Assembly: GCA_022563275.1 (NCBI GenBank)
Contig: JADFNR010000004.1
Span: 1-53,915 of the forward strand
Direction of reading: 5' to 3'
Origin: Chloroflexota bacterium
GTDB taxonomy: Bacteria; Chloroflexota; Dehalococcoidia; UBA3495
DNA length: 53,915 nucleotides
The notes beneath the pieces are model-generated. The model saw only the letters and a list, made by a program, of their open reading frames with translations, was not told the origin of the DNA and searched no databases. The position numbers were made by a program, and so were the translations under genes. This document shows positions 1 through 53,915 of this stretch, in pieces; position 1 is the stretch's first letter, and each line of letters starts with the position of its first letter.

Positions 1-244
1 CGCCCATGATGAAGTCCGCCCCGGCGTTCATGGCTTGTTCTTGGACCGCGGGCCCTAATTCCGCCCCGGATATGCCCTCCGGGAAGCCGGGGAAGTTCTC
101 GATCTTCTCGATGTTGATGATGGACGCTCCGCCCATCATCCGTTCCACGATGCCCGTGCGCAGCCCGTAGCGGGCGGCGTACATGCCGGCGGTCATGCCC
201 GCCACGCCTCCGCCGACGATCAATACGTCGTAATTATCGGCCAA
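1..244 (-). CDS. FAD-dependent NAD(P) oxidoreductase, thioredoxin reductase-like (5' part only)
   Basis: The gene runs off the left edge, so only about 81 N-terminal residues are visible. They read MADNYDVLIVGGGVAGMTAG and continue with an ENFPGFPEGISGAELG segment. The GGGVAGMTAG dinucleotide-binding loop and the following 'NFPGF' segment are typical of thioredoxin reductases and related flavoproteins that pass electrons from NAD(P)H to a disulfide. The TTG at 242-244 is chosen as start because GGAGG lies 8 bases before it; an in-frame GTG abuts that GGAGG and is too close. The CxxC active site would lie beyond the edge, so true thioredoxin reductase activity cannot be confirmed. Confidence 0.75.
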   Translation of the reverse strand, partial: MADNYDVLIVGGGVAGMTAGMYAARYGLRTGIVERMMGGASIINIEKIENFPGFPEGISGAELGPAVQEQAMNAGADFIMG

Positions 245-485
245 AAAGGGCACCTCCAAGGGTGGGATAACCGACCAGAAACCCGAAAACTTCAACTGAC
301 GGACAGTCACGGGACAGGCGTGCAAATCGATGGCCGGACTCGCTGGCCTAATGATAGGTTGGCGTCTATTTCGTGTCAACGTTACCGGATGCCGTTGTTT
401 GCCCGGTTGCGGCTGCCCAGGCGCGCCCATAGAATTAGGGCCGTCAGCCCATCCAGCATTCAAGCGGTTGACCGGGAGCGTACCC

Positions 486-2360
486 ATGCCTGGCGATAAC
501 CAGACTGGCATATATGAAGTCCACACCGAATCCAACGTCATGGTCTCCATGCGGGATGGCGTGCGGCTGGCATGCGACGTCTACCGGCCGGCCAAGACTG
601 GGGTGCCGTTGGACGGTGCCTTTCCCGTGTTGCTCCAGCGCACGCCCTACAGCAAGACCAGGGAAGACTTGGTGCTGGAAGCGATGTTCTTCACCTCCCA
701 CGGGTATGTCACGGTGCTTCAGGACTGCCGGGGACGCTACGGATCGGAGGGCGGGTTCACCAAGTACACGGCAGAGGGAGAAGATGGCTACGACACCATG
801 GAATGGTTGGCCAAACAGCCCTGGCACGGCGGCAAGGTCGGCACCTACGGGCTCTCCTACGCGGCCCATACCCAGGCGGCGGCGGCCTGTTTGGACCCAC
901 CTAATCTGGGCTGCATGTGGCTGGACTCGGGCGGGTTCTCCAATGCCTTTCTCAACGCCTGCCGCAACGGCGGGGCCTTCGAGTTGCGCCAATTGACCTG
1001 GGCGTACAAAGAGGCCGTTGAGAGCCGGGAGGCCAACGCAAATCCCAACACCGTCAAGGCGGCGATCGAGTCGCAGAATATCTTTGATTGGTTCAAACGG
1101 CTGCCCTGGAAGAAGGGGCACTCGCCATTGCAGTGGACCCCCGACTACGAAGACTACCTGTTGGACATCTGGAACCGGGAGAACTTCGACGACTACTGGC
1201 GGCAGGTAGGGCTCTGCGCTGAGGCGTATTATGACGAGTTTTCCGATGTGCCCCAGGTGCACATGAGCGCCTGGTACGACCCATATTCCAGGACGGCCAC
1301 CGATAATTTCGTGGCCCTCTCCGGTTCCAAGAAAGGCCCCGTTACCCTGCTGATGGGGCCCTGGACCCACGGTGCGCGCTCGGTGACCTATTCCGGCGAC
1401 ATCGACCTGGGCCAATCGGCCATGATCGGAACCAGCGGAGGAAACAACTGGGACAACCACGGGGACGACAACTCGGCGGAGGATTTCAACCACCTGCGGC
1501 TGCGGTTCTTCGACCGCTGGCTCAAGGGCGAGGACAACGGTTGGGAAGCGGAAGCCCCGGTTAAGCTGTTCGTCATGGGCGGCGGCTCGGGGCGCAAGAA
1601 CCCCCAGCAGCGCCTGGACCACGGCGGACGGTGGCGCGGCGAGAACGAATGGCCCCTGGCCCGCGCCATGAACACGCCCTTTTACCTGCAAGCGGGCGGC
1701 GGGCTCTCCACGCTGCCTCCCCAGGGCTCCCACGCAGCAACCACTTATTTATTCGACCCTAGCCACCCGGTGCCCACGGTCGGGGGCAACATATCGTCGG
1801 GACAACCGGTGATGGCAGCAGGCGGTTTCGACCAACGGGAGTCGGAAGAGTTCTTCGGGTCCGAAAAACCCTACCTGCCGCTGGCTTCCCGGCCGGATGT
1901 GCTGGTGTTCCAGACCGCGCCGTTGGTGGAGGACGTGGAGATCACCGGCCCGGTTTCGGTCCATCTTTGGATCTCCTCCAGCGCCGTGGATACCGACTTC
2001 ACCGCCAAGCTGATCGACGTCTACCCGCCGTCGGCCGACTACCCGGAGGGATACGCCCTGAATCTAACCGACGGCATATTGCGCGTGAAATTCAGGAACT
2101 CATGGGAGCGCACGGAATTGATGGAACCCGGAGAGGTCTACAGGGTGGAGCTGGGATTGCTGCCCATGTCCAATCTTTTTGTCGCGGGGCACCGGGTCCG
2201 GCTGGATATATCATCCAGCAACTTCCCCAGGTTCGATGTGAACGGGAACACCGGGGAGAACCCTGGAACGTCGGCGGTGAGAATGACTGCCCTGAACAGC
2301 GTCTATCACGACGAGAGCAGGCTTTCCCACGTCCTGCTGCCGGTTATTCCAGTTTTTTGA
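486..2360 (+). CDS. CocE/NonD family hydrolase (X-Pro dipeptidyl-peptidase-like)
   Basis: Alpha/beta hydrolase of 624 residues. The nucleophile elbow YGLSYAAHTQ places the likely catalytic Ser at residue 124. GPWTHG supplies the probable His (about 295). The C-terminal third (ITGPVSVHLWISS, then DTDFTAKLIDVYP) is the jelly-roll domain of X-Pro dipeptidyl-peptidases and cocaine esterase. Members cleave esters or acyl bonds of small molecules, or N-terminal Xaa-Pro; the substrate cannot be read from sequence. No signal peptide is seen. ATG 486 is preferred over an upstream in-frame ATG because the extra N-terminus is Cys/Gly-rich and unlike the family, and a GGGAG lies just before 486. It is a lone gene, followed by a repeat element. 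Confidence 0.85.
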   Translation: MPGDNQTGIYEVHTESNVMVSMRDGVRLACDVYRPAKTGVPLDGAFPVLLQRTPYSKTREDLVLEAMFFTSHGYVTVLQDCRGRYGSEGGFTKYTAEGEDGYDTMEWLAKQPWHGGKVGTYGLSYAAHTQAAAACLDPPNLGCMWLDSGGFSNAFLNACRNGGAFELRQLTWAYKEAVESREANANPNTVKAAIESQNIFDWFKRLPWKKGHSPLQWTPDYEDYLLDIWNRENFDDYWRQVGLCAEAYYDEFSDVPQVHMSAWYDPYSRTATDNFVALSGSKKGPVTLLMGPWTHGARSVTYSGDIDLGQSAMIGTSGGNNWDNHGDDNSAEDFNHLRLRFFDRWLKGEDNGWEAEAPVKLFVMGGGSGRKNPQQRLDHGGRWRGENEWPLARAMNTPFYLQAGGGLSTLPPQGSHAATTYLFDPSHPVPTVGGNISSGQPVMAAGGFDQRESEEFFGSEKPYLPLASRPDVLVFQTAPLVEDVEITGPVSVHLWISSSAVDTDFTAKLIDVYPPSADYPEGYALNLTDGILRVKFRNSWERTELMEPGEVYRVELGLLPMSNLFVAGHRVRLDISSSNFPRFDVNGNTGENPGTSAVRMTALNSVYHDESRLSHVLLPVIPVF

Positions 2361-2380
2361 TCGAATCCCGCCTCCCAAAC

Positions 2381-2480
2381 TGTCATTCCGAGGTCCCGGC
2401 CAGTCGGGAAGGAATCTCGTTTCGCGGTGCAGCCTGGTTTGACCAAAGGAACGAGACCCATCGCTGTTCTCGGGGTGACA
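2381..2480. repeat. Intergenic repeat element, copy A (~100 bp)
   Basis: Begins TGTCATTCCGAG and ends CTCGGGGTGACA, so its ends are imperfect inverted repeats (10 of 12 matching). It contains the internal block GTCCCGGCCAGTCGGGAA followed by GGAATCTCG. The same architecture recurs at 40126-40220, 43177-43268 and 43375-43473. It has no plausible reading frame; short peptides predicted across it are artefacts. It fills most of the gap between the CocE-like gene and the methyltransferase. Confidence 0.75.
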
Positions 2481-2608
2481 ACAAGATGGGCTGCCTCAAA
2501 GATTTTGTGGGGAGATGAAAAGTCCATTCTCCCGCGCCGGGAGAAGGTTGGGAAGAACGCGTTTCTTTTCGGGGCGCAACCCCTTAGGAGGGCGCGCTTG
2601 CCTCAGGA

Positions 2609-3202
2609 TCAGCGGCTGTTGATCAGGGTCGCCAGATAATACTCTGAGTTAAGCTCAAGGGTACTCTGGAACTTCAGACCGCTGTCAAGCGCGATCTGAC
2701 GCAACTCGTCTGTAGCGATCCGCACTTCTTGAGGCGGTCCGGACTCGGTTTCTCTCTTCTGCCACTCGATGATGAAACACCAGCCGCCCGGCCGCAACAT
2801 CTCTTTGGCGGCCGTGAGGAAACGCACCCGGTCGCTTGGGTGATGGAGGGTAACCGCGATGAATATGCCGTCCATGCTGGCCGGGGCCACCGGAAACTCG
2901 TACTCGTCGCATTTCAAGACTTCCACATTGCCCATCCGGGCCTCGTCCAACCTCTCCTGACACGCCGCAATCATCTCGTCGGAGGTATCCAGGGCAACGA
3001 CCTTGCCATTGATCAAGTATTTGGCCAATGGCAGTGTGAAATATCCGGGTCCGCAGCCGATATCGGCGATGGTGTCCCTGGGGTTGATGGGACAGTGGCT
3101 CAAGATACGGAACGGGTCCAAGGTCTCCACCCGTTCGGGCCGCAGCATCCGCTCTATGGAGTTGGGCATGTCCGGGTGATCGTGGTCTGATTCTGTCGAC
3201 AT
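2609..3202 (-). CDS. Class I SAM-dependent methyltransferase
   Basis: A 197-residue protein with Rossmann methyltransferase motif I (IADIGCGPGYFTLPLA, about residues 45-60). It also has an acidic motif II (VVALDTSDEMI), a motif near DEYEFP, and a post-motif LRPGGWCFIIEW typical of Methyltransf_11/25 domains. It transfers a methyl group from S-adenosylmethionine; the acceptor is unknown. Length fits a single-domain enzyme. An AGGAG lies 12 bases before the chosen ATG, a slightly long spacing. It stands alone, divergent from glyA. Confidence 0.85.
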   Translation of the reverse strand: MSTESDHDHPDMPNSIERMLRPERVETLDPFRILSHCPINPRDTIADIGCGPGYFTLPLAKYLINGKVVALDTSDEMIAACQERLDEARMGNVEVLKCDEYEFPVAPASMDGIFIAVTLHHPSDRVRFLTAAKEMLRPGGWCFIIEWQKRETESGPPQEVRIATDELRQIALDSGLKFQSTLELNSEYYLATLINSR

Positions 3203-3279
3203 ATATGCGTGAAACTCCTAGGTGTGCGGTTACTTTACATGACTGGATTGATCGCCGCAAATAGTCTGACCACACTCCG

Positions 3280-3308
3280 TTGACACCCCCGAAACCCCAT
3301 CGTACACT
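3280..3308 (+). promoter_or_regulatory. Sigma-70 type promoter upstream of glyA
   Basis: TTGACA at 3280-3285, a 17-base spacer, then TACACT at 3303-3308. It points at glyA and would leave an untranslated leader of about 125 bases. Sequence match only. Confidence 0.65.
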
Positions 3309-3441
3309 ACCCGCAGAATCCCGCCACCCACGGTTTTCACTGGGCGTGAGCCGTTCGTGAATCGCCACGCCCTCTAGCAGACATAACCTGTTGGAATCCC
3401 ACCGGTTTTCCCGTTAATCAACCGCCGCTCAGGAGATATCC

Positions 3442-4686
3442 ATGTCCCTCTTGTCCCAGGAAGACCCCGCTGTAGCCCGCGCCTTGGAGTTGGAAGACCA
3501 ACGCCAACGGGACTGCATCGTCCTGATCGCCTCGGAGAACTACGCCAGCAAGGCCGTCCTTGAGACCGGCTCCAGCGTCATAAGCAATAAATACGCCGAG
3601 GGATATCCGGGCAGGCGCTACTACGGTGGATGCGAGAATGCGGACATTGTTGAAAGTCTGGCCATCGACCGGGTCAAGGAGCTATTTGGCGCCCAGCACG
3701 CCAACGTTCAGCCCCATAGCGGCGCTCAGGCCAACATGGCGGCCTACTTCGCCGTCCTTGAGTTGGGCGACACGGTCATGGGGATGCAATTGGACCACGG
3801 CGGCCACCTGACCCACGGCGCAAACGTTAATTTCTCAGGCAAGAGCTACAACTTTGTGCCCTACGGTCTGGACAAAGACACCGAAACCATCGACTACGAT
3901 GAGGTTGAACGCCTGGCCAAGGAACACCGGCCCAAGCTGATCGTGGCTGGTTGCAGCGCCTATCCCCGCGTCCTGGATTTCGCCCGCTTCCGGGCCATCG
4001 CCGACAGCGTGGACGCCCTGCTGATGGTGGACATGGCCCACATCGCCGGGTTGATCGCCGGCGGGGCCCACCCTTCGCCCTTTCCCCACGCCCAGATCGT
4101 CACTTCGACCACCCAGAAGAGCCTACGCGGCCCCAGAGGCGGTTTCATCCTCTGCGATGAAGACTTGGCCCGGAAGGTGGACTTCGCCGTGTTCCCGTTC
4201 ACCCAGGGAGGGCCGCTGATGCAAGCCATCGCCGGCAAGGCGGTCTGCTTCGGCCAGGCGCTCAAGCCCGAGTTCTCCCGGTACGCCCATCAGGTGGTGG
4301 CCAACTGCAAGGTCTTGGCGGCGGAACTCTCGGAGGCCGGCATGAGGCTGGTTTCGGGAGGCACCGACAACCACATGGTACTGGTGGACGTGACCCCTCT
4401 GGGCATCACCGGCCAGCAGGCCGAGCGAGCCCTCGAGTCGGCGGGAATCATCGCCAACAAGAACGCCATACCCTTCGACCCACAGCCGCCCCGGGTGACC
4501 AGCGGCCTGCGCCTGGGCACTCCGGCGATAACCAGCCGGGGCATGGCGGAAGCGGAGGTTAAGCAGGTGGCGGCCATGCTCACCAAGGTGCTGGCCGACG
4601 TGGAAGACAAGGAAGCCCACGCTAAGGTGTCGGCCGAGGTCAAGAAACTGACCTCCCGTTTCTCGGTGCCAGGCATAGATAACTGA
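3442..4686 (+). CDS. glyA: Serine hydroxymethyltransferase
   Basis: A 414-residue PLP enzyme interconverting serine and glycine while charging tetrahydrofolate with a one-carbon unit; cytosolic. Family signatures are [14 protein letters not shown] N-terminus (IASENYAS), [15 protein letters not shown], and the PLP lysine in [13 protein letters not shown] (Lys226). Length matches the usual 410-420 residues. A GGAGATATCC leader precedes ATG 3442. One oddity is that the residue before the PLP lysine is Gln, where most SHMTs have His (THKTLRGPRGG). A matching sigma-70 promoter lies at 3280-3308, and the rpsF operon begins about 115 bases after the stop. Confidence 0.96.
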
Positions 4687-4697
4687 TGGGCAACCGG

Positions 4698-4726
4698 TTG
4701 AGCCAGGCAAGGCCCGATGCTATAAT
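4698..4726 (+). promoter_or_regulatory. Sigma-70 type promoter of the rpsF-ssb-rpsR operon
   Basis: TTGAGC at 4698-4703, a 17-base spacer, and a perfect TATAAT at 4721-4726, about 75 bases before the rpsF start. It lies in the gap after glyA and suggests independent transcription of the ribosomal/ssb cluster. Confidence 0.7.
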
Positions 4727-4802
4727 CACAACGACTGCGTGATTCCGCGTGAAATCCTGAAATCCGCAGTACATCTGTGTGTAATCTTCCAAGGGGTAAC
4801 GT

Positions 4803-5543
4803 TTGCGCCATTACGAACTTTTAGTTGTACTTAGTCCGATGCTGAACCAGGACGAGGTCTCCGAGACCTGGGACAAGATCAAGGGGTTTATCACCACCCG
4901 GGACGCCGAGATCAGCCACGAAGAGCAGTGGGGGACCCGCCGCTTGGCCTACCCCATCCGCAAAGGCCAGCACCGGTTCCTGGAGGGCAGCTATCACCTG
5001 ACCCGGTTCGCCACCGAAAAGGCCTTCAACCGCGAGTTGGAGAACTTCCTGAAAGTAGACGACGAGGTGCTCCGCTCCCTGGTAACCGTGACCCTGCCGG
5101 AAGAAGAACTTGCTGCCCAGGCGGCCGCGGCGGCCCGGGCTATTCGGACTCCCCCTCCCCCCAGGCCTGCTCCCGCGACGCCCGACGGCGCACCGGTTCC
5201 TGCAGCCACTGCTGAGGGAGAAGCTCCCGCTGCCGCCGCTCCCGCTGAAGGAGAGGCCACGGCGGCTGCTGCCGAGCCTGAAACTCCTGAAGCGGAAACT
5301 CCTGTTGCCGAAGAGGCTCCGGAGACACCGGTCGAACCGGCCGAAGAAGAGGCGCCGGTGGAAGAGGCCGAACCGGAACCGGCAACTGAAACATCAGAAG
5401 AACCAGAACCTGAAGCATCTGAAGAAACGGAAGAGCCGGAGCCGGAACCTGAAGAAGAGAGTGAGCCTGCCGCCGAAAGCGGCGACAGTCCTGAAGAGGA
5501 GCCAGAAGAACCGGCCAGCGAGCCGGACGAAAGCGAGGAGTAG
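4803..5543 (+). CDS. rpsF: 30S ribosomal protein S6 with long acidic C-terminal extension
   Basis: Residues 1 to about 100 are a normal S6 (MRHYELLVVLSPML, then the WGTRRLAYPIRKGQHRFLEGSYHLTRF core), which sits on the 30S platform beside S18. Residues ~105-246 are a low-complexity Ala/Pro/Glu tail, roughly 140 residues with no Lys or Arg in its second half. Bacterial S6 is usually 95-135 residues, so this is nearly double length. The start is TTG 4803 with AAGGGG six bases before. The order rpsF-ssb-rpsR is the classic operon. The tail is in frame and ends just 13 bases before ssb, so it is genuine coding sequence rather than a readthrough artefact. Confidence 0.95.
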   Translation: MRHYELLVVLSPMLNQDEVSETWDKIKGFITTRDAEISHEEQWGTRRLAYPIRKGQHRFLEGSYHLTRFATEKAFNRELENFLKVDDEVLRSLVTVTLPEEELAAQAAAAARAIRTPPPPRPAPATPDGAPVPAATAEGEAPAAAAPAEGEATAAAAEPETPEAETPVAEEAPETPVEPAEEEAPVEEAEPEPATETSEEPEPEASEETEEPEPEPEEESEPAAESGDSPEEEPEEPASEPDESEE

Positions 5544-5556
5544 AAGGGAGGAAGAC

Positions 5557-5985
5557 GTGAACAAGATCATTGTCATCGGGCATCTGGGAAGGGACCCTGA
5601 GATGCGTTATACGCCCAATGGTCAAGCGGTAACCTCGTTCAGCGTGGCATCCAGCCGCCGGTACACCAACAGTGCGGGAGAACAGAAGGAAGAAACAGAA
5701 TGGTTCAATGTTAGCGCCTGGGGAAAGCTGGGCGAAACGTGCAACCAATACCTGACCAAAGGCCAGCAGGTCTACATCGAAGGCCGGATGAGCAGCCGCG
5801 TCTATGAGGGGCGCGACGGCCAGACCCGGGTCTCCATCGACGTGTTTCTGAACGATGTCCAGTTTCTGGGCGGCAAGGGCGGAGATGGAGGCGGAGCGCC
5901 TGCTTCGGAACCCTATGAGCCGGGCGTAGGCGTCACGGCCGATGAAGGCCCTGACAACGATCCGGTAGACGACCTGCCATTTTAA
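5557..5985 (+). CDS. ssb: Single-stranded DNA-binding protein
   Basis: A 142-residue SSB that coats single-stranded DNA in replication and repair. The OB fold spans residues 1-~108 (NKIIVIGHLGRDPEMRYTPNG, then EWFNVSAWGKLGE and QQVYIEGRMSSRVYEG). A short Gly/acidic linker leads to the C-terminal tip DDLPF, the protein-interaction peptide. GTG 5557 is chosen because GGGAGGAAG lies directly upstream. A much longer open frame continues upstream of it, but that is the out-of-frame image of the S6 tail. It lies between rpsF and rpsR. Confidence 0.95.
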   Translation: MNKIIVIGHLGRDPEMRYTPNGQAVTSFSVASSRRYTNSAGEQKEETEWFNVSAWGKLGETCNQYLTKGQQVYIEGRMSSRVYEGRDGQTRVSIDVFLNDVQFLGGKGGDGGGAPASEPYEPGVGVTADEGPDNDPVDDLPF

Positions 5986-6034
5986 TCCCGGCGGATTTGA
6001 TCTCGCCGGCAAAACCAAAAGGACTTGAACTAGA

Positions 6035-6394
6035 ATGACCACTGAAGCCCCTAGAGGAACAGGCGGACCGCCACCCAGATATGGCGGTGGAGGCGGCGGC
6101 GGAGGCCGGCCAGGCGGAAGACCCGGTGGTCCGGGCGGACGCCCCCGGGGCCGATTCGTGCGCCGGCGCAAAGTGTGCGCCTTCTGTGTCGAAAAAGTTA
6201 CCCACATCGATTACAAAGAGATCGATAAGATTCGGCGTTTTGTTTCAGAACGGGCCAAGATTGAACCCCGCCGCCGTACCGGCGTCTGCGCCAAACACCA
6301 GCGCGCCCTTCGGACTGCTATCCAGCGGGCCCGGCAGATCGCGTTGGTGCCATTTGTGGCCTACCATGCCTACTCAGGCGGTATCCGCCGCTGA
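6035..6394 (+). CDS. rpsR: 30S ribosomal protein S18 with Gly-rich N-terminus
   Basis: A 119-residue protein. The S18 core is at about residues 45-119 ([34 protein letters not shown], then [22 protein letters not shown]). It has a zinc-ribbon-type Cys set (CAFC plus a later Cys), known in the C+ form of S18. The N-terminal ~40 residues are almost entirely Gly, Pro and Arg, longer than in typical 70-95-residue S18. ATG 6035 is the only sensible start. Third gene of the rpsF operon; partner of S6 on the 30S platform. Confidence 0.95.
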
Positions 6395-6501
6395 GCGGGC
6401 CCGGCCAGCAACAAGCTATGTTTCCCACCCAGCGGCGCAGGAGTCACGCCACGCCGCGGACCGCCTCCCCATTTCCACCCCAGGCCGGTCGAGGTTAGAC
6501 A

Positions 6502-7677
6502 ATGCCATTTCCTTGGCTCCGAAGGTTCGGCGCTGCAAATAAGGGCCGCGGCCGCCGCCGCCGCGAGAGGCGGGCACAGCAGCGAGACCATGGAGAACCC
6601 AGCGCCCCGCAGGAAGTTCCCCAGATTGCCGCCGAACACCGGCAGCAAAGGATCGGTTTCGGGATCGGCGCCGCACTGGTTTTCACCATCGTGGCAGTGG
6701 TCGCCTTCGGTTACTACCAGGAGTTCTACAAACCCCCCAGAATCTGGGCCGGTTCGGTTAATAACGTCGAATTTTCCATGGGTGACCTTGTGGAACGCAT
6801 CCGCGTTCTCCAGGGCGTTAGCCGGTACCAGGGTGGACTGGTGAACCTGAGCACCGTCCCATTTGAGTACCTTCAGAACTTGATCAACGCCGAGATCCTG
6901 CGTCAGCAGTCCCCTTCCTTGGGTATCAGCATCAGTGATGACGACATTGAACAGGAACTACGCCGGCAATTCGTCCCCACGGCGGACCCAGGACAGGAGA
7001 CCGACCCTGGGCAATTGGAGCGGGAATTCAAAGACAGCTATGTGCGTTATCTGACGGCCACCGGACTGTCGGACGGAGATTTCCGGGTCATCGTGGAAGA
7101 ACAGCTTGCTCAGCGGGCACTGGCGGGCCTATTGTCCCAAGCCATTGAAGAGAAGCAACCGCACGTGGAGATCCAATGGATACAACTTCCGCTGGATGGG
7201 GAGATCCTGATCGGCGATGTGGTCCAGCGGTTGAAGAATGAAGATTTCACCAGGATCGCCCAGGAACTGAACCCCGCCAACCAATTCGCGGACCCCAGCG
7301 GTTATGTTGGATGGGTGCCAAAGGGCGCTTTTCCTGAACTCGACGACTACATCTTCGGCAGCGACGAGGATGGGATCCAAGCCCAAGCGCCCGGTTCGGT
7401 CAGTGAACCCATCTTCACCAATGAAGCTTACTACTTGGTCAAAACGGTCTCCCCCGCCGAAGAACGTGATCTGACCAACATCATGGGCTCGCAGCTGCTC
7501 CGGAAAACGGTGGAGAAATGGCAGCGTGATGCACTGGTGTCGGGGACCGAACAAGGATTCGTGCGGATGAACTTCAACAGCAGGCTGTACGAATGGGTTA
7601 CCGATCAAGTGTTCATCTCCGCGCCACGGATCGACCGGCCCACCCCGGTCCCGCCCCTCATCCCCGGGTTGGGTTAG
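6502..7677 (+). CDS. Membrane-anchored SurA/PpiC-type peptidyl-prolyl isomerase (foldase)
   Basis: A 391-residue protein with a strongly basic N-terminus (GRGRRRRERRAQQR) and one transmembrane segment at about residues 52-70 (IGFGIGAALVFTIVAVVAFGYY). A SurA-N-like helical domain follows (about 85-210), then a degenerate parvulin domain (about 215-330: EIQWIQLPLDG, GYVGWVPKGAFPELD, SEPIFTNEAYYLVKTVSP). The topology predicts a cytoplasmic tail and an extracytoplasmic chaperone/isomerase helping secreted proteins fold, as PrsA or SurA do. ATG 6502 has GAGG seven bases upstream. It lies between rpsR and hom on the same strand, ending 9 bases before hom. Enzyme activity versus pure chaperone function cannot be judged. 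Confidence 0.75.
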   Translation: MPFPWLRRFGAANKGRGRRRRERRAQQRDHGEPSAPQEVPQIAAEHRQQRIGFGIGAALVFTIVAVVAFGYYQEFYKPPRIWAGSVNNVEFSMGDLVERIRVLQGVSRYQGGLVNLSTVPFEYLQNLINAEILRQQSPSLGISISDDDIEQELRRQFVPTADPGQETDPGQLEREFKDSYVRYLTATGLSDGDFRVIVEEQLAQRALAGLLSQAIEEKQPHVEIQWIQLPLDGEILIGDVVQRLKNEDFTRIAQELNPANQFADPSGYVGWVPKGAFPELDDYIFGSDEDGIQAQAPGSVSEPIFTNEAYYLVKTVSPAEERDLTNIMGSQLLRKTVEKWQRDALVSGTEQGFVRMNFNSRLYEWVTDQVFISAPRIDRPTPVPPLIPGLG

Positions 7678-7686
7678 CAAGGGCCT

Positions 7687-9024
7687 ATGACGGCGTCATC
7701 CGGTATTCCTGCTGAAACCCCCGCTGTGGTCCCCTCCGTTATTAATGTCGGCCTGATGGGGCTGGGCGTCGTCGGCACGGGAGTCGCCGCCCACCTGCTG
7801 GGTAATGGCCCGTCCCTCTCCGACGTGACCGGCCGCACGGTGAAGCTGAAGAAAGTGTTGGTCCGGGACCTTTCTCGTCCCAGGGACATCGATCTGCCCC
7901 CCGGCCTGTTGACGACGAACGCGGAAGACCTCCTGGCCGACCCTGATATCCACATTGTGGTGGAGGTGATGGGCGGGACGGACCCGGCGGAACGTTACCT
8001 CAAGCAGGGTCTCGCTGCCGGAAAACACGTGGTCACCGCCAACAAAGAGGTGATGGCGAAGTCGGGTCCGGAGTTAATGACCCTGGCCCGGAAGAACGGG
8101 GCCACCCTTCTTTTTGAGGCTAGTGTCTGTGCCGGTATCCCAATCGTCGGTTGCTTGATGAATGAACTCGCGGCCAACGACATACGCTCCATCCGCGGCA
8201 TCATCAACGGCACCACCAACTACATCCTGACCCGCATGGCCCACCAGCGGACCAGCTTCCAGCAAGCCCTTGGCGAAGCCCAAGAACTGGGGTACGCCGA
8301 GTCTGACCCCGCCAACGACATCGAGGGCATCGACGCCGCCTATAAATTGACCATTCTTGCCTCACTGGCCTACCGGCGCCCGTTTCAGCCCTCCGACGTC
8401 TACTGCGAGGGAATCTCCAAACTCGAGCCCCAGGACTTTCGCTACGCCCAGGAACTGGGTTACGCCATCAAATCCCTGGCCATCGCCAACCTGGAGGACG
8501 GGGCGGTGCAACTACGCGTATATCCGGCATTAGTGCCTGCTGAGCACATGCTTGCCAAGGTTGATGGAGTGTACAATGCCGTGGAGGTTGACGGCAGCCT
8601 TTGCGGGCAGGTCCTGTTCCACGGTCTGGGAGCGGGAAGGGAACCAACCACCAGCGCAGTGGTCGGCGACCTGATCGAAGCAGTCCGCAAGATGGGCAGC
8701 CATTCCCCATCATTGGAATTTGAACCGAAAAACGGCACGGACCTGACCGTTCGGCCCATCGGCGATCTCCAGTCGAGGTACTATATGCGCCTGGACGTGG
8801 CCGACAGTCCGGGAGTGCTGGCGCAGATCGCTAAGGTCCTGGGCGACGGACAGATCAGCATCGCCGCGGTACTTCAAAGGGATACCAATCCTGAGACCGA
8901 GAGCGCCGAGATTGTGATTACCACCCATCCCGCGAGGGAGGCGTCCGTGCAGAGCGCCCTTAAGCTCATGGCCAGGCTGCCCCAGGTTAGAAAAGTGAGC
9001 AATACCATCAGGATCGAAGAATGA
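7687..9024 (+). CDS. hom: Homoserine dehydrogenase
   Basis: A 445-residue enzyme reducing aspartate semialdehyde to homoserine with NAD(P)H, at the branch to threonine and methionine. It has an N-terminal Rossmann motif (GLMGLGVVGTGVAAHLL) and the signature HVVTANKEVMAK. The catalytic-domain block is SIRGIINGTTNYILTRM with GYAESDPANDIEGIDAAYK. The C-terminal ~80 residues are an ACT domain (MRLDVADSPGVLAQIAKVLGD), the usual feedback-sensing module. Followed 48 bases later by thrC, giving the threonine branch in one transcription unit. Confidence 0.96.
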   Translation: MTASSGIPAETPAVVPSVINVGLMGLGVVGTGVAAHLLGNGPSLSDVTGRTVKLKKVLVRDLSRPRDIDLPPGLLTTNAEDLLADPDIHIVVEVMGGTDPAERYLKQGLAAGKHVVTANKEVMAKSGPELMTLARKNGATLLFEASVCAGIPIVGCLMNELAANDIRSIRGIINGTTNYILTRMAHQRTSFQQALGEAQELGYAESDPANDIEGIDAAYKLTILASLAYRRPFQPSDVYCEGISKLEPQDFRYAQELGYAIKSLAIANLEDGAVQLRVYPALVPAEHMLAKVDGVYNAVEVDGSLCGQVLFHGLGAGREPTTSAVVGDLIEAVRKMGSHSPSLEFEPKNGTDLTVRPIGDLQSRYYMRLDVADSPGVLAQIAKVLGDGQISIAAVLQRDTNPETESAEIVITTHPAREASVQSALKLMARLPQVRKVSNTIRIEE

Positions 9025-9072
9025 TGTCCGCGCAGTCGCAACCCTTTGGCGATTGGAGAAAGGGTTAATCGT

Positions 9073-10134
9073 ATGGGTGCTGGGGTTTTAAATACCTACC
9101 GGGACCTGCTGCCATTGACCAGTGCAACGCCCATGATCACCATGGGGGAGGGGGATACCCCGCTGGTCAAGTCCAACCGCTTGGGACGGGAGTTGGGCTG
9201 CCCGGAGCTGTATTTCAAGCTGGAGGGTTGTAATCCCACCGGCTCGTTCAAGGACCGGGGCATGGTGGTGGCCATCGCCAAGGCGTTGGAAGAAGGCACC
9301 CGGGCGATCATGTGCGCCTCCACCGGCAACACCAGCGCGTCGGCGGCGGCATTTGGGGCCTACTGCGATATACCAACTTTCGTCTTGATTCCCAAAGGGG
9401 AAGTCGCCATGGGCAAGCTGGCCCAGGCCATGATTTACGGCGCCAAGGTCATCATGATCAATGGGAACTTCGACGTGGCGCTAACCCTGGTCCGCGAGTT
9501 CACCGAGCGGAACGAAGTGACTCTGGTTAACTCCGTGAACCCCAACCGTATCGAAGGCCAGAAAACGGCCGCCTTTGAACTGGTGGACACCCTGGGAGAC
9601 GCCCCGGACCTGCTTTTCATACCCGTGGGAAACGCGGGCAATATCACCGCCTACTGGAAAGGCTTCCGGGAGTACCAGGACCTGGGCCGGAGCCAGACGC
9701 TGCCTCGAATGATGGGATTCCAGGCCGAGGGCGCCGCGCCGATAGTCAGAGGCGAAGTCGTGCTCAGACCCCAGACCATCGCATCGGCAATACGCATCGG
9801 AAATCCCGCCACTTGGCAAGGGGCTATCGACGCCCGGGACGGTTCCGGCGGCGTCATCGAATCGGTTTCGGACGACGAGATACTGGATGCCTACCGGCTC
9901 TTGGCCAACAAAGAGGGGATATTCTGCGAACCGGCATCAGCGGCCTCGTTCGCGGGTCTAGTGAAGATGCACCGCCAGGGGTTGGACCTCCATGATAAGC
10001 GCGTCGTCTGCGTCTGCACCGGCAATGGCTTGAAAGACCCCGACTTGGCGGTAAGCAGCGCCGGCGGGCAGGCGGTAGAAGTCGATGCGACCATCGAGGC
10101 GCTTGAAGCGGCTACCCTTGGAATCGGTGAATAG
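9073..10134 (+). CDS. thrC: Threonine synthase
   Basis: A 353-residue PLP enzyme converting O-phosphohomoserine to threonine. The PLP lysine lies in GCNPTGSFKDRGM (about residue 59). STGNTSASAAAFGAY and PVGNAGNITAYWKGF are the phosphate/PLP-contacting loops. ATG 9073 is preferred over an in-frame TTG 27 bases upstream because GGAGAAAGGG sits at the proper distance from it. The protein is of the short class, typical of Gram-positive and Chloroflexi enzymes. The stop overlaps the start of folE by 8 bases, suggesting translational coupling. Confidence 0.95.
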   Translation: MGAGVLNTYRDLLPLTSATPMITMGEGDTPLVKSNRLGRELGCPELYFKLEGCNPTGSFKDRGMVVAIAKALEEGTRAIMCASTGNTSASAAAFGAYCDIPTFVLIPKGEVAMGKLAQAMIYGAKVIMINGNFDVALTLVREFTERNEVTLVNSVNPNRIEGQKTAAFELVDTLGDAPDLLFIPVGNAGNITAYWKGFREYQDLGRSQTLPRMMGFQAEGAAPIVRGEVVLRPQTIASAIRIGNPATWQGAIDARDGSGGVIESVSDDEILDAYRLLANKEGIFCEPASAASFAGLVKMHRQGLDLHDKRVVCVCTGNGLKDPDLAVSSAGGQAVEVDATIEALEAATLGIGE

Positions 10135-10708
10135 AGGGGGAACCAAGACGGTCCAGCAACAGCGCATAAAACAAGCGGTGGCTGAGATATTGGCCGCCAT
10201 CGGCGAAGACCCGGCCCGTGAGGGGCTGCTAGACACCCCCGGCCGGGTCGCACGGATGTATGAAGTGTTGTTTTCCGGTGTCGGAATCGGCACCGCTGAG
10301 GCGATAGATACCGTATTCGAGGCGGAGAGCCACGATCCGGTGGTCCTGAACGGCCTGGTCTTCTATTCCGTGTGCGAACATCATCTGCTACCCTTCTTTG
10401 GCGAGGCTCGTCTGGGCTATGTGCCCAACGGCAAGATCGCTGGGATCAGCAAGCTGGCCAGGGCGCTGGAAGTGGCGTCGCACCGGCCCCAGGTGCAAGA
10501 GCGGCTCACGGCGGATGTGGCGGACGCCATATTCAACGTTCTCCAACCCGACGGCGTGGTCGTCGAACTGGAAGCGGAACATCTGTGCATGACCATGCGT
10601 GGCATCAATAAACCGGGCACACGGGTGCTCACCTCAGCAACCCGGGGCGAATTCGAAAATTACCCACCTGGGCGGGAAGGCCTCCTAGCCCTGATGCATA
10701 GTAGGTAG
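10127..10708 (+). CDS. folE: GTP cyclohydrolase I
   Basis: A 193-residue enzyme converting GTP to dihydroneopterin triphosphate, the first step to folate. The zinc site and signature are evident: SVCEHHLLPFFGEARLGYVP, GISKLARALEVASHRPQVQERLT, and the second zinc Cys in AEHLCMTMRGINKPG. The start is uncertain. GTG 10127, just inside the end of thrC, gives a normal family length; an ATG at 10085 is also in frame but would overlap thrC by 50 bases. Folate production fits with glyA in the same neighbourhood. Confidence 0.93.
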   Translation: MNRGGTKTVQQQRIKQAVAEILAAIGEDPAREGLLDTPGRVARMYEVLFSGVGIGTAEAIDTVFEAESHDPVVLNGLVFYSVCEHHLLPFFGEARLGYVPNGKIAGISKLARALEVASHRPQVQERLTADVADAIFNVLQPDGVVVELEAEHLCMTMRGINKPGTRVLTSATRGEFENYPPGREGLLALMHSR

Positions 10709-10711
10709 ATA

Positions 10712-11704
10712 TTGGCAAACACACCAATCACATCGTTTCAAGAGATTGAAACCGAATGGGAATCAGTGCTCCATGACAGCCCGGTAGACACCCTGTTCCT
10801 AACACCCCAATGGCAAAAGGTATGGTGGGACACCTTCGGCGATGGCCGGACCATGTGCGGGTTCACCTACCTTCTCCCAGACGGAGGGGCCGGGGACGGA
10901 GTCGCCGCCATCGCCTCGTTGGCCAGATCCGGCGACACCATTTCGTTCGTGGGCAGTCAAGACACCTTTGATTACAACGATTTCCCCATCAGGCCCGGAC
11001 ATGAGAAGGGCTTCTATGAGACGCTTTTGGAGTGTATGGAAGAGCAAGACTTCCGGATGCTGCGCCTGGATTCGCTGAGAGAGAGCTCCCCAACCCTTGA
11101 GTTATTGCCGGAGATCGCCCGCAACCGGGGATATACGGTGGAGATTGAACAAGAGGATGTAACCTCGGGCATATGCCTCCCGGGCACCTGGGACGAATAC
11201 CTCGGCAGTCTGAAGAAGAAGGACCGCCACGAACTGCGCCGTAAGCTGCGAAGGATGGACTCCCAGACCGACTGGAAGTGGTACAGCGTGTCAGAGCCGC
11301 TCCAAGTGGCGGAGCGCCTGGATGAGTTCTTAGTATTGATGCGCCTGAGCCGCACCGACAAAGACGAGTTCATGACACCGGAGCGGGAGCGCTTCTTCCA
11401 CAACATCACACAGCGCATGGCGGAATTGGGGCAGCTTCAGTTGTTCTTTCTGGATATGGACGGTTCCACCGTGGCCACCTGCCTGTGCTTTGACTACGGG
11501 GGCTCCCGCCTGTTATACAATAGCGGCTACGACCCCGAGTATGGCTATTTCAGCGTGGGCCTGTTGCTCAACGCGATGTGCCTGAAAGACGCCATAGACC
11601 GGGGCCTAACTTATTTCGACTTCCTGCGTGGCCCAGAGCCCTATAAGGCGCATCTGGGTGGGCAGCAGAGGAGCCTTTATCAGATGGTGGTAACGAGGAG
11701 TTGA
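10712..11704 (+). CDS. GNAT-fold acetyltransferase, CelD/BioF2-like (Acetyltransf_6)
   Basis: A 330-residue protein beginning at TTG 10712, three bases after folE. The N-terminal half (WESVLHDSPVDTLFLTPQWQKVWWDTFG) and the C-terminal half match the CelD/BcsL-like acyltransferase family. The C-terminal half includes LKKKDRHELRRKLRRM, then GYDPEYGYFSVGLLLNAM and FDFLRGPEPYK. Such proteins are thought to acylate polysaccharides or peptides using acyl-CoA or aminoacyl donors. The adjoining glycosyltransferase, whose start overlaps this stop by four bases (TTGA), makes a glycan substrate plausible. Exact reaction unknown. Confidence 0.75.
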   Translation: MANTPITSFQEIETEWESVLHDSPVDTLFLTPQWQKVWWDTFGDGRTMCGFTYLLPDGGAGDGVAAIASLARSGDTISFVGSQDTFDYNDFPIRPGHEKGFYETLLECMEEQDFRMLRLDSLRESSPTLELLPEIARNRGYTVEIEQEDVTSGICLPGTWDEYLGSLKKKDRHELRRKLRRMDSQTDWKWYSVSEPLQVAERLDEFLVLMRLSRTDKDEFMTPERERFFHNITQRMAELGQLQLFFLDMDGSTVATCLCFDYGGSRLLYNSGYDPEYGYFSVGLLLNAMCLKDAIDRGLTYFDFLRGPEPYKAHLGGQQRSLYQMVVTRS

Positions 11705-12927
11705 GCGTGGAGCGGGCAGCATTCATCACTCTCCACGCCTGCCCACTGGCAGCCCCCGGACAGGGGAAGTCGGGGGGTATGAACGTCTACGTCAGACAGT
11801 TGGCCGCGGCCCTGGGGGATCTGGGGATGCAGATTGACATCTTCACCCGGGAGCACGCCGACGTCGCCAACCGTATCGAGACCATCGGACCCAACGTCCG
11901 CGTGATCCACATCAAGGCGGGTGAGCCTGAAGCCCACCTGGGAGAGCTATACGCCCATCTCCCCGAGTTCTTGAACCAGTTGAATGCCTTCAGAGAAGAA
12001 GAGGGACTGAAATACGACGTGGTCCATTCCCACTACTGGCTGTCTTCATGGATCGGCCGTGAACTGTCCCAGGAAATGGGCGTTCCCCATGTCGTTACCT
12101 TCCATACGCTGGGCCTTATAAAGATGCAGTCCCGGGCCGGCGAGGTGGAGCAGGCTGAAAGACCGGTGGTCGAAGCCGAAGTGATGGCCACCGCCGACCG
12201 CATCATCGCCTTCTCTCCCCACGAACGGGACGCCATGGCGAGGCTTTACGGCGCCGACGCCGGCAAGGTCTCGTTGGTGCCCTGCGGTGTGGATCTCTCC
12301 GTGTTCCGCCCCCTTGACCGGGATTCGGTGCGGGCCCGCCTGGGCCTGAACGGCGATAAGATCCTGCTGTACGTTGGCCGGATCGAGCCACTGAAGGGCC
12401 TGGACCTCCTGGTGGAAACCGCGGCGCAGATGGACTCCCAGGATGGAGTCCGGGTGATGGTGGTCGGCGCCGATGTCAACGGCGACCGCGAGTTGGACCG
12501 CGTGAAGCAGTTGGCCAGAGAACGGGACCTGGAAGACAAGATTGACTTCGTGGGTCAGGTGGACCACAAAGAGCTGCCCCTGTATTACAACGCCGCCGAC
12601 GTCTGCGTGGTGCCGTCGTACTACGAGAGTTTTGGGCTGGTTGCTCTGGAAGCCATGGCCTGCGGGACTCCGGTTGTGGCCACCAGGGTCGGGGGGCTTT
12701 CCACCATCATTCAACATGGCCGCACCGGCTATCTGAAATCCTGGCGGTGCCCGGAAGCCTTTGCCAACTCAGTGGAGATGATCATCTCCAGCAACGGTCT
12801 GCAACAGAGCCTGGGCGAGGCGGCCCGCAAGCGCGCCGAGGGCATGGGTTGGGACAACGTCGCAGCGATGATGTGGGACGAGTACGCTGTATTGACCGGG
12901 CACTTCGTAGAAGACGATAATAAGTAA
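11701..12927 (+). CDS. GT4 glycosyltransferase, MshA/sucrose-phosphate-synthase-like
   Basis: A 408-residue retaining GT-B enzyme. The N-terminus HACPLAAPGQGKSGGMNVYVRQL matches the donor/acceptor loop of MshA (D-inositol-3-phosphate glycosyltransferase), and VHSHYWLSSWIGREL also fits that subfamily. The C-terminal half has VGRIEPLKGLDLLV and the E-x7-E motif in ESFGLVALEAMACGTPVVATRVGG. The TTG start overlaps the stop of the preceding acyltransferase by four bases. The donor is probably a nucleotide sugar; the acceptor may be an inositol phosphate or another small molecule. MshA function specifically is inference from the N-terminal loop. Confidence 0.85.
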   Translation: MSVERAAFITLHACPLAAPGQGKSGGMNVYVRQLAAALGDLGMQIDIFTREHADVANRIETIGPNVRVIHIKAGEPEAHLGELYAHLPEFLNQLNAFREEEGLKYDVVHSHYWLSSWIGRELSQEMGVPHVVTFHTLGLIKMQSRAGEVEQAERPVVEAEVMATADRIIAFSPHERDAMARLYGADAGKVSLVPCGVDLSVFRPLDRDSVRARLGLNGDKILLYVGRIEPLKGLDLLVETAAQMDSQDGVRVMVVGADVNGDRELDRVKQLARERDLEDKIDFVGQVDHKELPLYYNAADVCVVPSYYESFGLVALEAMACGTPVVATRVGGLSTIIQHGRTGYLKSWRCPEAFANSVEMIISSNGLQQSLGEAARKRAEGMGWDNVAAMMWDEYAVLTGHFVEDDNK

Positions 12928-12931
12928 CGAT

Positions 12932-12950
12932 CAGCCCGTATCGTGGGCTG
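12932..12950 (+). terminator. Possible terminator hairpin after the GT4 gene
   Basis: CAGCCC, a 7-base loop, then GGGCTG, five bases past the stop codon of the glycosyltransferase. No strong T-run follows, so it may only be a stabilising hairpin. Confidence 0.35.
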
Positions 12951-13082
12951 GATTTACCGGTATCAAAGCCTCGGAATTACCCCTGCCTTGTCTCTGGACC
13001 GGAAGAAACGTTGCCACGGCGGCCCTCGGGCGTGACTCGTAGGTGTCACTGGTAGGCACTGGCCATTCTCCGGGAGGAGACC

Positions 13083-13799
13083 TTGACCCCAGAATCCAGG
13101 CATACAGGCAGCGGCGCTCGCCGCAATCGTCTCGGGCCCCTTCGCCGGCCGCTCATCCATTTTCAACGTACCCTAGGCGCCGGCATCCTGGTGATCCTCC
13201 CCATCGGTATGACCGTGCTCATTCTGAAGTTCTTCTTCGACCTTCTGGACCCGGTTCTGCAACCGCTCGTTGACCTGCTGCCCGGCCGTTCAGTAACCGG
13301 CACAGGCATGGTTGCTCTTATCGTGCTGGTCTATCTGCTGGGCCTGTTCGCCGCCCTGGTAGTGGGGCGGCGCTTGATCGGCATCGGACACCGGGTGATG
13401 GAAGTGATTCCATTGGTAAAAGGCATCTACGGCACCACCCGTATGGCCATTGAGGTTCTTTCCAAAAGCCAAAACGGCAATGGCGTCGGTAATGATGATG
13501 AGCAACAATACGCAGGCGTTGTTTTGATCGAATACCCCAGGGTCGGCATCATGTCAATCGGACTGATCACATCCAGCATGCTGGACACTGATGGGGAAGA
13601 GGTCTTATCGGTGTACATACCAACCACGCCGATCCCGTCGTCCGGATTCTTGGTCATCATACCGGCGTCCGAAGTAACGCGAACGGATATGAGCGTGGAA
13701 GACGCCATGAGGGTGGTGATCTCCGGGGGGATCAGGCTGGACACGGTGTTCCAGCGGTACGGATTTCAGGTGCCGGGCAGGACCCGCTCGAACCAGTGA
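13083..13799 (+). CDS. DUF502 family membrane protein
   Basis: A 238-residue protein with two transmembrane segments in its first half: about 30-55 (TLGAGILVILPIGMTVLIL) and about 75-100 (GMVALIVLVYLLGLFAALVVG). A soluble domain follows with the family block PLVKGIYGTTRMAIEVL, then VVLIEYPRVGIMSIGLITS and VYIPTTPIPSSGFLVIIP. The length and segment order fit DUF502; no biochemical role is established. TTG 13083 is supported by GGGAGGAG four bases upstream. Its last 34 bases overlap the convergent GNAT gene. Confidence 0.85.
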   Translation: MTPESRHTGSGARRNRLGPLRRPLIHFQRTLGAGILVILPIGMTVLILKFFFDLLDPVLQPLVDLLPGRSVTGTGMVALIVLVYLLGLFAALVVGRRLIGIGHRVMEVIPLVKGIYGTTRMAIEVLSKSQNGNGVGNDDEQQYAGVVLIEYPRVGIMSIGLITSSMLDTDGEEVLSVYIPTTPIPSSGFLVIIPASEVTRTDMSVEDAMRVVISGGIRLDTVFQRYGFQVPGRTRSNQ

Positions 13800-14671
13800 C
13801 GCTCGCCCATCGTCTTGAACCCGGTGGTCTTGTAGAGCCGCACCGCCGGGCCGTTGTCCCCGTCAACTTCCAAGCCGATCTCAGCCAGCCCCACCGAGCG
13901 CAGATGCTTCATTCCCGCCTGCAGGATGTAGCGGCTGATGCCCTTCCCCCGGTATTTGGGCGCCACGCCGATCATGCCGATCATGCCCCGCACCCCGTTC
14001 TCGGCCGGCGCCATCACGGTCCAACAATAGCCAGCGGGACTTTCGCCGTCGAACAAGAACAATATCCCGGCCTGGGACGTATTGGGCATCTGGGTGCGGT
14101 ACTCGATCTGTTCCTCAGTGTTAGGACAGAATCCCCAACTGCCCGTGAAGGCATCATTCTGGACCCGGGTTAGCAGGGAGGTGTCGCCATTCCGGAAGTG
14201 CCGCACGGAATAGCCCTGGGGGAGTTCCACCTCAGGCAGTTCGTCCTGATTCCACAGCATGTCTAGGTAGGTGCGCACCCGGTAGAAACCCACCTGCTCC
14301 AGCACTTTGCCTCTTCCTGAGTCGGGAAGCACACAGATGTGGGCCACGCCTAATTTCTCGGCCTCAGCCCGTGCCAAGGACTGCCGTATCAGGTCCGATT
14401 CATCTGGACCACCGGCCAGTTCCGGGGAGGTGATCACTTCGATGACCGAGCGGCCGATGGGGAACTCCCGGAATACCAGAGCCAGTCCCTTGATCTGCCC
14501 GGCATGTTCCAACACCAGACAATTCTCCGTTGGATCAAGGCCCGGCTGCCCTAGAACGCCCTGAAATATGCTGCTGCAGAGATCATGTAGTTCGCCGTTC
14601 GGGCTGTTGTGGGAGGCTACGAATTCGACTAGGGCTGTATTGTGGTTGTTTGTGTAGTTAACGACTGGCAA
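13766..14671 (-). CDS. Tandem-GNAT N-acetyltransferase (mycothiol synthase-like)
   Basis: A 301-residue protein with two GNAT repeats. Residues ~1-145 hold a degenerate domain (CLVLEHAGQIKGLALVF, ending GKVLEQVGFYRVRTYLDMLW). Residues ~150-301 hold a well-preserved domain with the acetyl-CoA loop GMIGVAPKYRGKGISRYILQAG and the terminal LEVDGDNGPAVRLYKTTGF. Two fused GNAT domains totalling ~300 residues is the layout of MshD, which acetylates the cysteinyl amine in mycothiol. Many unrelated tandem GNATs exist, so MshD activity is only a hypothesis. The gene converges on, and overlaps by 34 bases, the DUF502 gene. Confidence 0.75.
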   Translation of the reverse strand: MPVVNYTNNHNTALVEFVASHNSPNGELHDLCSSIFQGVLGQPGLDPTENCLVLEHAGQIKGLALVFREFPIGRSVIEVITSPELAGGPDESDLIRQSLARAEAEKLGVAHICVLPDSGRGKVLEQVGFYRVRTYLDMLWNQDELPEVELPQGYSVRHFRNGDTSLLTRVQNDAFTGSWGFCPNTEEQIEYRTQMPNTSQAGILFLFDGESPAGYCWTVMAPAENGVRGMIGMIGVAPKYRGKGISRYILQAGMKHLRSVGLAEIGLEVDGDNGPAVRLYKTTGFKTMGERHWFERVLPGT

Positions 14672-14842
14672 TCGGGTCTTCCAGACTGGTAAACTCTAGA
14701 ACTGAATGCTTGAGTTTCAAGCTGACGGATTTCGACGCCGCCGTGCGTGGCAGGCGGAAGATGTAGCGGCCAAAGACTGAGGAGCCGTGTTTGATGGCTT
14801 TGGCCGATTGTAGCAGAGTATCCTACGCTTCACAATGTTTGT

Positions 14843-14883
14843 GGTTTCCGCATCTATCCACGCAATTATCCGCTGCGGAAACC
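14843..14883. repeat. Inverted repeat in the 344-base gap before the PIG-L gene
   Basis: GGTTTCCGCA at 14843-14852 and TGCGGAAACC at 14874-14883 form a perfect 10-bp inverted repeat around 21 bases. The rest of the gap (14672-15015) shows a GTGTCGAA direct repeat (two copies near 14890 and 14917) and no gene. It could be an operator or a weak terminator; nothing decides between these. Confidence 0.5.
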
Positions 14884-15015
14884 CATGTTGTGTCGAAAAC
14901 ACGCAAAATTTGTGTCGAATATCGTAGATTGGTCCTGAAGACCTAAAATCTTGGTTCTGGCCGGGATTCTCTTCGGCCTGCGCCAACATCAAAGACCCTA
15001 GGAGGCCCCTGGCAG

Positions 15016-15720
15016 ATGGATGAGACCCCGCGGAAGGTTCTGGTAATAACCCCTCACCCCGACGACGCCGATTTCTGGTGCGCCGGGACGGTAGCCAAGT
15101 GGATCGGCGACGGAGCAACGGTGCGCTACGTACTGTGCACCGACGGCGGCAAAGGCACCACAGACCCAAACATCTCTTCTGCCGACCTATCCAAGATGCG
15201 GGAGCGGGAACAGGCCGACGCAGTGGAATCTCTGGGAGTCCAAGAACTGGTGCTGCTCCATCATCCCGACGGCTCCCTTGAGGACAACGACGAGTTTCGG
15301 AGGGAGTTGGTCAGGCAGATACGCCAGGTTCAGCCGGACGTTGTGCTGTGCCCCGAGCCATACCGCAAGAACCTGGCCTGGCACCGCGACCACCGGATAA
15401 CCGGGCAGGTCGCCTTGGACGCCGTATTTCCCTGCGCCCGTGACCACCTCCACTTCGTAGAGCTATGGCGTGACGAAGGCCTGGAGCCCCACAAGACGGC
15501 GACCATATTGTTCTGGGGCACCGAGCAGGCTGACACCACCATCGATATATCGGAGTCCATGGACGCCAAGTTGAAGGCGGTGGCCGCCCACAAGAGTCAG
15601 ATGGACGGCCGGACCGGGAAAGAGATCGAAGATTTCATCAAGGAACGTGCCCAGCTAGACGTTGGCGGCTCTGGAGTGGAGTTCGTCGAGGCATTCCGGA
15701 AGATCACTTTCCGCACCTAG
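15016..15720 (+). CDS. PIG-L family (LmbE-like) deacetylase
   Basis: A 234-residue zinc-dependent N-acetyl hydrolase. The metal motif is TPHPDDADFWCAGTVAKW near residue 14, and the second histidine site is WHRDHRITG near residue 122. QVQPDVVLCPEPYRKN is typical of the family. Relatives remove acetyl from N-acetylglucosaminyl compounds: MshB in mycothiol, BshB in bacillithiol, PIG-L in GPI anchors. CCTAGGAGGCCCCTGGCAG precedes ATG 15016. Its proximity to a MshA-like glycosyltransferase and a tandem GNAT is noted as a finding. Substrate unproven. Confidence 0.88.
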   Translation: MDETPRKVLVITPHPDDADFWCAGTVAKWIGDGATVRYVLCTDGGKGTTDPNISSADLSKMREREQADAVESLGVQELVLLHHPDGSLEDNDEFRRELVRQIRQVQPDVVLCPEPYRKNLAWHRDHRITGQVALDAVFPCARDHLHFVELWRDEGLEPHKTATILFWGTEQADTTIDISESMDAKLKAVAAHKSQMDGRTGKEIEDFIKERAQLDVGGSGVEFVEAFRKITFRT

Positions 15721-15750
15721 GCCGTACCCAAGGCCTAAGACCACGAGCGT

Positions 15751-17412
15751 CTAAAGCGCAGAATCGCCTGGGTTCTTGAGCAGGGCGGGTCTAAGCAGTG
15801 GTAAAGCCGGGCCACCAAAGGAAAGCAGACGGTCGTGGAACTCCTTGAGGCTGTAGGCGCTTCCTTGTTCCTTTCGGAAATCCTCTCGCAGCTTGAGGAT
15901 CATCAGCTTGCCCAAGGTGTAATTCAGGTACCCGGGGTCGAAGGTCCCCCGAAGCGCCTCCCTCCGGGCCGGCAGTTCAGCCATGTAGGCGTTCTCCATG
16001 AAGAATTTAGTCGCCTCGTCTAAGGCCATCCCTTCAGTGTGCATCCAGAGCGAGCACATGTAACGGCAATTGCGGACCAAGGCCTCCAGGAGCTGGGTCA
16101 ACAACAGCTTAGGCTGGCCCTCTCCGTACTTCGTTTCCAGCATCATCTGCTCGGCGTAATGGGCCCAGCCCTCCGTGAAGGAGTAGGATGTCGCCACGCG
16201 GTTGACCAGCGGCAGTTCCCGTCCGTAGCGGTTATGCAGGTGATGGACGAAATGACCGGGGTAGACTTCGTGGATGGAGATGATCTTCAACGTGTCGTAG
16301 TTAAAATTGGAGAGCCATTCTTCCTTCTGCTGGCTACTCCAATCTTCCTCCACCGGGGTCACGTAATAAAAGGACTCGGTGGCCTGAGTCTCAAGGGCGC
16401 CGGCGCTATCCATGGCGGCGAAGGCATAGCGCATGTAGGTGGGCGTCTCGATAACCTGGCAGCGGTCCTCCGACGGCACACTGATCACGTCGAAGTCGAT
16501 GAGCGACTGGCGGATGCCCTCCAGCATGTTGCTTGTCTCGGGAATCAGGTCCTGGGGTTGGGGGTGGTTGCGCCCGATCTCTTCGACGATCTCGGTAACC
16601 GTCCGGCCGGGCGCCATGCTCTGGGCCACAGCCTTGATGCGGTCGAGGTTGTCTTCCAGATTGGCCTGCCCGATGGCCGCGATCTGGCTCAGGGAGGCGT
16701 TCAGGCCCTCTCCGGTGGCCAACATACCCGAATAAAGCTCCGGGCCGATGGCGAATCCGTCGGGACCGCCCGTCCCCCGGCGTTTGAGGCGCTCCACGAA
16801 ACGGTCGAGCGCGGCCGCGGCCGACTCACGGGCCCGATCGAACTCTCCTAAGATCTCCGAATCTGTCACACCTTTAGCAGCGTCTGCCAAGTCGACACGA
16901 TAAAAGCGGGCCATGCCCGAATAACTCTCCACGCTCATGTCTACAACGTGGCATGAAAGTTTGTCGGACAGCGCCCGGTCCAGCACGTCCAGAAATTCGG
17001 GAGCCTGCCTCATGGCTGAGGTAGCCGACCGTAGGCGGTCCTCCAGCGGGGCGTAGTCCCGGCGGATGTAGCCGCTCACGTTCAGGTATCCGCTGTGGCG
17101 CATGGGATTGTTTTCCAAGGGCTTGAGGTCGTTGAAAATGAACAGCTCCCGGCGCAGGAACAACTCCATCATCCGGTAGCTCAGCCGGCCCGCGTCGTCC
17201 AGGGAGTCGGCGTCCAATCTTCTCAGTTCGGTCAGGCCGCGCCGTAGTTCTCCTTCCCGTCGCGCGTTCTGGGAAGGCGAGAGATCGGGCAACCGCCCAT
17301 CGTATTCGTGCTTCCCGATCCGCGACCCTGCCGTTGGGTAAAAATCCCAGTGTTCTTTGATCAGCTTTTGGGACAATTGCTGGAACGATTCGTCCGTTTG
17401 TTGCTGCACCAT
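15751..17412 (-). CDS. DUF885 family protein, predicted metallohydrolase
   Basis: A 553-residue protein. The zinc-binding segment SIHEVYPGHFVHHLHNR lies in the second half, followed by EGWAHYAEQMM, the two signatures of DUF885. These are gluzincin-like putative peptidases, mostly uncharacterised. No signal peptide is apparent. ATG at 17410-17412 is chosen because GGAG precedes it. An upstream in-frame TTG (17442) lies inside the terminator stem of the preceding EthD gene and is unlikely to start translation. Confidence 0.82.
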   Translation of the reverse strand: MVQQQTDESFQQLSQKLIKEHWDFYPTAGSRIGKHEYDGRLPDLSPSQNARREGELRRGLTELRRLDADSLDDAGRLSYRMMELFLRRELFIFNDLKPLENNPMRHSGYLNVSGYIRRDYAPLEDRLRSATSAMRQAPEFLDVLDRALSDKLSCHVVDMSVESYSGMARFYRVDLADAAKGVTDSEILGEFDRARESAAAALDRFVERLKRRGTGGPDGFAIGPELYSGMLATGEGLNASLSQIAAIGQANLEDNLDRIKAVAQSMAPGRTVTEIVEEIGRNHPQPQDLIPETSNMLEGIRQSLIDFDVISVPSEDRCQVIETPTYMRYAFAAMDSAGALETQATESFYYVTPVEEDWSSQQKEEWLSNFNYDTLKIISIHEVYPGHFVHHLHNRYGRELPLVNRVATSYSFTEGWAHYAEQMMLETKYGEGQPKLLLTQLLEALVRNCRYMCSLWMHTEGMALDEATKFFMENAYMAELPARREALRGTFDPGYLNYTLGKLMILKLREDFRKEQGSAYSLKEFHDRLLSFGGPALPLLRPALLKNPGDSAL

Positions 17413-17422
17413 GCCGCTCCTA

Positions 17423-17456
17423 AAATCAAAAAGGCGGCCCAAAGCGGGCCGCCTTT
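17423..17456 (-). terminator. Rho-independent terminator after the EthD gene
   Basis: On the minus strand an 11-bp stem (AAAGGCGGCCC / GGGCCGCCTTT) with a 5-base loop is followed by TTTTTGATTTT. It ends the EthD transcript and sits immediately before the DUF885 start codon. Confidence 0.8.
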
Positions 17457-17478
17457 GCCTACCGGATACCGGCTGCGC

Positions 17479-17793
17479 TTAGAGCAACGTTTCGCTTATC
17501 TGCAACTGGGGCTCGATGTCGGTGAAGTTGGGGATGTCGCCCATGACCGCGCCGCCATGGGTTGAGAACGCCGCATGGACCTCGTCGGTGGTGTTGAAGA
17601 AGAGGTGCCCCACCGCGATGAATGGCGCTGGTGTATTGGGGTCGGTACCGGATATCCCCTTTTCCATGTCGACGTTCACCATGCCCATGGGACCCAGCAA
17701 GTCCTGGACGATGGCCAGGTGGGTGGTCGACCAGTACCCGTGGTCGAATTTCTTGCCTTCATCGTTGGGATACAAGACCGTGACTTTAATCAT
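17479..17793 (-). CDS. EthD family protein
   Basis: A 104-residue single-domain protein. It opens MIKVTVLYPNDEGKKFDHGYW and has a STTHLAIVQDLLGPMG segment, the pattern of EthD/dimeric alpha-beta barrel proteins. Members were first seen in ether-degradation clusters, but most have no known reaction. It has its own terminator and no obvious operon partner. Confidence 0.8.
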   Translation of the reverse strand: MIKVTVLYPNDEGKKFDHGYWSTTHLAIVQDLLGPMGMVNVDMEKGISGTDPNTPAPFIAVGHLFFNTTDEVHAAFSTHGGAVMGDIPNFTDIEPQLQISETLL

Positions 17794-18006
17794 GAAACCG
17801 GCTCCTGATTCTGGAATAAAATGGTGATAGTTGCGCCGTCAGCCGGCGCTCAGCCCAGTGTACTAGGCGCGGTGGGCGCTGGCAATACACGAACCCGTAC
17901 ACTTCTGGAAACCCAGGGACCCCTGATAGCTTCTGCTACAATAAATCCACCGCTTTTTCGGCCCCCAGGGAATCCGACGTAAGAGCGGCCCCATATTAAA
18001 AAAGAT

Positions 18007-19410
18007 ATGTTTCAAAACCTGCGATTCTTTCCCTGGCGCCTCCCCCGCGCCGTTGTCCTAACCGCCGCCCTGGTGGCTATCCTTGCCCTGGTTGCCTGTT
18101 CATCATCGTCGGATTCCGAAGATCCGGCCGGAGAAACTTCCGATGGGCTGGCTCTGGTCTGGGAAGCCTGGGAGCAGATCAGCCAGAGGTATGCGGGTTC
18201 CGAACCCCTGGAACCCGAATCCGTGGTTTCGGGCGCGATGACCAGTATCTTGGACCTGATTGATATTACCCCCTACCCATTCTTGACTGAGATCGGCCGG
18301 ATGCGTGGCCAGCCACCGGCCCACGTTCCTGGGGAGATGGCAGACATTTGGCGGGCGGTGGCCAAGCATCAGGCGTCGAACCCCGATTTTGATCCATCCA
18401 CGGTTGCCGAGGCAGCCGTCGCGGGGATGTTGACTGGCCTGGGTGACACGTTGGCGGTATTCCTGAACGCCACTCAGTATCCCTTGGCCAAAGAGAGCTT
18501 GGAAGGCGGCATTGAAGGAACCTATCTGGGTATCGGCGCCAGGGTGGTTTCCCGGGACGGCCGGATCTTGCTGTTCCCTTTCTCCGGTTCACCCGCCGAG
18601 AGCGCGGGAATCCTGGATGGGGATGTGATAGCGGCTGTGGCAGGCGTGTCGGTGCTGGGCCAAGGTGTACAGGAAGTCGTTGACCGGGTGGCGGGACCAA
18701 AGGGGACCAAGGTTGCTTTGGAACTCATCCGGGTGGGGGAATCCGAACCCGTTGAACTCGAGGTATTCCGGGGCGATATTGAGCTGCAATCGGTGGCCAG
18801 CCAACTTATTCCCGGTGGCATCGGATACTTGCGCATATCCCGGTTCCGTGACAATACGGGTGAACAGGTACTCTCCGCGCTAGAATCCCTGAACCGGTTT
18901 GACATGTTGGCCCTGGTGCTGGACATAAGAACCAACCCAGGCGGGTCTGCGGCAGCGGCCAAGGAGACCGCCGGTCAGTTCCTGCCCGACGGGACGTTGT
19001 TTGGATACGTGGAGGGCCAGGACGGGAAGCGCACCGAGGAAACCATCGACCCAAACCGGGACCGTTTGAACCTGGACGACCTGCTGATCGCGGTGCTGGT
19101 CAACGAACAGACAGCGCGCGAAGCGGAGGCTCTGGCCGCGGCGTTGCAGGACTCCGGGCGGGCGACTTTGTTCGGAGTGACCACCTTCGGAGACGCCTCC
19201 GCCTATGAATTCGTGGAATTGAGCGATGGATCGGCCATGTATCTGCCGGTGTCGCGGCGGTACACGCCCTCGGGTAAACTCTTGGATAAATCAGGTCTGA
19301 AGCCCGACGTCGAAGTCCAGTCAATCCCTGAGGAGGAGGGCTACGGTGGCGAGAGCCAGTTCAACCGCGCCTACGAATTCCTAGATGGCCAGTTGCCGCC
19401 GTTCCGTTAG
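18007..19410 (+). CDS. S41 (C-terminal processing protease) family lipoprotein, catalytic residues missing
   Basis: A 467-residue protein. Residues 1-~30 are a lipoprotein signal peptide ending LALVAC-S, so it should be lipid-anchored outside the membrane. A PDZ domain covers about 170-260 (GIGARVVSRDGRILLFPFSGSPAESAGILDGD). The S41 fold follows (GGIGYLRISRFRDNTGE, LVLDIRTNPGGSAAAAKE). In active CtpA/Prc enzymes the nucleophile lies in SASASE and the base in TFGKG. Here the equivalent strings are TAREAE and TFGDA, so Ser becomes Arg371 and Lys becomes Asp396. The gene is otherwise intact, pointing to a non-proteolytic scaffold or binding role. A strong bidirectional terminator follows. Confidence 0.85.
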   Translation: MFQNLRFFPWRLPRAVVLTAALVAILALVACSSSSDSEDPAGETSDGLALVWEAWEQISQRYAGSEPLEPESVVSGAMTSILDLIDITPYPFLTEIGRMRGQPPAHVPGEMADIWRAVAKHQASNPDFDPSTVAEAAVAGMLTGLGDTLAVFLNATQYPLAKESLEGGIEGTYLGIGARVVSRDGRILLFPFSGSPAESAGILDGDVIAAVAGVSVLGQGVQEVVDRVAGPKGTKVALELIRVGESEPVELEVFRGDIELQSVASQLIPGGIGYLRISRFRDNTGEQVLSALESLNRFDMLALVLDIRTNPGGSAAAAKETAGQFLPDGTLFGYVEGQDGKRTEETIDPNRDRLNLDDLLIAVLVNEQTAREAEALAAALQDSGRATLFGVTTFGDASAYEFVELSDGSAMYLPVSRRYTPSGKLLDKSGLKPDVEVQSIPEEEGYGGESQFNRAYEFLDGQLPPFR

Positions 19411-19448
19411 AATCCGGCGCCCGGCAGGTCCGGCCCCGGCTCCGGCCA

Positions 19449-19494
19449 GGTTAGAGAAAAGACCGCTCCAATGGGAGCGGTCTTTTCTCTAACC
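19449..19494. terminator. Bidirectional terminator between the S41 gene and the ribosomal cluster
   Basis: A perfect 21-bp stem around AATG containing AGAGAAAAGACCGCTCC and its complement, with TCTTTTCTCT on the 3' side in both directions. It separates the plus-strand S41 gene from the converging ribosomal protein operon. Confidence 0.88.
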
Positions 19495-19524
19495 TAAGTC
19501 TGCTTGCTAAGATGCTAGAAGGGG

Positions 19525-19758
19525 TCAAGCAACATCGACGCCACTGTCTTCCTGACAGCGGAGGCACACAAAAGTGCTAATGTCCTCTGGGAGGCTGTCG
19601 CTGGCCACGTTGCGCTTGCGGTTGCACACCGAACAGACCACCGTCTCCGTTGCGGGTGACGGCGGTTGGGTGATCACCATATCGGTCCCGCGGTACCCAA
19701 CGTAATCGGGATTGACATCCCGCAAACGCTGGAAACGCTCCCGGTCTTTTCGGCCCAA
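19525..19758 (-). CDS. Small zinc-ribbon protein of unknown function
   Basis: A 77-residue protein with a basic N-terminus (GRKDRERFQRLRDVNPDYVGYRG) and two CxxC pairs (VCSVCNRKR and FVCLRCQED) that would bind one zinc. It starts 27 bases after rplL on the same strand and ends before the terminator at 19449-19494, so it appears to be the last gene of the ribosomal operon. I do not recognise the family. It resembles small ribosome- or RNA-associated zinc ribbons, but that is only impression. Confidence 0.65.
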   Translation of the reverse strand: MGRKDRERFQRLRDVNPDYVGYRGTDMVITQPPSPATETVVCSVCNRKRNVASDSLPEDISTFVCLRCQEDSGVDVA

Positions 19759-19785
19759 TTGGCCCTCCTGGCGATACTGGGGAGG

Positions 19786-20172
19786 TTACTTGATCTCGAC
19801 GGCGGCGCCAGCCTCTTCCAGCTTGCCCTTGATCTCGTCGGCCTCTCCCCTGGCGATGCCTTCCTTGATGGCGGCCGGGGCGGATTCCACCAACTCTTTG
19901 GCCTCTCGCAGGCCCAGTGAAGTGACCTCACGAACGGCCTTGATCACGCTGATCTTGTTGGGGCCGATCTCCTTGAGGTTAACCTCAAATTCTGACTGTT
20001 CCTCGGCGGCGGCGGCACCGTCGGCTGCGGCGCCACCGGCAGCGGGTGCGGCGGCAACGGCCACCGGGGCCGCGGCGCTGATGCCGAACTCTTCTTCCAG
20101 GGCCTTCACCATGTCGGCCAACTCGATCACGTTCATCTGTTTGATTGCTTCTAAGATCTCGTCCTTGCTCAA
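19786..20172 (-). CDS. rplL: 50S ribosomal protein L7/L12
   Basis: A 128-residue stalk protein that recruits translation GTPases. The N-terminal dimerisation region is [30 protein letters not shown]. An Ala-rich hinge (about 36-60) leads to the C-terminal domain with EKTEFDV-like [39 protein letters not shown]. Length and layout are normal. It is cotranscribed with rplJ, 80 bases upstream. Confidence 0.97.
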
Positions 20173-20252
20173 AACGTCTCCTCTCTTCCTATCAGGATTT
20201 TTGGTCTTTCAGGTATTTATGATTAATTTATTGGATTGACCTGCCCGCTGGG

Positions 20253-21080
20253 TTATACCGACTCTTCCTCGCCAGCGCCTTCCGCTTCCGGCTCAGAGGC
20301 GGGTTCGGCTTCAGCTTCGGCCGCCGGCTCTTCAGAGGTCTCCTCTCCGGCGGGCTCCGGACCAGCTTCAGGCTCGGGGGCATCCGTGGCCTCCGCCGTG
20401 GGCTCTTCGTCTACTGGAGCCTCAGCGTTGGGTGATGCCTCCGCTTCTCCATCAGCTTCGGGCTCGGCGGCAGCTTCGGGTTCGGCAGTGGCTTCGGGTT
20501 CGGCAGTGGCTTCAGGTTCGGCGGCGGGCTCTGGTTCTGCTGCCGGTGCGGGACCTTCCGATTCCAACTGGCGCACCCGCGCCTGCAACAGGTTGTCCAA
20601 ACTCTGCAGCGGGCCGTTAAGCACGCTGAGAAGCCGGGCGATGGGCGATTGCATCTGGCCCAACAACATGGCCAGCAAAACAGGTTTGGACGGTAAAGAT
20701 GCCAGCTTCGTGACCTCGGCGGGGGACATCGGCGACCCATCACCCATGACGGCTCCGATGATGGCCAGCGTTGATCCGCCGGTGCGGATGTAATCGGCAA
20801 CGGCCTTGGCGGCGGTTGCTGGGTCGTCATATCCCAAGGCGATTGCCGTCGGTCCTTGTACGATCTCTTTTAGCTGGGGTTTTTGGGCTTCTTCGGCAGC
20901 CAGGGAGAGCAGAGTGTTCTTGACGATGGTGAAATCGACGCCACCGGCCCGCATGGCCCGGCGTAATTCGACCATCTGGTTCACCGAGATGCCCGAATAA
21001 CTGGTGGTCATCGCGATGGTGCTGCGCTCCAGCCGGTCCTTGATGTCCTTGACCCGGTCTACTTTTTGCTGGGTGGGCAA
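20253..21080 (-). CDS. rplJ: 50S ribosomal protein L10 with acidic C-terminal tail
   Basis: Residues 1-~175 are a normal L10 (VDRVKDIKDRLERSTIAMTTSYSGISVNQMVELRRAMR, then FTIVKNTLLSLAAEE), the base of the L7/L12 stalk and autoregulator of its mRNA. Residues ~180-275 are a tail made of repeats such as PEATAEPEATAEPEAAAEPE, almost free of basic residues. Usual L10 is 165-180 residues. The tail is in frame and of the same kind as the tail on S6 in this window. The TTG start has GGAGG five bases upstream. Confidence 0.95.
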   Translation of the reverse strand: MPTQQKVDRVKDIKDRLERSTIAMTTSYSGISVNQMVELRRAMRAGGVDFTIVKNTLLSLAAEEAQKPQLKEIVQGPTAIALGYDDPATAAKAVADYIRTGGSTLAIIGAVMGDGSPMSPAEVTKLASLPSKPVLLAMLLGQMQSPIARLLSVLNGPLQSLDNLLQARVRQLESEGPAPAAEPEPAAEPEATAEPEATAEPEAAAEPEADGEAEASPNAEAPVDEEPTAEATDAPEPEAGPEPAGEETSEEPAAEAEAEPASEPEAEGAGEEESV

Positions 21081-21089
21081 ATTATTCCT

Positions 21090-21290
21090 CCAAAGGTCCT
21101 GTTAATTGATCGCGGGATGATATTTCTCAGGTTAAATATTCCGCCGGAAATAAAAAATCCCTACGCCAAAGACGCGGCGCAGGGAGTCGGTTACTCCGAT
21201 TTCTGTCCGTCGCGCCTGGGCGGGCGGCTTGCGCATTTAGCCCCCAACGGGGACCCGCGGTCTCTGGCGTGTGTTTTCTAGATTGTAAAC
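21090..21290 (-). promoter_or_regulatory. L10 leader region of rplJ-rplL mRNA
   Basis: The 241-base gap between rplA and rplJ holds several complementary segments on the minus strand. One is an AGAGACCGCGGG...GGGGGCTAAATGCGC block resembling the L10-binding kink-turn region of known L10 leaders. Next come AATCGGAGTAACCGACTCC, then a terminator hairpin. This is the architecture of an autogenous attenuator in which L10 binding favours termination. The match is by eye only. Confidence 0.55.
21152..21185 (-). terminator. Attenuator terminator in the rplJ leader
   Basis: On the minus strand TCCCTGCGCC pairs with GGCGTAGGGA (one G-T pair) around a short loop and is followed at once by TTTTTT. It lies 70 bases before the rplJ start, so it must be conditional if L10 and L7/L12 are made from upstream promoters. 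Confidence 0.75.
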
Positions 21291-21321
21291 TTGGTGAGTA
21301 AGGGAGAAGCCGCGCGCCGGG

Positions 21322-22038
21322 TTACTCCGGCGCTTCCAGGGCGTGTAAGGCGGGTATGTCCAGCGATAGGCTGGGGCCCATGGTCGACGTGATGTAGGCC
21401 GACCGGAAGAAGGGTCCTTTGATGCTGTCGGGCCGGTCTCTGATTATAGCACTGGTCAGGGCGGCCAGGTTATCCACCAGTTTGTCGGCGTCGAAACTCA
21501 CCTTGCCTACTGAACAATGGATGATGGCGGTGCGGTCGGTCCGGTACTCGGTCCGCCCGCCCTTGGCTTCTTGAATCGCCCGGGGCAGGTCCTGGGGCTG
21601 GACCATGGTGCCATTGCGGGGGTTGGGCATGAGGCCCCGGCGGCCCAGTATCCGGCCCAATTTACCGATCTTAGGCATCACCTGGGGCGTGGCCAGTCCA
21701 ACCTCAAAGTCGGCCCAACCCCCCTCGATCTTTTCGATGAGGTCGTCTTCACCAACGAAGTCGGCCCCGGCGGCCCGGGCCTCTTCGGCCCCTTCGGCCC
21801 CGGCGAAAACCACCACGCGGATGGTCTTGCCCAGACCGTGGGGCAGGCTGCAAACGCCGCGGATCATCTGGTCGGCGTGCCGCGGGTCAACGTTGGTCCT
21901 GATGTGCAGTTCAACGGTCTCGTCGAACTTGGCGGTGGATACTTCCTTGAGGAGTTCCATGGCTTCTAATGGCGAATAGTTCTTTTCCAGGTCCACCTTT
22001 TCCGCGACGGTGCTGAACCGACGGCTGTGCTTGACCAT
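21322..22038 (-). CDS. rplA: 50S ribosomal protein L1
   Basis: A 238-residue protein at the E-site stalk; in other bacteria it also represses its own operon. Family blocks include VELHIRTNVDPRHADQMIRG, LPHGLGKTIRVVVFA, and the signature GKLGRILGRRGLMPNPRNGT. Normal length. It starts 5 bases after rplK, the conserved L11-L1 pair. Confidence 0.97.
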   Translation of the reverse strand: MVKHSRRFSTVAEKVDLEKNYSPLEAMELLKEVSTAKFDETVELHIRTNVDPRHADQMIRGVCSLPHGLGKTIRVVVFAGAEGAEEARAAGADFVGEDDLIEKIEGGWADFEVGLATPQVMPKIGKLGRILGRRGLMPNPRNGTMVQPQDLPRAIQEAKGGRTEYRTDRTAIIHCSVGKVSFDADKLVDNLAALTSAIIRDRPDSIKGPFFRSAYITSTMGPSLSLDIPALHALEAPE

Positions 22039-22043
22039 GTTTG

Positions 22044-22469
22044 CTATTCTCCTACTTCGATGCCCATGCTGCGGGCGGTACCAGCAATGATCGCCATCGC
22101 TTCCTCGACGCCACCTGCGTTCAGGTCGGCCATCTTCGATTCGGCGATCTCTTTGAGTTGTTGTTTGCTGATGCTGCCAACGCTGCCATCGCGGAATTCG
22201 GAGACTCCTTTCTCGACTCCCGCGGCTTTGCGCAGCATGTCCGATGCCGGCGGAGTGCGGGTTACGAAGGTAAAGGAACGGTCCTCGTAAACGGTCAGGT
22301 GCACCGGAACGATGGACCCGGCCTGGTTGGCCGTCTTGGAATTGTATTCCTTGACGAAGCCCATGATGTTTACACCGTGTTGGCCCAACGCGGGCCCCAC
22401 CGGAGGGGCTGGCGTCGCCTTTCCGGCTTCCAACTGCAATTTGATTATGGCCCTAACTTTCTTCGCCAA
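22044..22469 (-). CDS. rplK: 50S ribosomal protein L11
   Basis: A 141-residue protein of the GTPase-associated centre. It has [35 protein letters not shown] at the N-terminus and [17 protein letters not shown] in the middle. The proline pair bound by thiopeptide antibiotics is present. Normal length; lies between nusG and rplA. Confidence 0.97.
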
Positions 22470-22524
22470 CGGGGGCTCCTTCAGAATTTCTCTTGATTGG
22501 TCTCAGCCTGGGGCTTAGATAGAC

Positions 22525-23103
22525 TTAGATCCGCTCCACCTGGAGAAAATCCAGTTCCACGGGAGTTTCACGCCCAAAGAAGGATACCATAACGCGGACC
22601 TTTCCCTTGCCTTCGTCCACGTCGTTGATGGAGCCGATGAAGTCCACAAAGGGGCCTTCGGTGATCCGCACGGTCTCGCCGCGCTCCAGACCGATGTTCA
22701 CGCGGATGGGGTCCGAGTTCACCTGTTTGAGGATGTCCTCCATCTGCTTGTCTTCCAGAGGCACCGGCTTGGGCCGTTTGTCGTGCTCGTCTTCAGTGGA
22801 AACGAACCCGGTGACGCCGGGGGTGTTGCGGACGGCGTACCAACTTTCGTCATCCATGGTCATTTGCACCAGGATGTAGCCGGGGAACAGCTTCTTGCGT
22901 TCCGAGCGCCGTTGGCCGTCCTTGAAGACTACCTCTTCTTCAGTGGGGACCAATACCTCGTTGATTCGGTCCTGCATGTCCAGGCTCTGGATGCGCAGGC
23001 GGAGGTTTTTTTCCACCAGGTCTTCCTGTCCGGAGTAGGTGTGGACGATGTACCAACGGGGTCCCTGAGTTTCTTCGGTTTCCGATGTATCTCTTGTAGT
23101 CAT
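22525..23103 (-). CDS. nusG: Transcription termination/antitermination protein NusG
   Basis: A 192-residue protein. The NGN domain is at about 15-120 ([52 protein letters not shown]). The C-terminal KOW domain ([21 protein letters not shown]) spans about 140-190. It binds RNA polymerase and couples transcription to translation and termination. Standard position between secE and rplK. Confidence 0.97.
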
Positions 23104-23206
23104 GATGCAATATCCGATGCTGGTTTAAGCAGAGATGCGCGACGCCAGAACGCGGTCCTCATTTCCACAAAAAGCAGTCTACAGAGGCCGAGCCCGGTTT
23201 GATTCC

Positions 23207-23443
23207 CTAGAAGATTACCCGGGCGAATAACTCGGCGAAGATCCGGTCCAGTCCACCCAGGAAAAACCCCGCTACGATGGCCAATACGATGACGACCACG
23301 GTCAAGCGGGAGGTCTCTTCCCGGCTGGGCCAGGTAGATTTTTGTAATTCCACGTAGGTTTCCCGCAGGAAAGTTACGGGGCCGACACGCCCGCCGCCGG
23401 TGGGGGTGACGATGCGTTGACTGCGTGTTGATGCCCTGGCCAT
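23207..23443 (-). CDS. secE: Preprotein translocase subunit SecE
   Basis: A 78-residue short-form SecE. The amphipathic helix motif FLRETYVELQKSTWPSREETSRLT is followed by one transmembrane segment (VVVIVLAIVAGFFLGGLDRIF). It clamps SecY in the membrane channel. It lies six bases after rpmG and upstream of nusG, the conserved order. Confidence 0.95.
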   Translation of the reverse strand: MARASTRSQRIVTPTGGGRVGPVTFLRETYVELQKSTWPSREETSRLTVVVIVLAIVAGFFLGGLDRIFAELFARVIF

Positions 23444-23449
23444 CAGCGG

Positions 23450-23620
23450 TTACCTCACTTCGCGGTGGGTCTTGTGGGTGCGGCACCTGGAGCAGTATTT
23501 ACGCAACTCTATCCGGTTGGGGTCGTTGCGCCGGTTCTTCATGGTGGTGTAATTACGCTCCCGGCAGTCGCCGCATTGCAGGGTGATGATCTGCCTGACG
23601 TCCGCGGTCTTTCTGGCCAT
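23450..23620 (-). CDS. rpmG: 50S ribosomal protein L33
   Basis: A 56-residue protein starting [20 protein letters not shown] and containing two Cys pairs (CGDC, CSRC), the zinc-binding form of L33. [21 protein letters not shown] matches the family throughout. It lies between tuf (3-base gap) and secE (6-base gap). Confidence 0.95.
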
Positions 23621-23623
23621 GAC

Positions 23624-24808
23624 TTATGACACCACCTTGGTTATTACGCCGGAGCCCACGGTCCGTCCGCCTTCGCGGATGGCGAAGCGCATCTGCTCTT
23701 CGAGGGGCACCGGGCTCATCAGTTCGATCTGCATCTTCACGTTGTCCCCAGGCATGACCATCTCAACGCCCTCGGGCAAGGTGCACTCGCCTGTGATGTC
23801 GCTGGTGCGGATGTAGAATTGGGGTTTATATCCGGAGAAGAATGGCGTGTGCCGTCCGCCCTCTTCACGGCTCAGGATGTAAACCTCGGCTTCCGCCTTG
23901 GTGTAAGGACTCATGGTTCCGGGAGCAACCAGCACCTGGCCGCGTTCCACCTCTTCCCGGTCCACCCCGCGAAGGAGAATACCCACGGCGTCTCCCGCCT
24001 GTGTGGTGTCCAACGTCTTGTGGAACATCTCCAGGCCGGTGGCCACGGTCTCACGGACGTCGCCCCAGCGAATTATCTCAACATTGTCGCCCTGCTTCAG
24101 GGTGCCACGTTCCACCCGGCCGGTTACAACGGTGCCGCGGCCCTTGATGCCGAAGACGTCTTCGATGGGCATCAGGAAGGGCCGGTCGATTATCCGCTCG
24201 GGTATTGGAATGTATTCATCCATGGCTTTGATGAGGTTCAGAATACCTTCCACCGCTTCGGGGTCTCCCTCGAGGGCCTTCAGACCGCTGACGCGGACGA
24301 CGGGCGCGTCGTCGCCGGGGAACCCATAGCGGTTCAAGAGGTCGCGGACCTCCATCTCCACCAGCTCCAAAAGCTCTTCGTCGTCCATCATGTCGACCTT
24401 GTTGAGAGCTACCAGAATACGGGGCACCTCAACCTGCCGGGCCAGAAGGATGTGCTCACGGGTCTGGGGCATGGGACCATCGGGGGCGCTGACCACCAAG
24501 ATCGCGCCGTCCATCTGGGCGGCTCCGGTAATCATGTTCTTGATATAGTCGGCGTGACCGGGGCAGTCCACGTGGGCATAGTGCCGGGTTTCCGACTCGT
24601 ACTCCACGTGAGCAATGGCGATGGTTACGCCGCGGGCCTTTTCTTCCGGGGCGTTGTCGATGCTGTCCATATCCAAATAAGTGGCCAGGCCCTTTTCCGA
24701 GAGCACCTTGGTGATGGCCGAAGTCAAAGTGGTTTTACCGTGGTCCACGTGGCCGATGGTGCCCACGTTCAGATGTTCCTTCGACCGGTCGAATCGCTGC
24801 TTAGCCAT
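23624..24808 (-). CDS. tuf: Elongation factor Tu
   Basis: A 394-residue GTPase delivering aminoacyl-tRNA to the ribosome. G1 is GHVDHGKT, G2 is in EKARGVTI, G3 is DCPGHADY with the catalytic His, and G4 is NKVD. G5, normally SAL, reads SGL here. Domains II and III are intact ([38 protein letters not shown]). Length is normal. It is preceded by tRNA-Thr(GGT) and followed by rpmG; the upstream tRNAs are probably in the same transcript. Confidence 0.97.
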
Positions 24809-24867
24809 CTCTTAGATGTCCTCCCTACTACTCTTACTCGGGCCCTGTTATTCGGGCCGATTCTTGC

Positions 24868-24942
24868 TGGAGCCCAGAGGCGGGATTGAACCGCCGACCC
24901 CGTTCTTACCAAGAACGTGCTCTACCGCTGAGCTATCTGGGC
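24868..24942 (-). tRNA. tRNA-Thr (anticodon GGT)
   Basis: Acceptor GCCCAGA pairs with TCTGGGC. D stem is GCTC/GAGC. The anticodon stem CGTTC/GAACG encloses TTGGTAA, giving GGT. T arm is GGCGG-TTCAATC-CCGCC. Discriminator T, and CCA is encoded. It sits 59 bases upstream of tuf. Confidence 0.93.
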
Positions 24943-25030
24943 TGATAGATTAACGGCTGCCTGTTGCTTTGATCTTCCTAACCTCTATTCGCCTCTGAGG
25001 TCCGGGCCTTGGTCCGGAGACGGTCAAGAT

Positions 25031-25118
25031 TGGTGGAGGGGGCAGGATTCGAACCTGCGAAGCCCTTCCGGACGCCAGATTTACAGTCTGGTGGCTTTAA
25101 CCACTCACCCACCCCTCC
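25031..25118 (-). tRNA. tRNA-Tyr (anticodon GTA)
   Basis: Acceptor GGAGGGG pairs with CCCCTCC. The anticodon stem CCAGA/TCTGG encloses CTGTAAA, giving GTA. A long variable arm, as expected for bacterial tRNA-Tyr, precedes the T arm GCAGG-TTCGAAT-CCTGC. Discriminator A and CCA are encoded. Confidence 0.95.
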
Positions 25119-25262
25119 AGGCATGGGAATCTTCGCATATTTCTTGGTATGGGTGCAATCGAGGGTGCTGATTTGGGTGTCATCGTGGTTAACCGATAAT
25201 CTGACCCCGGTTTCGCCGTACCTCACTCCGCTGAATTCGTGCCAGCGGGACTGGATTTTAAA

Positions 25263-25334
25263 AGCCCCAGAGGGGATTCGAACCCCTAACCTGTCAATTA
25301 CAAATCGACCGCGCTTCCATTGCGCCACAGGGGC
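25263..25334 (-). tRNA. tRNA-Thr (anticodon TGT)
   Basis: Acceptor GCCCCTG faces CTGGGGC with a T-T mismatch at 6:67. D stem is GCGC/GCGC. The anticodon stem GTCGA/TTGAC encloses TTTGTAA, giving TGT. T arm is AGGGG-TTCGAAT-CCCCT. Unlike its two neighbours it has no encoded CCA. First gene of the tRNA-tuf unit. Confidence 0.9.
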
Positions 25335-25390
25335 ATCGAGGTTCCCGGTTCCAGGCTCGGCCCAGGCTTAGCTCAGGCATGCCTGACACT

Positions 25391-25421
25391 AAAAAATAGC
25401 CCCGCATTCGTGGGGCCATTT
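25391..25421 (-). terminator. Intrinsic terminator/attenuator in the leader of the tRNA-tuf unit
   Basis: On the minus strand GGCCCC, an 8-base loop with CGAATG, and GGGGC lead into TATTTTTTAG. It lies only ~15 bases after the predicted transcription start and ~57 bases before tRNA-Thr(TGT). There is no minus-strand gene upstream for it to terminate. Confidence 0.6.
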
Positions 25422-25442
25422 CGTAACCAGGAGTCCATTAAA

Positions 25443-25471
25443 ATTATATAAATTCAGCCGAAGAAAGTCAA
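25443..25471 (-). promoter_or_regulatory. Strong sigma-70 type promoter of the tRNA-tuf-ribosomal unit
   Basis: On the minus strand TTGACT (25471-25466), a 17-base spacer, then a perfect TATAAT (25448-25443). The surrounding sequence is AT-rich in an otherwise GC-rich region. It points towards tRNA-Thr(TGT), tRNA-Tyr, tRNA-Thr(GGT) and tuf. Confidence 0.8.
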
Positions 25472-25698
25472 TCGATTTCACGCCCAGGGTTGACGAATTC
25501 CGGAGGTCTTTATCCCCATGTCCGTCATCTTGACGGCGCGAGTGTCGTAATCTACACTTCCAGGCACGGCCAAACAGCCTGTTCTATCCCGGGCTTGGGC
25601 ACGAAACCATTGGATTCAAGGCCCGGTCGAAAATTGAAGGACCGAACACCGGGCAAGGGCCCAATAGTCCTGAATTCGGTGTCGGCGATGCGCAAAAT

Positions 25699-26211
25699 AT
25701 GGACCTGAAAGAGTACATCAGAGACGTGCCCGATTTCCCCGAGCCGGGGATAATCTTCAAAGACATCACCCCGCTGCTGGGCTGCGTCAAAGCCTTCGAT
25801 TATGCCATCTCAAAGTTGGCGGAGCGTTACAGAGACGCCGATTTTGATGTGATCGTTCCCATTGAGTCACGGGGGTTTCTTTTTGGCGCGCCCTTGGCCC
25901 GTGAACTGGGTAAGGCCATCGTGCCGGTCCGCAAACCGGGCAAACTGCCCTCTGCCACCTATTCCGTGGAATACAAACTGGAGTACGGCACCAACACCAT
26001 GGAGATTCACGTGGACGGAGTGAAAAAGGGCCAGAAAGCCCTGGTCTTGGACGACCTGCTGGCCACGGGCGGGACATTGGCCGCCACCGCCCAACTGGTG
26101 GAGATGGCGGGCGGCGTCGTCTCCGAGATCGCCGTCATCATCGAATTGTCTTTCCTGGACGGCCGGAAGAAGCTGGCTGGCTACGATATCTACTCGATGA
26201 TCCAATACTGA
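25699..26211 (+). CDS. apt: Adenine phosphoribosyltransferase
   Basis: A 170-residue salvage enzyme making AMP from adenine and PRPP. It opens DLKEYIRDVPDFPEPGIIFKD, the usual Apt start. It has the family segment PIESRGFLFGAPLARELG and the PRPP-binding motif LVLDDLLATGGTLAA. Normal length. It is divergent from the tRNA-tuf unit, with about 225 bases of AT-richer sequence between the two starts. Confidence 0.95.
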   Translation: MDLKEYIRDVPDFPEPGIIFKDITPLLGCVKAFDYAISKLAERYRDADFDVIVPIESRGFLFGAPLARELGKAIVPVRKPGKLPSATYSVEYKLEYGTNTMEIHVDGVKKGQKALVLDDLLATGGTLAATAQLVEMAGGVVSEIAVIIELSFLDGRKKLAGYDIYSMIQY

Positions 26212-26310
26212 CCGGCCAAACCACATAACTCACGCCCCGACGCCAACCCACGATAAAATCGAGGTCCCTTAGACCGAGGTTGCTTCGATACAAAGGCAAA
26301 GGATTTATTC

Positions 26311-27150
26311 ATGGCCAACCAGATCAAAGTAGGCAACGTTGAGATCAGATTCGTCTTGGATATGCTCCCGCCGCCCCGCGACCCAACGGTGATGTTTCCA
26401 ACGACCACCGCCCAGGACTGGGAGCCGTACCACGACGCTTTGGAAGACTGCCAGCTACAGCTCTACTACGGACATTTTTACCTGCGCAGCCAGGGCCAGA
26501 CCATAATGGTGGACACCGGCATGGGCCCCGGACCCCATCCAAGCCGAGACAACCGCACCGGGGACATGCTGAACCAGCTTAAAATCTCGGGAGTGAACCC
26601 TGAGGACGTGGATATAGTCCTCATGACCCATCTGCACATCGACCACGTTGGCTGGAACCTGGACTACACCAGCGGCGAGCCCAAGCCCTACTTCCCCAAC
26701 GCCCGCTATCTGGCGCCCCGGTTGGACTGGGAGCACTTCCTCAAGCCGGAATTCGCGGCCAACGCCCCCTGGGTGGCCCATAGCGTGATACCTTTGGAGG
26801 GCATGGGGCTATTAGACCTGATCGATGATGGGCACGTGGTCAATGACGAGATCACGGCCATCTCCACCCCGGGCCACACTCCGGGGCACATGGTCTTCAA
26901 CATCACCTCTCAGGGCGAGAAGGCCATGGTGGTGGGCGACCTGCTGCACAGCAAGGTGCAGGTGGAACGGCCCGAATGGACCGCCGGGGTCGATACCGAC
27001 AAAGAAGCCAGCCGCAGCAACCGCACGATGATATTGGACAAGGCCGAATCGGAAGACATCGTCATCGCCGCCGGTCACTTCCATCCAGACGACCACATCG
27101 GCAAGGTGGTCCGGATGGAAGGGAAGCGGTACTGGCAGGTAATAAAGTAG
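26311..27150 (+). CDS. Metallo-beta-lactamase-fold hydrolase
   Basis: A 279-residue enzyme with the two-metal motif THLHIDHVGWN (about residues 107-117). Other ligand blocks are STPGHTPGHMVFN, VGDLLHSKVQ and a late AAGHFHPDDHIGK. The N-terminal strand resembles lactonase/hydrolase members rather than beta-lactamases or RNases. Natural substrate unknown; lactones, esters or phosphoesters are possible. It is the first gene of a plus-strand group running to the selenoprotein gene at 30016. AAAGGA precedes the ATG. Confidence 0.87.
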   Translation: MANQIKVGNVEIRFVLDMLPPPRDPTVMFPTTTAQDWEPYHDALEDCQLQLYYGHFYLRSQGQTIMVDTGMGPGPHPSRDNRTGDMLNQLKISGVNPEDVDIVLMTHLHIDHVGWNLDYTSGEPKPYFPNARYLAPRLDWEHFLKPEFAANAPWVAHSVIPLEGMGLLDLIDDGHVVNDEITAISTPGHTPGHMVFNITSQGEKAMVVGDLLHSKVQVERPEWTAGVDTDKEASRSNRTMILDKAESEDIVIAAGHFHPDDHIGKVVRMEGKRYWQVIK

Positions 27151-27190
27151 CCGTCAGCATTCAGCCGTCAGCGCTGAATCTGGAGCAATT

Positions 27191-28111
27191 GTGAGCCCGG
27201 AAGAACAACAAAAAGACGATTCGCAAGAGATCGCCAAAGACCTGGACCAAGCTGCCTTGGATTTCCGGCTGCGTTACTACGGTCCGGACAACAACCCGGT
27301 GCCGCCGGCGGCCATGGCCGAGCTGGCGCCTGAGGTCATGCGCCTGGTGGACTCGGTTATCTACGGCGAGATATACAACAGACCTGCCGTGGACCTGAAG
27401 ACACGCAGCCTCTGCACCATCGCGGCGTTGGTGGTGTTGGGTCACAGTCCACAGATGATCAAGCGGCACATCTCCGGCGCCCTGCACATCGGCGTCACCC
27501 GCGAAGAGATTTCAGAGATTATCGCCCAAATGGTTTTCTACGGCGGCATGCCGGCGGCGGTGAACGCTTTCCGGATGGCCAAAGAGGCCTTCGATGAGTC
27601 CCCCGACGGTCTAACTCCCGGCGAGGCAAAAGGGTCTAAACCCGAAGAACCGTCAACGGTCCAATACAAAGACGACAATGCGGCCTACGCCGTCGCCCCG
27701 CCGCCCGAGCCTCCGGACCCGGCGCCTGAGCCGGAACCGGACCAACTTGACCAACAAGACGAATCACCATCCCATCTCAGGGCCCCCGAACAACCGCCGA
27801 TGACGGCCCAGCGGCCGCCGAGACGCCCATCCGATCAAAGTAGGAGAGAACGCGATGAAGTTAGGTTTCATCGGGACCGGCAACATGGGCAATCCCATGG
27901 CCGCCAATCTGATCAAAGCAGGCCATCAGCTAACCGTGCACGACCTGCGGCGGGAGGCCGCAACCAACCTGCTGGAGATGGGCGCAAACTGGGTGGACAG
28001 CCCAAAGGAGGCCGTCCAGGGCAACGAAGCGGTGTTCACGTCCCTGCCCGTGCCCCGGGACGTGGAAGCAGTGGTCCTGGGCGAAAACGGAATCCTGGAA
28101 GGCGCAAATAG
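27191..28111 (+). CDS. Carboxymuconolactone decarboxylase-like protein, probable frameshift in tail
   Basis: Residues ~20-140 are a carboxymuconolactone decarboxylase/AhpD-like helical domain (NRPAVDLKTRSLCTIAALVVLG, then HISGALHIGVTREEISEIIAQMVFYGGMPAAVNAFRMA). A Pro/Glu-rich linker follows. The open frame then runs 257 bases into the next gene as basic, Arg/Gly-rich nonsense. A different frame has a TAG at 27841-27843, 11 bases before that gene's ATG, so one base may be missing in the C-run near 27780. The real protein probably ends at 27843 (about 217 residues). The GTG start has GGAG upstream. No CxxC pair is present, so peroxidase-reductase activity is unlikely. Confidence 0.7.
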   Translation: MSPEEQQKDDSQEIAKDLDQAALDFRLRYYGPDNNPVPPAAMAELAPEVMRLVDSVIYGEIYNRPAVDLKTRSLCTIAALVVLGHSPQMIKRHISGALHIGVTREEISEIIAQMVFYGGMPAAVNAFRMAKEAFDESPDGLTPGEAKGSKPEEPSTVQYKDDNAAYAVAPPPEPPDPAPEPEPDQLDQQDESPSHLRAPEQPPMTAQRPPRRPSDQSRRERDEVRFHRDRQHGQSHGRQSDQSRPSANRARPAAGGRNQPAGDGRKLGGQPKGGRPGQRSGVHVPARAPGRGSSGPGRKRNPGRRK

Positions 28112-28748
28112 CGGCTCGGTTTTCTTCGACCTTTCCACCAACTCTCCGACCATGGTGCGCCGGTTGCACGAGGCCTGCGCGGCCAAGGGCGTGACCCTGC
28201 TGGACTCTCCGGTGAGCGGCGGCGTATATGGCGCGGAGGCGGGGACGTTGGCGGTGATGGTCGGGGGCGACAAAGCCATGTTTGACCGGTTCAAGCCAAC
28301 TCTGGAGGCCATCGGCTCCCACGTTGTTTACTGCGGTGATATCGGCAATGGGTCGGTCTGCAAGATATGCAACAACCTGATGAGCATGGGCACCGGAGTC
28401 CTGCTGGCGGAAGCCCTCACCCTGGGAGTGAAGGCGGGAGTTGACCTGGAGATCTTGGCCGATGTGATCAACAATAGTTCCGGCGGAAACAAGCGCCTGC
28501 TTGAGAAGTTCCCCCGGTACCTGTTCAAGGGTAATTTCGAACCCGGTTTCGCCACCGCCCTGGCGGCCAAGGACGTCCGTTTGGCGACTGACCTGGGCCG
28601 GGAGTACGGCATCCCCATGGAGCTTTCCAACATGATCGACCAACGCCACGTTGAAGCCATGTTCCGCGGTTGGGGCCCCGAGGACTCAGACGCCGTGGCC
28701 AAGCTTCAAGAGGAAAAGTCCGGGGTCCAGCTCCGATTGCACGACTAA
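27855..28748 (+). CDS. NAD(P)-dependent beta-hydroxyacid dehydrogenase (3-hydroxyisobutyrate dehydrogenase-like)
   Basis: A 297-residue protein. The Rossmann motif GFIGTGNMGNPMAANLIKAGH is at the N-terminus. The substrate-binding motif is DSPVSGGVYGAEAGTLAVMVGG. The catalytic-lysine region GNGSVCKICNNLMSMG sits at about residue 170, and the all-helical C-terminal domain is complete. The family oxidises 3-hydroxyisobutyrate, tartronate semialdehyde, glyoxylate-related acids or similar. TAGGAGAGAACGCG precedes the ATG. Between the CMD-like gene and the unknown gene at 28814 on the same strand. Confidence 0.9.
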   Translation: MKLGFIGTGNMGNPMAANLIKAGHQLTVHDLRREAATNLLEMGANWVDSPKEAVQGNEAVFTSLPVPRDVEAVVLGENGILEGANSGSVFFDLSTNSPTMVRRLHEACAAKGVTLLDSPVSGGVYGAEAGTLAVMVGGDKAMFDRFKPTLEAIGSHVVYCGDIGNGSVCKICNNLMSMGTGVLLAEALTLGVKAGVDLEILADVINNSSGGNKRLLEKFPRYLFKGNFEPGFATALAAKDVRLATDLGREYGIPMELSNMIDQRHVEAMFRGWGPEDSDAVAKLQEEKSGVQLRLHD

Positions 28749-28813
28749 ATTAGACGGGGTTGTCCGTCCGGCAATATGCTATTCCAAGCAGACCTTTATT
28801 TCGGAGGCAAGGA

Positions 28814-29857
28814 ATGACGACCAATAATATGGAACGGTCCAAGATAGTGGAGTCCAGCGACACCATCGAGGCCATTGAAGAGTGCTACCGGATGGGCTGG
28901 AGCGACGGCCTGCCCGTGGTCCCGCCCGTGGACTACAAAGTCAGGGAGATGCTGGAGATGGCCGGCCTCACTGGGGAAGAGGAGATCATCTCCTTGGAGA
29001 TGCGGAACCGGGTGATGACCTCTGAGAACGTGGCGGCCAACGCCGTGATGGCGGGCTGTCTCCCCGAGTATTTCCCAGTCTTGACGACCACACTGAAGGC
29101 CTTGGAAGAAGAGAAGAACTCCGTCCACATGGCCTCGGCGTCAACCAGCTCTCCGGCCATCTTGATGGTCCTGAACGGACCGATTCGCGACCAGATAAAC
29201 GCGAATTACAAAGACGGCCTCCTGGGACCCGGCAACCGGGCCAACGCCGTATTGGGACGGGCCATCCGTCTCTGCTTCATGAACGGCTTCGACGCCCGGC
29301 CCGGCACCTTGGACCGGGGCACCCTGGGCAATCCCAGCAAGTACACTCTGTGTTTCGCCGAGAACGAGGAGGACTCCCCCTGGGAGCCGCTGCACGTCTC
29401 CCGCGGGTTCAATAAAGAAGACAGCACGGTGACCGTGGCGGTGGCCTACAATCCCATCACGGTGAACAACTCCTACGGCCACACCGGAGAATCCATCTTG
29501 GCGTCCATCGCCGATACCCTTAAATCGGCGTCCATGGCCTTCCGGTTCCCCTCCCAATGGGTGCTGGTCATCGGCCCGGAGCACGCCATCACCCTGAACG
29601 ACGACGGCTGGACCCGGGAGGGCATCCAGGAATACATGATAGAGAACGCGGCCCGCCCCCAAAGCGAGCTGATCCGCCTGGGCATCGCTCAGGGTCCGGA
29701 GCGGGAAGGCGACGATAAGATCATCCGCCGCTGCGCCCAGAATACCGAGGATATCCTGGTGCTCATGGGCGGCGGCACCGGCGGCCGGAACAGCGCCATC
29801 ATCGACACCACCCGGTTCCAGATCAGGACCCGCAAGATAGAGGCTGCAAAGGGATAG
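28814..29857 (+). CDS. Conserved-looking protein of unknown function, neighbour of the UGSC selenoprotein
   Basis: A 347-residue soluble protein I do not recognise with confidence. It opens with an acidic segment and then CYRMGWSDGLPVVPPVDYKV. It contains ANAVMAGCLPEYFPVL, an HMASASTSSPAILMVLNGPI segment, and a Gly-rich PGNRANAVLGRAIRLCF. Near the C-terminus lies a second Gly-rich loop (ILVLMGGGTGGRNSAII). There is no signal peptide or membrane segment. Start ATG 28814 has GGAGGCAAGGA upstream; an in-frame TTG at 28760 lacks one. It is followed by a terminator-like hairpin and then the UGSC selenoprotein gene 158 bases later, so a shared function is possible. Confidence 0.7.
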   Translation: MTTNNMERSKIVESSDTIEAIEECYRMGWSDGLPVVPPVDYKVREMLEMAGLTGEEEIISLEMRNRVMTSENVAANAVMAGCLPEYFPVLTTTLKALEEEKNSVHMASASTSSPAILMVLNGPIRDQINANYKDGLLGPGNRANAVLGRAIRLCFMNGFDARPGTLDRGTLGNPSKYTLCFAENEEDSPWEPLHVSRGFNKEDSTVTVAVAYNPITVNNSYGHTGESILASIADTLKSASMAFRFPSQWVLVIGPEHAITLNDDGWTREGIQEYMIENAARPQSELIRLGIAQGPEREGDDKIIRRCAQNTEDILVLMGGGTGGRNSAIIDTTRFQIRTRKIEAAKG

Positions 29858-29898
29858 CTCAGACCGCCGTGCCCCAGCGGTCTGGTATTAACCCAGGC

Positions 29899-29930
29899 CA
29901 CCTGAGCCTTGCTTAAAGCAGGCTCAGGTG
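29899..29930 (+). terminator. Hairpin after the unknown gene
   Basis: CACCTGAGCC and GGCTCAGGTG pair perfectly, extended inside by TGC/GCA, and are followed by TATTATT. A terminator between the 28814 gene and the selenoprotein gene is likely, though the T-run is weak. Confidence 0.6.
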
Positions 29931-30015
29931 TATTATTGAGGCACGCGATTTTTTCTCTATCCAATAATCACCCAAACCGGCTGGAACAAGAGCTAAAGAA
30001 AATCTGGGAGGAATC

Positions 30016-30582
30016 ATGGCTGAGACCGTTACAGTTAGAAACATGAGACTGGTCAATCCCACCGGAACGTCCCTGTCCTCCGGTGACTTCCACCTTAACG
30101 AGCGCCCCGACACCCTTTCCGGGAAGACCCTGGGCCTGCTGGAGAACTCCAAAGCCAACTCGGATAAAGTCCTCTACGAACTGGGCCAGATGTTGAACGA
30201 GAAATACGACCTGAAGGACATCCTCTACTTCAACAAACATTCGGCGTCCCTGCCCACCAAGCCGGATGTGGTCCAGGACATGCTGAACAAGGTGGACATC
30301 CTCATCACCGGGATCGGTGATTGAGGCTCCTGCAGTTCGTGCAGTGTGCACGACGGCATCGAGATGGAGCGCCTGGGCCTGCCCACCGCGTCCATCATCA
30401 CCCACGTATTCAACAACACCGCTCAGGCCATGACCCGCATGATGGGCGTGCCTGACTTCGAGTACATCGTCGCCGAACATCCCCTCTCCAGTCTGACCGA
30501 CGAACAATGCCGGGAGCGGGCCGAGACTCTGATGCCCGAGGTGGAGCGTATCCTTGTTGGGAGCGCCGCCAAGACCGAATAG
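30016..30582 (+). CDS. UGSC-family selenoprotein (in-frame TGA read as Sec103)
   Basis: The frame opens at ATG 30016 (GGGAGG four bases before). It reads to GIGD, meets TGA at 30322-30324, and continues in the same frame through GSCSSCSVHDGIEMERLGLP to a TAA-type end at 30582, giving 188 residues with Sec at 103. The string U-GSC-SSC is the signature of the UGSC selenoprotein family, whose function is unknown. The two further Cys (three and six residues on) suggest a redox relay. The N-terminal half (TLSGKTLGLLENSKANSDKVL) and C-terminal half (TASIITHVFNNTAQAM, EHPLSSLT) look equally well maintained. A stem-loop at 30337-30353 fits a bacterial SECIS. A conventional call would stop at residue 102. 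Confidence 0.9.
30337..30353 (+). promoter_or_regulatory. Candidate bacterial SECIS element of the UGSC selenoprotein
   Basis: TCGTGCA, loop GTG, TGCACGA: a perfect 7-bp stem. The loop begins with G and lies 20 bases after the TGA, within the range expected for SelB recognition. An alternative weaker hairpin (CTGCA/TGCAG around GTTCG) starts 6 bases after the TGA. Confidence 0.7.
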
Positions 30583-30609
30583 ACGGTTTCAGCGGACATC
30601 CAAAACGTT

Positions 30610-30647
30610 AAAAGGGGCGTCCCGATCCAATCGGGGACGCCCCTTTT
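30610..30647. terminator. Bidirectional terminator after the selenoprotein gene
   Basis: AAAAGGGGCGTCCCGAT and ATCGGGGACGCCCCTTTT pair with one bulged G around CCA. Poly-A and poly-T flanks make it work in either direction. It lies 28 bases after the selenoprotein stop. Confidence 0.9.
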
Positions 30648-30745
30648 CATTTACTCGGAGGGTGCCCCTATTATTGCGGTTGGCCGTCGTTGATGTGGGC
30701 AGCCTCCCCGGAATCCAGGAAAGCCGGCAAAATCGTTTTTCCGCC

Positions 30746-30892
30746 GTAGGGGCGGGTTTCCAACCCGGCCTGGCATTAGGTTTGGACTCTCTTGGGGGCA
30801 GGGGCGTTCCGGGTAGGCGGTTCCCAAAATTCCCGTTGGTTTCGACAATTATTCTGGCGAAGAGAAAGGGCAGGTTAGAAACCTGCCCCTAC
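30746..30892. repeat. Inverted repeats in a gene-free, repeat-rich gap
   Basis: GTAGGGGCGGGTTTCC at 30746-30761 and the reversed GGGCAGGTT-AGA-AACCTGCCCCTAC at 30868-30892 are related, and each is internally palindromic. Further degenerate pieces follow (GGCGTAGGCGCCGG near 30950; GGATCCCGGTCGGCGCCGGAATGA near 31122). The whole 30648-31383 interval has no convincing gene. It looks like layered copies of short dispersed repeats. Confidence 0.5.
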
Positions 30893-31383
30893 GTATGGAA
30901 TGATTGCCAGCTTGGATCCCGGCTTCCTCCGGATTGCCGTGAGGAGTGGCGTAGGCGCCGGTTTTTAGCCGGCTCCGCTTCGATTGGCCCAAATCGGTCT
31001 GAGGAAACCGGAATGGCCTTGCATGGTGCCCAGGTTTCGGGACCCGCATCTGGTTTTTCTACGGCCAAGCGGGTTAAAATTCCGCGCCTACAGGAATTGG
31101 CACTTTGGAGTGCGGTCCCCTGGATCCCGGTCGGCGCCGGAATGACCGAATAGCTGATGCGAGGGCGCCAACATGGGATATAAACCGCCGGTTCCGTGGC
31201 TCCGCAATCCCTATTCAAGGGCCGGGTTTTTGGTTGAATCACCATTATGCCTGTGATACTATCGCGCTTGATTGTTACTGATTTCACGAACTTATTATCG
31301 CTCGAAAATACACCGGATAAGTCCAGCGTGAGATCTCCCCCATTTGAGCCTGTACCAAGCCCGATCGATCAGGAGCCCAGACC

Positions 31384-31863
31384 ATGAGTGGGCTAGAACA
31401 GCGGATCCACGACGCAGTCCACGGCCAGACACAGCCGACCGTCACCGTATTGTCGTCTCTGCTCGCCGTTGAAGACGAGTTGGGTTACATACCCAAAGAT
31501 GCGTTGGATTTCGTGGCCGCATTCTCCAAGACCACTGTCAACGATGTCTGGGCGGTCGCTTCGTTCTATCCCAACTTCCGGTTCGATCCCCCCTGCGAAC
31601 ACATGGTGGAGGTCTGCTGGGGCGCTTCCTGCCATCTGGTCGGAGCCATGGGCGTGTTCAAGTCCGTCTTGGAAGCCGCCGGCCTGGAAGACGAGGGCGA
31701 CACCCCGGATAAACGCCTCACGGTAAGATTCAACACCTGTCTCGGGGCCTGTTCCCAGGCTCCGGTGATGTCCCTGGACCACCATCTGGCCGGAAGGGTC
31801 AACCCTGAGTCCGCAGCCAAGAACGTCGCTCATCTTCTAGAGCAGGACGGACATGGCGAATAG
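31384..31863 (+). CDS. nuoE: NADH dehydrogenase subunit NuoE-like (2Fe-2S)
   Basis: A 159-residue protein with a thioredoxin-like 2Fe-2S fold. The ligands are CWGASCHLVGA (first pair, about residues 78-83) and CLGACSQAP (second pair, about 119-123). It passes electrons in the NADH-oxidising module of complex I, formate dehydrogenases or hydrogenases. The last 11 bases overlap nuoF, so translation is probably coupled. No membrane-arm (NuoA, H, J-N) genes are nearby. Confidence 0.92.
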   Translation: MSGLEQRIHDAVHGQTQPTVTVLSSLLAVEDELGYIPKDALDFVAAFSKTTVNDVWAVASFYPNFRFDPPCEHMVEVCWGASCHLVGAMGVFKSVLEAAGLEDEGDTPDKRLTVRFNTCLGACSQAPVMSLDHHLAGRVNPESAAKNVAHLLEQDGHGE

Positions 31864-33580
31864 CTTCTTGGAGATCGGGCTGGAGGCTGGAAAGCGCTGG
31901 CAAGAACTCACCGCCGGCGAACGTCCTTGGATCCGGATCGGGACCGCTCTCTGCGGCGAGGCTGCCGGGGCATTCCCCGTGGTGGACGCCGTGGAGTCGG
32001 CCCTGGAGAGTCAGGGCGTTTCGGCCGAGGTGAGCCGTGTGGGTTGCCTGGGCCTCTGCTTCGCCGAGCCGCTCTTGGACGTGCAGCTTCCCGGAGGGCA
32101 CCGCGTTTTCTACGGCAACGTCGATCCCGGCAGCGTGGCCGAGATAGTCTCCTCCCACGTTGCGGGGGGGACACCGGTGACCGCGATGGCCCTAGGCTAC
32201 CTGACCCAGGAAGGGAGCGATGCCCCAGTTCCGGAAGGCATCCCCGACCTGGACCAACACCCCATGCGGGTCTGGGAAACCCGCATCGCCCTCAGGAACG
32301 CCGGCAACATCGACCCGCAAGACATCTATCAATACGTGGCGAACGGGGGCTATCAAGCGCTGCACAAGGTCGTCACCAACATGAACCGCGAAGAGGCGCT
32401 GGACGAAGTCAAAGCGTCGGGACTCAGGGGCCGGGGCGGCGCGGCCTTTCCCACCGCGGTCAAGTGGAGCTTCCTGGCCGGAAACCCGGCCTCCGAAAAA
32501 TACGTCCTCTGCAACTGCGAAGAGGGCGACCCTGGGGCCTTCAACGACAAGAACATCTTGGAGAGCGACCCCAACACGCTGGTTGAGGGGGTGATCATCG
32601 CTGGGTACGCCACCGGGGCCAGCAAGGGTTACATCTTCATCCGACACGGCCATAACGGCCCCATAGAACGCTGCCGCGCCGCCGTGGACCAGGCCAGGGA
32701 GTTGGGCTTCCTTGGCGAGAACATCATGGGCTCGGATTTCAGCTATGAGATAGAGATCGCTCTCACCGGCGATTCCTACGTGGCCGGTGAAGAATCGGCG
32801 CTGATGGAAGCCATCGAAGGCAAGAGGGCCATGCCCAGGTTCCGGCCGCCCTTTCCCGCCCAAGTCGGCCTCTTCGGCAAGCCCACCAACATCAACAACG
32901 TAAAGACCCTTGCCTACGTTCCGGAGATAATCACCAAGGGCGGCGAGTGGTTCGCCGGCATCGGCCACGACACCAGCACCGGCACCGTCATCTTGTGTCT
33001 GTCGGGCCCCCTGAAATACACCGGCATGGTGGAGGTGCCGCTGGGCATGAACCTGAAAGACGTGATCTTCGAGGCTGCCGGCGGCATGCGGGATGGCAAG
33101 GCCTTGAAATTCCTCCAGACCGGGGGACCGTTGGGCGGAGTCCTGGGCGCCGATAATATTGACTTGGTCTTGGATTTCGAGGTGCTGAGGGACGCCGGGG
33201 CCATCGTGGGCGCTGGAGGCATCATCGCCGCCGACGATAGCGCCTGTATAGTGGATTTGACCCGGTCGCTGATCGCCTTCTGCCAGTACGAGTCCTGCGG
33301 CAAGTGTTTCCCCTGCCGGATGGGGATGAGCCACCTGCTGGAGGTCTTGGAGCGTATCTGTTGCCTGGAGGGCACAGCCGAAGACCTGACCCTGATGCGG
33401 AGCATAGGCGAGAACATGCAGGCCGGTTCGCTCTGCGGCCACGGCCAACTGGGCTTCAACCCGGTCTCCTCGGCCCTGCGTTACTTTGGGCCTGAGTTCG
33501 ATACTCACATATTGGAAAAGAAATGTCCCACCGGGACCTGCTTAACGCCCCGGTACTCTCCAGCGGCCTCGCGCCGCTAA
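31853..33580 (+). CDS. nuoF: NuoF-like NADH-binding flavoprotein with N-terminal ferredoxin-like domain
   Basis: A 575-residue protein. Residues 1-~110 are a thioredoxin-like 2Fe-2S domain (IGTALCGEAAGA, then VGCLGLCFAEPLLDV), as in HydB/HoxF-type subunits; plain NuoF lacks it. The NADH/FMN core follows (GLRGRGGAAFPTAVKW, NCEEGDPGAFNDKNILE). The 4Fe-4S ligands are ESCGKCFPCRMG and the later SLCGHG. This domain order points to a soluble NAD-linked oxidoreductase or bifurcating enzyme rather than classical complex I. The next gene supplies the large iron-sulfur subunit. Confidence 0.92.
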   Translation: MANSFLEIGLEAGKRWQELTAGERPWIRIGTALCGEAAGAFPVVDAVESALESQGVSAEVSRVGCLGLCFAEPLLDVQLPGGHRVFYGNVDPGSVAEIVSSHVAGGTPVTAMALGYLTQEGSDAPVPEGIPDLDQHPMRVWETRIALRNAGNIDPQDIYQYVANGGYQALHKVVTNMNREEALDEVKASGLRGRGGAAFPTAVKWSFLAGNPASEKYVLCNCEEGDPGAFNDKNILESDPNTLVEGVIIAGYATGASKGYIFIRHGHNGPIERCRAAVDQARELGFLGENIMGSDFSYEIEIALTGDSYVAGEESALMEAIEGKRAMPRFRPPFPAQVGLFGKPTNINNVKTLAYVPEIITKGGEWFAGIGHDTSTGTVILCLSGPLKYTGMVEVPLGMNLKDVIFEAAGGMRDGKALKFLQTGGPLGGVLGADNIDLVLDFEVLRDAGAIVGAGGIIAADDSACIVDLTRSLIAFCQYESCGKCFPCRMGMSHLLEVLERICCLEGTAEDLTLMRSIGENMQAGSLCGHGQLGFNPVSSALRYFGPEFDTHILEKKCPTGTCLTPRYSPAASRR

Positions 33581-33645
33581 CCCGATCCGACGATAGACCG
33601 GCCCAGTTGGCGAAAGTCCGGCCGGCGGTATATAGAGGCTTTTGA

Positions 33646-36474
33646 ATGGCCGACGAAATCACGATCAGCTTTGATGGCAAAGAGGTTAAGACCCAGCCGG
33701 GCAAGATGGTCCTGGAAGCGGCCATCGAGGCCGGGGTCTACGTCCCATACCTTTGCTACCACCCCGGGATGAAGCCCTTCGCCGCCTGCCGAATGTGCGT
33801 GGTCAACGTGGAGGGGCAACGCGGTTTCCCCACCGCCTGCACCATGCCCGTGGCCGACGGCATGAAGATTCAGACCGACACGACCGAGGTTAACGACCTG
33901 CGCCGCTCGATCATGGAGATGATCATCGCCGAGCATCCCAGCGGCTGTCTCACCTGTCACCGGGTCGATATCTGCGGTCCCACCGATGTGTGCCTGCGCC
34001 ACGTATCGGTCAACGACCGCTGCGTCACCTGCCCCAAGAACGAACGGTGCGAGCTCAAGGACACGGTCCGTTACCTGGGAATGAGCCTGGAATCGCCGCT
34101 GAAATACAAGTACCGGGATATTCCCCTGGAAGTGGCCGACCCATTCTATGACCGGGACTACAATCTGTGCATCGTTTGCGGACGCTGCGTCAACGCCTGC
34201 GAGCAGTTGCGCGGCGACGACGCGATCGCGTTCACCTTGCGCAGCGGCCAGGCGCTGGTGGGCACGTCATTTGGAACATCCCTGCTGGAGTCCGGGTGCG
34301 AGTTCTGCGGCGCCTGCATCGACGTCTGCCCCGTGGGCGCATTGGTCGAGCGGGACCACAAGTGGGACAAGCCCCGCACCGTGGAGCGCACCATCTGCCC
34401 ACTCTGTCCCGTGGGCTGCCAGTTGAACGTGGAGTACGACGGCGGTGGGACCCTGATTCGGGTCGTGCCCGAGATCAACTCCCCGGCCAACCACGGCCAG
34501 GCCTGCTTCAAGGGCAAGTTCGGTCTTAATTTCGTGAACGACCCCAGCAGACTGCAGACTCCCCTGGTCCGCCGCGACGGCCAACTGGTTGAGGCGACCT
34601 GGGACGAAGCCCTCGATGTCGTGGCCGCGCGCCTCGCCGAATACTCCGGAGAGGCGTTCGCCTTTCTGACCTCCCCCAACAGCACCAACGAAGAGCACTA
34701 CCTGGCCCAGAAGTTCGCCCGGACCGCCATGAAGTCCAATAACGTTGATCAGACTTCCAATACCCAGCCTGAGTTGACCGCGGGGTTGGAGCAGTCGCTG
34801 GGTTATGCCGGGGCCACCAATCCCATCTGGGACCTGGAGCAATCGGGTTGCATAATCGTTTTTAGCAGCAACGTCACCGAGGAGCACAACGTGGTGGGCG
34901 TGCCCATCAAACGGGCGGCCCGGAAGGACGCCAAATTGGTGGTCATCGACTCCCGGGAAGTGGAGTTGACCCGCTACGCTCACGTTTGGCTGCGCCCGGT
35001 CCCCGGCACCGAGCTATTATTGCTGGGCGGGTTGCTGAAATCGGTGATCGACCAGGGGTTCCAGAAAGACGACTGGCTGGCCGAGAACTGCGAAAGCCCG
35101 GCAACCCTCCAGTACGCCCTCAGCGCCCTGGACCTGGAAGAGATCTCGAAGATAACCCAAGTCGATGCCGCGGACATCGCCGAGGCGGCCCGTCTCTACG
35201 GCGAAGCGGATACGGGCGCTCTGGTCTACGCTCTGGACAATATTCAGCCGGGCCTGGCCCGGGACTGCGTTCTTTCTTTGGTGAACCTGGCTTTGGTGAC
35301 CGGAAACTTGGGCAAACCAGGCGCGGGGATCTACCCCATGCGGCCCGGCGCCAATGAGCAGGGCGCCTGGGACGTGGGTTGCGTGCCTGACCGGCTACCC
35401 GGATACCGGTGGGTCTCAAACCCAGATGACCGGAAGGCGCTTGAGGCGCTCTGGGACTCGTCCATCCCCGAGATTCCGGGACTGGGCCTGGCCCAGATCA
35501 TCGAAGGGGCCAGAAACGGCCGGGTCAAGTCCTTATTCCTCATCGGAGACAGCCCCAATTTCAGCAACGGCAAACTGGGAGACGCCTTGGCCGCCCTGGA
35601 CAACCTGGAATTTCTGGTGGTCTGCGACTCCTTCTTGAGCGACGCCGCCCAACGCGCCGACGTTGTTCTGCCCAGGTCCACCTTCGCCGAGAAAGACGGC
35701 ACCTTCACCAACCTGGAGCGGCGCATCCAGCGTCTGAAGCCAGGCAGGAAACTGCCTGATGGCGGCGCGCGCGCTGAATGGCGGGTGATCTGCGATGTGG
35801 CCCATAAGATGGGAGCGCCGGGCTTCCTACTAGCATCGCCCTCTGAGACAATGGATGAGATAGCGCGGGTGGCGCCGGTCTACGCTGGGGTATCCTACCG
35901 GAGTCTGGCCAACCAGGGAGGCCTGGTGTTCAAGACTGACCTGAAGAGCCCGCAGCCGACTCAGGTGCTGTACGCCAGCCGGGAAGACCGAGGCCTGCAG
36001 TGGCCGGTTCAAAGCGGCGGCAAGGGCACTTCGATACTGTACGAAGACGGATTCAAGGACCGGAGAGCGGAACCCATCACGCCGGCCTTTGTTTCGGCCG
36101 ATGCGGAAGACGGCCCGGACACCGATTTCCCGCTCTGGTTCGTGCCTGGCCGGGTCCTGTTGCAACAGGAACGGGTGATCAACATCGTCAAAGGACGCCG
36201 CAACACGATCGAAAGAGACGAATTCGTGGAATTTAATCCCGCCGACGCCGCCTCGTTATCCATCCAAGAGGGTGGCAAGGTGGTGGTGGAGACGGCCGCC
36301 GGCCGGCTTGCCGGGTTGGCCCGCATCAACGAAGCGGTTCCCGTCGGCGTCGTTGCCTCCACATCCCTGTTCGGGCAGTTGGCGATCGACCTGCAGATCT
36401 CCGAAGAGATGGAGCCCGCATCCCGGGTGCCGGGACTGGATATCCACCGGGCCCGCGTCAGCAAGATCGACTAG
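33646..36474 (+). CDS. NuoG/formate dehydrogenase alpha-like iron-sulfur molybdopterin-fold subunit without Cys/Sec ligand
   Basis: A 942-residue protein. A 2Fe-2S domain comes first (CYHPGMKPFAACRMC). A His/Cys 4Fe-4S motif follows (CLTCHRVDIC, about 104-113), then two ferredoxin clusters (CIVCGRCVNAC, CEFCGACIDVCP). The Mo-bisPGD domain carries its own 4Fe-4S set (CPLCPVGC, then CFKGKFG). In formate dehydrogenases the metal-binding Cys or Sec follows NNVD. Here residues 369-378 read QTSNTQPELT with no Cys. Formate oxidation is therefore doubtful; it may be an electron-transfer subunit like NuoG. Third gene of the nuoE-F set. Confidence 0.88.
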   Translation: MADEITISFDGKEVKTQPGKMVLEAAIEAGVYVPYLCYHPGMKPFAACRMCVVNVEGQRGFPTACTMPVADGMKIQTDTTEVNDLRRSIMEMIIAEHPSGCLTCHRVDICGPTDVCLRHVSVNDRCVTCPKNERCELKDTVRYLGMSLESPLKYKYRDIPLEVADPFYDRDYNLCIVCGRCVNACEQLRGDDAIAFTLRSGQALVGTSFGTSLLESGCEFCGACIDVCPVGALVERDHKWDKPRTVERTICPLCPVGCQLNVEYDGGGTLIRVVPEINSPANHGQACFKGKFGLNFVNDPSRLQTPLVRRDGQLVEATWDEALDVVAARLAEYSGEAFAFLTSPNSTNEEHYLAQKFARTAMKSNNVDQTSNTQPELTAGLEQSLGYAGATNPIWDLEQSGCIIVFSSNVTEEHNVVGVPIKRAARKDAKLVVIDSREVELTRYAHVWLRPVPGTELLLLGGLLKSVIDQGFQKDDWLAENCESPATLQYALSALDLEEISKITQVDAADIAEAARLYGEADTGALVYALDNIQPGLARDCVLSLVNLALVTGNLGKPGAGIYPMRPGANEQGAWDVGCVPDRLPGYRWVSNPDDRKALEALWDSSIPEIPGLGLAQIIEGARNGRVKSLFLIGDSPNFSNGKLGDALAALDNLEFLVVCDSFLSDAAQRADVVLPRSTFAEKDGTFTNLERRIQRLKPGRKLPDGGARAEWRVICDVAHKMGAPGFLLASPSETMDEIARVAPVYAGVSYRSLANQGGLVFKTDLKSPQPTQVLYASREDRGLQWPVQSGGKGTSILYEDGFKDRRAEPITPAFVSADAEDGPDTDFPLWFVPGRVLLQQERVINIVKGRRNTIERDEFVEFNPADAASLSIQEGGKVVVETAAGRLAGLARINEAVPVGVVASTSLFGQLAIDLQISEEMEPASRVPGLDIHRARVSKID

Positions 36475-36488
36475 AAGAGTTAGGATTT

Positions 36489-36520
36489 AGCCAGACATAG
36501 CCAGACATAGCCAGACATAG
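36489..36520. repeat. Three tandem copies of AGCCAGACAT
   Basis: A 10-base unit repeated three times plus AG, between the NuoG-like gene and the reductase gene. The spacing equals about one helical turn per unit, so phased protein binding is conceivable, but replication slippage is enough to explain it. Confidence 0.8.
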
Positions 36521-36582
36521 ATTGATACTTGGCCTGGCGGCCAAGTGGCAATAATCAGTGGCAGTCAACCTAAGGAGTAACG

Positions 36583-37362
36583 ATGGTAGAAGCAACAACC
36601 AAGGGGCCAGCCGGCGCTCCGGACCTGACCCCGAACCCAGCGTTTCCCAAGGCCAGCTTGGTGGAGCGCCGGGACGTGACCGAAGACCTGATGGTCATCA
36701 AATTGGAGCCTTCGGAGAAATTTGACTTTAAGCCCGGCCAGTATTGCACCCTAGGACTTGGCAAGATAGAGCGCGCCTATTCCATCGTCTCCGCCCCATA
36801 CGAGAAGTATCTGGAGATCTTCGTGGAATTGGTGCCCGAAGGCGAGCTGACCCCGCGCATGTGGGACTTGAAGGTGGGCGACTGCATGTCCGTCCGCCCC
36901 AGGGCCAAGGGCATCTTCACCATGGACCGGAAGATGCACCACCACTTCATGCTTTCCACGGTCACCGGCTTGGCCCCATCCATGAGCATGGTGCGCCAGT
37001 ACCTGCACGACGGCGGCCCTGAGGGCGATGATGGGCAGCACGTCTTCTACATCATGTACGGCGCCAGCTACGTCGATGAGTTGACTTATGACGTGGAATT
37101 AAACGAACTGGCTAAGAAGTACCCGGACACGGTGAAGTTCGTTCCCACCATCAGCCGGCCAACCGAGGCCAGGAATGCCGGTTGGGAGGGCGTCACCGGC
37201 CGGGTTAACACCATCGCCGAAGAGTACCTCCAGCGATTCAATCTCCCCAAAGACGACACCAGAGTGTACGCCTGCGGCCACCCTGGCATGATCGAAGACG
37301 TGAAAGCAAAGTTCGTGCCCCAAGGCTGGAATTTTATCGAAGAGCGCTTCTGGAAACCCTAG
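36583..37362 (+). CDS. Ferredoxin-NADP(+) reductase family flavoprotein
   Basis: A 259-residue protein. The FAD-binding barrel is at about 25-115 (LMVIKLEPSEKFDFKPGQYCTLG, then the RAYSIVSAP flavin motif). The NAD(P) domain is at about 120-255 (FMLSTVTGLAPSMSMVRQYL, YGASYVDELTYDVEL, VYACGHPGMIEDVKAKF). It ends in an aromatic residue near the C-terminus (EERFWKP), as in Fpr-type enzymes. It probably exchanges electrons between NAD(P)H and ferredoxin. Its position right after the NuoEFG-like genes suggests a common redox role. TAAGGAG precedes the ATG. Confidence 0.88.
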   Translation: MVEATTKGPAGAPDLTPNPAFPKASLVERRDVTEDLMVIKLEPSEKFDFKPGQYCTLGLGKIERAYSIVSAPYEKYLEIFVELVPEGELTPRMWDLKVGDCMSVRPRAKGIFTMDRKMHHHFMLSTVTGLAPSMSMVRQYLHDGGPEGDDGQHVFYIMYGASYVDELTYDVELNELAKKYPDTVKFVPTISRPTEARNAGWEGVTGRVNTIAEEYLQRFNLPKDDTRVYACGHPGMIEDVKAKFVPQGWNFIEERFWKP

Positions 37363-37497
37363 TTCTGATCAGCCAATGAATATTCTAACCGCCGCCGGTT
37401 TCCATCTGGTGACCGGCGAGGGCTCCCACCGGACATAATTGGGAGTAGAATGACCGGTGTAATCAACTTGGTGTAATCCAAAGGGCAGGGTTGGGTA

Positions 37498-40092
37498 GTG
37501 ACACCGATTCGCCGGCAATATCTTAAGATCAAGGGCGAACATCCGGACGCGATACTGCTATTCCGGATGGGCGACTTTTACGAGACCTTCGATGACGACG
37601 CCGTGCTCGCCGCCAAAGAGCTCGAGATCACCCTCACCTCCCGCAGCATGGGTAAGGGCCTGCGGGTGCCCCTGGCGGGGGTGCCGGCCAATTCCCTTGA
37701 CACCTACCTCGCCCGCCTGATCAAGAAGGGCCATAAGGTCGCCATCTGTGAGCAGACCTCCGACCCCGCCACCTCCAAGGGGTTGGTGGACCGGGAGGTG
37801 GTCCGGGTCGTGACTCCGGGCACCGTGATCGAGTCGGCCCTGCTGGACCAGAAGACCAACAACTACCTGGCCGCTGTTTCCGTCGGTTCCGCGGCCGAAG
37901 AGCGGGTGGGACTGGCCTACGTTGACATCACCACCGGCGAGTTTCTGGCCACCGAATTGGCCCTCCACGAGCTGCCCCTGGAACTGGAGCGCATCGAAGC
38001 CGCGGAGGTGCTGGTCCCCGAATCCGACGACCCTCCGCCCTGGGCCGGTCATGGGAACAACGGCGCTGGACCCAACTACGAGCTGACGCCGGTGGAGCCC
38101 AGGATATTCCATCCGGACGAGGCCCGCCAAGCGCTCCTGTCCCACTACGGCATCCTCACTCTGGAGTCCTTTGGCTGCGAGGGCAAGGACCTGGCCGTCG
38201 CCGCCGCCGGGGCCATCGTGGAGTACCTGGCGCGCACCCAAAAGGCCGCCAAACTCAAACTGGCCAACCTGTCCATCTACGCCACCGGCAGTTTCATGAC
38301 TCTGGACTCCCAGACCCGCCGCAACCTGGAGCTGTTCGCCGCGGGGCGCAACGAAAGCAAGGAACTTTCCCTGCTGGCGGCGCTGGACCGCACCAAAACG
38401 CCCATGGGAGGCCGGTTGCTGCGTCAATGGCTGGGCCAGCCCCTGTTGGACCTTACCGAACTGGAACAGCGGCTCGACGCCGTCGACCACTTCTACCTGG
38501 ACGGCCTGAAACGGACGGCCGCGATCTCCTCCCTGGGCAAGGTCGCCGATCTGGAGCGCATCGCCGGGCGCATCGTCTCCGGGACGGTTGCCCCCAGGGA
38601 GTTGATCGCCTTGAAGGACGGCCTGGCCGCCGTGCCCAGCCTGCGGGAGTTGCTGGACGGCCCAGATCTGGAGTGGCTCCAAGGCCAACTACTCCCCTTG
38701 CCCGATGTGTGCTCGCTGATCGAGGAGTCCATCGCCCCGGACCCGGTGGGCGCCGTGGGGGACGGCAACGTGATCAGACCCGGCTTCTCAACCGAGATGG
38801 ACGAACTAAAGAGCGCCTCCTCCAACGCCCGGCAGTTCATCGCCGGACTGGAACAGAGGGAAAGGGAACGCACGTCGATAAAGGGCCTCAAAGTAGGGTA
38901 CAACCAAGTCTTTGGTTATTACATCGAAGTCACCAAGTCCAACATCGACAAGGTGCCCGAGGACTATATCCGGCGTCAGACCCTGACCAACGCCGAACGC
39001 TATATCATCCCGGAATTGAAGGAATACGAGTCCCTGGTGCTTAATGCCCGGGAACGTCTCGAAGAAGCGGAACGGGATGTCTACCACCGGGTCTGCGCCC
39101 AGTTGGCTGAATCGGCCGGCGCCATCAGCCGGACCGCCGCGGCCATAGCCAGGCTGGACGTGTTCTCGGGCCTGGCCGACGCCGCCGTGGAGAACGGCTA
39201 CGTCCGGCCCAAACTTGACGAGGGCAACGCGATCCGGATCAAGGACGGCCGCCACCCCGTGGTGGAACGGGTCCTGCAAACCGGGGCCTACGTGCCAAAC
39301 GACGTGGACCTCTCCAACGACGATACCAGGGTGTTGGTGCTGACCGGCCCCAACATGGCTGGAAAGTCCACCTATATCCGGCAGGTGGCGATCATCACCC
39401 TCATGGCCCAGATCGGCTGTTTCGTGCCGGCGTCGGAGGCGTCGATCGGTCTGGTGGACCGCATCTTCACCAGGGTCGGGCTGCAAGACGACCTGGCCAC
39501 TGGCCAGTCGACCTTCATGGTCGAGATGGTTGAGACCGCCGCCATCTTGAACCAGGCAACCCCGCGTTCGCTGGTGATCCTGGATGAGATTGGCCGGGGC
39601 ACCAGCACCTACGACGGCCTGTCCATCGCCCGCTCAGTGATCGAGCACATCCACAACGACCCCAGGCTGGGCTGCAAGACCCTGTTCGCCACCCATTACC
39701 ACGAGCTGACCAAGCTGGCCGCCAGTCTGCCCGGAGTGCGTAACTGCAGCGTGGCGGTGACCGAAGAGGGCAACAAGGTGGTCTTCTTGCACAAGATCGT
39801 GCCCGGCGGGGCCGACAAGAGCTACGGGGTTCATGTGGCCCAAATGGCTGGGCTGCCCCAGGGCGTGATCAACCGCGCCTGGGAGGTGCTCGCCGATCTG
39901 GAGGCCCAGAGCCAGGAGAATGGCGGACGCCGAGCCCGCCCAAAGGGCGAACCGGCGCAGCAGATGGCCCTGTTCACCGACGGCGGGAGGTTGCAGGGGC
40001 TGCTCCAGGAACTGGACATACCGAATCTGACGCCGCTTGAAGCCATAAACAAGCTCTACGAGCTGCAGAAAGAAGCCAACGAAGGGCCTTGA
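37498..40092 (+). CDS. mutS: DNA mismatch repair protein MutS
   Basis: An 864-residue mismatch-recognition ATPase. It starts TPIRRQYLKIKGEHPDAILLF and has the mismatch-wedge motif FYETF (Phe-x-Glu). The connector and clamp domains are followed by Walker A (TGPNMAGKSTYIRQ), Walker B (LVILDEIGRGTSTYDGLSIA) and FATHYHELT. Length is typical. GTG 37498 begins the conserved N-terminus. mutL follows 1.3 kb downstream after two short genes. Confidence 0.97.
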   Translation: MTPIRRQYLKIKGEHPDAILLFRMGDFYETFDDDAVLAAKELEITLTSRSMGKGLRVPLAGVPANSLDTYLARLIKKGHKVAICEQTSDPATSKGLVDREVVRVVTPGTVIESALLDQKTNNYLAAVSVGSAAEERVGLAYVDITTGEFLATELALHELPLELERIEAAEVLVPESDDPPPWAGHGNNGAGPNYELTPVEPRIFHPDEARQALLSHYGILTLESFGCEGKDLAVAAAGAIVEYLARTQKAAKLKLANLSIYATGSFMTLDSQTRRNLELFAAGRNESKELSLLAALDRTKTPMGGRLLRQWLGQPLLDLTELEQRLDAVDHFYLDGLKRTAAISSLGKVADLERIAGRIVSGTVAPRELIALKDGLAAVPSLRELLDGPDLEWLQGQLLPLPDVCSLIEESIAPDPVGAVGDGNVIRPGFSTEMDELKSASSNARQFIAGLEQRERERTSIKGLKVGYNQVFGYYIEVTKSNIDKVPEDYIRRQTLTNAERYIIPELKEYESLVLNARERLEEAERDVYHRVCAQLAESAGAISRTAAAIARLDVFSGLADAAVENGYVRPKLDEGNAIRIKDGRHPVVERVLQTGAYVPNDVDLSNDDTRVLVLTGPNMAGKSTYIRQVAIITLMAQIGCFVPASEASIGLVDRIFTRVGLQDDLATGQSTFMVEMVETAAILNQATPRSLVILDEIGRGTSTYDGLSIARSVIEHIHNDPRLGCKTLFATHYHELTKLAASLPGVRNCSVAVTEEGNKVVFLHKIVPGGADKSYGVHVAQMAGLPQGVINRAWEVLADLEAQSQENGGRRARPKGEPAQQMALFTDGGRLQGLLQELDIPNLTPLEAINKLYELQKEANEGP

Positions 40093-40125
40093 GCGGTCCC
40101 CCTTTTCACCAGCCCGCTTCGAACC

Positions 40126-40220
40126 TGTCATTCTGAGGAGCGAAGCGACGATGAATCTCATTGTTAGAATACGAGTGCTGCCCGAGCACAAAGAGTCCAT
40201 TCGCTACGCTCGGGTTGGCA
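40126..40220. repeat. Intergenic repeat element, copy D (degenerate)
   Basis: Starts TGTCATTCTGAGGAGCGAAG and ends GCTACGCTCGGGTTGGCA, matching the other copies at both ends but diverged inside. It is bracketed by a 20-base direct repeat (CCCCTTTTCACCAGCCCGCT at 40099-40118 and 40280-40299). It lies in the 282-base gap after mutS; nothing else is seen there. Confidence 0.6.
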
Positions 40221-40374
40221 TGTGCGCTGCGTCTCTTGAAGGAGAAACTAAGTACGGCCGGTAATGCAGAAAAATAACGCCCCTTTTCACCAGCCCGCTG
40301 CGGGTATAAGATACGCCGGGGATTTTGCCGTCCCGTCTCAGCGCCAAGGGTCCCGAGGCGTTTAGGAGGCCCAA

Positions 40375-40734
40375 TTGAGCCAGACCGTTGAATTCTATTG
40401 GTGGCCCCGTTGATCGACCTGCCGCAAGGTAAGAGAGTTGCTCTTACAGAACGGGATCGAGGTGTCGGACCGGGATTTCTTCAAGGAATCCCTCAGCGAG
40501 ACGGAGATCCGCGAGTTGGCGGCCATTGTTGGCACGGAGAACATCTTCGCCCGGCGCAGTCCCAGCCTGAAGAAGCTGGGGTTGGCCGATAAAGAGCTCT
40601 CCGATGACGAGATGATCAATCTGATGCTGCAGGAGCCAAAGTTGGTGCGGCGGCCCCTGCTTAAGGTGGGCGGCACGCTGATGGTCGGCGCCGGCAATGC
40701 CGCGGTGGATGCCGCCATCGCCGCCGCTCGTTAG
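40375..40734 (+). CDS. ArsC/Spx-family selenoprotein (in-frame TGA read as Sec13)
   Basis: From TTG 40375 (AGGAGG five bases upstream) the frame reads SQTVEFYWWPR, meets TGA at 40411-40413, and continues STCRKVRELLLQNGIEVSDRDFF to 40734: 119 residues, the normal ArsC/Spx length. Family members have C-x-x-C or C-x-x-S followed by RK at this site; here it is U-S-T-C-R-K. The C-terminal half has the ArsC signature EPKLVRRPLLKVGGTLMVGAG, including the conserved Arg pair. A perfect stem-loop at 40429-40447 fits a bacterial SECIS. Likely a thiol-disulfide reductase or arsenate reductase-like enzyme; Spx-type regulation is less likely. A gene caller would report only the part after the TGA. Confidence 0.9.
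40429..40447 (+). promoter_or_regulatory. Candidate bacterial SECIS element of the ArsC-like selenoprotein
   Basis: GTAAGAG, loop AGTTG, CTCTTAC: a perfect 7-bp stem. It starts 15 bases after the TGA and its loop lies 22-26 bases after it, with G at the second loop position. Both spacing and loop agree with SelB-binding elements. Confidence 0.8.
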
Positions 40735-40885
40735 ATCGATGGTTAAACCGCCCGGCGCCCGGCCGATTACCTGACATAACCGGCGTGTTTTATGCGATGG
40801 ACCGACGTGGAGTCTGGGCTATAATCGTGGCCCGTATCAATAAAATATCAACAGCAAATGGACAAAGAGGGCCTGTTAACTGCCG

Positions 40886-41323
40886 ATGAATATCTTCTTC
40901 GATGTGGATTACACCATCCTCGGGTTGGACAATAGCCTGAGGCCGGATACCAAGGAAACTTTCCAGGCGTTATTGGACGAAGACCACAAGATCTATATCT
41001 GGTCCGGGATGGGTGAGCGGTGGGAAGTCGTCAACAAATTCGAATTGAACCAATATGTGAGCGGCGTCTACGAGAAGCCCACTCACCACTTCCACGAACG
41101 GCTGGAAGAGCTGGGCGTGCCCTTCGAGCCCGATTTTGTCATCGACGACTATCCGGAGGTGGTTGCCGCCTTCGGCGGCGTTTGGGTGCCGCCCTATTTC
41201 TTCAAGCGGTCCGTCGACCAAGAGATGCAGCGTATCTACCGCATCGTCTGCGACTTCAAGGCCACGGGCACGTCGGAAGACAAGCAGTACCGCAAGAAGG
41301 GCTCCACCGTTCCCCTTTTCTGA
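40886..41323 (+). CDS. HAD-superfamily hydrolase-like protein
   Basis: A 145-residue small protein. Motif I is FFDVDYTILG (D6, D8), motif II sits near IYIWSGMG, and a late acidic motif is FVIDDYPEVV. These are the essential features of the haloacid dehalogenase phosphatase fold without a cap domain. Substrate unknown. A TATAAT at 40820-40825 may be its promoter, but no good -35 is seen. Ends 39 bases before mutL. Confidence 0.75.
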   Translation: MNIFFDVDYTILGLDNSLRPDTKETFQALLDEDHKIYIWSGMGERWEVVNKFELNQYVSGVYEKPTHHFHERLEELGVPFEPDFVIDDYPEVVAAFGGVWVPPYFFKRSVDQEMQRIYRIVCDFKATGTSEDKQYRKKGSTVPLF

Positions 41324-41362
41324 TTCCCTCAGGACTGACCCTCTTCCGGACGGGACTTCGTC

Positions 41363-43108
41363 ATGTCCATTAAGGTCCTCCCGCCAGACCTGGCCGCCAA
41401 GATCGCCGCCGGCGAGGTGGTGGAACGCCCTGCGTCGGTGGTCAAAGAACTGGTCGAAAATTCCATCGACGCCGGCTCCAGCCGGATCACAGTGGAGATC
41501 AAGGCCGGTGGCGTGGAACAGGTCAAGGTTATCGACGACGGCCACGGCATCCCCGCCGAAGAAGTGTCCATCGCTTTCCAGCGTCACGCCACCAGTAAGA
41601 TCGACAGCCAAGAGCAACTCGACGCCATCGCCACCCTGGGTTTTCGGGGCGAGGCCCTGCCCAGCATTGCCGCCGTCTCCCGCACCGTTATAACCACACG
41701 GCAGCCCTTGGACACGGGCGGCTTCCGCCTGGAATTGCTCTGGGGAGAACCGGTGTCGTCGGGAAGTCAGGGTTGCCCGCCGGGGACTTCCGTGGAAGTA
41801 TCGGACCTGTTCGGCAACCTGCCGGCCCGGCGCAAGTTCCTCCGCTCGTCATCAGCGGAAACCTCCCGCGTCCAGGAACTGGTCAGCCGCTACGCATTGG
41901 TCTTTCCGGGAATACGCTTTCAGTTGATGGTGGATGGCCGCGTCTCATTCACCAGTCCCGGCAACGGCCTCCCCAGGGAAGCCTTGCTGGCGGTCTACGG
42001 GCCCCAGGCCGCCACCGCCATGCTGGAGGTCCATGGGGAGGACCCGGAGACCGGCTACCAGGTGGACGGTTTCGCCGGCGCGCCCAGCCTGACCCGCGCC
42101 AACCGCACCTACATGACCTTCTTCGTCAACCGCCGCTGGGTCCAGAGCCGGATGCTGTCCTTCGCCGTTGAAGAGGCCTACCTGGGCCTCCTTCAGGTGA
42201 AACGCTATCCGCTGACGGCCCTGAACATCAGCATCCCCTATGAAGACGTGGACGTTAATGCTCACCCGTCCAAACGCGAGGTGCGTTTCAAGGAGGAGAG
42301 CCGGGTATTCTCCACGGTGCAGCGGGCCGTCCGCGCCGTCTTGGTCGCCGATTCGCCGGTCCCATCCATGAATACCGCAGCGGGGGCGGCGCCCCCGGAT
42401 GCGGACTATCCGGCGGCCCTGGCGCCGTCGTTCTTCCCCAGAAGCGCCTTCGGCGGCGTCCGTAGCGGCGGTGGCTTGCCCGATTATCAGGGTGGGTTTG
42501 CCGGGGCTCCGGCGGATGCGGCCGCGCCCCGCCAGCCGGCGCCGCCATTGAAGGTGGTGGGCCAGCTTAAGCTCACTTACATCGTTGCTGAGGGACCCGC
42601 CGGGATGTTCTTGGTTGACCAACACGCCGCCCACGAGCGGGTGTTGTTTGACCGCATCCGCCAGAAAACCTCGGAGCAAGAACCTCAGTCCCAGCCCCTA
42701 TTGGAGCCGATGGCGGTGGAACTGACTCCGGCCCAGGGCGACACTTTGAAGTCCAACCGGGAAGCGCTGGAGAGTTACGGGTTCCAGTTCGAGCCCTTCG
42801 GCGACGGCAGCTACCTGCTGCGGGCCGTCCCCGCCATCTTCGGTGACGGCGACCCGGCCAAGTCGCTATTGGACGTGCTGGATATGACGGCCTTTGAGGG
42901 GTTGGTGCGGCAGAAAGAGGATGTGACGGCGGCGTCCATCGCTTGTCACGGGGCGATAAGGGCGGGGAAGTCCTTGACCCAGCCGGAGATGGTTGCGCTA
43001 TTGGAGCAACTGGAGGCTACGCCCAACCCCCATACCTGCCCCCACGGCCGGCCCACCATGGTCCATTTCAGCTCCCACCACATGGAGCGGGAGTTCGGCC
43101 GGCGCTAG
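41363..43108 (+). CDS. mutL: DNA mismatch repair protein MutL
   Basis: A 581-residue protein. The N-terminal GHKL ATPase has IAAGEVVERPASVVKELVENSIDAG, DDGHGIP and GFRGEALPSIAAV. A Pro/Ala/Gly linker spans about 335-395. The C-terminal domain has DQHAAHERVLFD, close to the endonuclease motif DQHA(x2)E(x4)E but ending in Asp, plus ACHGAIRAG and CPHGRPTM. It is therefore probably a nicking MutL, as in bacteria without MutH. The last codons are repeated downstream in a tandem duplication. Confidence 0.96.
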   Translation: MSIKVLPPDLAAKIAAGEVVERPASVVKELVENSIDAGSSRITVEIKAGGVEQVKVIDDGHGIPAEEVSIAFQRHATSKIDSQEQLDAIATLGFRGEALPSIAAVSRTVITTRQPLDTGGFRLELLWGEPVSSGSQGCPPGTSVEVSDLFGNLPARRKFLRSSSAETSRVQELVSRYALVFPGIRFQLMVDGRVSFTSPGNGLPREALLAVYGPQAATAMLEVHGEDPETGYQVDGFAGAPSLTRANRTYMTFFVNRRWVQSRMLSFAVEEAYLGLLQVKRYPLTALNISIPYEDVDVNAHPSKREVRFKEESRVFSTVQRAVRAVLVADSPVPSMNTAAGAAPPDADYPAALAPSFFPRSAFGGVRSGGGLPDYQGGFAGAPADAAAPRQPAPPLKVVGQLKLTYIVAEGPAGMFLVDQHAAHERVLFDRIRQKTSEQEPQSQPLLEPMAVELTPAQGDTLKSNREALESYGFQFEPFGDGSYLLRAVPAIFGDGDPAKSLLDVLDMTAFEGLVRQKEDVTAASIACHGAIRAGKSLTQPEMVALLEQLEATPNPHTCPHGRPTMVHFSSHHMEREFGRR

Positions 43109-43277
43109 GTGCAGGATAGGCGGGCTTTCGGCGCTGGGAATAATCCCTTTCCCCGTTCTGAGGCCTGCCTTAACAATGTCATTCTGAGGCGTCAGCCGTA
43201 GAATCTCGTTGCCGAAACGCCAAGGTTAACCGAGAACAATGAGACCCCTCGCTGCGCTCGGGGTGACAAGGGAGGGG
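43079..43277. repeat. Tandem duplication, unit 1 (mutL 3' end plus element copy B)
   Basis: This ~199-base unit starts inside the last mutL codons (CACATGGAGCGGGAG) and includes the intergenic stretch AGGCGGGCTTTCGGCGCTGG and the repeat element at 43177-43268. It is followed directly by a near-identical second unit. Confidence 0.85.
43177..43268. repeat. Intergenic repeat element, copy B
   Basis: TGTCATTCTGAG to GCTCGGGGTGACA, with the common internal AGAATCTCGTTGC and AATGAGACCCCTCGCTGCG. Terminal inverted repeats are well kept. Confidence 0.8.
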
Positions 43278-43490
43278 CACATGGAGCGGGAGTTCGGCCG
43301 GCGCTAGGTGCAGGATAGGCGGGCTTTCGGCGCTGGAATAATCTCTTTCCCCGTTCTGAGGCATGCCTAAAAACTGTCATTCTGAGGTCCCGACCAGTCG
43401 GGAAAGAATCTCGTTGCTAAAATGCCAACGTTATCCGAGAACAATGAGACCCCTAGCTACGGTCGTGGTTACAAAGAGAAGAGTGAAGGG
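43278..43490. repeat. Tandem duplication, unit 2 (copy of mutL end plus element copy C)
   Basis: Repeats CACATGGAGCGGGAGTTCGG and the next ~75 bases of unit 1 with a handful of differences, then carries element copy C. A third, truncated start (GGGAGCGGGAGTTCGGCCG, near 43488) follows it. The unit length is 199-206 bases. Confidence 0.85.
43375..43473. repeat. Intergenic repeat element, copy C
   Basis: TGTCATTCTGAGGTCCCGAC then CAGTCGGGAAAGAATCTCG, as in copy A; its right end is degraded (GGTCGTGGTTACA). Closest in its interior to the copy at 2381-2480. Confidence 0.75.
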
Positions 43491-43509
43491 AGCGGGAGTT
43501 CGGCCGTCG

Positions 43510-43725
43510 TTAGCCTTTGCGGCGTGGGTCGGAGGCCGGGTGGAAGATGGAGTCTTCGCTGGGGAAGTCCTGGGAAGCGGCCTTTTCTTGGTTGCCGCGG
43601 AAACGGCCAAGCATTCCCAACGGTCCACCGGCGATGGCCAGGGCGGCCGCGCCCAAGCCCATCTTGGCTAGAAAACTGCGGCGGGACTCGCCGGACTTCC
43701 GTTGGGGTTCATTCTCGTTGGCCAA
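43510..43725 (-). CDS. Small protein with twin-arginine signal
   Basis: A 71-residue protein. Residues ~15-40 are a Tat signal (SRRSFLAKMGLGAAALAIAGG) followed by a short mature part (RFRGNQEKAASQDFPSEDSIFHPASDPRRKG) with no Cys. The TTG start at 43725 has AGGAG six bases upstream. It lies directly after the duplication. I do not recognise the family. The mature part is too short to be an enzyme; it may be a Tat-delivered small subunit or a membrane-anchored partner. Confidence 0.65.
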   Translation of the reverse strand: MANENEPQRKSGESRRSFLAKMGLGAAALAIAGGPLGMLGRFRGNQEKAASQDFPSEDSIFHPASDPRRKG

Positions 43726-43834
43726 GGCATTCTCCTACCGGTGCGCCCTTCTTGGGCTCAGATAGCCGGGTCAGATAGATTGTACAAGACAGACCGGGAT
43801 TTGCAACACCGGGACCAGCGTGGATTAGCCGGTC

Positions 43835-45205
43835 TTACTGGCCGCTATTACTAGATGCATCTAGGCTGGACACCGCCGTGGTCGAGGCGGAGGCGTCGTC
43901 CACCACCATCCGGGCCACCCGGCGGCCCATGCGCACCGAGTAGTTGGTGCCCCGGTCTTCAGGGTAGATCTGGGTGGTGTTGGCCAGGTACAGGCCCCGC
44001 AGCGGCGTGCGGTGGTCCGGTATCCCGGCGGCGTAGTTGATACCCACGATGGGCTGGGCGCCGTCAACCCGGTGATGGTGGTATTCGATCACCCAGGAAC
44101 GTTGGAAGTCCGGGTTTATCTTCTGCAGATGGGGCACGAACAGGTCCATGAGTTCCTCGGCCGATTTTTGGTACAACTCACTGCCGCGGCTGGGGTAGTT
44201 GCTGATGTAGAGGATGTGCTTGCCTCCGTACAGCTCACGGTCGATCAGGTTGGTGTGTTCGATCAGGGCCACGAAGGGCATGCCGGGGTCCGCGATGTTG
44301 AGCCAATACTTGTTGGTGAACGGCCGGTCCATGACCAGCACCATCAGCACCGCCGACAGGTAATCGACGCCCACCAGCTTGTCCTGGTACTCCTTGGGCA
44401 GGGGCGGCGCCAGGCGTGTGAACACGTAGGACGGGGTGGTGGCGATGATGGCGTCGTATTCCCGCCGTTCGCTTTCGGCGCCCTCTAACTGCACGTCCAT
44501 CGCGGTGGCCGAGCCCTCTGATTCCACGATCTGGGTTACCGCGGCCGAGATATGGACCGCGCCGCCCTGTTGAACGACCCGCTCGGCCAGAACATCGATC
44601 ACCTCGCCGAAGCTGCCCATGGGGTAACCCAGGTGCTCCACCTGTCCGGCCCCTTTCCTGGACGCCACCCGCAAGGTTACTTTGTTCCAGATCCAGGTCA
44701 TGCCGATCTTGTCGTAGAACTCCCCGAATTTCCCCCGGAGCAGCGGCTCCCAGATAACCTGATAACCCTTTTGCCCCATGCGCCGGGACAGCCAGTCTTT
44801 GGCCGTTACGTTCTCGAACTTGCTGTAGGATTTGGTCTTCTGAAGGAGCAGGGTCCAGAGGCCAACCCTGATCCGGTCGAGAATTGGCAACGGCTTGAAT
44901 CGTAGGAGGTCCATGGGACTGGCGAAGTCCCAGATCTTGCCACCGTGGTAGAAGCCGACACTGGACTCCAGCCAAGCCAGTTTGTCGCCCAAGCCCAGTT
45001 CGTGGATCAGCTCGGTGATCTCGGTGTCGCTGACGAATAGGTGATGATATCCCCGCTCCAACCGGCCGCCGAAAACGTCGAAGGTGGACGCCTGGCCTCC
45101 CAGGAACGGAGCTTGTTCGAAGACCTCCGCGAAGTGCCCTTCCTTGGTCAGATGGTAGGCGGCAGCAAGTCCGGCCACGCCGCCTCCGATGATTCCCACT
45201 CGCAT
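43835..45205 (-). CDS. FAD-dependent amine oxidase/desaturase-like protein
   Basis: A 456-residue flavoprotein. The dinucleotide-binding motif is VGIIGGGVAGLAAAYHLTKEGH, followed by VFEQAPFLGGQASTF. The C-terminal FAD contact is GLYLANTTQIYPEDRGTNYSVRMGRRVA. It belongs to the protoporphyrinogen oxidase / phytoene desaturase / UDP-galactopyranose mutase superfamily; the exact reaction is unclear. The start overlaps the stop of the upstream flippase-like gene by one base (TGATG), so the two are probably made together. A role in lipid-carrier or polyisoprenoid chemistry is inferred from this neighbour. Confidence 0.82.
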   Translation of the reverse strand: MRVGIIGGGVAGLAAAYHLTKEGHFAEVFEQAPFLGGQASTFDVFGGRLERGYHHLFVSDTEITELIHELGLGDKLAWLESSVGFYHGGKIWDFASPMDLLRFKPLPILDRIRVGLWTLLLQKTKSYSKFENVTAKDWLSRRMGQKGYQVIWEPLLRGKFGEFYDKIGMTWIWNKVTLRVASRKGAGQVEHLGYPMGSFGEVIDVLAERVVQQGGAVHISAAVTQIVESEGSATAMDVQLEGAESERREYDAIIATTPSYVFTRLAPPLPKEYQDKLVGVDYLSAVLMVLVMDRPFTNKYWLNIADPGMPFVALIEHTNLIDRELYGGKHILYISNYPSRGSELYQKSAEELMDLFVPHLQKINPDFQRSWVIEYHHHRVDGAQPIVGINYAAGIPDHRTPLRGLYLANTTQIYPEDRGTNYSVRMGRRVARMVVDDASASTTAVSSLDASSNSGQ

Positions 45206-46296
45206 CAGTTGCCTTCCCCGGTCGTCTCACCGGCCAGTCCCGGGGCTGATTCCAGGCTGCCGGCCCGGCTGGCGGCGCTGATCTCTCGCAGCGACAGATT
45301 GTTCTTCCACAGCAGGGCCAGGCCGGCCAGGTTGACCGGCAGCCAGAGGGCGACCAGGTGGACGAACCCGGCGTAGGCGCCGGCCAGGGAGGCCCCAACG
45401 CCCAGGGCCATCAGCGTCTGCTGGGCAACGATCTCGAAGGGCCCGATGCCGCCGATGGCGCTGGGCACCGCCGTCGCCAGGTTGGAGGTGGCCGTCAGAA
45501 GCAGGACCACCAGCAGCAGGACACCCACCGAACCGAAATGCTCGTCGATGCCGAAGGAGTAAGCCAGCATGAAATACATGGAGCATTCCAACAACCACAC
45601 GGGTAGCGAGTACATGAAGAGGGCAAGGTGTTTGGAGGGGGAGTTCAACACGGCCAGGCCGGCCACGAATGTCCGGAATAGTTCCTTCACCTTCGGTCTG
45701 GGTCCGGCGGGTACTACGTTCAGCCAACCCTCCATCCGGTTGGCGAAAGATGGCGAACCGCCCAAGAGCGTAAAGACAGTTAAAAAAACGGCGAATGCGG
45801 TGATGGTCGCGGCCACAAAGATGACCCCGGTGGTGCGGGACACGTCGGCTGCTCCGTCAAATTCCCCCAACAGCAGCAGCCACGGCGCGGCCAGGGCGGC
45901 GAATGCCAGCAGTGTTATGCCGTCGTAGACGCGTTCCACGGCGATGGTCCCCAGGGCCGAACTCGCGTTCAGGTTCTCCCGGCGGGCCAGATAATATGAA
46001 CGGACCAGCTCGCCCAGGCGTAATGGCAATAAGTTGTTGGCCATGTAGCCGATGACCACCACCGGGTAGAGCCGGCCCACGGAAAAGACGCCCAGGGGAG
46101 CCAACAGGTATCTCCAGCGGACGGCCCGGAACAAAACGGCGACGAAGTAGACCGCGATGGAAGGCGCCAACAGGAAATAATTGGCGTCTCGAATCGCGTC
46201 TTTGAGCTCACCCAAGTCCACCTGGTACAACAGAAGGAGCAGCAAGACCACGCTGACCACGCCGCCCAGCCAGAACTGCCATTTATTCGAGAACAA
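45205..46296 (-). CDS. Lysylphosphatidylglycerol synthase-type/AglD-like flippase domain protein
   Basis: A 363-residue integral membrane protein with about eight transmembrane segments, starting WQFWLGGVVSVVLLLLLLYQV. The conserved region is FRAVRWRYLLAPLG and GYMANNLLPLRLGELVRSYYLAR (UPF0104/LPG_synthase_TM). Relatives include MprF flippase domains and archaeal AglD. It likely moves or modifies a lipid-linked substrate across the membrane. It lies between the Agl23-like gene and the FAD enzyme on the minus strand; the 192-base gap before it shows no gene. Confidence 0.85.
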   Translation of the reverse strand: MFSNKWQFWLGGVVSVVLLLLLLYQVDLGELKDAIRDANYFLLAPSIAVYFVAVLFRAVRWRYLLAPLGVFSVGRLYPVVVIGYMANNLLPLRLGELVRSYYLARRENLNASSALGTIAVERVYDGITLLAFAALAAPWLLLLGEFDGAADVSRTTGVIFVAATITAFAVFLTVFTLLGGSPSFANRMEGWLNVVPAGPRPKVKELFRTFVAGLAVLNSPSKHLALFMYSLPVWLLECSMYFMLAYSFGIDEHFGSVGVLLLVVLLLTATSNLATAVPSAIGGIGPFEIVAQQTLMALGVGASLAGAYAGFVHLVALWLPVNLAGLALLWKNNLSLREISAASRAGSLESAPGLAGETTGEGN

Positions 46297-46488
46297 CTAA
46301 CCGGTTCCTTATATTCTGGCCAATGTGACCATCATAGGTCTATCAGCCTTGTTCGTTCATCGGGCAGGCCCGTGGGGCCTGGATTCAGTATACCCGCGGC
46401 TTCAATGCTTGAATATCGGTCCAAGATAAGCCATCAGGCAAACAGGAGCCCGAATATGGGCCGCAAGTGGCAGGACAACGGCGGCCCG

Positions 46489-49191
46489 TCAACGGTCAAA
46501 TTGGTAGTAGTCGCCGGTGAACCAGTCTTGCTCAAGGTCCCTGAATATCCAATAACCCAGGGCGCTGCGCCAGGCCCCCCTGCTGGTGGCCACATCCTTG
46601 AAGAACCCCAGGTCTTTCTTTAACTCGTCCTTCCACTCTTCATCCTGGCGCGCCTCCGAGGGCCGGCGGTAGGTCTCCGGAAACCAGAGCAGGCTGTGGA
46701 GAGGTTCGCTCTTTTCGTACCCCTCCAATTCCGCGCCACTCCGGCCGGCGTGATCGGCCGTCAGCAGCAACGACGTTGGTTTGAACTCGTCATCCGCGGG
46801 GGGAGTCTCCAGGGAGTTGCAGCTGTCGTTCCAGCCGTCGTCATCCTCAACCTTGAAGCAGGTGAACCTGAGTAGCCCGGCTGACTCGGCGCCCCGAACG
46901 TACCACTGGAAGGGGTACCAGATGTCATAGTCCACTTCCACTGCCCGCCGTGGCGTGAGGTTTGGACCAGCCTCTTCCAGGCTTTGAGAAAAGACCCGGT
47001 CCTCCAGAGAAGCAAAGGTCTCCCTCAGGTCCGAGCCTCCCTGGGCGTAAACCAGGATCTCGCGGTTGGAATCATCGAAGGTGTAGGCGGCCCGGAGGCC
47101 ACTCCAGATACCGAACCCCAACAGTAGCGCCGCCATGCCGAGGGCTGCCACGGCCCCTCCCCCGGCGGTAGAGGTGATTCGGACCAGGTAGGCGGCGGCG
47201 GCCAGGACCACTGCGGAGCCGGCCAACACCGCCCAGTGTTGGCCGCTAATCCCTCCATCGTCACCGGCGTTCCCGGTGTAGGCGTAAAAGAAGAATAATC
47301 CGCCCAGGGCGGCCAATGGGGCCAGGAAGAAAGACGCCGCCGCCCCCCGCCGCAGGGCCGGTCCCCAGCGGACGGATTCCGCCAGTTCACCCAAGAATTT
47401 TGCCGCCAGAAAAATCAGCGGGAGGGTGATGTTCACCAGCAGCCAGGGCATCTTCTCGCTGGCCAAGGTGTACGCCAGGAAGGTCACGCCGGCCCAAAAA
47501 GTTAGGGCCAGGCCCAAGACATCGCCCCGTTTGATGAAATATACCGCACCGGCAATGCCGAAGACCGCGGGAAGCAACTCATAGACCGGAAGGCCCACGA
47601 AGTAGTAATACCACGGCTGGTTTCCCCGGGCCACGTCCTGCTGGGCGACCCAGTAACCCATGCCCTGCCACGACCCGCTGAAGACCCCAGCCATATGGGT
47701 GAAGAGGGTCGTGTAGAGGGCGGCCCAGATCAGGTAGAAGATTCCGGCGCAGACCAACCAGGCCCCGCCCAGCCAGCGCACCCCCAAGACCACCGATAGG
47801 ATGATCGTGGCGGACAGGATGCCTAGGGCGGCCACGTAGTTGACGGGCAGTCCGTTGGCTGCGTCGCCGATGGTCACCCCACTGGGCAGGATCCCGTCCA
47901 CCACCCCTTGGAGGTCCAGCACCGGGGTGAATAGGACGGCGTAGAGCGCGGTGATCACAGCCGGAACGAACAGCAGGAAGACCCCGCGCTGGACGGGATA
48001 CCGGTGGTAGACCAACGCCGACACCGCCGCGGCGCCCAGTAGAACGGCCAACGTCAGGTCCAGGACCGGCACGCCTCGGGCGTCTATCACATCCGCCAGC
48101 GGCCGGTAGAGCAACAGCGCCACTGCGGCGGTCATCGCCAGGGGGACTCCGGCAACGCAGGCGATCCGTCGCGCCGTAAGAGGCCCTCGCCGGAGCAACC
48201 AGGCCAATACCGCCAGTCCCACAAACACCACCGCGATATGCACGCCCACGGCAAGGTCCTGCACCGGCAGCAGCAACGTCCTGCCGGCCCATGCGGGAGC
48301 GCCAACCAGGCCGTCGGTGCCGTCCACGTTGGGCACGTTCCCGCCCGTCTGCGGGTCGAGGTTGACCAGAGTCAGGCCCAGAAAGTTCTGGAATAAGCCG
48401 GACAATGCCGACCACTGGGGCAGCGTAAGGGTGGTCAACAGCAGAAAGAACCCGGCGGGCCGGCCCACTTGGTAAAGCTTTACCCGCCCCAGCGCCCACG
48501 GCAGGAAATCCGCCAATGACAGCATGAATAAGATCAGTCCGAAAGCCGCCACCACCAGGTAGGCAGTTTCTTTGGTGGCGAACATCAGGGCCAAGACGGC
48601 TGAAGCAAGGTAAAGGTAGCGCCGGTGGCCCTCGTTTATGTACCGCCACATCAGCACCAACAGCGATGCCGCGAAGAACGCCATGATGATGTCGTTGCGC
48701 CCGAACCGGCTGAAATAGAGCAGTGTTGGCGATAGGGCCAGCATCACCGCCGCCAAGAACGCGCCCGTGCGGCCCAGGTAGTCACGGAAGAAGTAGGGCA
48801 CCGCCACCAACGCCGTTCCAAAGAGGGTGTATCCCAGCCGGGCGGTCACATCTGTGTCGCCGAAGATGCGGAACAACAAGGCGGTGAATTCGATCTGGAA
48901 CGGGCCGTGCATCCATGGAGAGTGGATGTAATCGGTGCCGAACACCCAGGGCCAGCCCAGAAAAGCGCCGCTGCTCTCCGCCAACCGCCAGGCGAAGTGC
49001 AGGTGGATGGCCTCGTCGTAGTGCACGGTGCGGCCGCCCAATTCCCAGAGCCGCATGACCAGGGCAACTGCGACCACGGCCAAGAAACCCGCTTCCAACC
49101 GGCCGAAGGTGCGGCCGGCCCAGAGCCGGTGAGCTAGTGTCCTAGGGGAAAAGGCCGTTTTCACTCGGACTGATGCCCTATCTCCGTTCAT
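46489..49191 (-). CDS. Agl23-like membrane glycosyltransferase (TIGR03663 family)
   Basis: A 900-residue membrane protein. The N-terminal GT-C signature is GGRTVHYDEAIHLHFAWRL (the acidic DE pair in the first loop). It has SPWMHGPFQIEFTALLFRIFG, PTLLYFSRFGRNDIIMAFF, and a dozen or more membrane segments. The C-terminal ~200 residues are soluble and probably extracytoplasmic. This is the TIGR03663/Agl23 architecture, thought to use lipid-linked sugars. The start overlaps the stop of the YYY gene (ATGA), so they are co-translated. Confidence 0.85.
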   Translation of the reverse strand: MNGDRASVRVKTAFSPRTLAHRLWAGRTFGRLEAGFLAVVAVALVMRLWELGGRTVHYDEAIHLHFAWRLAESSGAFLGWPWVFGTDYIHSPWMHGPFQIEFTALLFRIFGDTDVTARLGYTLFGTALVAVPYFFRDYLGRTGAFLAAVMLALSPTLLYFSRFGRNDIIMAFFAASLLVLMWRYINEGHRRYLYLASAVLALMFATKETAYLVVAAFGLILFMLSLADFLPWALGRVKLYQVGRPAGFFLLLTTLTLPQWSALSGLFQNFLGLTLVNLDPQTGGNVPNVDGTDGLVGAPAWAGRTLLLPVQDLAVGVHIAVVFVGLAVLAWLLRRGPLTARRIACVAGVPLAMTAAVALLLYRPLADVIDARGVPVLDLTLAVLLGAAAVSALVYHRYPVQRGVFLLFVPAVITALYAVLFTPVLDLQGVVDGILPSGVTIGDAANGLPVNYVAALGILSATIILSVVLGVRWLGGAWLVCAGIFYLIWAALYTTLFTHMAGVFSGSWQGMGYWVAQQDVARGNQPWYYYFVGLPVYELLPAVFGIAGAVYFIKRGDVLGLALTFWAGVTFLAYTLASEKMPWLLVNITLPLIFLAAKFLGELAESVRWGPALRRGAAASFFLAPLAALGGLFFFYAYTGNAGDDGGISGQHWAVLAGSAVVLAAAAYLVRITSTAGGGAVAALGMAALLLGFGIWSGLRAAYTFDDSNREILVYAQGGSDLRETFASLEDRVFSQSLEEAGPNLTPRRAVEVDYDIWYPFQWYVRGAESAGLLRFTCFKVEDDDGWNDSCNSLETPPADDEFKPTSLLLTADHAGRSGAELEGYEKSEPLHSLLWFPETYRRPSEARQDEEWKDELKKDLGFFKDVATSRGAWRSALGYWIFRDLEQDWFTGDYYQFDR

Positions 49192-51611
49192 TTATTCCGG
49201 ACCGTTGCTTGGACCATCTCGTAGATTATTACGCCGTCCTGCTGGAAGGCGGTTCTCAGAAAACCGAAGCCCGCCAGGTTTTCGCCGCCATAGGTCTGCC
49301 GCTCTCTTGAGCCCAGGTAAACGTAGCGCACATCGTAAGCGTCTAGCAACCGGCGCACCTCGTCTGAATCGCCGCTGCTGAAGATCATCCTCACGTCGTC
49401 TTCCCGGCCTTGGAAGGGCGCCGATGAATTGCGCCACTGGAGTTCGTGACCCTTCCAGCCCAAGATGGTCGGGAACCCGGTACTGGAGGATATCCGGGCG
49501 AAATCGGAATAATCGTCGCCCACGGCCTCCACCATCCGGCCCCAGGTTGCGTCGTCCCGCAGCCACTGGATGGCTGCGTACTCCCCCGGCGCGGTCTGCT
49601 TGATAAAGGCCAGCCCATCCAGGGTGTTGTCGCTGAACGTGTGGCCTTCGTTGAACACCCCGGTCCGGTCCAGGACGGCTCCAACCGGGTAGTAGAAAGA
49701 GGCCAATAGCAGCACCACCACCGCCCCAGCCCACAGAAGGAGGCCGGCCCGCAGGAACCGGGCTACCGGTTTCGGGACCACCGCGGACCGGACCAAGTTT
49801 AACGACTGGCCCACCGAGGAACGGACCGACCACAGGTAGTACAGCCCGTAGGTCCCAACTATGCCCAGCAGCAGCCAGGCCTGGTAGTAGGTCTTAAATA
49901 CCGTGTTCATCCGCCGGTAGGCGCCGCCGAACCGGTCCACGTTGTAGAAAAGCTCGCTTCCCACCAGGAGATAGAAAGCCAACGCCGCCAGCAGTAGGGG
50001 GAATACCGTTGCCGGGTCCAGCTTTAGTCTGACCCGCTGCATCGCGCTGAACCCGGCCAGCGCCACCAGGGCCAGACCCGGCACGACCAGTATCATCCGG
50101 CCGCCGATCTCGCCAAAGGCCGCGCTGGTCCCATCGTCGATCCAGGTGACGAAGAACGCCAAACCGGTCCAAACCAGGAACGGCGCCAACGCCACTACCA
50201 TTACAAAGACCGCCGCAGAGCTGTCGCTGTCCGAGGGCCGTGCCAGACCCAGAAGCTGACGGACCAGGAATGAAACGGCCAGCAGGATGAACAACCCCAT
50301 CACCAAGAACAGCAGGAAGGGCCTGGTGTTAACATCCTGCAGCGGCAGGATGCCCGATGTTTGGGGAACGAACCCGCTGTAGAAGGGCAGGAAGAGGACG
50401 ACAGCCAAGACCAAAACAGGCACGACAACGATGGCGGCGTCTCTGGCCGCCCTGGTCAAGTCGCCTTCATGGTCACCGTAGGCCTTTACCAGCGCCACCG
50501 CTCCGAATATGGCGGCCAGTACCGGCAGGTCCGCGAGGTTGATAAAGGCTAAAGACCCCAGGAAGAGCGCGATGGCTGCTGACTCTACTGGATGACTCTT
50601 CACCCAACCCAGTCCCAGTCTGTCCGGGGAATGGAATAGATTGAGGCATAATCCCAGACCCAAGATGACGAAGGGCAGGCCCAGCACGTGGGCATGCAGG
50701 TCGCCCAGGATAAAGCTGAACATGGGGAACTCGGTGATCGTGTAGTCCAAGCTCTGGCCGCCGGAAAGCGTGTCGATCACCCGGCTGGCCCGGAACCACC
50801 ACCCGCCGTCGGGGAAGGCCCCGGAGCCCGTATTCGCTCCCTCAAGGCCCTTGATTCCCACCCACTCCCAGAACCCGCTGCCACCCCAGCCCTGCAGATG
50901 CACGAACTCCATGGCCCCTTCCAGGTTTCCGGCCAGGAGGACCAACACCGGGGCCGCGCCGCCGAATACGATGCCCGCTTTGAGGCTGCCGCCCGACAGC
51001 CTAACCAGGTTGTAGACCAGTCCGAAGACGCCCATGGCCACCAGCCCCGGCACCAAGGACAAGCCCAGATTGTAGCCCACGCTGGAGGCGACACCGGTCA
51101 ACTGGCTCAAGAAGGCCATCATGAAATGGCCGAAGTAGTAGTAGCTGATGGGATTCCCCGACAGCCAGGGGTCCTCGGGAGGGAAGAACCGGCTCTGGAG
51201 CACCGCGGTCATGAACCCTAGGTCCATGGGCTTTTCGGTGTGGTTGATGGCGGGCACTTCGGAGACGATGCCCAGCCACATCAGGAAGAACCCGATGAAC
51301 AGGACCTCCGCCGCCACCAGCATGGGCCAATTCTGGCGCGCGAAATCTTTGATCTCCGTCAAGGACCGGCGGAACAGGAAGACGCTGGGTACGGCGGCCA
51401 CAGCCAGGATCACGATGATGGTCAGTTGGGCGTTGGGAGCGATGTGGGACAGGCCCAGCATCCAGAGCACGTAGGAAAAGAACACCATGGCGGCGGGTTT
51501 TGCCAGGGTGAATCCCCGGTCGGGCAGCCTCCGAAATAACACGAAGGCCGCGGGCAAGGCCAGGATGCCCAGGGCTTGAATGGCGATGTACCAGCTAAGG
51601 GCGTCTAGCAC
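49188..51611 (-). CDS. DUF2298 / YYY-type membrane protein (TIGR03662 family)
   Basis: An 807-residue protein with about 15 membrane segments. It contains the family blocks PEDPWLSGNPISYYYFGHFMMA (the Tyr triplet that names the family), FSFILGDLHAHVLGLPF, and YRRMNTVFKTYYQAWLLLG. TIGR03662 proteins occur in Chloroflexi and archaea next to Agl23-like proteins and look like GT-C glycosyltransferases. It is first in the minus-strand group ending with the Tat-signal protein. Confidence 0.87.
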   Translation of the reverse strand: MLDALSWYIAIQALGILALPAAFVLFRRLPDRGFTLAKPAAMVFFSYVLWMLGLSHIAPNAQLTIIVILAVAAVPSVFLFRRSLTEIKDFARQNWPMLVAAEVLFIGFFLMWLGIVSEVPAINHTEKPMDLGFMTAVLQSRFFPPEDPWLSGNPISYYYFGHFMMAFLSQLTGVASSVGYNLGLSLVPGLVAMGVFGLVYNLVRLSGGSLKAGIVFGGAAPVLVLLAGNLEGAMEFVHLQGWGGSGFWEWVGIKGLEGANTGSGAFPDGGWWFRASRVIDTLSGGQSLDYTITEFPMFSFILGDLHAHVLGLPFVILGLGLCLNLFHSPDRLGLGWVKSHPVESAAIALFLGSLAFINLADLPVLAAIFGAVALVKAYGDHEGDLTRAARDAAIVVVPVLVLAVVLFLPFYSGFVPQTSGILPLQDVNTRPFLLFLVMGLFILLAVSFLVRQLLGLARPSDSDSSAAVFVMVVALAPFLVWTGLAFFVTWIDDGTSAAFGEIGGRMILVVPGLALVALAGFSAMQRVRLKLDPATVFPLLLAALAFYLLVGSELFYNVDRFGGAYRRMNTVFKTYYQAWLLLGIVGTYGLYYLWSVRSSVGQSLNLVRSAVVPKPVARFLRAGLLLWAGAVVVLLLASFYYPVGAVLDRTGVFNEGHTFSDNTLDGLAFIKQTAPGEYAAIQWLRDDATWGRMVEAVGDDYSDFARISSSTGFPTILGWKGHELQWRNSSAPFQGREDDVRMIFSSGDSDEVRRLLDAYDVRYVYLGSRERQTYGGENLAGFGFLRTAFQQDGVIIYEMVQATVRNK

Positions 51612-51687
51612 GGTTATCTATCGATCGCCGGGCTGGAGCCGGCCGGCATGGGGTGGAATCGGTGAGAACCGGCGGAGCAGGTTTGGG

Positions 51688-52644
51688 TCAGGGAACGGGC
51701 GCCAGCAGCGATTCCACGAAGTCCCGGGTGTCGAATGGGGCCAGGTCGGTGACACCTTCGCCCGTGCCGATAAACAGGATCGGCATCTGAAGTTCCTGCT
51801 TGATGGCAAGAACGATGCCGCCCCGGGCCGTTCCGTCCAGTTTGGCCAGGAATATGCCGGTACAATCCACTGCTTCCTTGAACGACTTGGCTTGGGCCAG
51901 ACCGTTGTGGCCGGTGGTGGCGTCCAGAGTGAGGATCACTTGGTGGGGCGCTTTGGGGTCCAGACGGGCCAGGACCCGGTGGACCTTACGCAGCTCCTCC
52001 ATCAGGTTGGACTTGGTGTGCAGCCTGCCGGCGGTGTCGATGATCAACACGTCGGCGCCCCGCGCCTTGCTGGCCTGATAGCTGTCGTAGGCCACGGCGC
52101 CTGGGTCGCCCCCAGGTTCGTGGCTAATAACATCTACGCCGATCTGCTTACCCAGGATCTCCAGTTGCTCGGCGGCGGCAGCCCGGAAGGTGTCCGCCGC
52201 GCCCAGAATCACCTTCTTGCCTTCCTGGGTAAAATGGTGGGCCAACTTGGCGATGCTCGTGGTCTTACCCGCTCCGTTGACGCCCACCATCAGTATCACA
52301 TACGGCCCGGTAACCTCAGTCTCATCCATCCAGAGAGATTCGCCGTCTTCAGGCTCCATGCCGGCCACCAAGGAGTCTTTGAGCGACTCGAAGACCTCCT
52401 CGCCGGATTCCAGCCCCTTTTCTTTGACGGTGTCCTTCAACTCTTCGATGATGCGGAGCGAAGTGTCAACACCAACATCCGAGGAGATCAGTATCTCTTC
52501 CAGTTCTTCCCAAACCGCATCGTCCAGCTTGGAGGACTTGAGCACGCTGAGGATCCGCCCGAACCAACGCTCGCGGCTGGGTTTCACCGCGTCCCGGGTG
52601 TGTTCTATGTTCTCCTGGCGGTTCCGTTTGAAGAATCTGAGCAT
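51688..52644 (-). CDS. ftsY: Signal recognition particle receptor FtsY
   Basis: A 318-residue SRP-GTPase. The N and G domains have [19 protein letters not shown] (P-loop), [27 protein letters not shown] and [10 protein letters not shown]. There is no long acidic A domain, as in many Gram-positive and Chloroflexi FtsY proteins. It docks ribosome-SRP complexes at SecYEG. It follows rnc on the minus strand, a common pairing. Confidence 0.96.
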
Positions 52645-52730
52645 CTATTGTCCTGGAGACGGGTGACCGGGGGTTGGGCGCCCGTTGAATGCAAAACTGG
52701 AACACGAATCGGCGGGGATGGAGCGGCGGA

Positions 52731-53462
52731 CTAAATCTCTCCGGACAACGTAGCCAAGGCGGCACGGGCCGCTGCTCCTTCCGCCTCTGACTTCTTGCCG
52801 CCGGCGCCCGTGCCCACCACCTGGCCGTCGACCAGCACATCCACAGTGAACACGGGGCCGTGGTCGGGGCCCTCGCTGCTCACTAGTTTGTATGTAGGAG
52901 GGTCCAGCCCCTGGCCTTGGACCATCTCTTGAAGGAGGGATTTGGGATTCTCCGGCGGGCCTCCCTGTAGCTCGGCCTGGGCCAGTTCGGCGTCGATCAA
53001 CTTGAGGATGAACTGGCGGGTGAACTCGTTGCCCTGGTCTATGTAGACCGCCGCGACCAGCGCTTCCAACGCCGCCGCCAAGACCGAGTCTTGTTGGTGG
53101 CCGTTGCTGGTCTCGACGCCCTTCCCCACGAACAGATAGCTGCCCAGGTCCATGCGCCGGGCGATCTCAGCCAGGGTCTCGCGGCGGACCAAGGAGGAGC
53201 GGATCTTGGTGAGTTCCCCTTCGTCGGCGTCGGGGAAGCGGAGGTAAAGCTCCGTGGAAACGGCCAGTTCCAGGACGGCGTCGCCCAGGAATTCCAGCCG
53301 CTCGTAGGACTGGCTCGGGTCCAGCCCGTGCTCGTTGCAGTAGGAACTGTGCACCAGGGCCAAACGGAGCAGGCTGGGGTCCTTGAAGGAGAACCCCAGC
53401 GCTGTTTCAAGGGCCTTGACGGAGGCCCTGGTCGGTGTGGTTTTATCCCTAGATGACCCCAT
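52731..53462 (-). CDS. rnc: Ribonuclease III
   Basis: A 243-residue double-strand-specific endoribonuclease for rRNA and mRNA processing. The catalytic signature is SYERLEFLGDAVLELAVS (about 55-72). A second acidic motif lies at AAALEALVAAVYIDQG, and the C-terminal dsRNA-binding domain has NPKSLLQEMVQGQGLDPPTY and GGKKSEAEGAAARAAL. Its start overlaps the stop of the DsbA-like gene by 14 bases. Confidence 0.96.
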   Translation of the reverse strand: MGSSRDKTTPTRASVKALETALGFSFKDPSLLRLALVHSSYCNEHGLDPSQSYERLEFLGDAVLELAVSTELYLRFPDADEGELTKIRSSLVRRETLAEIARRMDLGSYLFVGKGVETSNGHQQDSVLAAALEALVAAVYIDQGNEFTRQFILKLIDAELAQAELQGGPPENPKSLLQEMVQGQGLDPPTYKLVSSEGPDHGPVFTVDVLVDGQVVGTGAGGKKSEAEGAAARAALATLSGEI

Positions 53463-53915
53463 GAGGCCACGGGGGCTGGGGCCGCTTGATCTCGCCGACG
53501 TGTTCGAACTCGCTCATGACCTTCGTCAGCGTCTCGTAGATCTCCACCGCCTGTTCATCGGGGGGAATGAACATCTTCAAGAAGGTGGCTTTCCCGTCGC
53601 CGAAAACGAAGGTGGGTACGCCGAACGCACCGTATTCTTCCACGGCGTTGGTGTGGGATTCTCCGATGTCTTTCAACAGTTCGGGGTCGGCCGCGTCCTC
53701 GCGGAAGCGGGCCATGTCGAGACCGGCGGCAACCGCGGCTTCTTCCATGACGGCCGGGTCCAGCAGGTCTTTCTTGTCTTCGTGGCGGGCCCGGAGCAGG
53801 GCCATGAAGAACGACTGGAACGCCTCATCGCCCTGGCGCTTGGCGGCTAAGCCGGACATGTGGGCCAGGAACGTTTTGTCGGTGCCGTCTATAACCTCTG
53901 GCAGCTCCCAAAGTT
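53449..53915 (-). CDS. DsbA-family thioredoxin-fold protein (C-terminal part)
   Basis: The gene enters from the right edge, leaving the last ~154 residues (from LWELPEVIDGTDKTFLAHMS). The helical insertion typical of DsbA (AKRQGDEAFQSFFMALLRARHEDKKDLLDP) is followed by the cis-proline strand YGAFGVPTFVFGDG. The active-site motif lies beyond the edge, so whether it is CxxC, SxxC or Sec-containing cannot be told. Candidates are a DsbA-like oxidoreductase or a 2-hydroxychromene-2-carboxylate isomerase-like enzyme. Upstream of rnc, overlapping it by 14 bases. Confidence 0.8.
   Translation of the reverse strand, partial: LWELPEVIDGTDKTFLAHMSGLAAKRQGDEAFQSFFMALLRARHEDKKDLLDPAVMEEAAVAAGLDMARFREDAADPELLKDIGESHTNAVEEYGAFGVPTFVFGDGKATFLKMFIPPDEQAVEIYETLTKVMSEFEHVGEIKRPQPPWPHGVI

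Follow-up and report, generated by a model that had tools for sequence, protein, structure and literature searches.

Among the domain entries for proteins of the ArsC type is cd03032, which we take to be ArsC_Spx. ArsC-like selenoproteins were listed in a survey of 2006 (PMC1794560), and the Global Ocean Sampling (GOS) survey of 2008 reported ArsC 1, with a UxxS motif, and ArsC 2, assigned to cd03032, with a UxxC motif and 42 sequences (PMC2398784). The UxxC form is repeated in a 2022 review (PMC9312934), and a 2026 review gives an ‘arsenate reductase-like protein, UxxC’ under the family NF041106, with the 2008 survey as its source (PMC13188914). ArsC-like UxxC selenoproteins are thus an already published kind, which the protein described here joins. 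Compared by description, the GOS ‘Arsenate reductase 2’ proteins share with our protein the ArsC domain entry cd03032 and the UxxC motif, and they come from marine samples; some of these sequences may belong to the same lineage.

The gene lies in a stretch of 53,915 nucleotides (the window, in whose positions all coordinates are given) from a bacterium related to SAR202 Chloroflexota. An in-frame TGA, a full-length ORF of the ArsC fold and a stem-loop had been predicted here from the sequence, and all three are confirmed as real. The ribosome-binding site and TTG start of the original prediction are in place, and 12 codons, TGA, 106 codons and a TAG stop follow one another in a single frame between 40375 and 40734. 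Read through the TGA, the ORF yields the expected full-length ArsC/Spx-like protein with the motif U-S-T-C-R-K, which scores 66.5 bits against the Pfam ArsC family (PF03960; gathering cut-off 24). The features of the gene are as follows.

40364..40369, + strand: Shine-Dalgarno-like AGGAGG before the start codon (sequence reading and relatives)
40375..40734, + strand: gene for the putative selenocysteine (Sec)-containing ArsC/Spx-fold protein (TTG start, TAG stop at 40732-40734, 119 residues)
40408..40410, + strand: CGT codon immediately 5′ of the TGA (codon comparison, family rows)
40411..40413, + strand: TGA, putatively read as Sec, residue 13 (TGA or Cys only in relatives; alignment with Cys10 of Spx)
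40420..40422, + strand: TGC codon for the presumed resolving Cys16 (invariant in an 83-row alignment)
40429..40447, + strand: candidate SECIS stem-loop, GTAAGAG-AGTTG-CTCTTAC (conserved pairing, two-sided changes)
40438..40734, + strand: 98-aa ORF after the TGA, the truncated version of the gene given in databases

Relatives share the immediate context of the start and of the TGA. GGAGG is found no more than 20 nt from the start in all 11 of the relatives L001-L011. Arg precedes the TGA in 44 of 46 family rows and is encoded by CGT in every one of the 44, while Arg codons elsewhere vary; this CGT may be a recoding context signal.

The TGA is maintained across a wide set of genomes. A scan of species genomes returned 12 loci related to the window protein, of which 11 are from Chloroflexota assemblies (titled SAR202, Dehalococcoidia or Chloroflexi), all with TGA at the site, and one is a Rhodobacteraceae ArsC (L012) with Cys at the site. 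Within the family of genome G001, the gene is present in 49 of 50 genomes and carries TGA at the Sec column in all 49. The class sample of 294 genomes yields 44 matches, which comprise 39 TGA forms and 4 Cys forms once locus L119 (genome G050), a Grx-like protein on reading, is dropped from the TGA/Cys counts. In a phylum sample of 400 genomes, relatives were detected in 46 at an E value of 1e-15; the 30 loci fetched from this sample, 8 of which are from genomes already counted, have 27 TGA, 2 TGC and 1 TGT. Over the window and 102 loci, the column holds 99 TGA, 3 TGC and 1 TGT, and the 92 rows left after removal of ten second loci and L119 hold 88 TGA and 4 Cys, with no other residue. Absence of any residue conserved across the TGA had been named beforehand as the result that would count against a selenoprotein; what we find is that TGA or Cys is kept at the site. 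The proposed alignment with Cys-containing homologues points the same way: in the match to the Spx structure 7f75, which runs from residue 5 of the query and residue 2 of the chain onward and is ungapped here, the TGA is aligned with Cys10, and Cys16 with Cys13, of the CxxC motif. In a tree of 154 proteins, made without the Sec column and with Trp rows from the databases scored as Sec, the Sec/Cys state changes at least 16 times, with 6 changes forced by starred branches; we do not infer the direction of change because the tree has few columns and many open forks.

Two readings of the TGA other than Sec draw on how databases record this gene. Full-length database proteins, 66 in number, have Cys (61) or Trp (5) at the Sec column. 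The five Trp proteins would fit a TGA read as tryptophan (code 4) or passed by generic read-through, but a gene caller that translates TGA as Trp would give the same letter, and P0002, one of the five, differs from the L067 protein at the Trp residue only. We find the tryptophan or read-through reading scarcely credible, since TGA terminates mutS and three other checked genes in the window, relatives without TGA have TGC or TGT and never TGG, and the hairpin, SelB and tRNA-Sec described below speak against it. Many other copies are listed in public databases as proteins of 96-101 aa that begin after the TGA, named hypothetical or, where named, ArsC, Spx or MgsR. Such entries would be expected if the TGA had arisen by faulty sequencing, or if it were a genuine stop and the gene were the 98-aa ORF that follows it. 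This is very improbable, given that dozens of assemblies, independent of one another, have TGA at this column, that the start of the short form varies (96, 98 or 101 aa), that protein constraint acts on the codons ahead of the TGA, and that the short form has neither the active site nor the first strand.

The perfect 7-bp stem-loop that had been placed 15-34 nt past the TGA is right in both coordinates and sequence, with arms GTAAGAG at 40429-40435 and CTCTTAC at 40441-40447 and a loop of AGTTG. Among 89 TGA rows (L119 included), all 7 pairs form in the same register in 76, 6 pairs in 4, 5 pairs in 1 (a row that holds an N) and 4 or fewer in 8; the 4 Cys genes have 2, 2, 3 and 4 of the 7 pairs at this register. 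Two-sided changes are seen at four of the seven stem pairs: pair 2 (C-G 42, T-A 29), pair 3 (A-T 39, G-C 26), pair 4 (A-T 64, C-G 20) and pair 5 (G-C 67, A-T 18). When the 3′ arm is slid by 1-3 bases, the mean number of pairs falls from 6.58 to 2.71-4.31. In a test of chance, the protein sequence was held fixed and codons were redrawn from pooled usage 2000 times; for the window, 7 of 7 pairs at the hairpin register were obtained in 0.35% of the 2000 draws. Of the 58 unique sequences, 57 were used (the one left out holds an N), and these have a mean of 6.39 pairs compared to 3.89 expected; averaged over the 57, 8.8% of redraws reach the observed pair count, a value that reflects the inclusion of some rows without the stem. 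The pairing of the hairpin is beyond chance. Folding alone is weaker evidence than this comparison of pairing, as relative to shuffled sequences the 25-nt core has a z of -3.34 (0 of 200 as good) but 45 nt and 57 nt have z values of -1.21 and -0.68.

Codon use across the stem was also compared. Glu21 is GAG and Leu23 is CTC in 46 of 46 family rows, and codons past the stem vary approximately as expected. The pS is 0.599 in codons 14-26 and 0.840 in codons 27-40; in codons 2-12, before the TGA, it is 0.659, lowered by two Trp codons and the frozen CGT. Thirteen of the 89 TGA rows are without the full stem at the register of the window, and in some stem-less rows another short hairpin is seen nearby by eye.

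The machinery for Sec insertion is found in most relatives. Of the 11 nearest relatives, 8 have a tRNA-Sec whose anticodon reads UCA (10 of 11 pass the Rfam cut-off, but for 2 of them the match has 47 bits, on a par with secondary matches in other genomes), and SelB is over its cut-off in 8 of the 11. Two small assemblies of 1.9-2.1 Mb (G003 and G007) have neither a full SelB nor a strong tRNA-Sec, just the 47-bit matches; in two others, tRNA-Sec is absent (G006) or SelB is partial (G011), and none of these four assemblies has a stated completeness. Within the family, SelB was found in all 12 genomes searched and tRNA-Sec in 11 of the 12, and both SelA and SelD were found in 6 of 6 genomes searched, each SelD itself containing a TGA. 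The search for sel genes that had been proposed for this organism was made in relatives, and there it was borne out on contigs of near genome size: in G321, G322 and G323, the gene lies on contigs of 4.4, 4.0 and 3.3 Mb, matching the rounded genome sizes, and selA, selB, selD and tRNA-Sec are all present. In the class sample, tRNA-Sec or SelB occurs in 39 of 39 TGA-form genomes (34 with both) compared to 185 of 255 others (145 with both; Fisher p 2e-5 and 2e-4), in a sample in which Sec machinery is common regardless (224 of 294). Of the four Cys-form genomes, two have neither tRNA-Sec nor SelB, one has the tRNA only and one has both. In the window itself we found no tRNA-Sec and no SelB; the SelB proteins of seven relatives match only an ORF near 23519-24766, at 32-35% identity, which lies close to tRNA-Thr and tRNA-Tyr genes and is probably EF-Tu.

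The comparative evidence, that is, the alignment with Cys10 of Spx, the column with only TGA or Cys, the hairpin and the machinery, supports the assignment of TGA 40411-40413 as a Sec codon. On these comparisons, we are nearly certain that SelB with Sec-tRNA would decode the UGA at 40411 as selenocysteine, with the hairpin at 40429-40447 guiding it. The central claim of the original prediction, Sec at the position of the catalytic Cys in an ArsC/Spx fold, thus gains support from the TGA/Cys column, the hairpin and the relatives’ machinery.

By sequence, the closest described proteins are Spx/MgsR (TIGR01617; PDB 1z3e, 7f75), whose CxxC matches U13 and C16, and with which the window protein shares a conserved Arg-Pro at residues 93-94. 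TIGR01617 is the best NCBIfam match, with 73.1 bits against a cut-off of 75.05, and all 83 rows of the alignment match it at 1e-5; similarly, in a sequence comparison with solved structures the top five matches are Spx proteins. These matches would suit a regulator similar to Spx/MgsR, whose binding to RNA polymerase is controlled by a selenenylsulfide switch. We consider a regulator unlikely, because the window protein remains narrowly below the cut-off and differs in its length, 119 aa compared to mostly 131-132 aa for the Spx chains among the matches listed; moreover, YffB and arsenate reductase fit the predicted model about equally well. The window protein also has Sec where Spx/MgsR has Cys. 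In this predicted model, a helix spans residues 14-25, after U13, a placing of the CxxC type at the N-terminus of helix 1. YffB PA3664 (PDB 1rw1), which is without Sec going by the entry title, has 27% identity to the window protein. The family NF041106, ArsC family (seleno)protein, likewise combines the ArsC fold with a Sec/Cys position, but the window protein is below its cut-off (37.7 bits compared to 85). Although 66 of the 83 rows match NF041106 at 1e-5 (best E 4.2e-12), none of 13 related genomes has a match over the cut-off, and most matches there began after the TGA.

Arsenate reductase binds arsenate with three Arg residues, the third of which is presumably R107 in the E. coli enzyme. 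The canonical arsenate reductase reading is weakened by our results. Against a genuine arsenate reductase, coupled to glutaredoxin or thioredoxin and with Sec for the catalytic Cys, stands the match to TIGR00014, arsenate reductase (glutaredoxin), which reaches 50.3 bits compared to a cut-off of 106.05. Relative to the glutaredoxin-coupled ArsC proteins (PDB 1i9d, 1jzw), the window protein has UxxC where L012 has CxxS, and the column aligned to the L012 Arg (window position 106) has no Arg in any of the 83 rows, as judged from one ArsC relative and as the alignment places it. In addition, the neighbouring genes that were examined include none recognisable as an ars gene. An arsenate reductase therefore seems improbable.

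We favour instead an ArsC/Spx-fold oxidoreductase as the product. Sec13 would attack an oxidised substrate, Cys16 would resolve the intermediate to give a selenenylsulfide, and this would be reduced again by a system of the thioredoxin or glutaredoxin type. We infer these catalytic steps from the fold and its UxxC motif, and consider the Sec13/Cys16 cycle somewhat more probable than its absence. The explanation as a whole, Sec decoding that yields an ArsC/Spx-fold oxidoreductase, is very probably correct.

The gene is flanked in the window by two genes of mismatch repair and by a third gene of small size.

37498..40092, + strand: mutS, the upstream neighbour (five MutS domains in Pfam)
40886..41323, + strand: 145-aa protein, possibly HAD-like (48 of 49 family loci)
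41363..43108, + strand: mutL, the downstream neighbour (MutL_C and DNA_mis_repair in Pfam)

This arrangement recurs in the 49 family loci, with mutS upstream in 43, the 145-aa gene downstream in 48, mutL downstream in 48 and both mutS and mutL in 42; locus L011 ends inside the Sec gene, and the contig of L095 stops ∼950 bp beyond the Sec gene, in the direction of mutS. A second clade has 8 rows, and mutL adjoins the Sec gene in 5 of these (L045, L048, L113, L114 and L115), and no mutL lies within the fetched flanks in the other 3. The 145-aa protein has no Pfam match; its residues 3-42 give a weak Cof/HAD match (20.9 bits, cut-off 137). This protein is 92-98% identical across L001-L009, where MutS is 80-90% identical. 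In another relative, a gene for 8-oxoguanine DNA glycosylase adjoins the Sec-ArsC gene on the opposite strand (L025:1851-2834); beside the mutS and mutL found elsewhere, it is a further DNA-repair neighbour, possibly there by chance. In the literature searched, which leaves some relevant work uncovered, we saw no paper on this lineage or gene neighbourhood; new in detail are the presence of the gene in nearly all genomes of the family, invariably with TGA, and its placing mostly between mutS and mutL.

The placing between mutS and mutL suggests a functional link with the Sec gene, but plain gene order can also explain it. The protein might be a selenol redox partner of DNA repair that works with its 145-aa neighbour to sense or repair oxidation on behalf of MutS-MutL, or else a regulator of the Spx type with a selenenylsulfide switch. 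We regard this proposal as quite doubtful; if true, it would account for the mutS-mutL placing in most of the family and for the mutL adjacency in part of the second clade.

The contig also carries a second candidate selenoprotein gene, of known type.

30016..30582, + strand: UGSC family (seleno)protein (NF041046), TGA at 30322-30324; 143.2 bits when read through the TGA, cut-off 125

Standard ORFs split this gene into 102 and 78 aa. Since the match is over the NF041046 cut-off and all 7 relatives with sequence at the site retain the TGA, we count two independent Sec candidates on the contig; folding around the UGSC TGA gave nothing notable. Elsewhere in the class, the Grx-like protein of L119:2897-3145 (genome G050) has an in-frame TGA (motif UPTC) followed at the same distance by a hairpin of 7 pairs, and is likely another selenoprotein family. 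The window also encodes a 942-aa molybdopterin oxidoreductase (33646-36474, + strand) with a NuoG-like N-terminal part, whose best NCBIfam match is formate dehydrogenase alpha (499 bits, under the cut-off of 666).

Because databases list many copies of this gene as forms without the active site, some of the selenoproteome goes unseen in SAR202/Dehalococcoidia-type Chloroflexota. That the gene recurs between mutS and mutL opens a redox link to mismatch repair to experiment.
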